Below are positions 1 to 43,137 of a stretch of 43,137 nucleotides of DNA, piece after piece. Positions within the stretch are counted from its first letter, which is position 1. Each line of letters begins with the position of its first letter. The stretch lies in contig JAEUHH010000112.1 in NCBI GenBank assembly GCA_016795505.1, positions 1 through 43,137 of the forward strand, written 5' to 3'. The notes beneath the pieces were generated by a model, which saw only the letters and a list, made by a program, of their open reading frames with translations, was not told the origin of the DNA and made no database searches. The position numbers and the translations under genes were made by a program. The stretch comes from Verrucomicrobiales bacterium (GTDB lineage Bacteria > Verrucomicrobiota > Verrucomicrobiia > Verrucomicrobiales > DEV007).

Positions 1-200
1 ACGCGCAGGAGGAGGTGGAAGTGGTTGGACATCAGGCAATAAGTGACCACCTGCACCCCGAGAAAGGCCTCCAGCTTGCGCATCCATTTCCGGAAGTGGT
101 TTTTCTCCTTGGCATTGAAGATGAAGCGCTTGTCGACCACACGGGAGACGACATGAAAATAGCCGTCACCGCGATCGGGAATAAGTCTGGAAGCTCTCAT
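1..200 (-). CDS. REP-associated tyrosine (Y1/HUH) transposase, 5' part only
   Basis: The first 66 codons of a gene that reads off the left edge. The translation starts MRASRLIPDRGDGYFHVVSR and contains the segment MSNHFHLL, the HxH metal-binding (HUH) motif of Y1 transposases of the RAYT type. These are single-stranded DNA nickases related to IS200/IS605 TnpA; they are usually single-copy and linked to REP palindromes rather than flanked by inverted repeats. The catalytic tyrosine lies beyond the window, so integrity cannot be judged. A close relative starts at 42899 and faces the opposite way; the two share long blocks such as HVVSRVVD and RFIFNAKE. The start at 200 is the first ATG in frame and aligns with the start of the right-hand copy. 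Confidence 0.85.
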   Translation of the reverse strand, partial: MRASRLIPDRGDGYFHVVSRVVDKRFIFNAKEKNHFRKWMRKLEAFLGVQVVTYCLMSNHFHLLLR

Positions 201-259
201 GGGTCAGGCAGGGTGGCTGAGCGGGAAACTGATCCATCCAGAATGGCACGCCAATTGCC

Positions 260-273
260 GAATGCAAGCATTC
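260..273. repeat. Short inverted repeat GAATGC-AA-GCATTC
   Basis: Six-base arms with a two-base centre, 60 bases upstream of the left transposase start. A nearly identical element (GAATGC-TTA-GCATTC) lies at 23020-23034 upstream of the SUMF1-fold gene. Two copies are too few to call a family. Confidence 0.4.
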
Positions 274-305
274 TTCTTTTCATTTCTCTGGCTCAATATT
301 GAAGA

Positions 306-337
306 GGCAAGAGGTGAGATGGGCAAGAGGTGAGATG
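306..337. repeat. Perfect 16-bp tandem duplication
   Basis: The 16-mer ggcaagaggtgagatg occurs at 306-321 and again at 322-337 with no mismatch. It lies between the left transposase and the Gfo/Idh gene and is not in a supported coding region. It probably arose by replication slippage. The right-hand transposase also has a short tandem repeat upstream. Confidence 0.7.
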
Positions 338-370
338 AGTGTGTGGCGGCGGCGGGATACCTCTGGGCCA

Positions 371-414
371 ACAGGGTCGGATCGGCGATCAGACCCTGTT
401 GGATCGGAGATCTC
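371..414. repeat. 22-nt phased repeat, locus A (two units, opposed cores)
   Basis: Core ACAGGGT at 371-377 and its reverse complement ACCCTGT at 393-399, exactly 22 nt apart. The cores extend to 9-bp inverted arms (AACAGGGTC at 370-378, GACCCTGTT at 392-400) around a 13-nt centre containing GATCGGCGATC. The second unit reaches the stop codon of the Gfo/Idh gene, so the repeat sits immediately 3' of that gene. As RNA it could form a hairpin, but same-direction copies at other loci could not form this hairpin. Confidence 0.75.
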
Positions 415-1825
415 AACCCCATGGAAGGGGCCACTCGCCGGGGATGGCGATGGCGTACTCGCCATTGGGGCCGGGCTTGACGGGAGCTTCGGCATCCATG
501 GCGAAATTCTCCGGCATGATGGAGAAGTTCGACTTCACGGCGTCGTCCCACTTGATCTCCTTGCCACTGTAGGTGGCGAGACGGCCGAAGACGGAGGTGA
601 AGGAGCTCTTGGCGCCGTAATAGGCGTTGTTGATCGGTTTGTTCTCGCGGATGTGGCGGTAGAGTTCGTCGTGCTCGACCTGGTAGGGATTGGGGTCGGC
701 CTTGCCGCGCTCGGTGCGGTACTGCCACTTCACGTTGCCCTTGTGGTCCGTGATGCGGCCGGATCCGAGCTGCAGGATGCCCTCGGTGCCGACGATCTCC
801 TCGGCGACTTTGGACATGGTGCCCTTTTGATGGCGGCACTGGCTGTTCATGTAGACGTTGTTGTGCTCGGGGCCGAAGCGGAACTCGACGTAGTGGTGGT
901 CGAAGATCTCACCGACGGTGCGCGGCTCGGTTCCGGCGCGGCCGCCCATGCCCTGAGCGATGACGGGATTTCCGCCCATGGCGGAGTCGCCGCTGACGAA
1001 CCAGTTGATCACGTCGATGTTGTGGACGTGCTGCTCGGCGATGTGGTCGCCGCAGAGCCAGTTGAAGTGGTACCAGTTGCGCATCTGGTACTCCATCTCG
1101 GACCAGCCGGCTTCCCGGGGGATGATCCAGGGACGGGTACCATTCCACCAGGCTTGGGCGCTGACGATCTCGCCGATGGCGCCGGCCTCGTGGACCTGCT
1201 TGAAGGCCTCGAGATAGACATTCTGGTAGTGGCGCTGGAGACCGACGACGACCTTGAGGTTCTTCTGGTCGGCAATCTTGGCGGCTTCGATGACCTGGTT
1301 GAAGCCCTTGGCATCGACGCAGACGGGCTTTTCCATGAAGACATGCTTCCCGGCCTGGACGGCATACTCGAAATGGATGGGGCGGAAGCCGGGCGGGGTG
1401 GCGATGCAGACGAGATCGCACTGGTCGATGACAGCCTTGTAGGCATCGAAGCCGGCGTACTGGCGGCTGGAGGGCACGTCGAACTGCTTGGATTTGCCTT
1501 CCTTCTCCAACTGCGCCTGAATGGCGGGGAGGCCCTTGCCGCGCGCGGCGGAGCCGTCGAGTTTGTCCTGGAAGGCATCGGCCACGGCGACGAGGCGGGC
1601 GCCGTCGTTGGCGGTGAGATTCTGGATGATGGCGCCGGAGTTGCGTCCGCCGCAGCCGATCATACCGACTTTGATTTCGTCGCTGCCGGCCACCTGGGCG
1701 AACAGCTCGACGGGCAGGGTGGAGGCGGTGGCAGCCGTGGCGGCGGCGGCTCCGGCGATGAAGCCGCGGCGACTGGGTTCAATGGCCGGGGCGACGGGGG
1801 AGGTGCTGGGTTTTTCGTTCATCAT
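413..1825 (-). CDS. Tat-exported Gfo/Idh/MocA family oxidoreductase
   Basis: A 470-residue NAD(P)-dependent oxidoreductase of the Gfo/Idh/MocA family. The N-terminus carries a twin-arginine signal (SRRGFI at residues 18-23, then an Ala-rich segment), so it is predicted to be exported folded with its cofactor. The Rossmann start is IGCGGRNSG at about 56-64, and MEKPVC near 170 is the family's conserved EKP motif with the active-site lysine. The C-terminal half is the alpha/beta substrate domain. It lies 60 bases downstream of, and on the same strand as, a DUF1080-ThuA gene; that pairing is common in PVC bacteria and fits oxidation and cleavage of sugars by the 3-keto route. The substrate cannot be read from sequence. 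A second ATG one codon later is an equally possible start. Confidence 0.88.
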   Translation of the reverse strand: MMNEKPSTSPVAPAIEPSRRGFIAGAAAATAATASTLPVELFAQVAGSDEIKVGMIGCGGRNSGAIIQNLTANDGARLVAVADAFQDKLDGSAARGKGLPAIQAQLEKEGKSKQFDVPSSRQYAGFDAYKAVIDQCDLVCIATPPGFRPIHFEYAVQAGKHVFMEKPVCVDAKGFNQVIEAAKIADQKNLKVVVGLQRHYQNVYLEAFKQVHEAGAIGEIVSAQAWWNGTRPWIIPREAGWSEMEYQMRNWYHFNWLCGDHIAEQHVHNIDVINWFVSGDSAMGGNPVIAQGMGGRAGTEPRTVGEIFDHHYVEFRFGPEHNNVYMNSQCRHQKGTMSKVAEEIVGTEGILQLGSGRITDHKGNVKWQYRTERGKADPNPYQVEHDELYRHIRENKPINNAYYGAKSSFTSVFGRLATYSGKEIKWDDAVKSNFSIMPENFAMDAEAPVKPGPNGEYAIAIPGEWPLPWG

Positions 1826-1885
1826 GTTACTTGTTGGAAAAGAGGTGGTTGGGGAGGGGTGAATCTTGAAAATCGATTGGCGCGA

Positions 1886-3469
1886 TCAGCCTTTCTTGGG
1901 CTTTGGAGCGGGCTTGGGATCGAGGTTGGCGTCGAGTTCGGCCTGTGTCGGTGTGGGGGTGACGATGCCGTCGGCGGGGATCTCGACCTTGGCGATCCAG
2001 CAGATGGCGTTCAGCACCGTCTTGCGGAAGTCGTCGTTGGCCCAGTTGTCGTGGAAATGCAGGCCGGTGAAGCCGAAGCCGCGACCGCCCTCGGGGCGCT
2101 CGATGGTCCAGCAGACGTGCTGGGGCTGCTTTTCGGCGACCATCTTGCGCACCTCGGGATTGCCGGAGTGGTGGCCGTCGGGTCGGGACATGGTCTCATC
2201 CGGCGGGATGGCGGACAGGATGGGCGTCACGCCCTCCATGCCCTTGGCGAAGCGCATGTTGAAGTACCATTCGTCGCGGATGGTGAAGGGCTTGACGCCG
2301 CGGGCGACGGGATGGTCGGGGAATTGGGCGAAGCCGCCGTCCCAGTGGGGATTGACGGAGTAGTTGATCTCGAAGGCTCCGCCGGTGGCGGCGATGAGAG
2401 TGTCGTTGGTCTCGCCGGGCACCATCTCGACGGCATAGTGGACCATGCCGACGCCAACTCCCTGCTGGCGCAGGTAATCGATCTGACGGAGATGCCAGAA
2501 GGCGGGATGGCGCGGGCCGCCGTCGGACTGGATGACGAGGGCATCGGCATTCTGGAAGGCGCTGGGATCGGAAGGCCAGCCGTTGAGGTAGGTGGTGACG
2601 TGGACTTTGTCTCCGTGGTGGGTGTTGAGCAGGCGCTGGGCGAGCAGGGCGCCGGCATTGTGCTCGTGCTGGCGCGGGGGGTGACTGGGTGAGCCGGCGA
2701 GGTAGACGATCTTCTTCACGTCGCCGAGGGGCAGGCGCTTCAGCCGGATGTTGCGGAACTGGACTTTCATCGGCGGCCCCTGATGGAGCTGGAAGGCGAG
2801 CGAGCCGGCGCGGCGGCGGGTGTCGGTGTCGTTGTCCTCGATCTCGGACATGACCTGGCCATTGATCTCGCAGATGATCTTGTGGCCGCGGGCGACGATG
2901 CGATAGGTGTTCCAGTCCTCCTTCTTGATGACCTTGGCGAGTTCGGCCGGATCGCCGAGGCTGCCGGTGACGGTGGGTTTGCCATCCTCGCCGATGGTGG
3001 CTTTTTCGCCGCGTTTGGCGAGGATGCCGCGGAATCTCTCGCCGTAATTCGTGCCGGCCCACTGACCGGCGGCATCGATGTCGGCTTGGTAACCGCCGAT
3101 GGAGTGGGGCTTGTCGGCATCGAAGCTGCGGATCTGGATGCCGGAATTGCCGCCGAAAATGCGGTAGTCGACGGTGAGTTCGAAGTCATCGAGTTCGCCG
3201 GCGGTCCATTTGAGGAAGGAATTGTAGGCGATGGGGGCATCGGCCTTGGTCTCGCCGGTGATGACGCCATCCTCGACGCGCCAGAGGGCGGGATCGCCGG
3301 ACCAGCCTTTCAGGGTCTGGCCGTCGAAGAGGGAAACGAACTCGTCGTTGGTGACGGCTTTGGCCTGTTGCTGCTCGGGGGCGCCATCCTGGGCAAAGGC
3401 AAGGAAGGTGGCGACGGCCGCCGCGCTACCGAAGGCAGCGAGGGAGGGGAGGAGGGTGCGGGAAGTCAT
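1886..3469 (-). CDS. Secreted DUF1080 (3-keto-disaccharide hydrolase fold) and ThuA-like fusion protein
   Basis: A 527-residue protein. The start at 3469 was chosen because it begins with a signal peptide (MTSRTLLPSLAAFG, then a hydrophobic stretch ending LAFAQ); the frame runs about 100 codons further upstream without signal or domain features. Residues about 45-215 form a DUF1080 concanavalin-like domain (FVSLFDGQTLKGW, then YRIFGGNSGIQIR). Residues about 225-490 are a ThuA-like class I amidotransferase-type domain (YLAGSPSH, DALVIQSDGG, and FGFTGLHFHDNW near the end). DUF1080 proteins include glycoside 3-keto hydrolases, and ThuA proteins are linked to disaccharide use in rhizobia. With the Gfo/Idh gene downstream, an extracytoplasmic sugar-degrading pair is the best inference. 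The C-terminus is a short Lys/Pro tail. Confidence 0.85.
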   Translation of the reverse strand: MTSRTLLPSLAAFGSAAAVATFLAFAQDGAPEQQQAKAVTNDEFVSLFDGQTLKGWSGDPALWRVEDGVITGETKADAPIAYNSFLKWTAGELDDFELTVDYRIFGGNSGIQIRSFDADKPHSIGGYQADIDAAGQWAGTNYGERFRGILAKRGEKATIGEDGKPTVTGSLGDPAELAKVIKKEDWNTYRIVARGHKIICEINGQVMSEIEDNDTDTRRRAGSLAFQLHQGPPMKVQFRNIRLKRLPLGDVKKIVYLAGSPSHPPRQHEHNAGALLAQRLLNTHHGDKVHVTTYLNGWPSDPSAFQNADALVIQSDGGPRHPAFWHLRQIDYLRQQGVGVGMVHYAVEMVPGETNDTLIAATGGAFEINYSVNPHWDGGFAQFPDHPVARGVKPFTIRDEWYFNMRFAKGMEGVTPILSAIPPDETMSRPDGHHSGNPEVRKMVAEKQPQHVCWTIERPEGGRGFGFTGLHFHDNWANDDFRKTVLNAICWIAKVEIPADGIVTPTPTQAELDANLDPKPAPKPKKG

Positions 3470-3651
3470 GGGGGCAGGTAGGGGTGGGATCGGACGGACG
3501 AAGAGCCGGACTGATCGGAGTTCAATCCTACCAAGTTCCATCTCCGGCCGCAATCGCGGAAAGTGGCGCGAAACCGGGCCGGAGTCGCGTGTCGGAGGGC
3601 AGGAAATGCGGACTTGCCCGGAGCGGGCATTTCTGGCGAAATGGCCCCACC

Positions 3652-5115
3652 ATGACACCACCCCACGCCGCTGCACGAGTCTTGATCTGGGTCTGCCTGT
3701 TTTCGCCAAGCGTATCGCGGACAGCGGAAGTCTATCAGGCTCAGGGGGAGATGGCGGGCGAGCCGACATCGCGAACGGTCCTGCTCCAGAGCCGGTTGAC
3801 GGCGGTGGCTGGTCCTGATCTGGATGAAGCGGGCGACATCCACGGGAAAGCGGGAGTGGTCCGTTTTGAATGGAGCCGGAGCGAAGATTTTGCGGGAGCT
3901 TCGGCGACCGAGTGGCTCACGGCGTCGGCGGAGAGGGATTTCATCGTGCGGGCATCGGTGGAAAATCTGGAGCCGGGGACGCGCTATTTCTATCGCGTGA
4001 TCAGCGGTGAAAGCCGTGAAACAGCCCGACCCGGGCCGACGCGGCAGTTTCGCACCCTGCCGGAGCGGGAGACGAACGGGCCGGTATCGTTTTGCATGGG
4101 CAGCTGCATGAACTACCACTCGTTCATGGCCGGCAAGGCGAATGGCGGCGGGCCGGTGACGGCGACGGCGGAGGACAAACGGCTGGGCTATCCGGCTTTT
4201 GCGGCGATGGCGGCCCTGAAGCCGGATTTTTTCATCGGCACGGGTGACATTGTCTATTACGACCACCCACCGCAGACCGCGGCGAAGACGCTGCCCGAAT
4301 TGCGGCGCAAATGGCATGAGCAGTTCCGCTTTCCTCGAATGATCGACTTCTTTGGCCGCACGCCGGCTTACTGGTCAAAGGACGACCATGACTTCCGCTT
4401 CAACGATGCGGACCTGAGCGGCGGGAAGGAGCCAGCTCCGGCCACGGGCATCGAAATTTTCCGGGAACAGATGCCGATCCACCCGTCCGGGGATGATTCA
4501 TCACCCACCTATCGGACCCATCGGGTGCACCGGGATCTGCAACTGTGGTTCGTGGAGGGTCGCGATTTCCGCTCGCCCAACCGGCAGCCCGACGGTCCCG
4601 AAAAGACCATCTGGGGGCGGGAGCAACGCGAGTGGCTCCAGCGTACCCTGAAGGAAAGTGACGCGACCTGGAAGGTGATCGTGACCCCGACGCCGATGGT
4701 GGGTCCGGATCGGAACAGCAAGGTGGACAATCACACGAACCTGGCCGGCTTCAAACATGAGGCGGATGCGTTTTTCCAATACCTGCAGGATGAGGAGATC
4801 GGGAATGTGCTGACTTTCTGCGGCGACCGGCATTGGCAATACCACAGCATCCATCCGAAGGGGGTTGAGGAATTCTCTGTCGGCGCCCTGAACGATGAGA
4901 ATGCCATCCGCGGCGAAAAGCCCGGGGGACCGAAGACGACGGATCCAGAGGGACAGATTCGCCAACCCTATCTGTATCCCGAGCCGACCGGCGGATTCCT
5001 CCATGTGACCGTCGATGGCGGCGGCGATGGCTCCGATCCCCGACTGCGCCTGACTTTCCATGACGATCTCGGGGCGGTCCTATACCGGGTAGAAAAAGCA
5101 GGGAGGCGTCCCTGA
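3652..5115 (+). CDS. Secreted PhoD-like alkaline phosphatase
   Basis: A 487-residue metallophosphatase of the PhoD family. The ATG at 3652 gives a signal peptide (ARVLIWVCLFSPSVSRTA); earlier in-frame starts add 56 residues without a signal. An N-terminal Ig/fibronectin-like domain (about 30-130, with GTRYFYRV) precedes the catalytic domain. Metal-ligand motifs are GTGDIVYYD (about 196-204), KDDHDF (about 243-248) and CGDRH (about 390). PhoD enzymes are exported phosphodiesterases/phosphomonoesterases that release phosphate from organic esters, usually with Ca and Fe. The gene is divergent from the DUF1080-ThuA gene and followed after 76 bases by the first PVC dehydrogenase. No Pho box was recognised in the 182-base divergent gap. 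The substrate is unknown. Confidence 0.85.
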   Translation: MTPPHAAARVLIWVCLFSPSVSRTAEVYQAQGEMAGEPTSRTVLLQSRLTAVAGPDLDEAGDIHGKAGVVRFEWSRSEDFAGASATEWLTASAERDFIVRASVENLEPGTRYFYRVISGESRETARPGPTRQFRTLPERETNGPVSFCMGSCMNYHSFMAGKANGGGPVTATAEDKRLGYPAFAAMAALKPDFFIGTGDIVYYDHPPQTAAKTLPELRRKWHEQFRFPRMIDFFGRTPAYWSKDDHDFRFNDADLSGGKEPAPATGIEIFREQMPIHPSGDDSSPTYRTHRVHRDLQLWFVEGRDFRSPNRQPDGPEKTIWGREQREWLQRTLKESDATWKVIVTPTPMVGPDRNSKVDNHTNLAGFKHEADAFFQYLQDEEIGNVLTFCGDRHWQYHSIHPKGVEEFSVGALNDENAIRGEKPGGPKTTDPEGQIRQPYLYPEPTGGFLHVTVDGGGDGSDPRLRLTFHDDLGAVLYRVEKAGRRP

Positions 5116-5130
5116 ATCGGGGGGCTTTTT
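5106..5130 (+). terminator. Possible terminator after the PhoD-like gene
   Basis: GCGTCCC and GGGGGGC can pair with one mismatch around the loop TGAATC, followed by five T. The stem overlaps the stop codon. The stem is short, so confidence is limited. Confidence 0.4.
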
Positions 5131-5191
5131 GTCGGCGGGGCGTGTTTCCGGGCTTCCCCAGCTGCGGGAGAGTCGCTACAATCGCCGGCTT

Positions 5192-8188
5192 ATGTCCCTG
5201 CGTCCGTTTCTCCCTGCCGCCTTCGCCGCCGTCCTGTCCATCTGTCTGCCAGCCGGAATCAGCCGGGGTGCGGATGCCGATTACCAGCCGCGGAACTCCC
5301 AGGCGCCTGGCGAGGAACCGCCCACACCCGAGGAAACGGTGGCTTCGTTCACGGTGCCGGAGGGCTTTCAGGTCCGCCTTTTCGCCGGAGAACCCGATGT
5401 CCGGCAGCCGGTGGCCATGGCGATCGACGACCGTGGCCGGCTCTGGGTGGCGGAGTCTTATTCCTACTTCGAATGGCAGAACAAGGGCGAGGATCGCATC
5501 CTCGTATTCGAAGACACCGACAACGACGGTCGCCACGACAGCCGCAAGGTATTCTGGACCGGCGGGAACCACGTCTCTGGGATGACCGTGGGCTGGGGCG
5601 GTGTGTGGGTCTGCGATTCGCCGAATCTGCTGTTCATTCCCGATCGTGATCGCGACGATGTGCCCGATGGCAAACCCGAGGTGGTCCTCGACGGCTGGAC
5701 TACGGAGGGCAAGCACAACTTTTTCAATGGTCTGACCTGGGGCATCGACGGGTGGCTTTATGGCCGGCATGGGATCACCGCCCCATCATATGTGGGAGCT
5801 CCGGGCGCGCCGGAGGAGCAGCGCACGCCGCTGGATTGCGGGATCTGGCGCTACCACCCGACGACCAAGGCCTTCGAAGTGGTGTGCCGCGGCACGACGA
5901 ATCCGTGGGGTCTTGACTGGAACGACAAAGGGGAACTGTTTTTCACCAACAATGTGAACGGGCATCTGTGGCACGGACTCTTCGGCGCGTTTTACCCCCG
6001 CATGGGCAATCGCGACGACCGTTTCGTCGAGCACATCTACGACCGTATCGGGATGTGCTGCGATCACCTGCACCATGCCGGCTCCACCGATGACTGGACA
6101 AAGACCCGGGACGGCAAGGGTGTCCACGGTGAACTGGGCGGCGGGCACTCCCATTGCGGCGGGATGATCTATCTGGGTGGGAAATGGCCCAAGGTCTATC
6201 AGGGGCGCATGTTCATGAGCAACACCCACGGCCGGCGGGTGAATGTCGACCGGCTGGATCGCCGCGGCTCCGGCTACGTCGGCGTGCATGAGCCGGATTT
6301 TCTGAGTGTGGGCAGCCCCTGGTTTCGCGGGGTTCAGTTGCTCTATGGGCCGGATGGCGATGTCTACCTGAGCGATTGGACCGATCACGGCGAATGCCAT
6401 GACAACGACGGTGTGCACAGGACCTCCGGCCGGATCTACAAAATTATCCACGGCGAACCGTCGCCGACGCCGGAGACCAACCTCCACGAGGCTACTCAGG
6501 AGAAACTGGTCGAATATCAACTCCATCCCAACGAGTGGTACGCCCGCACCGCCCGGCACATCCTCCAGATGCGCGCCGCGGAAGGCAAACTGACCGATCC
6601 CGAGGCGTTCAAGGAGACGCTGCGCAAGGTTTTCTCCGTCCACCCGGATGACGCGGTGCGCCTGCGCCTGATGCTGACCCTGCACGCGACCAATACCCTG
6701 CCGCACGATGCGCTGAACGACCTCGTGCACGATGAAAGCGAAACCATCCGGACTTGGGCGGTACGGCTGTGCACGGAATACCAGTTCGAAGACGACCCGT
6801 CCGTCCAGATCGCCTTCAATCCGAACGATCCCTCGCTGCAAGTGCGGCTCGCGTGGGCCTCTCTCCTCCAGAAGGCGACCTTTCAGGGATTCGGCTGGCG
6901 AGTGGTGAAACAACTGACCAGCGATCCAGCCATTGCTGACGATCCCAACCTGCCGCTGATGATCTGGTATGGGATCAAGGACCAGGTGGCACAGGATACC
7001 GAGCAGGCCGTCCGCTTCGTCGAGGAATGCCGGGTGCCTGTCCTCCAGACATACGTGGCGCGGCGCCTGGCCGCGGCCGGCCAGATCGAGCCGGTGCTCG
7101 ACCTGTTGACCGACGCCGGTGACAACGCGTTGAAAGCGCGGCTGCTGGAGGGACTCCAGGCGGGACTCGCGGGGCGAACGGACATCGTTGCTCCGGCTCG
7201 CTGGGCGGGCATCCGCGAGGCGGCTTCGGCAGATCCAATTTTGCGCCCCCTGGCCGACCGGGTGGACTTTGTGCTCGACCGGTCGGGTGCCCTGAACCGG
7301 CAGCGCGCCATCCTCGGATCGAAAGAAGGTCCGGACGAGGAGGTGGGCCTGGCCATCGACCTGATCGCGGAAGCCCGCGACGCCGCCTCTGCCCGAGCGG
7401 TGGCCGATTTGTTGAATCTTGAATCCCGATCCGCCCTCCACAGCCGGGCCATCGGTGCCCTGGCGGCTTTCAACGATCCCTCGATTGCAGAATCGCTGAC
7501 CTCGCGGTTTCCAACCCTGAGTCCCGAGGCCCAGTCCGCCGCCATCAACACTCTCATTGCGAATCCAGTCTATGCCGGCAAGCTGATTGATGCGCTGGAG
7601 TCAAAGAAGGTGCCACGCCACGCCGTGACGGCTTACCACGCCAGGCAGATTCAGAGCTTCAAGGGCGGGGAGGCGGATGCGCTGAAAAAGCGTCTCGCCG
7701 CCGTGTGGGGTTCGACCAAATCCTCATCAGCCGACAAGCAGGCCCAGATCCGGCAGCTTCAGGATCAACTCCTGCCCGACGTGCTCGCCAAAGCCGATCT
7801 CAAGAACGGCCATGCCAGATACCAGCAACTCTGCCTGGCCTGCCACACGCTCCATGGGGAGGGAGGCAAGGTGGGGCCGGACCTGACCGGAGCCAATCGC
7901 GCCGAGCTGTTTTATCTGCTCGAGAACATCGTCGACCCGAGCGCCACCCTACCCCAGGACTTCCAGCTCACCATCCTCACACGAAAGGACGGCAGCGTCG
8001 TGAGCGGCAACGTGAAGGGCGAAAACGAATACGCCGTGACCCTGCGCACCCTGACTGATGAGCAGATCGTCAACGTCGGAGACATCGCGAAACGCGAGAC
8101 CCTACCGCAGTCGATCATGCCGGAAGGGCTGCTGGCCACCCTGTCTCCGGATGATGTGCGTGATCTGATTGCCTATTTGCAAAAGTAA
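5192..8188 (+). CDS. PVC-type dehydrogenase: beta-propeller, HEAT-like helices and haem c motif
   Basis: A 998-residue exported protein. The start at 5192 gives a signal peptide (MSLRPFLPAAFAAVLSICLP). Residues about 50-430 match the 'putative membrane-bound dehydrogenase' domain of Planctomycetes/Verrucomicrobia, a sorbosone/glucose-dehydrogenase-like propeller (GFQVRLFAGEPDVRQPVAMAIDDRGRLW is split here only by description; key parts are FAGEPDV and DDRGRLWVAES). Residues about 450-850 are HEAT-like alpha repeats. The end is a cytochrome c-like domain with CLACH (C881, C884, H885) and the family's GEGGKVGPDLTG motif. The family is thought to oxidise sugars or alcohols outside the cytoplasm and pass electrons to the C-terminal haem; no substrate is assigned. 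A second, divergent member lies at 34261-37236. Confidence 0.88.
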   Translation: MSLRPFLPAAFAAVLSICLPAGISRGADADYQPRNSQAPGEEPPTPEETVASFTVPEGFQVRLFAGEPDVRQPVAMAIDDRGRLWVAESYSYFEWQNKGEDRILVFEDTDNDGRHDSRKVFWTGGNHVSGMTVGWGGVWVCDSPNLLFIPDRDRDDVPDGKPEVVLDGWTTEGKHNFFNGLTWGIDGWLYGRHGITAPSYVGAPGAPEEQRTPLDCGIWRYHPTTKAFEVVCRGTTNPWGLDWNDKGELFFTNNVNGHLWHGLFGAFYPRMGNRDDRFVEHIYDRIGMCCDHLHHAGSTDDWTKTRDGKGVHGELGGGHSHCGGMIYLGGKWPKVYQGRMFMSNTHGRRVNVDRLDRRGSGYVGVHEPDFLSVGSPWFRGVQLLYGPDGDVYLSDWTDHGECHDNDGVHRTSGRIYKIIHGEPSPTPETNLHEATQEKLVEYQLHPNEWYARTARHILQMRAAEGKLTDPEAFKETLRKVFSVHPDDAVRLRLMLTLHATNTLPHDALNDLVHDESETIRTWAVRLCTEYQFEDDPSVQIAFNPNDPSLQVRLAWASLLQKATFQGFGWRVVKQLTSDPAIADDPNLPLMIWYGIKDQVAQDTEQAVRFVEECRVPVLQTYVARRLAAAGQIEPVLDLLTDAGDNALKARLLEGLQAGLAGRTDIVAPARWAGIREAASADPILRPLADRVDFVLDRSGALNRQRAILGSKEGPDEEVGLAIDLIAEARDAASARAVADLLNLESRSALHSRAIGALAAFNDPSIAESLTSRFPTLSPEAQSAAINTLIANPVYAGKLIDALESKKVPRHAVTAYHARQIQSFKGGEADALKKRLAAVWGSTKSSSADKQAQIRQLQDQLLPDVLAKADLKNGHARYQQLCLACHTLHGEGGKVGPDLTGANRAELFYLLENIVDPSATLPQDFQLTILTRKDGSVVSGNVKGENEYAVTLRTLTDEQIVNVGDIAKRETLPQSIMPEGLLATLSPDDVRDLIAYLQK

Positions 8189-8200
8189 GCCGCAAGCGGC
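8189..8200. other. Small hairpin between convergent genes
   Basis: GCCGC-AA-GCGGC lies in the 18-base gap between two convergent stops. There is no T tract, so bidirectional termination is only a possibility. Confidence 0.3.
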
Positions 8201-8206
8201 AACTGC

Positions 8207-9739
8207 TCAGGACTTGACCGCGCGATCCAGCAGGTTCCGGGTGATGCGCTGAACTCGCTCATCCGGGCCATGAGGCCGGGACCAGTGCGACCAGGGGAGC
8301 ATGTGTCCGGGAGGGGAGCTGAGGCCCTGACACCAGAAAATGGTGGAGGCATTGAAGACGAAATTGCCCTTCGGTCCGGGATAGATCGTGGCGGTCCATT
8401 GCTGTGGATTCACCCCGCCCTGCAGGGCGGTGCCCGCCCCGACCACTTCGAGTCCCGTGATGTCGGACGGCGGGTCGCCGTGGTATTCCCAGCCGATCAA
8501 GCCGGGTATGGCGTCGCCCTTTTTCATGCCGGTGCCCTCGAAGATCCAGTGTTCCGGCTTTTCACAGACCCAGTCGCCGCCCCCATTGACGGGATCGACG
8601 TTACGCGAGCCCATCAGGTAGCCTTCGTCCGGTCCCCGGTGGGGAAAGGGCCCCTCGTCCCGCTCCCGCGCCGTGGCATACTTGTAGTCGCCACCGTAGG
8701 GACCGCCGCGGAACATGATTCGGTTCGGTCGGCCATCGGTGCTCGGGGTCATCGGCGTGACCCAGCAGACGGAGTTGCCGGAGAAGAACAGCAGGCTGGT
8801 CCCGCTGTCACGGAGCTTCACGGCATTCTCATATTGGCGAATGTCCCAGTATTCGTCGTGGCCATTGCTAATGAAGGCCTTGAACCGGCCGGGCCGCGCG
8901 TACTGCGGGTCGATCATGTCGGCATTCGAGCAGTAGGTGACATCGTATCCCTGCTCCTCCAGCCAGTAGGCGAAGGGAAACTCGAAGCAAAGCCACTCAC
9001 CCGAGCCGATCGACATCGGGTTCTCATAAATTTGGGCATATTTTCCGTAGGGGCGGTCGAAGCTCACATCGGCCCAGGGACCCTGGTTGCCCTTTGGATG
9101 GGTGTAGACCGAGTATTTGCTGGGCCAGTTGTTGTAGGCCTGCCAGGTGTTGTCCGAGCATTGGAGGCAGATGTCGGCGGGGCGGTCATCCTTGACGATG
9201 AAGACCACGTAGCTCTGCCAGTAGCCGTGTCCCGTCTGGTCCGGCGTGCCGAGCCGACCGAGATAGACGCCGCTCGGCCAGTCTTCGGGGATGTCGAGCT
9301 TTACGGACGGCTCCCAGAGGCATTCGTGCAGATGGCGGTCGCCGCGGGTCGGCTCGGGGGTTGGCTGGGGCTTCACCGGCAGCGGGCCTATCGTTTTCAT
9401 GAGGCGGGCCCCCTTGCCCCCGTAATAGCCGGTGCGGAAAATCTCCAGAGTAAATTCGCCCGGCACCTTGGCGCTGACAAAGATCTCGAGCGTCTCGCCG
9501 GCTGAGACGGATTGCCGCGAGCAGTAGCCCTCGATGTCCGAGGCACGAAAGCCAGCCCGTTCATCGAGCCGCACCCGGGTCAGTTGCCAGTCGGTGGCCC
9601 CGGGCCTGGCATTTTCCTCGCGAATCAGGTTCGGTCTGGCTTCGGCAGCATCCGTGGAGCCCGGAGCGGCGGCTCCCGCCGCGCCCAGCAGGGGCAACCC
9701 GATGGAAGACTTGAGAAATCGGCGTCGATCAGCATTCAT
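8207..9739 (-). CDS. Tat-exported N,N-dimethylformamidase beta-subunit-like protein
   Basis: A 510-residue protein with a twin-arginine signal at its start (DRRRFLKSSIG, then Leu/Ala-rich). The start at 9739 is set by that signal. The remainder resembles the large-subunit fold of dimethylformamidase: an early beta domain (GETLEIFVSAKVPGEFTLEI, FRTGYYGGKGARLM) and a later part with SNGHDEYWD and LLFFSGNSVCWVTP. Many PVC and actinobacterial genomes carry such proteins without a demonstrated amidase role. True dimethylformamidase is cytoplasmic and has a small alpha subunit; none is visible here, and this protein is exported, so amide or polysaccharide substrates are equally open. It converges on the PVC dehydrogenase and lies downstream of katG behind a strong terminator. 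Confidence 0.75.
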   Translation of the reverse strand: MNADRRRFLKSSIGLPLLGAAGAAAPGSTDAAEARPNLIREENARPGATDWQLTRVRLDERAGFRASDIEGYCSRQSVSAGETLEIFVSAKVPGEFTLEIFRTGYYGGKGARLMKTIGPLPVKPQPTPEPTRGDRHLHECLWEPSVKLDIPEDWPSGVYLGRLGTPDQTGHGYWQSYVVFIVKDDRPADICLQCSDNTWQAYNNWPSKYSVYTHPKGNQGPWADVSFDRPYGKYAQIYENPMSIGSGEWLCFEFPFAYWLEEQGYDVTYCSNADMIDPQYARPGRFKAFISNGHDEYWDIRQYENAVKLRDSGTSLLFFSGNSVCWVTPMTPSTDGRPNRIMFRGGPYGGDYKYATARERDEGPFPHRGPDEGYLMGSRNVDPVNGGGDWVCEKPEHWIFEGTGMKKGDAIPGLIGWEYHGDPPSDITGLEVVGAGTALQGGVNPQQWTATIYPGPKGNFVFNASTIFWCQGLSSPPGHMLPWSHWSRPHGPDERVQRITRNLLDRAVKS

Positions 9740-9849
9740 GGAGTCGATAGTAGGCCACGGAGGCCCGACGGGGAAAGTCCTCGATGGCGGAGCGGACCTA
9801 CGGTTTGACGCCAGTCTTTGCCCCGGCTGGCAGGCAGGGATTCCGGTGG

Positions 9850-9895
9850 AAAAGAGCAAAACCCCACCCCGGCCACCGTGGCGGCCAGGATGGGG
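9850..9895 (-). terminator. Strong intrinsic terminator downstream of katG
   Basis: Read on the minus strand, a 13-bp stem (CCCCATCCTGGCC pairing with GGCCGGGGTGGGG, allowing G-U pairs) with an 8-nt loop spans 9862-9895 and is followed by TTTTGCTCTTTT. It starts 39 bases beyond the katG stop codon and separates katG from the downstream exported gene. Confidence 0.85.
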
Positions 9896-9934
9896 CTGCT
9901 TCCTGGGGGGAAATCCTGGAGAGAATTGAGTGGA

Positions 9935-12169
<2,235 letters not shown>

Positions 12170-12331
12170 TTATTGGTTCCGCCCTGATGCCGATGCGGGC
12201 GGCGCCAGCAACGGAGCGGTTGGCAAAGCCTTGGTGGTTCTCTTTTTGGCCTTTATGGGCGATAAGGAAAAAGCGGATGTCTCTGTCTCCAGTAGAACAC
12301 CCATCTACTCTTCAATACGGGCGAGACTGAA

Positions 12332-12377
12332 ATGCATCCAATGCATTGTCGAAATATTTGCGATGCAAAAAACGCAT
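12332..12377. promoter_or_regulatory. Two predicted LysR-type (OxyR) boxes between katG and its regulator
   Basis: Two T-N11-A dyads: ATGCAT-CCA-ATGCAT at 12332-12346 and ATGC-AAAAAAC-GCAT at 12363-12377. Their centres are 31 bases apart, close to three helical turns, which suits a LysR tetramer. They differ from the E. coli OxyR half-site. They lie 15-60 bases before the regulator's start and about 190 bases from the katG start. Inference from pattern only. Confidence 0.5.
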
Positions 12378-12391
12378 GGTTCTGTAAACCC

Positions 12392-13282
12392 ATGCGATTC
12401 GACGTCGAACTCACCCAACTCGAACACTTCGTCGCCGTAGCGCGGGCGCGAAACATCACCCGGGCATCCGCGGACCTGAACCTTTCCCAATCCTCCCTGA
12501 GCCGGTCCATCCAAAAGCTTGAGGAGCAGGTGGGCCAGCCCCTTTTCGAGCGAAAGCCGCGGGAGGTCGTGCTCACCGATGTTGGTGAACTCCTTTTGGA
12601 GCGGGCCAAAGAGATCCTGAAACGGGTGGAAGACACCTTTTCCCAAGTTTCAGAGGCGGGCCTCAGTGGTCGCATCCGGCTCGGAGCGATTCCAACGATC
12701 GCCCCCTACTTCTTGCCCGGTCTGCTGCGGGGTTTTGCCGAATCTCACCCCAACATCACCGTCTCCGTGCAGGAGGACACCACCGACATCCTCCTGAAAC
12801 GTTGCAGCCATGGCGAGATCGACCTGGCGATTCTGGCCCTGCCCGTGATCGCCAAATACCTCGAGATCGAGCCACTATTCGATGAGGAATTACTCCTCGT
12901 CACCCCGCCCGACCATCCCCTGGCCGGCAATGCGCGCATCACGCCCGAAGCGGTGGAGGCATTCCCGTTCATCCTGCTGAACGAGGCACACTGCTTGTCG
13001 GACAATATCGCGACCTATTGCCGCCAGCAATCCATGCAGCCCGTCACTGTCGAGCGTCTCAGCCAGCTCGCCACGGTGCAGGAACTCGTCGCACTCGGGC
13101 ACGGCATCTCCATCATCCCCGAGATGGCTCGCCGCCTCGACTCCAGCGAGCGGCGCGTCTATCGATCCTTCTCCGGCGAGAAGCCCTTTCGCACCCTTTC
13201 CATGGCGTGGAATCCCTACCGCTATCAGAGCAAGTGGGTGAAGTCCCTGATCGCTCATCTGCGGAAAAGTCGGAGCGCCTGA
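12392..13282 (+). CDS. oxyR: OxyR-like LysR-family peroxide regulator
   Basis: A 296-residue LysR-type regulator. The N-terminal winged helix-turn-helix covers about 1-60 (LEHFVAVARARNITRASADL, LSQSSLSRSIQKLEEQVG). The effector domain has C201 and C210 in HCLSDNIATYC, matching the position and nine-residue spacing of the redox cysteines of OxyR (C199/C208 in E. coli). This indicates a thiol-disulphide peroxide sensor rather than a metabolite sensor. The divergent neighbour katG is the obvious target. The start at 12392 fits LysR N-termini; an ATG 60 bases upstream (12332) would place the operator boxes inside the gene and adds 20 residues absent from typical relatives. A hairpin terminator overlaps the stop. 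Confidence 0.9.
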   Translation: MRFDVELTQLEHFVAVARARNITRASADLNLSQSSLSRSIQKLEEQVGQPLFERKPREVVLTDVGELLLERAKEILKRVEDTFSQVSEAGLSGRIRLGAIPTIAPYFLPGLLRGFAESHPNITVSVQEDTTDILLKRCSHGEIDLAILALPVIAKYLEIEPLFDEELLLVTPPDHPLAGNARITPEAVEAFPFILLNEAHCLSDNIATYCRQQSMQPVTVERLSQLATVQELVALGHGISIIPEMARRLDSSERRVYRSFSGEKPFRTLSMAWNPYRYQSKWVKSLIAHLRKSRSA

Positions 13283-13304
13283 GGCTGGGACAGGCGCCCC
13301 TTTT
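13275..13304 (+). terminator. Intrinsic terminator of the oxyR-like gene
   Basis: GCGCCTG (13275-13281) pairs with CAGGCGC (13291-13297) around a nine-base loop, followed by CCCTTTT. The stem begins in the last codons of the gene. Confidence 0.6.
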
Positions 13305-13503
13305 CACATTTTCCGATGATCGGCCGGCAAGGTTTCGGCCCGACAGTCGTCCGAATGATCATCTCTGCACCCCGGCTGCTCCCAGCCTCCGGAAAGAATC
13401 TGCTTTTTCGGGGATCGGCGTCTTGCTTTCAGGCTTTTCCCGCCCAACAGATAACTCCGTCCCCCGCGACCCACCCTGATCGCTCCGAAACCGATCACGA
13501 AAC

Positions 13504-14877
13504 ATGAAACGCACGCCCTTTCCCACCGTCCTCCAGGTGGCAGCCGTCCTGCTGGGTTTCCTCCCGGCCATCCTGCCCGCTGGAGACTCAACATCCACTG
13601 GCGATGGCGGAGCCTCGGCCACACTCCCCGAGAAGCTCGACCTCGCCACGGCGCGGGCGCTCGCCCTTTCCCACAATCGGGCCATCGCCCAAGCCAAGGA
13701 ACGCATTCGCGAACAGGAAGGTGTCATCGTCGAGGCCCGCTCCGCCTACTCCCCCCGGGTCGATGCCAATGCCAGCTACGATGCGCGCGACAAAAACCGG
13801 ATCGAATCGTTCGGCGGCCTTTTTGCCCCGCTCGACCAGAGTTGGGTGGCTGATCTGGCTGTGAGCTACACGGTGCTCGACGGCAAATTCCGCGATGCGA
13901 ACAGCGAGGCCGCCCAAGCTGCGCGGGCGGCGGCGGAAAGCCAGATGCAGGCCGTGCTGGACGACGTGCTGCTCCAGGTGTCGCAGCGCTATTTCGACGC
14001 CCTGCTGGCCGCGGACCGCATCGAGGTGCAGAAAAAGGCAATCACCGTGCTGGATGAGCAACTGAGTTATGCCAAGAAGCGGTTCGAGGCGGGCGCCGGT
14101 CCCCAGTTCAATGTCCTGCAGGCCGAAGTCGCCCTGGCCAATGCGAAACCCGGTCTCGTGCGCGCCGAAGGAGACCGCAAGATCGCGATCGACCGGCTCC
14201 GGCGGGTCATCGGCATGGACTTCGCCAAGGGAGCAGGTCCGGAGGACATCACCCTGGTCGACCGGTGGCCTGATACCAAGCTGCGCCACTCACTCGACGA
14301 CGCCATCCGCCGCGCCTTGGACAACCGGCCGGAACTCGCGGCCATCCGGGCCGAGATCGAAGCCAACCGCCAGCAGATCCGCGCCGAGTCCTCCCGCCAC
14401 AAGCCGAAGCTCCAGGTGGTCGGCAGCTACGGCGGCCAGAGCCTGAGCTTTACCGACAGCGTGACCGACGGGCTGGCGGGTTGGACCGCGGGCATACGCC
14501 TGAGCATCCCCATCATCGATGGCGGCCTGACCAAAGGCCGGGTGCAACAGGCTGAGTCACGACTGCGACAGGCCGAACTGGGCGAGGAGCAAAAGCAGTT
14601 CGACATCCAGGGGGAAGTCCGGGATGCATGGGTGGCCTGGGAGGAGGGCTCGACCATTCTCGAAAGTTCCCAGAAAGTGGTGGAACAGGCCGATGAGGCC
14701 CTGCGGCTCGCCCGCTCCAGCTTCGAAGCCGGCGCGGCCACGCAGCTCGATGTGTTGCAGTCACAGTTGGAGCTGACCCGGGCCCGCCTCGAGGAGGCCG
14801 TCGCCCTGCACACCTATCACACCGCCCTGGCCAGCGTGCGCCGGGCGATGGGCGACATCGCCGAAGGTCAACCCTGA
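13504..14877 (+). CDS. TolC-family outer-membrane efflux protein
   Basis: A 457-residue protein with a signal peptide (VLQVAAVLLGFLPAILPAG) and the two repeated OEP domains of TolC-type channels: long helices such as ALALSHNRAIAQAKERIREQ (first half) and LRLARSSFEAGAATQLDVLQSQLELTRAR (second half), and strands such as YDARDKNRIESFGG. TolC trimers form the outer-membrane exit duct for RND, ABC or MFS exporters. No membrane-fusion protein or inner-membrane pump lies beside it, so it is an orphan; it could serve the MMPL exporter 24 kb away or another pump. It lies in a 220-base gap after the oxyR-like terminator and should have its own promoter, though none was recognised. Confidence 0.9.
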   Translation: MKRTPFPTVLQVAAVLLGFLPAILPAGDSTSTGDGGASATLPEKLDLATARALALSHNRAIAQAKERIREQEGVIVEARSAYSPRVDANASYDARDKNRIESFGGLFAPLDQSWVADLAVSYTVLDGKFRDANSEAAQAARAAAESQMQAVLDDVLLQVSQRYFDALLAADRIEVQKKAITVLDEQLSYAKKRFEAGAGPQFNVLQAEVALANAKPGLVRAEGDRKIAIDRLRRVIGMDFAKGAGPEDITLVDRWPDTKLRHSLDDAIRRALDNRPELAAIRAEIEANRQQIRAESSRHKPKLQVVGSYGGQSLSFTDSVTDGLAGWTAGIRLSIPIIDGGLTKGRVQQAESRLRQAELGEEQKQFDIQGEVRDAWVAWEEGSTILESSQKVVEQADEALRLARSSFEAGAATQLDVLQSQLELTRARLEEAVALHTYHTALASVRRAMGDIAEGQP

Positions 14878-14944
14878 GGACAGACATTTTTGGCTTCTCC
14901 CGTCGCAGGGATTCCGGTAGGATGCTGACCATCCTACCAAAGCC

Positions 14945-15430
14945 ATGAAATCCAGTCCTCCCGACGGTCCATCCGATGCGCCGACTCCGGCCGACACCAA
15001 ACGCTCCACCGACTACGCCATCTACAAGCCGACCAGCCGCGGCACCGGTGGCGTGATCCGCTTCGAGTTCAACCGGTCCAAAGGGGCCGTCTTCGTTGAC
15101 GCCGCCTCCCAGGCCGGCGACAAGGCCTTCGACTGGGATCGCAAGATCACCATGAAATGGGGCCTCGCCGATCTGGGTGCCGCGCTCGCCGTGCTGCAAG
15201 GACGCGAGGTGCAGGCCAAGCTCTTTCACCAGTCCGAAAAAGCCAACAGCGCCTGCGAACTCCTCGCCCGCGAGGACCCACAACGGGCTCCCTATCTCAT
15301 GACGGTGTCCCGACAGGAAATGGACGCCCAAAAGAGCCTGCGCAAAGTCTCCATCCCCCTCTCCCACGCCGAAGCCGCCGTCCTCGAAATCGCCCTCCGG
15401 TCAGCCATTGCGCGAATTCTGGCGTGGTAG
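14945..15430 (+). CDS. Whirly-like single-stranded-DNA-binding protein (predicted)
   Basis: A 161-residue soluble protein with a polar, Pro-rich N-terminus (1-22). The body can be laid along plant Whirly proteins almost from end to end: YAIYKP (24-29; plant YSIYKG), FDWDRK (62-67; plant YDWSRK), DLGAALAVLQGR (76-87; plant EIGTLISLGPR), LFHQSEK (93-99; plant FFHDP), then VSIPLSHAEAAVLEIAL ending ILAW (135-161; plant VYIPITKAEFAVLISAF ending LIGW). Whirly proteins belong to the PC4/PurA-like fold, assemble as tetramers or 24-mers and bind ssDNA to protect organelle genomes. The plant KGKAALT DNA-contact motif is not kept, so ligand and strength of binding are uncertain. The gene lies 67 bases after tolC and 58 before a toxin-antitoxin pair. 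Family assignment is from memory of Whirly sequences; most annotations would say hypothetical. Confidence 0.7.
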   Translation: MKSSPPDGPSDAPTPADTKRSTDYAIYKPTSRGTGGVIRFEFNRSKGAVFVDAASQAGDKAFDWDRKITMKWGLADLGAALAVLQGREVQAKLFHQSEKANSACELLAREDPQRAPYLMTVSRQEMDAQKSLRKVSIPLSHAEAAVLEIALRSAIARILAW

Positions 15431-15441
15431 AGCGAAAATAC

Positions 15442-15469
15442 TTGAATACCAGAATTTCCGAAAGATAAT
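15442..15469 (+). promoter_or_regulatory. Predicted sigma-70-type promoter of the toxin-antitoxin pair
   Basis: TTGAAT at 15442-15447 and GATAAT at 15464-15469, spaced 16 bases, in a locally A+T-rich gap (15431-15488) unlike the surrounding sequence. It lies 19 bases upstream of the antitoxin ATG, so the RNA leader would be short. Autorepression by the toxin-antitoxin complex, usual in this family, would act here. Confidence 0.6.
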
Positions 15470-15488
15470 CAAGGGAAAGATTGGAAAA

Positions 15489-16073
15489 ATGACCCGCCTC
15501 AACGAGATCAGTGTTGGCTATCTGACCCCCGAGCGCCCCGAAGCCGGGGCCGTGGTGGAAGCCCAATTGCGATCCCTTGTCGGGGTGGCGATGGACTTCG
15601 GCGTCGGGCTCACCGACCTGAGCCGCATGATGGGCGACGCCCTGCGGTCCCGCCTGCCACTGCCACTGAGCGACGGCTACGCGACTCCAGACGAGGGACT
15701 GGTTGCCCTGCTCACCGCCGAGGGCGGGTGCGTCGAGGTGGGTCAGGCCCGGCTGTTGTTTCGCAAGCCCGGCGGGGTCACGCGGCAGGCGCTTGCCCTC
15801 CAGATCCGGAATGGCAACGTGCTCGCGTATCGGTCCGGCGGGGGCGACTATGTGGTCCCCGTCTGGCAATTTCGGCCCGAGGGCGGGACTTGGGAGGGGC
15901 TCCCCGAGGTGCTCAAAGCCATCCGGGAACAGATCGACTCCAGCAGTCCCCTGGCGGCCTTTGCCTTTCTCCTTCAGGCCCATCCGTTGACCGGCGGCCT
16001 CCCGCCGCTCCATTATCTTCGGGAAGGTCGCCTCGCCGAGGTGCTCGCCGCTGTCGAAGCCGATGCCCGCTGA
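15489..16073 (+). CDS. Antitoxin of a RES-type pair (Xre/MbcA/ParS-like toxin-binding domain)
   Basis: A 194-residue protein immediately upstream of a RES toxin. The C-terminus (LPPLHYLREGRLAEVLAAVE, about 171-190) is the toxin-binding tail typical of Xre/MbcA/ParS antitoxins ('P-L-x-L-R-x-G'). The middle (LLTAEGGCVEVGQARLLFRK, then ALQIRNGNVLAYRSGGGDYVVPVWQF, about 74-128) resembles the excisionase-like or winged helix segment seen in relatives whose DNA-binding domain is not a classic Xre helix-turn-helix. The first 60 residues are not recognised. The start at 15489 follows a promoter and matches the domain limit; a longer frame upstream would overlap that promoter. It neutralises the toxin encoded 6 bases downstream and probably represses the operon. 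Confidence 0.8.
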   Translation: MTRLNEISVGYLTPERPEAGAVVEAQLRSLVGVAMDFGVGLTDLSRMMGDALRSRLPLPLSDGYATPDEGLVALLTAEGGCVEVGQARLLFRKPGGVTRQALALQIRNGNVLAYRSGGGDYVVPVWQFRPEGGTWEGLPEVLKAIREQIDSSSPLAAFAFLLQAHPLTGGLPPLHYLREGRLAEVLAAVEADAR

Positions 16074-16079
16074 GCTGGC

Positions 16080-16730
16080 ATGAGGTCATGGCGCCAGCCT
16101 CCTCCAGCGGAGGAATTCGACCGCCGGGAGATCCCTGTGCCTGTCGTCGGAGAAGCCGGTTTGGCCGGTCCCTGGTTCCGACTCTATCGGGTGGCCTTCG
16201 CAAATCAATTCCATGCCTCCACCGGCTCCCGTCTGACACCGGCTAGCGGCGAGTTTCCCTGCTGCTATCTCGGCGCATCGGTCGAAACGACCGTGGCCGA
16301 AGTGTGGGGCGATCGTCTGGCGGCCCACCGGGATCAGGGAGGGAATCCCTATGTCATCACCACTGGTCAGGCGCGTGAATGGGCCTTCCTGCGGGTCGCC
16401 CGGCTGCCGGATGACCTGAAAATGTGCGATCTCACCGACGCCGAGACGCTCCTGCGGGCTGGACTCGATGCCGCGACGCTCTACGCGACCGATCTGAGCC
16501 TGCCGCGGATGTGGGCGGAGAGAATTGCCCGTCATCCGGCCGGGTTTGATGGCATCCGGTATCTCAGCCGGCATAATCATCAGCCCTGCCTCGTTCTGTG
16601 GGAGCGCCCTGGCCGCCCGGATCCCCTATCCAACCGTCTTGTTTTCGAGCCGGCCGGCGAATTTCTCGATTCCGAAGCTGCTCACCGGCTGGCGGGCAAG
16701 ATCGGCATCCGACTGGCATTCTCTTGGTGA
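16080..16730 (+). CDS. RES-domain toxin, predicted NAD+ phosphorylase
   Basis: A 216-residue RES-domain protein, in the normal size range. Core features are WFRLYRV (R34, R37), GSRLTPASGEFPCCYLG (R51, Y63) and ETTVAEVW (E74), which correspond to the Arg, Tyr and Glu of the RES name and active site. RES toxins such as MbcT degrade NAD+ (phosphorolysis or hydrolysis) and stop growth when not held by the antitoxin. The start is six bases after the antitoxin stop, so the two are translated from one mRNA. The GGRWN-type segment common in RES proteins is replaced here, so the active site is a variant but looks complete. Confidence 0.82.
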   Translation: MRSWRQPPPAEEFDRREIPVPVVGEAGLAGPWFRLYRVAFANQFHASTGSRLTPASGEFPCCYLGASVETTVAEVWGDRLAAHRDQGGNPYVITTGQAREWAFLRVARLPDDLKMCDLTDAETLLRAGLDAATLYATDLSLPRMWAERIARHPAGFDGIRYLSRHNHQPCLVLWERPGRPDPLSNRLVFEPAGEFLDSEAAHRLAGKIGIRLAFSW

Positions 16731-16783
16731 CCGGGTCGTCATTCTGACGCCGGAATCGAAAGAACCGCCACCCCGAATCCGTA

Positions 16784-17464
16784 ATGTTCCCGATGAAAAA
16801 TATTCGCCAGCCGAGCCCACTCCCGTTGCGATGGCTGCTTCTCGCGACGTTGACTTTCGCCACTACCGTCACCCGACCGGACAGCAGCGCGGCACAGGAA
16901 GTCAGTCCCACGGATGAAACCCAAGGCGCCGGGCCTTCCCAAGCCGACTTTGCCATCGGGCTTGCGGCGGCGGCCATCGCCTGCACCCGGCAGACGGTCC
17001 GCTACGACCCCGCCTATGTCGTGATCCCCTACCCGGGAGGCGATGTGCCCGCGGATACCGGCGTCTGCACGGACGTCGTCATCCGCAGCTACCGGCAACT
17101 CGGCATCGACCTGCAACGCCTCGTCCACGAGGACATGCGCGCTCACTTTTCCCGTTACCCGCGCCTCTGGGGGCTGAAAAAGCCGGACCCGAACATCGAT
17201 CATCGCCGGGTGCCGAATCTCCAGACCTTTTTCACCCGGCACGGCACCTCGCTCAAACCATCTGACCGGGCGGCGGATTACCTGCCGGGCGATCTGGTGG
17301 CCTGGGACCTCAATGGCCGGGGCCTCTGGCACATCGGCGTGGTCATCGGGGAGGACCGGTTCGTCCACAATATCGGCGGCGGACAGGTGGCCGACAGCGG
17401 CTTGTTTCAGTGGAAGGTCATCGGCCACTACCGCTACCGGCCGGAGAGAGCGGAAAGCCCCTGA
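16784..17464 (+). CDS. Exported DUF1287 protein (NlpC/P60-like fold)
   Basis: A 226-residue protein with a signal peptide (LPLRWLLLATLTFATTV). Family marks are YPGGDVPADTGVCTDVVIRS (about 85-104), DPNIDHRRVPNL and LWHIGVVI, placing Cys and two His as in papain-like NlpC/P60 hydrolases. DUF1287 proteins are periplasmic and suspected to act on peptidoglycan or other amides, but no reaction has been firmly assigned. An ATG three codons later (16793) is an alternative start. It follows the RES toxin by 53 bases on the same strand but is unlikely to belong to that unit. It converges on rsmE with a 19-base gap. Confidence 0.85.
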   Translation: MFPMKNIRQPSPLPLRWLLLATLTFATTVTRPDSSAAQEVSPTDETQGAGPSQADFAIGLAAAAIACTRQTVRYDPAYVVIPYPGGDVPADTGVCTDVVIRSYRQLGIDLQRLVHEDMRAHFSRYPRLWGLKKPDPNIDHRRVPNLQTFFTRHGTSLKPSDRAADYLPGDLVAWDLNGRGLWHIGVVIGEDRFVHNIGGGQVADSGLFQWKVIGHYRYRPERAESP

Positions 17465-17483
17465 CGGCGCCCACTCTTATGGC

Positions 17484-18233
17484 TCACATCAATTCGTAAC
17501 CCGTCACACTGAGCGCGTAGATCGCCGCCGTCTCGCTGCGCAGCACGATGGGACCCAGCGTCAGTGGCTCAAAGCCAGCACCGATCGCGAGGGACACCTC
17601 CGCTGGCGTGAAATCGCCTTCCGGGCCGATCAGGACCGTGGCACTGGCCGGCCGGCTTTCCTGGTCGGCGAGGATGACGTGGAGGGAGCGGGCCTCGGCT
17701 GAAAGCGCCGCGATCAGCCGCAGATCGCCGGTCCGGGGCCGACCCGACTTGGCGACGAACGTCTCCACCGATACCGGCAGGGCGACCTCCGGCAGCCAGT
17801 TCTGGCCGCATTGCTTGCAGGCCTCGATCGCGACCCGCTGCCACTTTTCCTGTTTCTTCGCGGCCTCGTCGGGATCCAGACGCACCACGGTGCGCTCCGA
17901 CAGGAGGGGGACGATCATCGAGGCGCCGAGTTCGGTCGCCTTCTGCACGATCAGATCCATGTTCTTTCCCTTGGGCACCGCCTGCCCCAGCGTGAGACGG
18001 GCCGGCGGACGCGGCGTGTCGGACTGGGTCAGCACTTTCAGCGAGGCGGACGACCCGTCGAGAGCGAGGATCTCCACATCGGCCTCGACGCCGGCGCCAT
18101 TGAAGACCACCACCCGGTCACCCGGACGACAGCGCATCACATCGCGGCAGTGGTGGAATTCGTCGCCCGACAGGCGGAGTGCTGCGGGATTCCAATCGCC
18201 GGGTGCGATGAAAAAGCGGGGCTTGGAGGCCAT
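17484..18233 (-). CDS. rsmE: 16S rRNA (uracil-1498-N3)-methyltransferase
   Basis: A 249-residue SPOUT-class enzyme that methylates U1498 of 16S rRNA using S-adenosylmethionine. It has an N-terminal PUA-like domain (about 1-75; FHHCRDVMRCRPGDRVVVFNG) and the trefoil-knot SAM site at the end (IGPEGDFTPAEV, LTLGPIVLRSETAAI). It is last in the grpE-dnaJ-rsmE cluster, nine bases after the dnaJ stop; the dnaJ-rsmE link is common in bacteria. Length and motifs are normal. Confidence 0.95.
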   Translation of the reverse strand: MASKPRFFIAPGDWNPAALRLSGDEFHHCRDVMRCRPGDRVVVFNGAGVEADVEILALDGSSASLKVLTQSDTPRPPARLTLGQAVPKGKNMDLIVQKATELGASMIVPLLSERTVVRLDPDEAAKKQEKWQRVAIEACKQCGQNWLPEVALPVSVETFVAKSGRPRTGDLRLIAALSAEARSLHVILADQESRPASATVLIGPEGDFTPAEVSLAIGAGFEPLTLGPIVLRSETAAIYALSVTGYELM

Positions 18234-18242
18234 GACTCGGTT

Positions 18243-19412
18243 TCAGCTGAAGAAGCGCTTCGCCTTTTCGATGAAAGACTCGCGCATGGGGGAATTTTCC
18301 TGACCGATGCTCTCGGTGAAGGCGCGGAGCTTTTCCTGCTGCTCCTTGCTCAGCTTGGTGGGCACCTCGACCTGCACGTTCACCAGCAGGTCGCCTTTCC
18401 GGCCGCTGGCCAGATCGGGCAGGCCCTTGCCCCGCAGTCGGAACGATGTGTTCGTCTGCGTGCCGGCGGGCACCTTGATGGAGGCCTTTCCCTCCAGAGT
18501 GGGCACCACCAGGTCGCCCCCGAGCGCAGCCAGGGCAAAGGGGATCGGCACCTCGCAGTAGAGATCGCTGTGGTCGCGCTCGAAGATGTCGTGTTCGCGG
18601 ATGTGGATGACCACGTAGAGATCCCCGGCCGGGCCGCCCCGCTGTCCGGCATCGCCGTTGCCGCTGGAGCGCAACCGCGCGCCTTCGCTGATCCCGGCGG
18701 GTATCTTGAGCTTGATCCGGGATGCCTTCTGGACCCGGCCTTCGCCACGGCACGAGCCGCAGGGGTTCGAAATCGTCTCTCCCGAGCCGCCGCAGGCCGG
18801 ACAGGTCTGCTGCACTTGGAAAAAGCCCCGCGTCGTCACGATCTGGCCCGCACCGCCGCAGGTCGGGCACTTGCGCACCTCGCTCTTGCCGCCGGTCGCT
18901 CCGGAACCGCTGCAGCTCTCGCAACTGCTGAACTTCTCCAGCTCCAATTCCTTCTCCGTGCCGAAAGCGGCCTCCTCCAGCGTGATCGCCAGATCGTAGC
19001 GCAGGTCCGAGCCGGGCCGTTTCAGGCCACGCTGCCGACGACCGCCGCCGCCCGCGCCGAACAACTCCTCGAAGATTCCGCCGCCACCGCCACCACCGCC
19101 GAAGACTTCGCGGAAAATATCCATCGGATCGTGGAAACCGCCGCCAAAGCCACCGCCACCCGCCCCGGCGCTGGGGCTGGTGCCTTGGCCGAAGGCGGCA
19201 TGGCCGAACCGGTCGTAGGCGGCCCGCTTCTGATCATCCATCAGCACCTCGTAGGCCTCGCCGAGCTCTTTGAACTTCTCCTCGGCCGATGGATCGTCGG
19301 GATTCTTGTCCGGGTGGAACTGGACCGCCAGCTTGCGGTAGGATTTCTTGATGTCAGCGGACGAAGCGTCGCGGCTCACCCCCAGCACTTCGTAGTAATC
19401 TCGCTTGGCCAT
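18243..19412 (-). CDS. dnaJ: Chaperone DnaJ
   Basis: A 389-residue type I J-protein. The J domain (1-70) holds the HPD motif (HPDKNPDD). A Gly/Phe-rich region follows (about 75-140), then four CxxCxGxG zinc repeats ([32 protein letters not shown]) and two beta-barrel substrate domains. It stimulates the ATPase of DnaK and delivers unfolded clients. The start [12 protein letters not shown] at 19412 is unambiguous; the frame is open much further upstream but those residues belong to grpE in another frame. A three-core copy of the 22-nt phased repeat fills the gap to grpE. No dnaK is in the window. Confidence 0.97.
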
Positions 19413-19439
19413 CGGCGTTCGTTGGGAAAAGTCGTGGAG

Positions 19440-19490
19440 ACAGGGTTGCGTCGGAGAGGCAACAGGGTTTGATCGGAGACGCAACAGGGT
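19440..19490. repeat. 22-nt phased repeat, locus B (three same-direction cores)
   Basis: ACAGGGT at 19440, 19462 and 19484: three cores in the same direction at exact 22-nt steps, with spacers containing TCGGAGA. The array fills the gap between the dnaJ start (19412) and the grpE stop (19490); the last core ends inside the grpE stop codon. With all cores in one direction this locus cannot form the hairpin that loci A and D can. Confidence 0.75.
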
Positions 19491-20026
19491 CAGTCCGCTG
19501 CGGCGGCCGGCCCCTTTGAGACGGTGACGTTCGCCGCGCGGAGCAGTCGGTCGTTCAGCCGGTAGCCGCGCCGCAACTCGTCGACGATCTCGCCCTCGGG
19601 GATGCTGTCGCTGTGGACCTGCTGGACGGCCTCGTGCTGGTTCGGATCGAAGGCTCCGCTCGCGGGCACGGGATGCACGCCCTGCTCGGCGAGGAAGTCG
19701 TCGACCTGCTTGCGCACCATCCGCAGGCCCTGGTAAATGATATTGTCCTCGCCCTCCTGCCGGGCGGCCTGGAGGCCCATCTCGAAGTTGTCCAACACTG
19801 GCAGCAGGCTGCTCAACAGGGAGACATTGGCGTAGAGGATGGCGTCGGCCTTCTCGCGGGCCATCCGCTTGCGGTAGTTGTCGAGGTCGGCCTGGCTGCG
19901 CAGTGCGAGGTCGCGCCATTTCTCGATTTCAGCCAGGGCCACGGCCACCGGATCACCGTCCGAGGTTTCGGAGGCGGCGGCCGCGTCTTCGGTCAGGGTC
20001 TGGGGATCTTCGGGTTCGGTGGTCAT
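19490..20026 (-). CDS. grpE: Nucleotide exchange factor GrpE
   Basis: A 178-residue GrpE. An acidic N-terminus (1-35) precedes the long dimerising helix ([22 protein letters not shown], ending in [11 protein letters not shown]) and the C-terminal beta domain ([10 protein letters not shown]-type motif FDPNQHEAV, then [17 protein letters not shown]-type end [18 protein letters not shown]). It releases ADP from DnaK. The start MTTEPEDPQ at 20026 fits the family; the frame extends upstream by 32 codons of low-quality sequence. It heads the minus-strand grpE-dnaJ-rsmE cluster. No CIRCE element was found upstream, so control may be by an alternative sigma factor. Confidence 0.96.
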
Positions 20027-20093
20027 CGGTTCACAGTCTCTGTCTCCGGCTGGAGGAAGGGACTGGCCGACACGTTGGGCCACTCCATTTCCA

Positions 20094-20109
20094 CCCCTCA
20101 GCGGAGGGG
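20094..20109. other. Hairpin after the SpoIIE-type phosphatase gene
   Basis: CCCCTC-AGCG-GAGGGG, a six-base stem with a tetraloop, ten bases beyond the phosphatase stop codon. There is no T tract. It may slow or end transcription from the phosphatase gene before grpE. Confidence 0.35.
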
Positions 20110-20118
20110 GGCGAATAT

Positions 20119-21558
20119 TCAACGCTTTTCGACGGCAATCAAGGTGATGTCGTCACTCTGGGGCACCGCTCCGGTGAAGCGGGCGATGGCCTCGGAGACG
20201 GCTTCGACCACTGCCTGGGCGCCCTGGGAGGCATGGGCGGCGAGCACGTCGCGCAAGCGCTCCAAGCCGAACTCATTCTCCGCGCTGTCGGCGGCCTCGG
20301 TGACGCCGTCGGTGTAGAGGAGCAGCACGTCGCCGGTCTCCAAATGCACGCCATGATCGGACAGGGAGCGGTCGAAAACCTCGCCGTCGTCGATGCCGGC
20401 GGCCATGCCGGGCGGCTCGACCACATCGACCCGCCCGTCCAGACACCGGTAGATGAGTGGCGGCTCGTGACCAGCCCGGGCGAGCTGGATGTCGCCGCTG
20501 TCGCGACCCAGCACGACGTAGAGCAGGCTGACGAACATATCCTCCCGGATGTCGGGGAAAATGGCGCGATTCACCGCATGCAGCACGGCAGCGGGCGAAG
20601 GGGTGCCGGTAGCATTGTTCCGCAGGGTGCTGCGGCACATGGCCATGATCAGGGAGGCAGCGATGCCTTTGCCGCAGACATCCCCGATGGCGACCCCGAA
20701 GTGCCGGTCGTCCACCGCGACGTAGTCGAAGTAGTCACCGCTGACCATTCTGGCCGGACGGAACACGGAGGCGAACCGGTAGTCGCTGAGCCCGGGCGGA
20801 TTCTTCGGCAGCAGGATGCGCTGGATCTCGCTGGCGCGCTTGATTTCCTCCTCCAGGCGGCGCTTGTCGTTCGCCTCGGCATGGACGATGGCGCTGCCCA
20901 GGGCAATGGAACTCTGCTCGGCGATGGAGCCGAACACGTCACGGTCATTGGCGGAAAAGCCGCGCCCCCCGTTTCTGACCACGGCGAGCACGCCCACCTC
21001 CTTCTCTCCGTAAATGAGAGGGGCCAGCATGGCGCTGAGGTCTTCCTGGATCTCGTTGGCCGTTCCGTCAAAGACCGGATTGTTCAGCACTTCCTCGACA
21101 TAGATGGGTGACCTGGCATCGAGAGCCTGTCCCAGCAGGCCCACGCCGCGGGGCACGGAGGTGAGCTGGAGAAAGCTCTTCAGCCGGCGCTGCTGGCGCA
21201 GTCCCTTGAGCTCGAACACATCGGCCGGCAGGGGAATGACCGGAGCGGCCCGGTCGGTCTGGTAGACGGGGACCAACTCGGGGCGATCGCGATTTTCCAG
21301 CAGATAGAGGATGCCGCCGTCGGCATCGACCACCTCGGCCACGCCGGTGACGATGTAGCGGTGCATGTTCGGCCGCGAGCTGTCGTCTTGGAGGGACTCG
21401 CCCAAGCCGTGAAGGAAGTGAAACATCCGGTGCTCCTCGCCCACGATCGCTTCGCGCTCGCGACGCTCGCTCTCCTGCTCACGGCATCGCCGGGTGTACT
21501 GCCAATACATCAGGACGCTCATCGCGATGATGATGCCGATGTAGATTGCGTGAACCAT
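20119..21558 (-). CDS. Membrane-anchored GAF-SpoIIE (RsbU-like) serine phosphatase
   Basis: A 479-residue protein. Residues 1-20 form one membrane helix (AIYIGIIIAMSVLMYWQY), followed by a charged linker, a GAF sensor domain (about 55-210; MHRYIVTGVAEVVDADGGILYLL) and a PP2C/SpoIIE phosphatase domain (about 245-479). Metal-binding motifs are GDYFDYVAV, GDVCGKGIAASL, LLLYTDGVTEA and DDITLIAV. Such phosphatases dephosphorylate STAS-domain anti-sigma-factor antagonists. A STAS gene lies just upstream on the same strand (stop 21660), so the pair probably forms a partner-switching unit whose input is sensed by the GAF domain. No RsbW-type kinase is present in the window. Confidence 0.9.
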   Translation of the reverse strand: MVHAIYIGIIIAMSVLMYWQYTRRCREQESERREREAIVGEEHRMFHFLHGLGESLQDDSSRPNMHRYIVTGVAEVVDADGGILYLLENRDRPELVPVYQTDRAAPVIPLPADVFELKGLRQQRRLKSFLQLTSVPRGVGLLGQALDARSPIYVEEVLNNPVFDGTANEIQEDLSAMLAPLIYGEKEVGVLAVVRNGGRGFSANDRDVFGSIAEQSSIALGSAIVHAEANDKRRLEEEIKRASEIQRILLPKNPPGLSDYRFASVFRPARMVSGDYFDYVAVDDRHFGVAIGDVCGKGIAASLIMAMCRSTLRNNATGTPSPAAVLHAVNRAIFPDIREDMFVSLLYVVLGRDSGDIQLARAGHEPPLIYRCLDGRVDVVEPPGMAAGIDDGEVFDRSLSDHGVHLETGDVLLLYTDGVTEAADSAENEFGLERLRDVLAAHASQGAQAVVEAVSEAIARFTGAVPQSDDITLIAVEKR

Positions 21559-21659
21559 GGAATAGGCGGGGCGGTGACCGGCTCGGGAGACGGCGGCGCC
21601 CGCCCGAGATCATCGGGCGAAACGCCCGGCGCCGGGAGGCCATCGCCGCGCGCCTGGAC

Positions 21660-22187
21660 TCAGGCTGAATTGGACTCCAGATCCCGGTGCAAATATTCGA
21701 GCACGTCTTGAAAACGGGAACGATTCTCGGCGTTGGCCTTGATCAGGGCTTCATGGGCTTCGAGCACCATCTCAATGCGCTCGTGACGGTCGAGGTCGGA
21801 GGCGGGCAGCGCGTGGGTCACATTCTGGGCGACCAGATCGCGCTCGCGGCTCCACGCCTGGCCGGTCTCGTCGATGCGCAGGAGGTGTTGCAGCCCGAGT
21901 TTGGCCAGAGATTGCCGGTTGCGCTCGTTGGCGTTGAGGATTTCCACTGCTCCGGGACGTCCGCGCCGCTTCATTTCCTGGGCGATGGCGGTGAGGGTGC
22001 CCATGAAGGTGGAATCCATGCCGGGACAGTTGGCGAGATCGATGACGAACTGGCCGCGGTCTTCGTCGATGCGCCGTCGCGCGAAATCGCGGAGCCGGTC
22101 GCTGTTCAAATGCGAGCCGCTGCCTTCGACGCGGATCCAAGCCACGTCGCCAAAGCAACCCACCAATATGGAACCTGGGGCACTCAA
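21660..22187 (-). CDS. STAS-domain anti-sigma-factor antagonist with a helical C-terminal extension
   Basis: A protein of about 175 residues. Residues about 7-105 are a STAS domain, with the phosphorylation loop DLANCPGMDSTFMGTL holding the Ser that a RsbW/SpoIIAB-like kinase would modify. Residues about 110-175 are an extra charged helical segment (RIEMVLEAHEALIKANAENR) not found in simple SpoIIAA proteins. It is the likely substrate of the SpoIIE phosphatase encoded 101 bases downstream. The start is uncertain: TTG at 22187 gives the longest form, and TTG at 22166 or GTG at 22163 would still keep the whole STAS domain. Confidence 0.8.
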   Translation of the reverse strand: MSAPGSILVGCFGDVAWIRVEGSGSHLNSDRLRDFARRRIDEDRGQFVIDLANCPGMDSTFMGTLTAIAQEMKRRGRPGAVEILNANERNRQSLAKLGLQHLLRIDETGQAWSRERDLVAQNVTHALPASDLDRHERIEMVLEAHEALIKANAENRSRFQDVLEYLHRDLESNSA

Positions 22188-22386
22188 GGGGTTCGCCGCA
22201 TCGGCGCTGGAGCATCCGGCAGGCAGCTACCGGCTCGAAAGAATGAGCGCCGCGCTGTCCGGGAAGATGAGACCATAAGCCGGTTTCGCATCGCGCGCCA
22301 CTGGCAAGCTTGATAAAAAGCGAGGGAACACGATCCAATCGGACCGAACCCGGCTGCGACCGGCGTGAACCCCTGCGTCGCCGGCA

Positions 22387-22875
22387 TCACTTCCACTGGA
22401 AGGACTTGAATTCGCCGACGGTCTGGCCGCCGGAAATCAGGGAGGCCTTCCACGCGATGATGGGGCCGTTCTTGGTGTATTCCTCGCCCACCACGGCGAT
22501 GTCGGTGGTGTTGCGACCCTTCGGATTGCCGACCACGGTCTCTTTCACATGGACAGTCGGGCCGGTGTTGGCCTGCAAATACTCGAGGCGCACGGTGGTG
22601 GCCGATCCGCGCGCGGAAGTCTTCCAGAAGATCGTGAAGTAATGACCGAATTTCTCCGCGTAATCCTCCGCCGTCACCGCGCCGTGCAGGTGGTGCCGCT
22701 GCTCGAAGGCGATCATGGCGTCTTCGGTCTGGATCCACATCCCGGGCTTGAGATGGTAGGGATTGACCTTGGTGATCTGGGCAACGCCCCCGCTGTCGGT
22801 CGTTGCGCACGAGGCCAAAAGGCAGGCGAGTCCGGTGGTCAGGAGGGGCAGAAACAATCGCGGGGTTCGAATCAT
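22387..22875 (-). CDS. Small predicted lipoprotein, function unknown
   Basis: A 162-residue protein with a lipoprotein signal (LLTTGLACLLASC; lipidated Cys at 23). The mature part is mixed alpha/beta with no motif that I recognise; it includes NPYHLKPGMWIQTEDAMIAFEQRHHLHG and a C-terminal beta-rich half ending in EFKSFQWK. It stands alone: STAS upstream region on one side, divergent SUMF1-fold gene on the other. Its location (inner or outer membrane) is not decided by the sequence; position +2 is Ala, so outer-membrane sorting is possible by the E. coli rule. Confidence 0.7.
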   Translation of the reverse strand: MIRTPRLFLPLLTTGLACLLASCATTDSGGVAQITKVNPYHLKPGMWIQTEDAMIAFEQRHHLHGAVTAEDYAEKFGHYFTIFWKTSARGSATTVRLEYLQANTGPTVHVKETVVGNPKGRNTTDIAVVGEEYTKNGPIIAWKASLISGGQTVGEFKSFQWK

Positions 22876-23019
22876 GGGACAAGAGAACGCGGTTACCTAT
22901 CCTTCGGACAAAATCTGCGCAAGTCACGCGGAAAAAACGACGAAATACGGTTCGGGCGACCTAGATTTTCACCCAAAGCCACCGATCCCCGCACCGGCGG
23001 ATCTTTGCTTGGCTCGACT

Positions 23020-23034
23020 CGAATGCTTAGCATT
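23020..23034. repeat. Short inverted repeat GAATGC-TTA-GCATTC
   Basis: Six-base arms and a three-base centre, 21 bases before the start of the SUMF1-fold gene. It has the same arms as the element at 260-273 near the left transposase. It could be an operator or a remnant of a small palindromic repeat. Confidence 0.4.
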
Positions 23035-23055
23035 CCCAAAAAAACACCCGGTCAC

Positions 23056-24165
23056 ATGAATCCTCCTGCCGCCCACCTGTCCGCCTCCATCAGTCGCTCC
23101 ACCGCCCCATCGATTCCCGCGATGCTGCTGGCCATCTCGCTGACCGCGGCGTTCCCGGCTCGGGCCGAGGAACGGGAGTCAAAACAGGTCGACCTCGGCG
23201 AAGGCGTCCGACTGGAGTTGCTCCATCTGCCGGCCGGCGAATTCATGATGGGCAGCACGGCGGAGGAAAAGGCCTGGGCCACCGGTATCGAGGGCGGCGC
23301 CACGCCCGGCACCTCCCGGGAGGCGCCCGAGGGCGAGCCGCGGCTCACCCGCATCAAGGAGGCATTTTGGATGGCTCGGACCGAAGTAAGCATGGCCCAG
23401 TTCCGCCGCTTCGTCACCGAGAGTGGCTACGTGACCGACGCGGAGCAGCCCGATGGCGCCCCCCATTGCTTTGATCCAGAGTGGCGGGGCTATCGCCTCA
23501 CCGACTCCGTGGTGCATCCGTGGAAAGCCATGCCGGGCAAGAGCTGGAAGGACCCGAACTTCCCCCACCCGCTCCGCGAGGATTTCCCCGTCGTCTGCGT
23601 GAGTTGGAATGATGCCCGGGCCTTTTGTCGATGGCTCACCGAGCGGGAGCGGGCAGCAGGGCGCCTGCCGGAAGGACTGGTGTATCGCCTGCCCACCGAA
23701 GCAGAGTGGGAGTATGCCTGCCGCGGGGGCAGCCGTGAGAGCCTCTACTTCTGGTGGGGCAATGAAATCGATGACGGCGAGGGGCGACTCAACATCTCGG
23801 GCATCGATTTCCTCCCCGGTCGCAACCGGACCTGGCCGCTCGCGAAAGTGCCCTGGAGCGATGGCTTCGCCTTCGTCTCACCCGTCGATCACTACGGGGC
23901 CAGGGGCCGCAATGGCTTCGGCATCGCTGACATGTGCGGCGGCGTGTGGGAGATCGTGCTGGACCACTTCGACCCAGCCGGCGGTCATGAGGATGTCCAT
24001 TTCGTCGAGGATAACCCCCGCCCCGTGTGCCGCGGAGGCAATTATTTCGATGTACCGGGAAATGCCCGCTGCGCCGTGCGTCTGGGGCTGCGTGGTCCGG
24101 CCTATTCCGACTCGCGCGACGGTTTCCGCATCGCGCTCGGCATGCCGCGGGAAAAAGCACCCTGA
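23056..24165 (+). CDS. Exported SUMF1/formylglycine-generating-enzyme-fold protein, probably not an FGE
   Basis: A 369-residue protein with a signal peptide (AMLLAISLTAAFPARA). The rest is a full FGE-sulfatase (SUMF1) domain: LLHLPAGEFMMGS, ARTEVSMAQFRRFV, FPVVCVSWNDARAFCRWL, YRLPTEAEWEYACRGG, GFGIADMCGGVWEIV and CRGGNYFDVPGNARCAVR. In true FGEs the RGGS segment is followed by two copper-binding cysteines five residues apart; here it reads RGGNYFDVPGNARC, so the pair is missing and sulfatase activation is unlikely. Such domains are common in PVC genomes as secreted binding or oxidoreductase modules. No sulfatase is in the window. An ATG 33 bases upstream (23023) is less likely because it overlaps the palindrome. 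Confidence 0.83.
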   Translation: MNPPAAHLSASISRSTAPSIPAMLLAISLTAAFPARAEERESKQVDLGEGVRLELLHLPAGEFMMGSTAEEKAWATGIEGGATPGTSREAPEGEPRLTRIKEAFWMARTEVSMAQFRRFVTESGYVTDAEQPDGAPHCFDPEWRGYRLTDSVVHPWKAMPGKSWKDPNFPHPLREDFPVVCVSWNDARAFCRWLTERERAAGRLPEGLVYRLPTEAEWEYACRGGSRESLYFWWGNEIDDGEGRLNISGIDFLPGRNRTWPLAKVPWSDGFAFVSPVDHYGARGRNGFGIADMCGGVWEIVLDHFDPAGGHEDVHFVEDNPRPVCRGGNYFDVPGNARCAVRLGLRGPAYSDSRDGFRIALGMPREKAP

Positions 24166-24286
24166 TCTGGTCTGACGACACCGATTTTTCGCGACAGGCG
24201 ATGAAAGATCGCGGTGGCCATCAGGCCCCGGCGGCCTTACTGTGTCGGCTTTTCCGCCACCCAGCACGCCCCCATTTCCCAGTTCC

Positions 24287-25297
24287 ATGGATCGCAGCCA
24301 GCAACAGATCGCGGATGCCCTCGTCGCCTCCTACCATGCCGTCGGCGGTATCAACCGCATCGAGTGCGGCAATCTGCCGTCAAAACGCCGCATCGGACAG
24401 GTCTGCGAGCAACTTCTGCAATTGCTGTTCCCCGGCTATCACGACGAGGAGCCGATCCCCGAGGATGAGTTGGAAATGATCACCGGCGAGCGCATCGCCG
24501 CGCTCATCGAGAAGCTCGAGGTCGAGATCGGCAAGTCCCTGCGCCTGCGGGGCTTCACCGGTGGCTACGTGGCGACCACCGGCAGCGGCGACTGCGATGG
24601 TGAAGACAGCACCGCCCCTCATACCACCAGCGCCAGCGAGGAACCGGCCGACATTCTCCGCCAGGCTCGCGAATTGACCTGCCGGTTCCTGGGACAACTG
24701 CCCTGCATCCGCGAGCTCCTGCGCACCGACGTGGAGGCCGCCTATGAAGGCGACCCGGCGGCGAAAAATTTCGACGAGATCCTGCTCTCCTACCCTTGCA
24801 TCGAAGCCATCGCCATCCAGCGCTGCGCCCATGTGCTCTATGAGGAGGATGTGCCGCTGATCCCGCGCATCATGACCGAATGGGCTCACGGACTCACCGG
24901 CATCGACATCCATCCCGGCGCCACGATCGGCTCCCACTTTTTCATCGATCACGGCACCGGCGTCGTCATCGGCGAGACCTGCGTGATCGGGAATCACGTG
25001 AAGCTCTATCACGGCGTCACGCTGGGCGCCCGCAATTTCCCCAAGGATGCCCAAGGTCGCGTGGTGAAAGGCAACAAGCGCCATCCGAACGTCGAAGACT
25101 GGGTCGTGATCTATCCCAATGCCACCGTGCTCGGAGGCAAGACCATCCTCGGCACCCGCTCCACCGTCGGTGCCAATGTCTTCCTCCGCGAGAGCGTCCC
25201 GCCGTATTCGTTTGTCAGCACCGAAGGCGAGCGCCTCCACATCATCGACAAGCGCACCGGCGAAGTGATCGAGCCGATCCGCACCGACGAGGACTGA
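24287..25297 (+). CDS. cysE: Serine O-acetyltransferase, long form
   Basis: A 336-residue enzyme that acetylates serine with acetyl-CoA, the first step of cysteine synthesis. An all-helical N-terminal domain (about 1-190) is longer than that of E. coli CysE and resembles the long EpsC-type forms. The left-handed beta-helix follows: IDIHPGATIGSHFFIDHGTG, VIGETCVIGNHVKLYHGVTLG, RHPNVEDWVVIYPNATVLGG. D207 and H222 are 15 residues apart, as are the catalytic Asp and His of E. coli CysE. The start at 24287 follows a 121-base gap; a frame extending 15 codons upstream has no family similarity. No cysK is adjacent. Confidence 0.93.
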   Translation: MDRSQQQIADALVASYHAVGGINRIECGNLPSKRRIGQVCEQLLQLLFPGYHDEEPIPEDELEMITGERIAALIEKLEVEIGKSLRLRGFTGGYVATTGSGDCDGEDSTAPHTTSASEEPADILRQARELTCRFLGQLPCIRELLRTDVEAAYEGDPAAKNFDEILLSYPCIEAIAIQRCAHVLYEEDVPLIPRIMTEWAHGLTGIDIHPGATIGSHFFIDHGTGVVIGETCVIGNHVKLYHGVTLGARNFPKDAQGRVVKGNKRHPNVEDWVVIYPNATVLGGKTILGTRSTVGANVFLRESVPPYSFVSTEGERLHIIDKRTGEVIEPIRTDED

Positions 25298-25511
25298 CCG
25301 GATCAACGCCGGTCTCCATCGGGAAACCGGCCCAATGCCCTCGCTCGCTGTCCGGCATGCTCGATGCCGCGACCCGCGCCGACACGGATGCAGGCGATCG
25401 CAGGGCACTGAAATGCGGAGAGAATTTATTTCATAGACGTTGATTTTCTGCATCTCCGTTTTATCTGGTTGTAGAAACCGATTCCGAACAGCAACCACCG
25501 AAACAGTAACC

Positions 25512-26228
25512 ATGCGAGACCCTGGCGTTTCCTGTCAGTTGGAATTCTTTGCCGCCGCCGATCTGGAGCCCTCCTCCCCGGCGACCAAGCCGGGCCCCGC
25601 CTCACCGGGACGGCTTAGCTTTCCGGTGATCCATGAACGGATCAACACCGGCCCAGACAGGGGAAAGACTGCTTCTAAAAGTAAGCCACAGTCCACCAGC
25701 GATGCCCTGCGCGAACAAACGCTCACCACGCGGGCCGTCATGCTGCTGGTCGGCCTGGGCTTGGAGGCGATCGCTCCGCGCGTCACCGTGCGGTGGAACC
25801 GCCGCATGCGCACCGCCGCCGGACGCGCCTACTACGAGGCCTTCCGTATCGAGCTGAATCCCGGCCTGCTCACCCTGCCGGGAGTGGACGGCAACGCCGA
25901 GGTCGACCGCACCCTGCGGCACGAGCTCGCCCATCTCATCGCCCACCACCGGGCCGGCGGCCGTCGCATCGAGCCGCACGGCGATGAATGGCGGCGCGCC
26001 TGTGCCGATCTCGGCATCCCCGGCGAGGCACGCTGCCACACCCTGCCCTTCCAATCGCGTCGACTGACCAAAAAGCTGATCTACGGCTGTCCCGCCTGCG
26101 GCAGCGAGATCCACCGCGTCCGCCGCTTCCGCGTCGCCGTCGCCTGTTACGACTGTTGCCGCCGGGAAAACGGCGGCCGCTACGACGACCGCTTCCGACT
26201 GAAGCTCCGCCGCGCCCCACAGGCCTGA
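25512..26228 (+). CDS. SprT-like zinc metalloprotease-fold protein
   Basis: A 238-residue protein. Residues 1-75 are a poorly conserved, Pro/Ser-rich N-terminus. From about 80 it is a SprT-like domain: helices and a strand, then HELAH (H137, E138, H141) and a third possible ligand in EPHGDEW. A zinc ribbon follows (CPAC and CYDCC, about 195-220). SprT/Spartan-type proteins act on DNA-protein crosslinks in eukaryotes; the role of bacterial members is largely unknown. It is preceded by a 214-base gap and converges on trmB with ten bases between stops. Confidence 0.85.
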   Translation: MRDPGVSCQLEFFAAADLEPSSPATKPGPASPGRLSFPVIHERINTGPDRGKTASKSKPQSTSDALREQTLTTRAVMLLVGLGLEAIAPRVTVRWNRRMRTAAGRAYYEAFRIELNPGLLTLPGVDGNAEVDRTLRHELAHLIAHHRAGGRRIEPHGDEWRRACADLGIPGEARCHTLPFQSRRLTKKLIYGCPACGSEIHRVRRFRVAVACYDCCRRENGGRYDDRFRLKLRRAPQA

Positions 26229-26238
26229 TACGTCCGGA

Positions 26239-26868
26239 TCAGCCGACCCGCCGCAGTCGCAGGCCCTGGATGAGCCGCTTTTCCGCCATCCACAGGCGCT
26301 CGAAGTCCGTCACCGGATAGAAAAACTCATCCCCGGACCAGTCGATGCGCTCAAACAGAGAGTTGCCAGCGAGGGCCTCCACTGCCGCGGCGAAATAGCC
26401 TTCGTGATCGGTCTTGAACAGCAGTTCCCCGCCCGGCTTCAGCAGCGCATGCACCCCGCCGAGGAAAGCTGGCTGGCACATAAGCCGCCGCCACTGGTGC
26501 TTGCGCTTCGGCCATGGATCCGGAAAGAGCAGATGCACCCGGTCGGCAAAGCCCGGCGGGAGCAGGTGGCTCAGCGCATACGATGTCTCGACCCGGATCG
26601 CCCTCACATTGGCGAGTTCCGACCGGCCAATGTGGCGGCACACCTTTCTCACCCGGCCCAGCAGGCGCTCGACTCCGAGAAACTGGCGCTCCGGATACTG
26701 CCGCGCCATGGCCAGCAGAAAGCTGCCATCGCCGCATCCCAGGTCCACCTCGACCGGCGCCTCCGGCCGGCCCGGAAAAATCTCCTCCGGCGTCAGACGG
26801 CGGAACCAGTCATCCGGGTACAACTCGTTCGGAAACGGAAAGGGTTCGTTTTTTGACTTGAACGGCAT
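26239..26868 (-). CDS. trmB: tRNA (guanine-46-N7)-methyltransferase
   Basis: A 209-residue class I SAM methyltransferase that forms m7G46 in tRNA variable loops. The SAM site is VDLGCGDGSFLLAMA (about 41-55), and the family signature FPDPWPKRKHQWRRL lies at about 115-130, followed by FKTDHEGYF. The start MPFKSKNEP at 26868 was preferred because the upstream 50 codons read through the 22-nt repeat and have no family similarity. It lies downstream of ispG on the same strand with locus C of the repeat between them. Confidence 0.94.
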   Translation of the reverse strand: MPFKSKNEPFPFPNELYPDDWFRRLTPEEIFPGRPEAPVEVDLGCGDGSFLLAMARQYPERQFLGVERLLGRVRKVCRHIGRSELANVRAIRVETSYALSHLLPPGFADRVHLLFPDPWPKRKHQWRRLMCQPAFLGGVHALLKPGGELLFKTDHEGYFAAAVEALAGNSLFERIDWSGDEFFYPVTDFERLWMAEKRLIQGLRLRRVG

Positions 26869-26908
26869 CGCTTCTAAGAATCCTTGGCCCGGCCCGGTTT
26901 CCGATGCA

Positions 26909-26952
26909 ACAGGGTCTGATCGCCGATCAAACAGGGTCTGATCGGAATCGCC
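26909..26952. repeat. 22-nt phased repeat, locus C (two same-direction cores)
   Basis: ACAGGGT at 26909 and 26931, 22 nt apart, followed in each case by CTGATCG. The first spacer CTGATCGCCGATCAA is itself nearly palindromic. It occupies the trmB-ispG gap and ends 11 bases from the ispG stop codon. Confidence 0.75.
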
Positions 26953-26962
26953 GGCCCACCTG

Positions 26963-28765
26963 TCACGCATCGACGAGGGCTTCCGCCGGCCGCGGCGGGG
27001 CATCGAACCAGCGGCCATGCTCCCGGATCAGGTCGATGAGACGCTCGACGGCCTCGTCCTCGGGGATGTTGAACTTCACGGGCTCCTTGCCGACGTAGAG
27101 GTTGATCTTGCCCGGCGCCCCGCCCACGTAGCCGAAGTCGGCATCGGCCATCTCGCCGGGACCGTTGACGATGCAGCCCATCACGGCGATGCGCACGCCC
27201 TTCAGGTGGCCGGTCGCAGCCCGGATTTTCTGGGTGGTGGTCTGGAGATTGAACAGAGTGCGCCCACAGCTCGGACAGGCCACATAGTCGGTCTTGAAGA
27301 TCCGCGCCCCGCTGGCTTGGAGGATATTATAGGCGAGGCGCAGGCTCTGCCCGGGCGCGGATTCGCCCTGGATCAGGACTGCGTCGCCGATGCCGTCGCA
27401 GATCAGCGAGCCGATATTGGCACTGGCCCGCAGCAGGGAGGTGAGAAAATCGGCCTGCGGATTCGGCACAGGATCGAGGGTATCTTTCAACAACAGGGGA
27501 TGCCGCGCCTCCAGCCGCGATGCCAGCAGCCGGAAGGCGGCAATGACCGGCAGGTCGAGTCCGTCCGCGACCGTGACCACACTTGGCTCGGGAGCGGCGT
27601 TGATCCGGTCGATGGCCGCCTGGTCGCGGGGGTCGATGGCGATGACGCCGGCGCTTTCCACCACGATTTCGGGCTGGTAGTCGCCGAGGCGGTCGAGCTT
27701 GTGCGCGACGGCATCCCACTTTGACTGGGATGTGAAAACGCGGACGGTCTCCTCGCCGCCCAGCGGGATGCCCTGGATCGTCAGCCGGGCGGTCTTTCGG
27801 CGCGCATAGGAAAACGGATCCCAGGTGGCGGCCTCCCATCCGGAGGAGTCGATGGCTTTTCCATCGCCCACCAGACCCGCGACCGTCTCGACGAGCGCCC
27901 GGGCCACGGGGATCTCGTGCACGGCGTCCTCCGTCAGGCTGACGCGGACGGTGTCGCCGATGCCGTCGGCCAGCAGGGAACCGATGCCGATGGCGCTCTT
28001 GATGCGGCCATCTTCACCGTCGCCGGCTTCGGTCACGCCCAGGTGGATCGGGTAATTCCAATCCGGCCCCTCGGCATCGAGGCGCGCCACCAGCAGGCGG
28101 TAGGCCTCGATCATCACCTTGGGGTTGCTGGCCTTCATCGAGAAGACAAAGTCGTGATAGCCGCGCTGTCGGGCAATGCGGGCGAACTCCAGCGCGCTCT
28201 CGACCATCCCGAGCGGCGTGTCGCCGTAGCGGTTCATGATGCGGTCGCTCAGGGAGCCGTGATTGGTCCCGATGCGCATCGCCACGCCGCGGGCCTGGCA
28301 GAGATCGACCAGCGGGGCGAATTCCTCTTCGATGCGGGCCAGCTCTCCGGCGTATTCGGCATCGGTGTACTCGCGGATGGCGAATTTCTTCTTATCCGCG
28401 TAGTTACCCGGATTCACCCGCACCTTGTCGACCCACTTGGCCGCCTCCATCGCGGCGTCGGGCTTGAAATGGATGTCGGCCACGATGGGCACGTCGCAGC
28501 CGGCCCGGCGAATGCCGGCGACGATGTGCTCCAGATTCGCCGCGATCTGCCGGGTCTGGGCGGTGATGCGGACGATCTCACAGCCGACCGCGGCCAGTTC
28601 CAGCGTCTCCCGCACGCAGGTCTCTGTGTCCCGCGTGTCGCTGGTGAGCATGGACTGGACCCGCACCGGGTTGTCCCCACCCACGCCCACGTTTCCGACC
28701 CGCACCTCGCGGGTGCGGCGGCGGGGTGAACCGTAGGGATGCGGGGCGTAGATCAGGCGGCTCAT
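26963..28765 (-). CDS. ispG: 4-hydroxy-3-methylbut-2-enyl-diphosphate synthase, long form
   Basis: A 600-residue IspG (GcpE) of the methylerythritol phosphate route to isoprenoids; it reduces MEcPP to HMBPP with a 4Fe-4S cluster. The N-terminal TIM barrel (about 1-290; VQSMLTSDTRDT, RVNPGNYADKK, GTNHGSLSDRI) is followed by an inserted domain (about 300-480) that makes this the long form known from plants, Chlamydiae and other PVC bacteria. Cluster ligands are C497 and C500 (CPSCGRTLF) and C531 (MGCIVNGPGE). The insert acts as a spacer so that barrel and cluster domain meet within one chain rather than across a dimer. It shares its strand with the site-2 protease gene upstream (45-base gap), so the two may be co-transcribed. 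Confidence 0.96.
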   Translation of the reverse strand: MSRLIYAPHPYGSPRRRTREVRVGNVGVGGDNPVRVQSMLTSDTRDTETCVRETLELAAVGCEIVRITAQTRQIAANLEHIVAGIRRAGCDVPIVADIHFKPDAAMEAAKWVDKVRVNPGNYADKKKFAIREYTDAEYAGELARIEEEFAPLVDLCQARGVAMRIGTNHGSLSDRIMNRYGDTPLGMVESALEFARIARQRGYHDFVFSMKASNPKVMIEAYRLLVARLDAEGPDWNYPIHLGVTEAGDGEDGRIKSAIGIGSLLADGIGDTVRVSLTEDAVHEIPVARALVETVAGLVGDGKAIDSSGWEAATWDPFSYARRKTARLTIQGIPLGGEETVRVFTSQSKWDAVAHKLDRLGDYQPEIVVESAGVIAIDPRDQAAIDRINAAPEPSVVTVADGLDLPVIAAFRLLASRLEARHPLLLKDTLDPVPNPQADFLTSLLRASANIGSLICDGIGDAVLIQGESAPGQSLRLAYNILQASGARIFKTDYVACPSCGRTLFNLQTTTQKIRAATGHLKGVRIAVMGCIVNGPGEMADADFGYVGGAPGKINLYVGKEPVKFNIPEDEAVERLIDLIREHGRWFDAPPRPAEALVDA

Positions 28766-28810
28766 GGCGGGAGGTCGGGGAGAGATCAGGACTCCCGATT
28801 CGCCGGCCCG

Positions 28811-30280
28811 TCAACCTTTCGCGGGATGAAAGACCGGCACCTTCTCCGCCTCCTGGGCGGCCTCAGCGTCGGGTACGCGATCACCGACATCCTTGAAGGA
28901 GACGAATACCATGAAGCCGAGCAGCAGCACGACGAAGGCGGTCTGCACCACCTCGAGGACCTTCAGATTGAGCGGCCGGCGGCGGATCCACTCGATCGTG
29001 GACATCACGATGTGGCCGCCGTCGAGCACCGGGAAGGGCATCATGTTGAGGATGGCCAGGTTCACGTTCAACACGACGCTGAACCACAGCACGAGGCGCC
29101 AGCCATCGGGGTGCTGGAAGAGATCGTAGTAAAGACCGAGGATGCCGATCGGACCGCTCAACTGGCTCGGTCCGATGCCGGTGTCGGGATTGGTGATCGC
29201 CTTCAGCGTGTTCACGATGGTCCGGCAGCCGTCGATGACCTGGGTGATCGGGTCGAGCCGGACCAGGGTGCGCTTTCCCGCGCCGTTGTAAATGATGCCC
29301 GTGAGCGCGTCCTTGTAGCCCTCGGGCTCGTCCGGCAGTCGGGGCGTCACCGAGACCTTCACGGTTTCCTTGCCGCGCAGGACGGTGTATTCGATCGGCT
29401 TGCCGGCTTCGACGGGGTGGTCAAACACCTGATCAAGCATGGTCACTGCCTTGCCATCCATCGCGGTGATGATGTCGCCGGCCTTCAGACCGGACTTCTC
29501 TGCGGGCGCATGGGGCATGAAACCGGCCACGACGGGTGTCACTGCCGGCCCCACCCCCATGGATCGCAGTTGGGGACGCTCGGACAGCGAGGCCCAGAAT
29601 TTTTGGAATACATTCCCGTCGGTTTTCTCCGCCTCGGGGAGCGGCGCCTCCACGGTGAAGCTCATTTCCTTGCCATCCCGCAGCACATCGACTTTCAGCG
29701 TGTCGGTCTCCGAGGAAATGACGAACCACTTCACGCTGTCGTTCATCCCGAGGAACTGCTTCACGCGGTTGCCGTTGATGAACTGGATGTTGTCGCCCGG
29801 CTTCAGCCCCGCCTTTTCCGCCGGGGTATCCTTCCCCACGCTGCCGATGATGGTGGTGGCCGATGCCTCGTCCACCGGCTTTTTGGCCACCCACACCGCA
29901 CAGGCAAAGACGACCGCCAGCAGGAAGCTGAACAGCGGCCCGGCGAAAGCCACGATGATCTTGTCCAGCGGCGTGATCGGCGGGAGCGGCTCCTTTTTGA
30001 CATCGTCGGCCGTGCTGCCCTCGATCGCCTCCATCGGCGCCATCTGGGGCAGCGAGACGAAGCCACCAGCCGGGATGCTGCCCAGTCCGTACTGCACACC
30101 GTTGTAGGTCTTTTTCCAGATCGGCTTGCCGAACCAGATCTGGAAGCGGTCGATCACCAGGCCCCGCCACCGGCCGGCCAGGAAATGGCCCCACTCGTGT
30201 ACCACGATCATGAGGTTGAACACCATCAGCACGAGGAACAACACGCCAATGAAACGGAGTATAGAGATCAGAATTTCCAT
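28811..30280 (-). CDS. rseP: Site-2 (M50) intramembrane metalloprotease, RseP type
   Basis: A 489-residue membrane protease. The first membrane helix carries HEWGH (H28, E29, H32), and the last third carries NMMPFPVLDGGHI, the LDG motif that supplies the third zinc ligand. Between them lie about two PDZ domains (VGKDTPAEKAGLKPGD and APAEKSGLKAGDIITAMDGK) and more membrane helices. RseP-type enzymes cut anti-sigma factors and leftover signal peptides in the membrane. It is longer than E. coli RseP by about 40 residues. It shares the strand with ispG, as uppS/ispC/rseP genes often do, but those partners are not here. Confidence 0.93.
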   Translation of the reverse strand: MEILISILRFIGVLFLVLMVFNLMIVVHEWGHFLAGRWRGLVIDRFQIWFGKPIWKKTYNGVQYGLGSIPAGGFVSLPQMAPMEAIEGSTADDVKKEPLPPITPLDKIIVAFAGPLFSFLLAVVFACAVWVAKKPVDEASATTIIGSVGKDTPAEKAGLKPGDNIQFINGNRVKQFLGMNDSVKWFVISSETDTLKVDVLRDGKEMSFTVEAPLPEAEKTDGNVFQKFWASLSERPQLRSMGVGPAVTPVVAGFMPHAPAEKSGLKAGDIITAMDGKAVTMLDQVFDHPVEAGKPIEYTVLRGKETVKVSVTPRLPDEPEGYKDALTGIIYNGAGKRTLVRLDPITQVIDGCRTIVNTLKAITNPDTGIGPSQLSGPIGILGLYYDLFQHPDGWRLVLWFSVVLNVNLAILNMMPFPVLDGGHIVMSTIEWIRRRPLNLKVLEVVQTAFVVLLLGFMVFVSFKDVGDRVPDAEAAQEAEKVPVFHPAKG

Positions 30281-30380
30281 ATTTGATGAAGACAGGTGTG
30301 ATCAGGCAGTGGGAAGAAATCTGGGGGGCATCCGCGGCCTTCGCGAATGGGACGGGGAACGAAAACGCCGCCAAGATACC

Positions 30381-30394
30381 ACCGGCTCGCCGGT
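30381..30394. other. Palindrome ACCGGC-TC-GCCGGT in the rseP-LMF gap
   Basis: A compact six-base stem. Next to it CCGGGT (30401) and ACCCGG (30423) form a second inverted pair reaching into the last codons of the LMF-like gene. No T tract. The pair may act as a 3' mRNA structure. Confidence 0.3.
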
Positions 30395-30420
30395 CTTCAA
30401 CCGGGTAGCTGCGCCGGCTT

Positions 30421-32043
30421 TCACCCGGCGGCGTCCCGGCCCACCGGCGGCAGGTAGAGGCCGGTTTCCCGGCGTTTCCACCAATGACCGGTTTCGCGGC
30501 GTTCCGCGGGGGTGGTGAACTCGTAGAGATACAGCTTCGCCCGGATGCGCTCGGGCGGCTGGTCGGGGAAGGGGTTTTCCCGGAACAGCGCCAGCGCGAC
30601 CGGGTCGTTTTCGAGCAATTGCAGGATCAAGGCGGTCATCCAGGCCGCATTCCGGCTGCGGGGATGGTACTGGCGCTCCAAGGCAGCAAACCAGAACTGC
30701 CACGCCACCCGGGGCTGGTGCGGCGCCACGAAGCGCGGTCGCTCGCCGAGCCGTCCGGGCTTGTGCCGCAGCTCGTATTCCCGCCACGTGACGCCGTTCA
30801 CCGTCCCCTCCAGCACGATCTCAGGGCGCTCGGTCGTCATGGTGCGGAACAGCCCGTAGCCGCTCACCAGATGCCAGGGCTGCACCGCCCGCGCCAGCGG
30901 CAGGAGGAACTCCGGCACGGGGTCCCGCTCCAGCCGCGCCCATTGCAGCGTCGCGCCGGGCACGGCCGAGGCCGCATGCAGGTCTCCGAGCACGGTCATG
31001 CCATTGAGCAGCGCCACCAGCCCGAGCGGCACCGCCCGCAGGGCGAGGCTGGCGAGTTCTCCTTGCTCGGAAAAGGCCGGATGCCCGCCATTTCCGCTGA
31101 GACCCGATTGCTCCGCCGATGATACGGCCGGCTTTTTCCGTCCCGGCCTCCAGCGCCAGTAGCGATCAGCGACAAGCGGGATGCACAGCACGATGGTCAG
31201 CCAATTGAAGTAGGTGTAGTTCCCTGTGGCGAGGATGGCCAGCATCAGCCCCGCAAAGCCGGCGGCCGCAACGAGGCGGAGGCGCGGACCGAGGAAAACC
31301 AGGACGGGCAACACCAACTCCACGCCGTACATGGGCCACAGCGACGCCCGGTGGAACCACTCGGGCAATTGGTGCATCCACCAGGAGGTCCAGGCCGGGA
31401 TCGGCTGGGTGACATAGTGAAAGGTCATCGCCGTGCCGTCCGGCCACCATTCCGGTTGGTCTGGCGTGGCCCAGGCGAGTTTCACCCAGCCGCTCTGAAA
31501 CATCAATTTGGCGATCAGGAACCACTGCAACCACAGCGCGATGCGCTCGCCCCAGCCCAGCGGGTCCGCCCGCAGCCGCCACCGCCGCCACGGGGCGAGG
31601 AAAATCGCCAGAAAGCCCGCTTCCAGCAGCAGGATGTCCCACTGAAAGTGCATGAAGAATCCCCCCGTGCCGAGCAGTGACAAATAAATGAACCACAGCC
31701 CCACCAGACCGGGGCCCGCCGCATAGCCTGCCAACACGACCAGCGCCAGCACCACCCCGATCCCGCACACGGCGTGAATGAACCAGTCGGCGTCCTCCAC
31801 CCAAAAGACCGTCGGGACCCCGCCAAACCGGCTGTAGCCCTGCACGTGCAGCGTCTCGCCGACATGATCGAGGAACTCCGCCATGGGCACGATCCCCCGG
31901 CTGCCGACCAGCGTCTCCACCTGCACCCACCACGAAAGCAGGGCGACCAGATAAATCGCCGCCAAGCCGCGCAGGTAAATCACGCGCGCCAGGGCATGGG
32001 TTTCCCCCGGGGACCAGAGCCAGTGCAACCAGTTTCCATTCAT
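30421..32043 (-). CDS. Lipase-maturation-factor (LMF1)-like membrane protein
   Basis: A 540-residue protein with about seven or eight membrane helices in the first two thirds (for example GLAAIYLVALLSWWVQ, GIGVVLALVVLAGYAA, GFAGLMLAILATGNYTY) and a soluble C-terminal domain (about 400-540). Family marks include GGFFMHFQWDILLLEAGFLAIFL-type helix, FLIAKLMFQSGWVKL, and in the tail WREYELRHKPG, PHQPRVAWQFWFAAL and KLYLYEFTTPAERR. Vertebrate LMF1 helps lipoprotein lipase fold in the ER; bacterial members have no established role. The start MNGNWLHWLW at 32043 fits the family; the frame runs 50 codons upstream, across the divergent fabV promoter region. It is divergent from fabV with 82 bases between starts. 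Confidence 0.88.
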   Translation of the reverse strand: MNGNWLHWLWSPGETHALARVIYLRGLAAIYLVALLSWWVQVETLVGSRGIVPMAEFLDHVGETLHVQGYSRFGGVPTVFWVEDADWFIHAVCGIGVVLALVVLAGYAAGPGLVGLWFIYLSLLGTGGFFMHFQWDILLLEAGFLAIFLAPWRRWRLRADPLGWGERIALWLQWFLIAKLMFQSGWVKLAWATPDQPEWWPDGTAMTFHYVTQPIPAWTSWWMHQLPEWFHRASLWPMYGVELVLPVLVFLGPRLRLVAAAGFAGLMLAILATGNYTYFNWLTIVLCIPLVADRYWRWRPGRKKPAVSSAEQSGLSGNGGHPAFSEQGELASLALRAVPLGLVALLNGMTVLGDLHAASAVPGATLQWARLERDPVPEFLLPLARAVQPWHLVSGYGLFRTMTTERPEIVLEGTVNGVTWREYELRHKPGRLGERPRFVAPHQPRVAWQFWFAALERQYHPRSRNAAWMTALILQLLENDPVALALFRENPFPDQPPERIRAKLYLYEFTTPAERRETGHWWKRRETGLYLPPVGRDAAG

Positions 32044-32125
32044 GCCAGCGGGATGGATTTTATACCGGAAAATCCCCGGAATCGGTGTATTCCGTTTTCC
32101 AACGTCCCTTTTCTCGAAAAAATCC

Positions 32126-33310
32126 ATGATTATCCAACCCAGAATCCGCGGTTTCATCTGCACGACGGCGCATCCCGAAGGCTGCGCGGCCAACGTGCGC
32201 CAGCAGATCGCCTACGTGAAATCCCGCCCCGCCCTGACCCGCGGACCGAAGAAGGTGCTCGTGATCGGCGCCTCCACCGGCTACGGCCTCGCCTCCCGCA
32301 TCGTGCCGGCATTCGGCGGCGGCGCGGCCACCGTGGGAGTGTTTTTTGAGAAGCCGGGCGAGGAAGGCAAGACGGGCAGCGCCGGTTGGTACAACTCCGT
32401 CGCCTTCGAAAGCGAAGCCCGCGCCGCCGGCCTGTATGCCCGCAGCTTCAATGGCGACGCATTTTCCAAGGAAATGAAGCAACAGGTGATCGACGCCATC
32501 AGGGCCGACCTCGGACAGGTCGACTGCGTCATCTACAGCCTCGCCAGTCCGCGCCGGACCGATCCCGAGACGGGCGAAGTCTACAAATCCGTGCTGAAAC
32601 CCATCGGCGAGCCCTACACCCAGAAAAACGTCAACACCGACAAGGCCGAGGTGAATACGGTATCCATCGATCCCGCCTCCGAGGAGGAGATTGCCCACAC
32701 CGTCAAGGTGATGGGGGGCGAGGACTGGGAACTCTGGCTGCATGCCCTGGCCGATGCCGGCGTGCTCGCGGACGGCGCCACCACGGTGGCCTATTCCTAC
32801 ATCGGACCGGATCTGACCTGGAAGATCTACACCGAAGGCACCATCGGAATGGCGAAAAAGCATCTCGAGGAGAGTGCCGCCCGCCTGAACGGTCGATTCG
32901 GCGCCGGCACCGCCTATGTGTCGGTCAACAAGGCTCTGGTCACCCAAGCCAGCTCGGCCATTCCCGTCGTGCCGCTCTATATTTCCCTGCTTTACCGGGT
33001 GATGAAGGAAGCGGGCAATCATGAAGGCTGCATCGAGCAGATCGAGCGCCTGTTCGCCGATCATCTCGCCAGCGAGGCCGGCCCGGCTCTCGACGACAAA
33101 GGCCGCATCCGCATCGACGACTGGGAGATGCGCGATGACATCCAGGCGAAAGTCGCCGCCCTCTGGGAACAAGTGGACACATCGAATCTGCGCGACATTT
33201 CCGATTTCGACGGATATCAGAGCGAGTTTCTCCGGCTTTTCGGCTTTGGTCTGGAAGGCGTCGATTACAGTGCCGAGACCGATCCGGTCAGGGCCCTGCC
33301 CTCGGCCTGA
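32126..33310 (+). CDS. fabV: Enoyl-ACP reductase FabV
   Basis: A 394-residue NADH-dependent trans-2-enoyl-ACP reductase that completes each fatty-acid elongation cycle. The start MIIQPRIRGFICTTAHP is typical. The cofactor site is VLVIGASTGYGLASRI (about 53-68). The catalytic Y-x8-K motif is Y235 and K244 (with K245) in IYTEGTIGMAKK, the same numbering as in Burkholderia FabV. FabV is a long-chain SDR and is commonly much less sensitive to triclosan than FabI. No other fab genes are nearby. It is divergent from the LMF-like gene and followed by a DUF4058 gene after 63 bases. Confidence 0.96.
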   Translation: MIIQPRIRGFICTTAHPEGCAANVRQQIAYVKSRPALTRGPKKVLVIGASTGYGLASRIVPAFGGGAATVGVFFEKPGEEGKTGSAGWYNSVAFESEARAAGLYARSFNGDAFSKEMKQQVIDAIRADLGQVDCVIYSLASPRRTDPETGEVYKSVLKPIGEPYTQKNVNTDKAEVNTVSIDPASEEEIAHTVKVMGGEDWELWLHALADAGVLADGATTVAYSYIGPDLTWKIYTEGTIGMAKKHLEESAARLNGRFGAGTAYVSVNKALVTQASSAIPVVPLYISLLYRVMKEAGNHEGCIEQIERLFADHLASEAGPALDDKGRIRIDDWEMRDDIQAKVAALWEQVDTSNLRDISDFDGYQSEFLRLFGFGLEGVDYSAETDPVRALPSA

Positions 33311-33373
33311 GTCACTCGCCACGGCCGATTGCGCTCTTGGCAAGGCCTCCCCTGCCGGATACACTGACATCCG

Positions 33374-34177
33374 ATGGCGGTGAGCACGAAAAATCCCTTT
33401 CCAGGCATGAACCCGTTCCTCGAGCGGAACTGGGGGCCTGTGCATGCCAAGCTCGTCTCCTGGATTGACGACGAGATCGGCCGCCAACTGCCCGCCGACC
33501 TCATCGTGCGACCGGAGGAGCGCATCGAGATCGACGAGATCCCCCGTCCCGCCGCTTATCGGCCGGACGTGGCCGTTTCCGAAGAATGGAAACGCGGCCG
33601 GCCGCCCCGCTGGACTCCCGGCCAGCCGGAAAGCGGCGAGGGCAATCTGGCCGAACCCCAGGTGGTGTGGCTGGAAGAGACAGTGGACCGCTGGATCGAA
33701 ATCCGCACCGCCGAAGGCCGTCTCGTGACCGCCATCGAGATCCTGAGCCCTTCGAACAAATTCGGCCCCGGGGCCGACGCCTACAAAGCCAAGCAACGAG
33801 CCTACCTCGAAAGCTGCGCCAGCCTGGTGGAGATCGACCTCCTCCGGCAGGGCCGCCATGTCCTCGCGGCGCCGCTGGGGCTGATCGCCAAAAAGGCCGA
33901 TGGCACCAGCTACCATATTTGCATCAGCCGGGCATGGACGCCGCAATGTTGTGAAGTGTACAGTTGCCCCCTGCGCGAGCGACTGCCCGCCTTCCGTCTG
34001 CCGCTCCGCGAGACCGACGCGGACATCGTGCTCGACCTCCAGCCGCTCATCGACCGGTGCTACGAAGCCGGGCGCTACTACCTGAGCCCGCATGGCGACG
34101 ATCCCGAGACGCCCTTTGCCGACGACGCGGAAAAGGCGTGGGTTCACCAGCAGTTGGTCGCCGCCGGCCTGCGCTGA
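33374..34177 (+). CDS. DUF4058 family protein
   Basis: A 267-residue protein with the DUF4058 opening NPFPGMNPFLERNWGPVHAKLVSWI, followed by PDVAVSE (about 57), VTAIEILSPSNKFGPGADAYKAK (about 122-144) and VEIDLLRQG. The conserved E-I-L-S-P-x-N-K and E-I-D-L blocks look like the D/E-x-K core of restriction-endonuclease-like folds, an inference that is not tested. The family is abundant in cyanobacteria and PVC bacteria and its role is unknown. No signal peptide or membrane helix. It converges on the second PVC dehydrogenase, with locus D of the 22-nt repeat between the stops. Confidence 0.88.
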   Translation: MAVSTKNPFPGMNPFLERNWGPVHAKLVSWIDDEIGRQLPADLIVRPEERIEIDEIPRPAAYRPDVAVSEEWKRGRPPRWTPGQPESGEGNLAEPQVVWLEETVDRWIEIRTAEGRLVTAIEILSPSNKFGPGADAYKAKQRAYLESCASLVEIDLLRQGRHVLAAPLGLIAKKADGTSYHICISRAWTPQCCEVYSCPLRERLPAFRLPLRETDADIVLDLQPLIDRCYEAGRYYLSPHGDDPETPFADDAEKAWVHQQLVAAGLR

Positions 34178-34201
34178 CGAATTGTTCCGACCCGCCCGCA
34201 C

Positions 34202-34251
34202 GATCAAACAGGGTTTGATCGGAGACCCTACCCTGTTTGATCGGAAACGGG
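34202..34251. repeat. 22-nt phased repeat, locus D (two opposed cores, 13-bp inverted arms)
   Basis: ACAGGGT at 34208 and ACCCTGT at 34230, 22 nt apart. The arms GATCAAACAGGGT (34202-34214) and ACCCTGTTTGATC (34230-34242) are perfect 13-bp inverted repeats around a 15-nt centre. GATCAAA-CAGGG-TTTGATC (34202-34220) is a second dyad nested in the first arm. It lies between two convergent stop codons (34177 and 34261), so it may also act as a terminator here. Confidence 0.75.
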
Positions 34252-34260
34252 CCGGGGACC

Positions 34261-37236
34261 TCACCCTTTCAGCGAAGCCAGATAGGCGACCAGGTCGCGG
34301 AGTTGCTCCTCGGTGATCGTTTGAGTCAGCCCGGCGGGCATCAGGGAGGGAATGGCCTCTCTCGAGGCGATGTCTTTTTTCGCCAGCGGCACGATCCACG
34401 GAGTCGTGGTGTTGCGGTACCAGACGATGTCCTCGCCCTCCCGCTCGACGTAGCCGGTGATGGTCGCGCCGGCGGTGGTGGTGAACGAAACGGCCTGAAA
34501 GCCCTCCTTGATCTGTCGCTCGGGCCAGAGGATCGACTCGACAATCTGGTCCAGTGGCATGCCGGCTCCGACGCCATTGAGCGAGGGTCCGATCACGCCG
34601 CCTTCGTCGCCGATGCGGTGGCAGGCGAGACAGGCCAAGTGGGCAAGGCGGAAGACTTCGGCCCCTTTTTTCACATCTCCCTGACCGGTCCGCACTGCGG
34701 TCACGATGGCGGCGACGCGCCCGGCATCGTAGGCCAAAGCCGTGCTGCTGCGGCCGGTGAGGCGGTTCAACAAGGGCGTCAGCCTGGCATCGGCCCGGCC
34801 GAGGCGGTTCATGGCGGTGAGAATCTCCTGCGCCATGGCGGCATCGGGATCGGGCCCGGCCTCCAGCACGGCGGCCAGCGCACCGGGACCGCCACCCTGG
34901 CTCAGTAAGGCGGGTAGCAATGCGGTGGCGGCGGAAGCGCCGGCCGGGTCCCGAAGCCCCTCGGCGAGGGTTGTCGCGGCGGCGGGCAAATCGACCATGG
35001 CCAGCGCCTCCAGCGCGGTGCGGCGCAGCGGCTCGGGCGTGGTGGCATCCGAGGTGAAGGCCCGCAGTGTCTCTCCGGCGGCTTTTCCGCGGATTTGGGA
35101 CAGGGCTTTCACCGCCGCGGTGCGCGCCTCGAGCGGGGCTTTGGCATCGCGGCCGACGGTCTCAACCTCGCCAGCCAGCGAAGCGACGCGCCAGGCACCG
35201 GCCAGACGCAGGGCAGCCAGCCGGCGGTCTGGATCAGGATCGGCAATTAATTCCTTCAACTCAGCCTCCACCGGTGGCGCGGGCGCAAGCCGGCGGGTCT
35301 CGGCCGATTCCACTACGGACCGGAGCAGGGGCTTATCGCCGGCTTTCAGAGCCTCGGCAAAGGCGGTCCGGACCTCGCCGGCTCCTCCCAGTTTTGCGAG
35401 CACCGCAAGCAGGCGCCCGCGATCCTCGGGAGCCAGTGAGCCGGACAGGGCCTGACGGGCGAGATCGACGGCGACGGCTCCGCCGTGGGTTTCGAGCAGG
35501 TAGGCGAGATGGGCTGGCTTTTCGGTCTGAAAGGTGCCGGCCTGGGCCTCGGGCAGCCAGTGGCTCTCCAGGGCGAAGACGGTCTGGCTCAGCGCGTAGT
35601 CGACGAACTTGTCCGGCCCTCCATCGAGCGCGGTCAGGGCCAGGGTCATGGAATCGGCACCGGGACGGCTGGCACAGGCCACGACCGCCTCCAGCCGCGG
35701 CCGGGGATGCGGATCGGACAGCAGGGTCGCCAACCGGTCGCGCGCATCGGCCGGCGGATCGGATGCCCGGGCGAGAATCCGCGCCTCCACCGCCCGCACG
35801 CGGGGCTCTGGTGACGCCTGCAGGGCGTCCAATACGTCGGGCAGGATGATGCCGAGCGACTCCAGCACGCCAGCGGCATCGATCAGCGCGACCTGGTCGG
35901 CTGGCTTTTTAGGTTCGAGAGACGCAATGAACTCTCGCAGGGTCTGCTCCACCAATTCCGGCTCGGGATGGTCACTCAGCATTCGCCGGGCCTGAAGGCG
36001 AGGCCAGGGCTCGGTCGAGCGTAGTTGCCCGGCGAGCTGGACCGCGGACATCGTCTCCAGTGGCGGACGGGCGACAGGCGGACGCCCCTTGGCGGACAGT
36101 TTCCAGATGCGCCCGTGGGTGTAGTCGCGGTCGGGATGGCGCAGCGAGACCTGGTAGTGGTTGATGATGGGATTGAACCAATCGACCACGTAAATCGCGC
36201 CGTCGGGCCCCTGCCGGATGTCGACGGGGCGGAAACTCTCGTGCCCACCGTAGATGAGCTGCACTGGCGGGGAGACGGCAAAGCCGGCGCCCTCGTCCAC
36301 CAGCGGAATGGCGGAGACTTCCCTCGCGAAGTAACCCGCGATGACGGCATGCCCCTGAATCCACTCGGGCAGGTGGGCGGACTCGACGATGTCGCCGCCC
36401 ATGCTCTTGCCGGGAGTCTGGCCGACTTGGGCAAATTGCATCAGCTCGCGCGGGTGAGTGGTCGGGATCAATCCCGGCGTGGCAAAACAGAGGTGCGGGC
36501 CATTGCTTTTGATGAAAAGCGCGCCCCAGCGGTCCAGGGCGACGCCGCAGGGATTCTGGCTCGTCATTGAGGGAAAGCCGTAGGGATCGAGCCGGAGGAG
36601 TCGGGGATCGAAGCGCCAGAATCCGGCGGTGTCGCCGCGGGCCACGCCCCAGGGAGTTTCGACCTGGGAAAAGGTGTGCAGGCCCTGGCTGAAGTAGAGA
36701 AAGCCGCCCGCGTCGAAGATCAGGTTGCTGATGTTCTGATGGGTGTCGCCGGTGCCGAAACCCGTCAGCACCACGCGGCGCTCGTCGGCTTTGCCGTCGC
36801 CATCGGTGTCGCGCAGGTGGACCAGATCCGGCCCCTCGGCCACCCAGGCGCCGCCATGTCCGAGGGCAAACCCCATCGGCATGTCGAGCCCGTCAGCAAA
36901 CACGGTGGAGCGGTCGGCCCGGCCGTCGCCGTCGGTGTCCTCGAGGACGAACAGCTTGTCGTCGGGTCGCTCTCCCGGCTTCAATTGCGCGTAGGCCAGC
37001 GTGCAAAGCACCCAAAGCCGGCCGCGCGGGTCCCACTGGATCGCGATCGGGTTCGCAATGCCGAGCGACTCGTCGGCGAACAGATTGACGGTGAAATCCT
37101 CATGCACGCGGAAGGTCGCCTGCTCGGCGGCGGGCGAGTTGTCGCGGGCAGGAGCATTGTCGGGGCTGATGGCTCCGGCATGGCCCGCGATCCCGGCAAC
37201 GAGAGCGGGCAGGATGGCTGGGGTGAAATGTCTCAT
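34261..37236 (-). CDS. PVC-type dehydrogenase, second copy (propeller, HEAT-like, haem c)
   Basis: A 991-residue exported protein with a signal peptide (FTPAILPALVAGIAGHAGA). The propeller part (about 45-420) has NLFADESLGIANPIAIQWD, DPRGRLWVLCTLAY and RQGPDGAIYVVDWFNPIINHY. HEAT-like helical repeats (about 440-840) are rich in Ala/Leu. The cytochrome c-like end has CLACH (C869, C872, H873) and VIGPSLNGVG, then GYVEREGEDIVWYRN. It belongs to the same broad family as 5192-8188 but differs enough to suggest another substrate. The start overlaps the stop of the upstream SGNH hydrolase by four bases (ATGA), so the two are translationally coupled; this pairing recurs in PVC genomes. Confidence 0.88.
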   Translation of the reverse strand: MRHFTPAILPALVAGIAGHAGAISPDNAPARDNSPAAEQATFRVHEDFTVNLFADESLGIANPIAIQWDPRGRLWVLCTLAYAQLKPGERPDDKLFVLEDTDGDGRADRSTVFADGLDMPMGFALGHGGAWVAEGPDLVHLRDTDGDGKADERRVVLTGFGTGDTHQNISNLIFDAGGFLYFSQGLHTFSQVETPWGVARGDTAGFWRFDPRLLRLDPYGFPSMTSQNPCGVALDRWGALFIKSNGPHLCFATPGLIPTTHPRELMQFAQVGQTPGKSMGGDIVESAHLPEWIQGHAVIAGYFAREVSAIPLVDEGAGFAVSPPVQLIYGGHESFRPVDIRQGPDGAIYVVDWFNPIINHYQVSLRHPDRDYTHGRIWKLSAKGRPPVARPPLETMSAVQLAGQLRSTEPWPRLQARRMLSDHPEPELVEQTLREFIASLEPKKPADQVALIDAAGVLESLGIILPDVLDALQASPEPRVRAVEARILARASDPPADARDRLATLLSDPHPRPRLEAVVACASRPGADSMTLALTALDGGPDKFVDYALSQTVFALESHWLPEAQAGTFQTEKPAHLAYLLETHGGAVAVDLARQALSGSLAPEDRGRLLAVLAKLGGAGEVRTAFAEALKAGDKPLLRSVVESAETRRLAPAPPVEAELKELIADPDPDRRLAALRLAGAWRVASLAGEVETVGRDAKAPLEARTAAVKALSQIRGKAAGETLRAFTSDATTPEPLRRTALEALAMVDLPAAATTLAEGLRDPAGASAATALLPALLSQGGGPGALAAVLEAGPDPDAAMAQEILTAMNRLGRADARLTPLLNRLTGRSSTALAYDAGRVAAIVTAVRTGQGDVKKGAEVFRLAHLACLACHRIGDEGGVIGPSLNGVGAGMPLDQIVESILWPERQIKEGFQAVSFTTTAGATITGYVEREGEDIVWYRNTTTPWIVPLAKKDIASREAIPSLMPAGLTQTITEEQLRDLVAYLASLKG

Positions 37237-38279
37237 GGCACGGTGACGGGCTGGGCTTTGGCATCGGACCGGGCGGCGCGGGCATAACGATGGATGTCGG
37301 CTTCGGTCTCGGCGATGAGTCCCGGCAGCGAGTCGATCTCGCGGACGAACCATCGCTGGTCGCGATCTTCCGGATCGCGCGAGGCGGGCACATGCTGGCG
37401 GTCGCCAAAGAGGAAGGCCCAGTTCGACGGCCGGTAGTACTGCCACCAGAGCTGATTCTTGCGTCCGACGGCCTGCCGCAGCGACTGGACCACGGAGGAA
37501 TCGGTAGCCGCCCCCGGAATGACAGGAAACCGCAACTGGCTTGCGATCTGGGCCGTCGCTTCCCGCTGGCCGGCGGCGGAAAGATGGACGCCGTTCGTGG
37601 TCCACGCAGGATCGGCCTTTTCCGACAGGGGACCGAAGAGATCGACCACCAGCAAGCCGCGTTCGGCAGCCAGCATGCGAATGGCTTCCGTGTAGGCCGA
37701 CAGGGTCTCGTTGCGCTTCGCGGCCAGTGACGAAGCCGGCCCGGTGGCGAAGAAGGGCGCCGGCGTGACGAGCACGATCCGGCCGGTGAGCGGTCGTAGC
37801 AGGTCGAGTGCCTCGCCGTAGGCTTTCACGAATGCGGCGAGGCGTTCGGAGCCCTCCAACGATTCCATTTTCCCAAAGCCCAGAAACACAATGCCGGGCT
37901 GGGTGCGCTCGCGATGGTCGGGAATGCTGCCCGGCTGGGGATCGCCCGCGCGGGTGTAGAAAAAGCGCGGCCGGGCCTGATAGTAGATGGTGTCTCCCTG
38001 CCAGGCCAGATTGCGCAGATGCAGTCTGCGATCCGGCCAGGCGAGATGGAAGGCCAGTTCGAGGTCGGGGTGCCGGTCCCATTCATGGATGTCCGTGCCG
38101 CCGAGAAAGGAGATCGTCTCACCCGGACGGGGATCAAAGACGCCCCCCGCGAAGGCCGGAACGGGCGCATCCACCGTGGCAAAACTGCGGCGGATCACCG
38201 GCCATTCCTCAGTCTGTGACCGGGCCGGGACTGGCAGTGCCAGGCACCCGCCGGCCAGAAAAACGAAAAGGCGTTTCAT
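37233..38279 (-). CDS. Exported SGNH/GDSL-type hydrolase
   Basis: A 348-residue protein with a signal peptide (MKRLFVFLAGGCLALPVPARS). The order of blocks fits the SGNH hydrolase fold, with GIVFLGFGKMESL in place of the GxND block and TTNGVHLSAAGQREA carrying the catalytic His (and the Asn/Asp before it). The usual GDS nucleophile segment appears as SFLGGTDIHEW, so the Ser position is altered and activity is not certain. SGNH enzymes remove acyl or acetyl esters from sugars and lipids. A good ribosome site precedes it (GGGAGGATGAGGGAGAC). It overlaps the PVC dehydrogenase gene downstream by four bases; deacetylation of a sugar before its oxidation is a reasonable guess. Confidence 0.8.
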   Translation of the reverse strand: MKRLFVFLAGGCLALPVPARSQTEEWPVIRRSFATVDAPVPAFAGGVFDPRPGETISFLGGTDIHEWDRHPDLELAFHLAWPDRRLHLRNLAWQGDTIYYQARPRFFYTRAGDPQPGSIPDHRERTQPGIVFLGFGKMESLEGSERLAAFVKAYGEALDLLRPLTGRIVLVTPAPFFATGPASSLAAKRNETLSAYTEAIRMLAAERGLLVVDLFGPLSEKADPAWTTNGVHLSAAGQREATAQIASQLRFPVIPGAATDSSVVQSLRQAVGRKNQLWWQYYRPSNWAFLFGDRQHVPASRDPEDRDQRWFVREIDSLPGLIAETEADIHRYARAARSDAKAQPVTVP

Positions 38280-38409
38280 GTCTCCCTCATCCTCCCGAAA
38301 AGAGTCCTCTGAGACAATGGCGGAGACGCGCCGCCGGAGGTCGCCACGCGTTGGTTGACTCAAGGAATAGGACACCGGTCCCGAAGAGTCGAAAAACCGC
38401 TCGGCACGG

Positions 38410-40830
38410 TCATGGGCTACTCACATCAGCAGCGGGCACCGCGGTCCGATCCCGACGTGCCACCCGCCACCAGGCGGGCAGCAGCCAGACCGCGGTGGCC
38501 ATGTTGACGAGGATGCCGAGCGCGCAGATCCGGCCGAGACTGCTGAGTCCCTCGCTGGCCGCAAAGGCGAGCGATCCGAATCCGGCGGCCGTGGTGAGGC
38601 CGCAGAAAATGAGGGACCGCGCGATGCCACGACGAATGGCAGTGAGATCACCGCGCTCGCGGCGCAGGGCAAAGATCATGTGAATGGCGTAGTCGAGCCC
38701 GGTGCCGAACAGGATGGGCAGGCTGCTGACATTGAAGGTATCCCACTGGATCCCCAGCCAGGCCGCCAGGGTGACCAGGCTCAGGCTGGCGAAGATGAGC
38801 GAGCCGATGGCCAGCAGGGTCTCCTGCCAGGTGCGGAAAACGAGCCCCAACATAACGGCCAAAATGAGACCCATGGGAATGAAGACCCGACGGAAATCCC
38901 CGGCGACGAGATGCTGGAGGGCCGGATTCACCGTGTCCCAACCGGTGATCTGGATACCGGGGGCATTGACGGAGCCACCCCAAGCGAGATGTCCGGCGGC
39001 ATCCGTCTCCAGCGAGGTGGGCAGCAGTCGGCCGACAGCCGCACAGGGGCCGTCCGATCCGTCCGGGGGCAGGGAAATGGCACGACCGATGAGCCAGCGG
39101 CCGAAATCACCGCGCGGCCGGGCGGCGGGATCGGCCCAGGCAGAGAGGATTTGCCGGGTGAGGACGGTGGCTTCGTCGTTGAACCCAGCGGCAAGAATGG
39201 CGCGGGCGAGACGCTCGGGATCGGCGGCGAGACGGGCCAGCACCGGGCGGTTTGCCTCCAGGCGACGGGGATCGGGAGCCAGAGCGATGGGAAGCTGGTA
39301 GTTTTTCACCATTCCCGCAACTTGGGCGGCAGCCAGACGCTTTCCGGCGTGTGCGAGCCGGTCGGCGAGTGCCTCGGGACTCTCGGCCGTGACTACGACA
39401 GGGAGATGGGGCAGCGAACCGGGCACATCACCGCCGAGACGGGCCGTCATGGTCTCAAAAGCAGCAGCCGCGGCGCTGTCCCTCAACTGAAAGGGCCGGG
39501 CATCGCGATGGAGCTGCGGGGGGCCGGCGATGAGCCAGGTCACCGCGATGGCGATCAGGGCGGCCAGAGTGACGGGCGATGCGACAGTCCATTTTCCTCC
39601 GGTGCCGGCAATGGCTGCCGGGGCGCTTGCGGGAGGCGGCAAGTCCGGAGGTTGCCGGACAATGATGGGGGCGAACACGCCCAGCATGACGCCGGCGCCC
39701 ACAAGGGTGCCGATGGCCACCAGGGTGCCCAAGTCAGCAATGCCCGGCAGGCTGGAGAAATTCAGCGCCGCAAAGGCCGCCGCCGTGGTGGCGGCAGCCC
39801 AGAGGATGCCGGGGCCGACCTGTCGACGCAGCACAGAAGTCTGACCGCAGGCATGGGAGCTCTCCCGGTAGAGGATGATCCCATAGTCGACAGCGAGACC
39901 AAGCAAAATGGCGGCAAAGCCGATGCTCATGGCCGTGAGCGTGCCGAACAGGACTCCGCCGAGGGCAAAAGTGGCCGAAAAAATGATCCCGAGCATCAGC
40001 ACCAGCCACAACAGGGGCGCGAGCCGCCGGTGCCAAAGCCAGAAAAGTCCGGCGATGAGCAGGGTGGTGGAGATGACGGAGCCGGTCATGTCACGCTCCA
40101 TGGCCAGGGAAATCTCGGCGACAAAGGCCGGCTCTCCGGTGATGCCAACCGCGAGGGCATCACCTTGGTCGGCCTGCCAGGCGGCGATCTCCGCCCTCAC
40201 GGAGTCGATCCATGCTGCAGTCTCCTGATAGCCGGAGAAAGAGGCGACCGGCGCCTCCAAATAGATCACGCGGAAGGCGCCATCGGCGGAGGCGAACAAA
40301 TCGGCATCGGCACCCACGCTTTCCCGCAGGCCGCCGGGCAATGCCGTCAAGCCGAGCGGATCGTAGCCCAGGAGCAGAGTCTCGGGTCCCAGAAAGCCGG
40401 ATGCGAGGCTGTCCAGAGTTTCCGCGAGCGTTTCGTCCACCCGCTCCGGCGCGAGGCGTTCCGCGAGGGCGCGGACGGCATCTGGAGGACTGTTTTGCCA
40501 CAACCAGGCCAGGAGATCGGCCGCGAGGGCGGGATTATCCTCAAAAGGCAGGTGCCACGCCACGGCACCGGCGAGATCGGGGCGGTCGGAGAAACGCGCC
40601 GCGAGGGACGCAGCAGCCTCGCGGGCGCGGTCGGCATCCGATGCCGACAGGGTGAGGAGCAGTTCATTTTCCCGACCAAAATGCCGGTAAAGATCACGGA
40701 TGGCCTCGAATTCGGGCTGTCCGGCGGGCAGGAGATCGAGGACATCGACATTGAAGCTCAGGCGCGACCAGCCGATGGCGGTGAGTGCCGCCCAAGCCAG
40801 GATCAGGAAAACGACGCGCATCTGCCTCAT
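38410..40830 (-). CDS. MMPL/RND-family exporter
   Basis: An 806-residue membrane protein with two RND half-repeats. The first helix (MRVVFLILAWAALTAIGW) is followed by a periplasmic loop that opens FNVDVLDLLP, then a bundle of helices (about 245-400; LLWLVLMLGIIFSATFALGG, AILLGLAVDYGIILYRE), a second loop and a second bundle (about 645-795; LPILFGTGLDYAIHMIFALRRE). The GLAVDYGI and GTGLDYAIH segments match the proton-relay helices of MMPL transporters. Family members export lipids, hopanoids or aryl-polyene-type esters. It is divergent from a chorismatase with 85 bases or less between starts, as in pigment clusters. The start is 40830 or the Met three codons later. Confidence 0.9.
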   Translation of the reverse strand: MRQMRVVFLILAWAALTAIGWSRLSFNVDVLDLLPAGQPEFEAIRDLYRHFGRENELLLTLSASDADRAREAAASLAARFSDRPDLAGAVAWHLPFEDNPALAADLLAWLWQNSPPDAVRALAERLAPERVDETLAETLDSLASGFLGPETLLLGYDPLGLTALPGGLRESVGADADLFASADGAFRVIYLEAPVASFSGYQETAAWIDSVRAEIAAWQADQGDALAVGITGEPAFVAEISLAMERDMTGSVISTTLLIAGLFWLWHRRLAPLLWLVLMLGIIFSATFALGGVLFGTLTAMSIGFAAILLGLAVDYGIILYRESSHACGQTSVLRRQVGPGILWAAATTAAAFAALNFSSLPGIADLGTLVAIGTLVGAGVMLGVFAPIIVRQPPDLPPPASAPAAIAGTGGKWTVASPVTLAALIAIAVTWLIAGPPQLHRDARPFQLRDSAAAAAFETMTARLGGDVPGSLPHLPVVVTAESPEALADRLAHAGKRLAAAQVAGMVKNYQLPIALAPDPRRLEANRPVLARLAADPERLARAILAAGFNDEATVLTRQILSAWADPAARPRGDFGRWLIGRAISLPPDGSDGPCAAVGRLLPTSLETDAAGHLAWGGSVNAPGIQITGWDTVNPALQHLVAGDFRRVFIPMGLILAVMLGLVFRTWQETLLAIGSLIFASLSLVTLAAWLGIQWDTFNVSSLPILFGTGLDYAIHMIFALRRERGDLTAIRRGIARSLIFCGLTTAAGFGSLAFAASEGLSSLGRICALGILVNMATAVWLLPAWWRVARRDRTAVPAADVSSP

Positions 40831-40880
40831 GATTCAGGCGTCCAAACTGAGAGGGCCAGTCGCCAAAGTCAAAGGAGCGA

Positions 40881-40910
40881 TTGACACCCCTGATTTGGCA
40901 AACCTTAATA
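40881..40910 (+). promoter_or_regulatory. Predicted promoter of the chorismatase gene, leaderless arrangement
   Basis: A consensus -35 TTGACA (40881-40886), an 18-base spacer and a -10-like TTAATA (40905-40910). The ATG at 40916 begins six bases after the -10 box, where RNA would be expected to start, so the mRNA would have no leader. If translation starts at 40829 instead, this match is inside the gene and would be chance. Confidence 0.5.
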
Positions 40911-40915
40911 ACCTG

Positions 40916-41866
40916 ATGGAGACCTTGGTAAAAACGCCAGCGTTCCGGCTGATTTTCGGCCGGGAAGCGACGGCGTGCCGGGTGGATGGCTCGGGACTCT
41001 CTGCCGGACTGGCCATGCCGGTGTTGGCGGGTCGGCCCGTCGACCGCCTGCTGACCATCCCCGAGGGTGGCTCGGTCCAGCGTTTGGGAGCCCTGTACCT
41101 GGTGAAAACGGACGAGGGTGAAGTCATCGGCGGTTTTGCCTCGCTGCCCTGCCCGGGACCCGTGGAATCGGTCGCCCGGCAGATTTACGGCGAAATTCTG
41201 CCAGCATTGGGAGACCAGGCGCTTTACCGGATGTGGAATTTTGTGCCGCACATCAATGCGACCGTGGCGGGCCGGGAGCAATACCAGAGTTTCAATGTGG
41301 GGCGCTGCCACGCGTTTCGCGAACACTACGGCGAGGCAGCCATGGAATCACGACTCCCGGCGGCTTCGGCGGTGGGAATTGACGAGCCGGTGCTGGCTGT
41401 CGGCTTTTTGACGGGCCGGGGTCCGGTCGCTTTTTTTGAGAACCCGCACCAAGTGCCCGCTTACCGATACCCGGAGCAATATGGCCCCTGTTCGCCCAGT
41501 TTTGCCCGCGGGGCCGTGGTGACAGGCGTGGATGGCGGCTCCATCGGCTATTTGTCCGGGACCTCGAGCATCCGCGGACACGAGACCATCGGCAAAGGGT
41601 CGTTGGAAGCGCAGTTTGGCACCACCCTGGAGAATATCGGCGCGATTTTGGAGCGGATGGGATTCGCGGACGGACTGGACCCCGACTGGGCTGGGGAACG
41701 GGCCTTCCGGGTATACCTGCGAAATCCCGGCGATCTGGACCGGGTGCGCGAGCGCTTTGCCTCTGTGGTTGGCGAGACGGCAGCTGAGGCAGACACCATG
41801 TACCTGCAAGCCGACATCTGCCGATCGCCGTTACTGCTGGAAATCGAGGGTGTTTTCGCCCGCTGA
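40916..41866 (+). CDS. Chorismatase (FkbO/Hyg5/XanB2-like)
   Basis: A 316-residue enzyme (345 if it starts at the ATG at 40829) of the chorismatase family, which hydrolyses or rearranges chorismate to dihydroxycyclohexadienoate or to 3- or 4-hydroxybenzoate. Family marks are LYRMWNFVPHIN, YQSFNVGRCHAF, FFENPHQVPAYRYPEQYGP, SPSFARG, GYLSGTSSIRGHETIGKG and the C-terminal LQADICRSPLLLEIEG. Which of the three reactions it performs cannot be told without the active-site residues being compared. In xanthomonads the homologue XanB2 makes 3- and 4-hydroxybenzoate for xanthomonadin and ubiquinone and sits beside an MMPL exporter; here an MMPL gene is divergent. I prefer the start at 40916 because of the promoter, but the upstream one would overlap the MMPL start by two bases. 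Confidence 0.87.
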   Translation: METLVKTPAFRLIFGREATACRVDGSGLSAGLAMPVLAGRPVDRLLTIPEGGSVQRLGALYLVKTDEGEVIGGFASLPCPGPVESVARQIYGEILPALGDQALYRMWNFVPHINATVAGREQYQSFNVGRCHAFREHYGEAAMESRLPAASAVGIDEPVLAVGFLTGRGPVAFFENPHQVPAYRYPEQYGPCSPSFARGAVVTGVDGGSIGYLSGTSSIRGHETIGKGSLEAQFGTTLENIGAILERMGFADGLDPDWAGERAFRVYLRNPGDLDRVRERFASVVGETAAEADTMYLQADICRSPLLLEIEGVFAR

Positions 41867-41919
41867 CGACGTGGGACATTCCAGACCGTCAGCCGGCTGC
41901 CCGCGGTCGGCGAGATCAG

Positions 41920-41963
41920 ACCCTGTCTCCTCTCCGATCGAACCCTGTTTGATCGCAGACGGC
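41920..41963. repeat. 22-nt phased repeat, locus E (two same-direction cores, reversed orientation)
   Basis: ACCCTGT at 41920 and 41942, 22 nt apart, with GATC segments in both spacers. This is the reverse-complement direction of loci B and C. It starts 54 bases beyond the chorismatase stop and ends 31 bases before the next gene. A degenerate further unit may precede it at about 41898. Confidence 0.7.
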
Positions 41964-41994
41964 CAATAGTCGCGGCCATGACGTATCGATCGCG

Positions 41995-42750
41995 ATGAAC
42001 GGGACGATTTGGCAAAGGGCATCTTCGGTCGGGTGCATACTGCTTTTCGGTCTGCTGGCAGGCGGTTGCGCTGTGTTGCCCAGACCGGCGGAAGATCCCG
42101 TGCCCGCAACCTGGCATCGATTGTCAGAGGCATCTCCGGCAGACAGCACCCTGCTGGTCCTGTTGCCGGGAAGGCGGGAGCAGCCGGGCGATTTCGAGCG
42201 TCACGGCTTTTTCGCCGACATTCGGCCGGAACACCGGCTCGATGTGGTGACTGTCGACCTCCATCTCGGTTACTATCGGGAGCGCAACCTCGACGTGCGG
42301 CTGCGGCAGGATATTCTGGAGCCCGCCCGGCAACAGGGCTACCGGCGCATTGAGATGATCGGTGTGTCACTCGGCGGGTTGGGGGCATTGATTTACACCG
42401 ACCGATTTCCCGGGGAAGTCGACCGTATTGTCTTGCTGTCACCCTACACAGGTGGCGAAGCGATCGTGCGGGAAATCCGTGCTGCCGGTGGTCTGGAGCG
42501 CTGGAAACCCGGCCTGGTCGAAGAGGATGATCGGGATCGCGAGATTTGGGCCGCTTGGCGAGATCGTCCTCCAGCTGCGGGAGATCGTCCGGAGACCCTT
42601 GTCGCAGTGGGAGCGCAGGATCGGTTCCGGGAAGCGAATGCGCTTTTCGCCGACACCTTTCTCGGTGGCCGCCTGACTGTGATCGATGGCGGACACGACT
42701 GGAAGACATGGACGACATTGTTCCGAAGCCTTTTCAATCTGGGATCGTAG
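41995..42750 (+). CDS. Lipoprotein alpha/beta hydrolase
   Basis: A 251-residue protein with a lipoprotein signal (CILLFGLLAGGC; lipidated Cys at 25). The mature part is an alpha/beta hydrolase: STLLVLLPGRREQPGDF (oxyanion region), GVSLGG with S125 as nucleophile, VAVGAQDRF (acid) and DGGHDWKTW (His). It is probably an envelope esterase or thioesterase; no substrate is clear. It follows the chorismatase by 128 bases on the same strand, with locus E of the repeat between, so a shared role with the chorismatase/MMPL pair is possible but not shown. Confidence 0.85.
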   Translation: MNGTIWQRASSVGCILLFGLLAGGCAVLPRPAEDPVPATWHRLSEASPADSTLLVLLPGRREQPGDFERHGFFADIRPEHRLDVVTVDLHLGYYRERNLDVRLRQDILEPARQQGYRRIEMIGVSLGGLGALIYTDRFPGEVDRIVLLSPYTGGEAIVREIRAAGGLERWKPGLVEEDDRDREIWAAWRDRPPAAGDRPETLVAVGAQDRFREANALFADTFLGGRLTVIDGGHDWKTWTTLFRSLFNLGS

Positions 42751-42756
42751 TGCGGC

Positions 42757-42811
42757 AGTCCATCAACAGAAAGTCAGAGTCCATCAACAGAAAGTCCATC
42801 AACAGAAAGTC
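42757..42811. repeat. Tandem 15-bp repeat upstream of the right transposase
   Basis: The 15-mer agtccatcaacagaa occurs at 42757, 42778 and 42793; the last two abut. It begins seven bases after the lipoprotein gene stop and ends 88 bases before the transposase start. Probably produced by slippage. Confidence 0.75.
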
Positions 42812-42898
42812 AGGAAAATTATTAAAATCGGCTTGTGGATTTTCGGAATTGGGCTTGAGTCGCTTCCCAGCAATTTCGATCACTCATTTTGATTGCCT

Positions 42899-43137
42899 AT
42901 GTATTCATCCCGTCTCCTTCAAAAAAACGGCAATGCCTGCTATCATGTGGTCTCCCGCGTGGTTGACAGGCGCTTCATTTTCAACGCCAAGGAAATGAAC
43001 TATTTCCGCAAATGGATGCGCAGGTTGGAGGCCTTCTGTGGCGTGCAGGTGCTCACCTTTTGCCTGATGTCCAATCACTTCCACCTCCTCGTCAAGGTGC
43101 CAGACCGCCACGCGATGCCACGGTTGACCAAGGAGAC
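42899..43137 (+). CDS. REP-associated tyrosine (Y1/HUH) transposase, 5' part only
   Basis: The first 79 codons of a gene that reads off the right edge. It begins MYSSRLLQKNGNACYHVVSR and includes LMSNHFHLLVKV, the HxH motif of Y1 transposases. It is clearly related to the left-edge gene (1-200) and faces the opposite way, so the window lies between two outward-facing relatives about 42.7 kb apart. The catalytic Tyr is beyond the edge. The upstream 148 bases are A+T-rich compared with neighbours and carry a tandem 15-mer. Confidence 0.85.
   Translation, partial: MYSSRLLQKNGNACYHVVSRVVDRRFIFNAKEMNYFRKWMRRLEAFCGVQVLTFCLMSNHFHLLVKVPDRHAMPRLTKE

Follow-up and report, generated by a model that had tools for sequence, protein, structure and literature searches.

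A divergent chorismatase and MMPL exporter gene pair as the probable first and last steps of a dispersed aryl polyene pathway in a Verrucomicrobiales bacterium

Aryl polyenes of the xanthomonadin type are protective membrane pigments. The closest described systems, the arcuflavin genes of Azoarcus sp. BH72 (arcA-X) and the xanthomonadin genes of Xanthomonas, have in common a chorismatase, AMP-ligase, ACP, KS, CLF-like KS, ketoreductase (KR), and dehydratase, along with a halogenase-like FAD enzyme, methyltransferase, polysaccharide deacetylase, glycosyltransferase, acyltransferases, LolA, and an exporter, and the Azoarcus chorismatase ArcB and ligase ArcT have been assayed (PMC3949708). Aryl polyene clusters in the Verrucomicrobiota have been reported by genome surveys (e.g., PMC9865893), and a literature search found no paper joining "chorismatase" and "aryl polyene". 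The same gene list was identified in the 6.5 Mb genome (120 contigs) of a Verrucomicrobiales bacterium, where a chorismatase gene and an MMPL exporter gene lie together on contig C33, the 43137-base window. It is very probable that this pair represents the first and last steps of a dispersed xanthomonadin/arcuflavin-type aryl polyene pathway and is not an orphan. The pathway type is already known; unusual are its scattered layout and a KS-CLF fusion. The Azoarcus genes also occupy more than one locus (two loci) but with the chorismatase and exporter in different ones, whereas here these are divergent neighbors, a single chain carries both KS and CLF, unlike in Azoarcus and Xanthomonas, the remaining genes are spread over several contigs, and the nearest named relatives of the genome are Verrucomicrobiota.

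The exporter gene (38410..40821, minus strand) codes for an HpnN-like MMPL/RND-type protein of 803 aa that matched Pfam PF03176 (E 1e-25) and is the orthologue of the exporter in the aryl polyene clusters of relatives, with 57% identity to G061:C36 and 49% to G069:C4, both of which are divergent from an orthologous chorismatase gene. The hopanoid transporter HpnN shares the MMPL/RND family and a similar length, but this assignment was rejected on a score far under the cut-off (154 versus 752 bits) and a different gene neighborhood devoid of hopanoid genes. The chorismatase gene lies on the plus strand (40916..41866, 316 aa from the ATG at 40916) and is supported by profile, structure-database, and AlphaFold-model matches. 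Longer forms can be read from 40829 (345 aa) and from 40700, the latter a 388-aa open reading frame that begins inside the MMPL gene. Since sequence conservation among genus relatives and the confident part of the AlphaFold model both set in around Met30 of the 345-aa form, whose residues 1-32 were modeled with very low confidence, the start is most likely 40916 and not 40700. The divergent arrangement described in the earlier note was confirmed with this corrected start, both genes being real and separated by approximately 94 bp. Alignment of three loci revealed within this shared upstream region (40822..40915) a block, AAGTCAAAG...GATTGACACC, that two genus relatives have conserved as well and that possibly provides a -35 element on each strand and might thereby have a promoter function; a consensus scan of 40822-40915 returned no sigma-70 site. 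The lipoprotein-like alpha/beta hydrolase gene at 41995-42750, which had been grouped with the pair, was rejected as a member of the unit, as no relative of this gene turned up in the related loci.

PF21168 (E 9e-18) and TIGR04444 (E 1e-48) both matched the chorismatase, the latter at 166 bits and so below its 325-bit cut-off. The solved structures nearest to the enzyme were Hyg5 (CH-II, PDB 5ag3/5a3k; E 8e-34 to 5ag3, approximately 30% identity) and FkbO (4bps; E 4e-26), to which the AlphaFold model aligned with TM scores of ~0.75 and ~0.72, respectively. In Hyg5, Glu-334 is the catalytic acid and the CH-II marks are Gly, Gly, and Cys (PMC7170507). The equivalents of Hyg5 Glu334, Gly240, and Cys327 are Glu338, Gly244, and Cys331, conserved in 95 to 99 of 101 homologues with gaps in nearly all others, and the fold together with the catalytic Glu places the protein among the FkbO/Hyg5/XanB2-type enzymes. 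The active site is therefore intact, in contrast to the dead site named in the earlier note as evidence against its reading. FkbO has Ala at both the Gly240 and Cys327 positions, and assignment to the FkbO type (CH-I) was rejected on the presence of Gly244 and Cys331. The third signature residue, Hyg5 Gly173, is replaced by Ala181, as in 88 of 99 homologues of the clade, so that sequence does not fix the exact product; the same holds for the family in general, in which the product is not deducible from alignment alone (PMC3949708). The Hyg5-like Gly and Cys in an intact active site suggest 3-hydroxybenzoate (3-HBA) as the likely product, with a 3-/4-HBA mixture also possible. Enzymes of the XanB2 type (CH-III) yield both 3-HBA and 4-HBA, and we know of no chemistry for any member of the clade to which the present enzyme belongs.

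A second, distant chorismatase-like protein (approximately 31% identity) is encoded on contig C95 of the same genome (L037:7853-9067). This protein keeps the catalytic Glu, Gly, and Cys, has Thr in place of Asn143, and leads a conserved operon of DUF1549/DUF1553, DUF1501, and PPC-domain protein genes that also occurs at L044, L045, L051, L052, L053, and L055; a DUF1549 gene adjoins the chorismatase-like gene in 14 of 14 loci of this clade and in 0 of 100 of the other. The different clade and operon led to its rejection as a pathway enzyme.

With Streptomyces-type starter enzymes as its nearest solved structures and large modular PKS genes present in the genome (C43 and C11), the chorismatase could be thought to supply such a PKS with a starter unit, as FkbO and Hyg5 do in Streptomyces. 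This is scarcely credible, as the relatives examined have no conserved modular PKS neighborhood and consistently contain aryl polyene genes in its place. Very large ketosynthase-containing PKS-type proteins are encoded in the genome at L038:1748-13684 (3978 aa) and L039:7206-11123 (more than 1306 aa, truncated at the contig edge).

The earlier note saw no polyketide cluster and, of an aryl polyene pathway, just the two ends. No polyketide gene is indeed visible in the window, but the view that just the ends are present is not supported, the missing parts having been found on other contigs of the genome, as the note had itself allowed. The KS and CLF are encoded as a 743-aa fusion on C7 (L036:8305-10536) that keeps the KS Cys and two His, with Ser replacing Cys in the CLF half; the fusion is restricted to genera g1 and g8, the genes being separate and adjacent elsewhere. 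The ACP (75% identity to its orthologue) and an FAD enzyme (65%) are encoded on C57, the KR on C48 (72%, with the next best candidates at 39-42%), and the AMP-ligase on C75 (56%). Contig C4 carries a glycosyltransferase-methyltransferase (GT2-MT; 70% identical to that of G061), a polysaccharide deacetylase, an ABC transporter, LolA, and a FabZ-type dehydratase, and C116 carries an LpxL-type acyltransferase (62%) and a small membrane protein. The genome hence holds every part expected of an aryl polyene pathway (KS and CLF, KR, dehydratase, ACP, aryl-AMP ligase, acyltransferase, glycosyltransferase, LolA, and exporter), which supports the aryl polyene link drawn in the earlier note. Physical clustering, usual though not strictly defining for such pathways, is lacking, as the genes occupy at least five separate contig regions while being clustered in relatives.

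A 7-bp tandem repeat, (ATCTTGG)n, is dispersed over many genomic sites, breaks contigs, and stands at the ends of C4, C82, and C116. C4 and C116 likely join through such an array, the gene order in relatives favoring this junction, although the motif is widespread in the genome and also opens a third contig, C82. The pair and LpxL are set apart by more than a contig break, since the genes downstream of the MMPL gene on C33 (38 kb) differ from those beside LpxL on the 113-kb C116. In the genus relative G061, the KS-CLF, KR, ACP, and FAD enzyme genes lie side by side on one contig and are flanked by the same DnaK/GroEL genes as the C7 fusion, from which the KR and ACP-FAD genes have probably moved away in the present genome. 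The spread over several contigs, compared with two main gene groups plus a ligase in genus relatives, and the absence of a second FAD enzyme present in many relatives could be expected of a decaying pathway whose genes are remnants without joint function after break-up of the cluster in this lineage. Such decay is very improbable given that the core genes are all intact open frames with 56-75% identity to their orthologues and retain the KS Cys/His motifs, the ACP DS motif, and the chorismatase Glu, Cys, and Gly.

As the genes lie on at least five separate stretches, their co-function in the dispersed pathway is inferred from relatives. By coordinates, 10 of the 75 family genomes, representing seven genera, had the chorismatase and MMPL genes directly adjacent and divergent (G000, G061, G063, G069, G066, G036, G035, G068, G071, and G018), and a wider locus set contained further adjacent pairs (e.g., at L168 and at L174 and L180, from the cultured Verrucomicrobium sp. 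strains BvORR034 and BvORR106), contrary to the possibility raised in the earlier note that they are rarely neighbors in relatives. Next to the pair, G061 and G069 both carry genes for an LpxL-type acyltransferase, a deacetylase, a GT2-methyltransferase, and ABC proteins, which come after it (CHO-MMPL-LpxL-TM-deacetylase-GT2MT-ABC on a single contig of G061, distinct from that of the KS-CLF group), and the G069 locus additionally contains genes for an FAD halogenase-like enzyme, PlsC, LolA, and a FabZ-type protein. In the Opitutae and other Verrucomicrobiota, the chorismatase gene lies inside clusters with ligase, GT2, PlsC, KS, and ACP genes, such as the clusters with ligase, glycosyltransferase, KS, and ACP at L172, L186, L198, L200, and L205 and the single row CLF-KS-AMP ligase-FabZ-GT2-MT-deacetylase-LpxL-FAD-chorismatase at L191 and L195. 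Among the 75 family genomes, 18 had both the pair-clade chorismatase and the KS orthologue, four only the KS, four only the chorismatase (some of these genomes being incomplete), and 49 neither (Fisher P 4e-10); the corresponding counts for chorismatase and GT2 were 20 with both, two and three with a single gene, and 50 with neither (P 5e-13), the P values being guides only for related, non-independent genomes.

A unit of their own, in which the chorismatase and exporter make and export free hydroxybenzoate or a simple hydroxybenzoyl lipid, e.g., as a signal and independently of a polyene, would match the physical separation of the pair from the other pathway genes, its one common upstream region, and the known role of XanB2-derived 3-HBA as a diffusible factor (PMC3949708). 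The embedding of the pair in relatives among acyltransferase, glycosyltransferase, ABC, and FAD genes and the strong co-occurrence of chorismatase with KS nevertheless make it quite improbable, and the need for a separate hydroxybenzoate export function is not supported. HpnN-like MMPL proteins, moreover, transport lipids and not small acids.

In the favored dispersed aryl polyene pathway, as predicted from homology, the chorismatase would convert chorismate to hydroxybenzoate (3-HBA most likely, perhaps 4-HBA as well) and pyruvate, and the AMP-ligase would load the hydroxybenzoate onto the dedicated ACP. Type II cycles of KS-CLF, KR, and the FabZ-type dehydratase would then build a conjugated polyene to be modified by the FAD enzyme, methyltransferase, and glycosyltransferase, attached to a lipid by the LpxL-type acyltransferase, and carried to the outer membrane by the MMPL, LolA, and ABC proteins. 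The chances appear about even that the complete pathway works despite its genes residing at five or more chromosomal sites, with a fused KS-CLF and with co-regulated starter enzyme and exporter genes retained as divergent neighbors, such that a pigment cluster was dismantled within one genus. The genome would offer a simple genus-level case of dispersal of a biosynthetic cluster with its genes retained, and cluster-based genome mining would probably miss the pathway, as no single locus resembles an aryl polyene cluster. The chorismatase-fed, hydroxybenzoate-started aryl polyene route appears widespread in the Verrucomicrobiota.

Elsewhere in the window, similar transposase genes of the REP-associated type (by eye) lie at both contig ends (3-200 and 42899-43135) and probably explain why C33 breaks off there. 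A peroxidase-family gene resembling catalase-peroxidase (9935-13282) is divergent from a LysR-type regulator gene, by eye in an OxyR-like arrangement.
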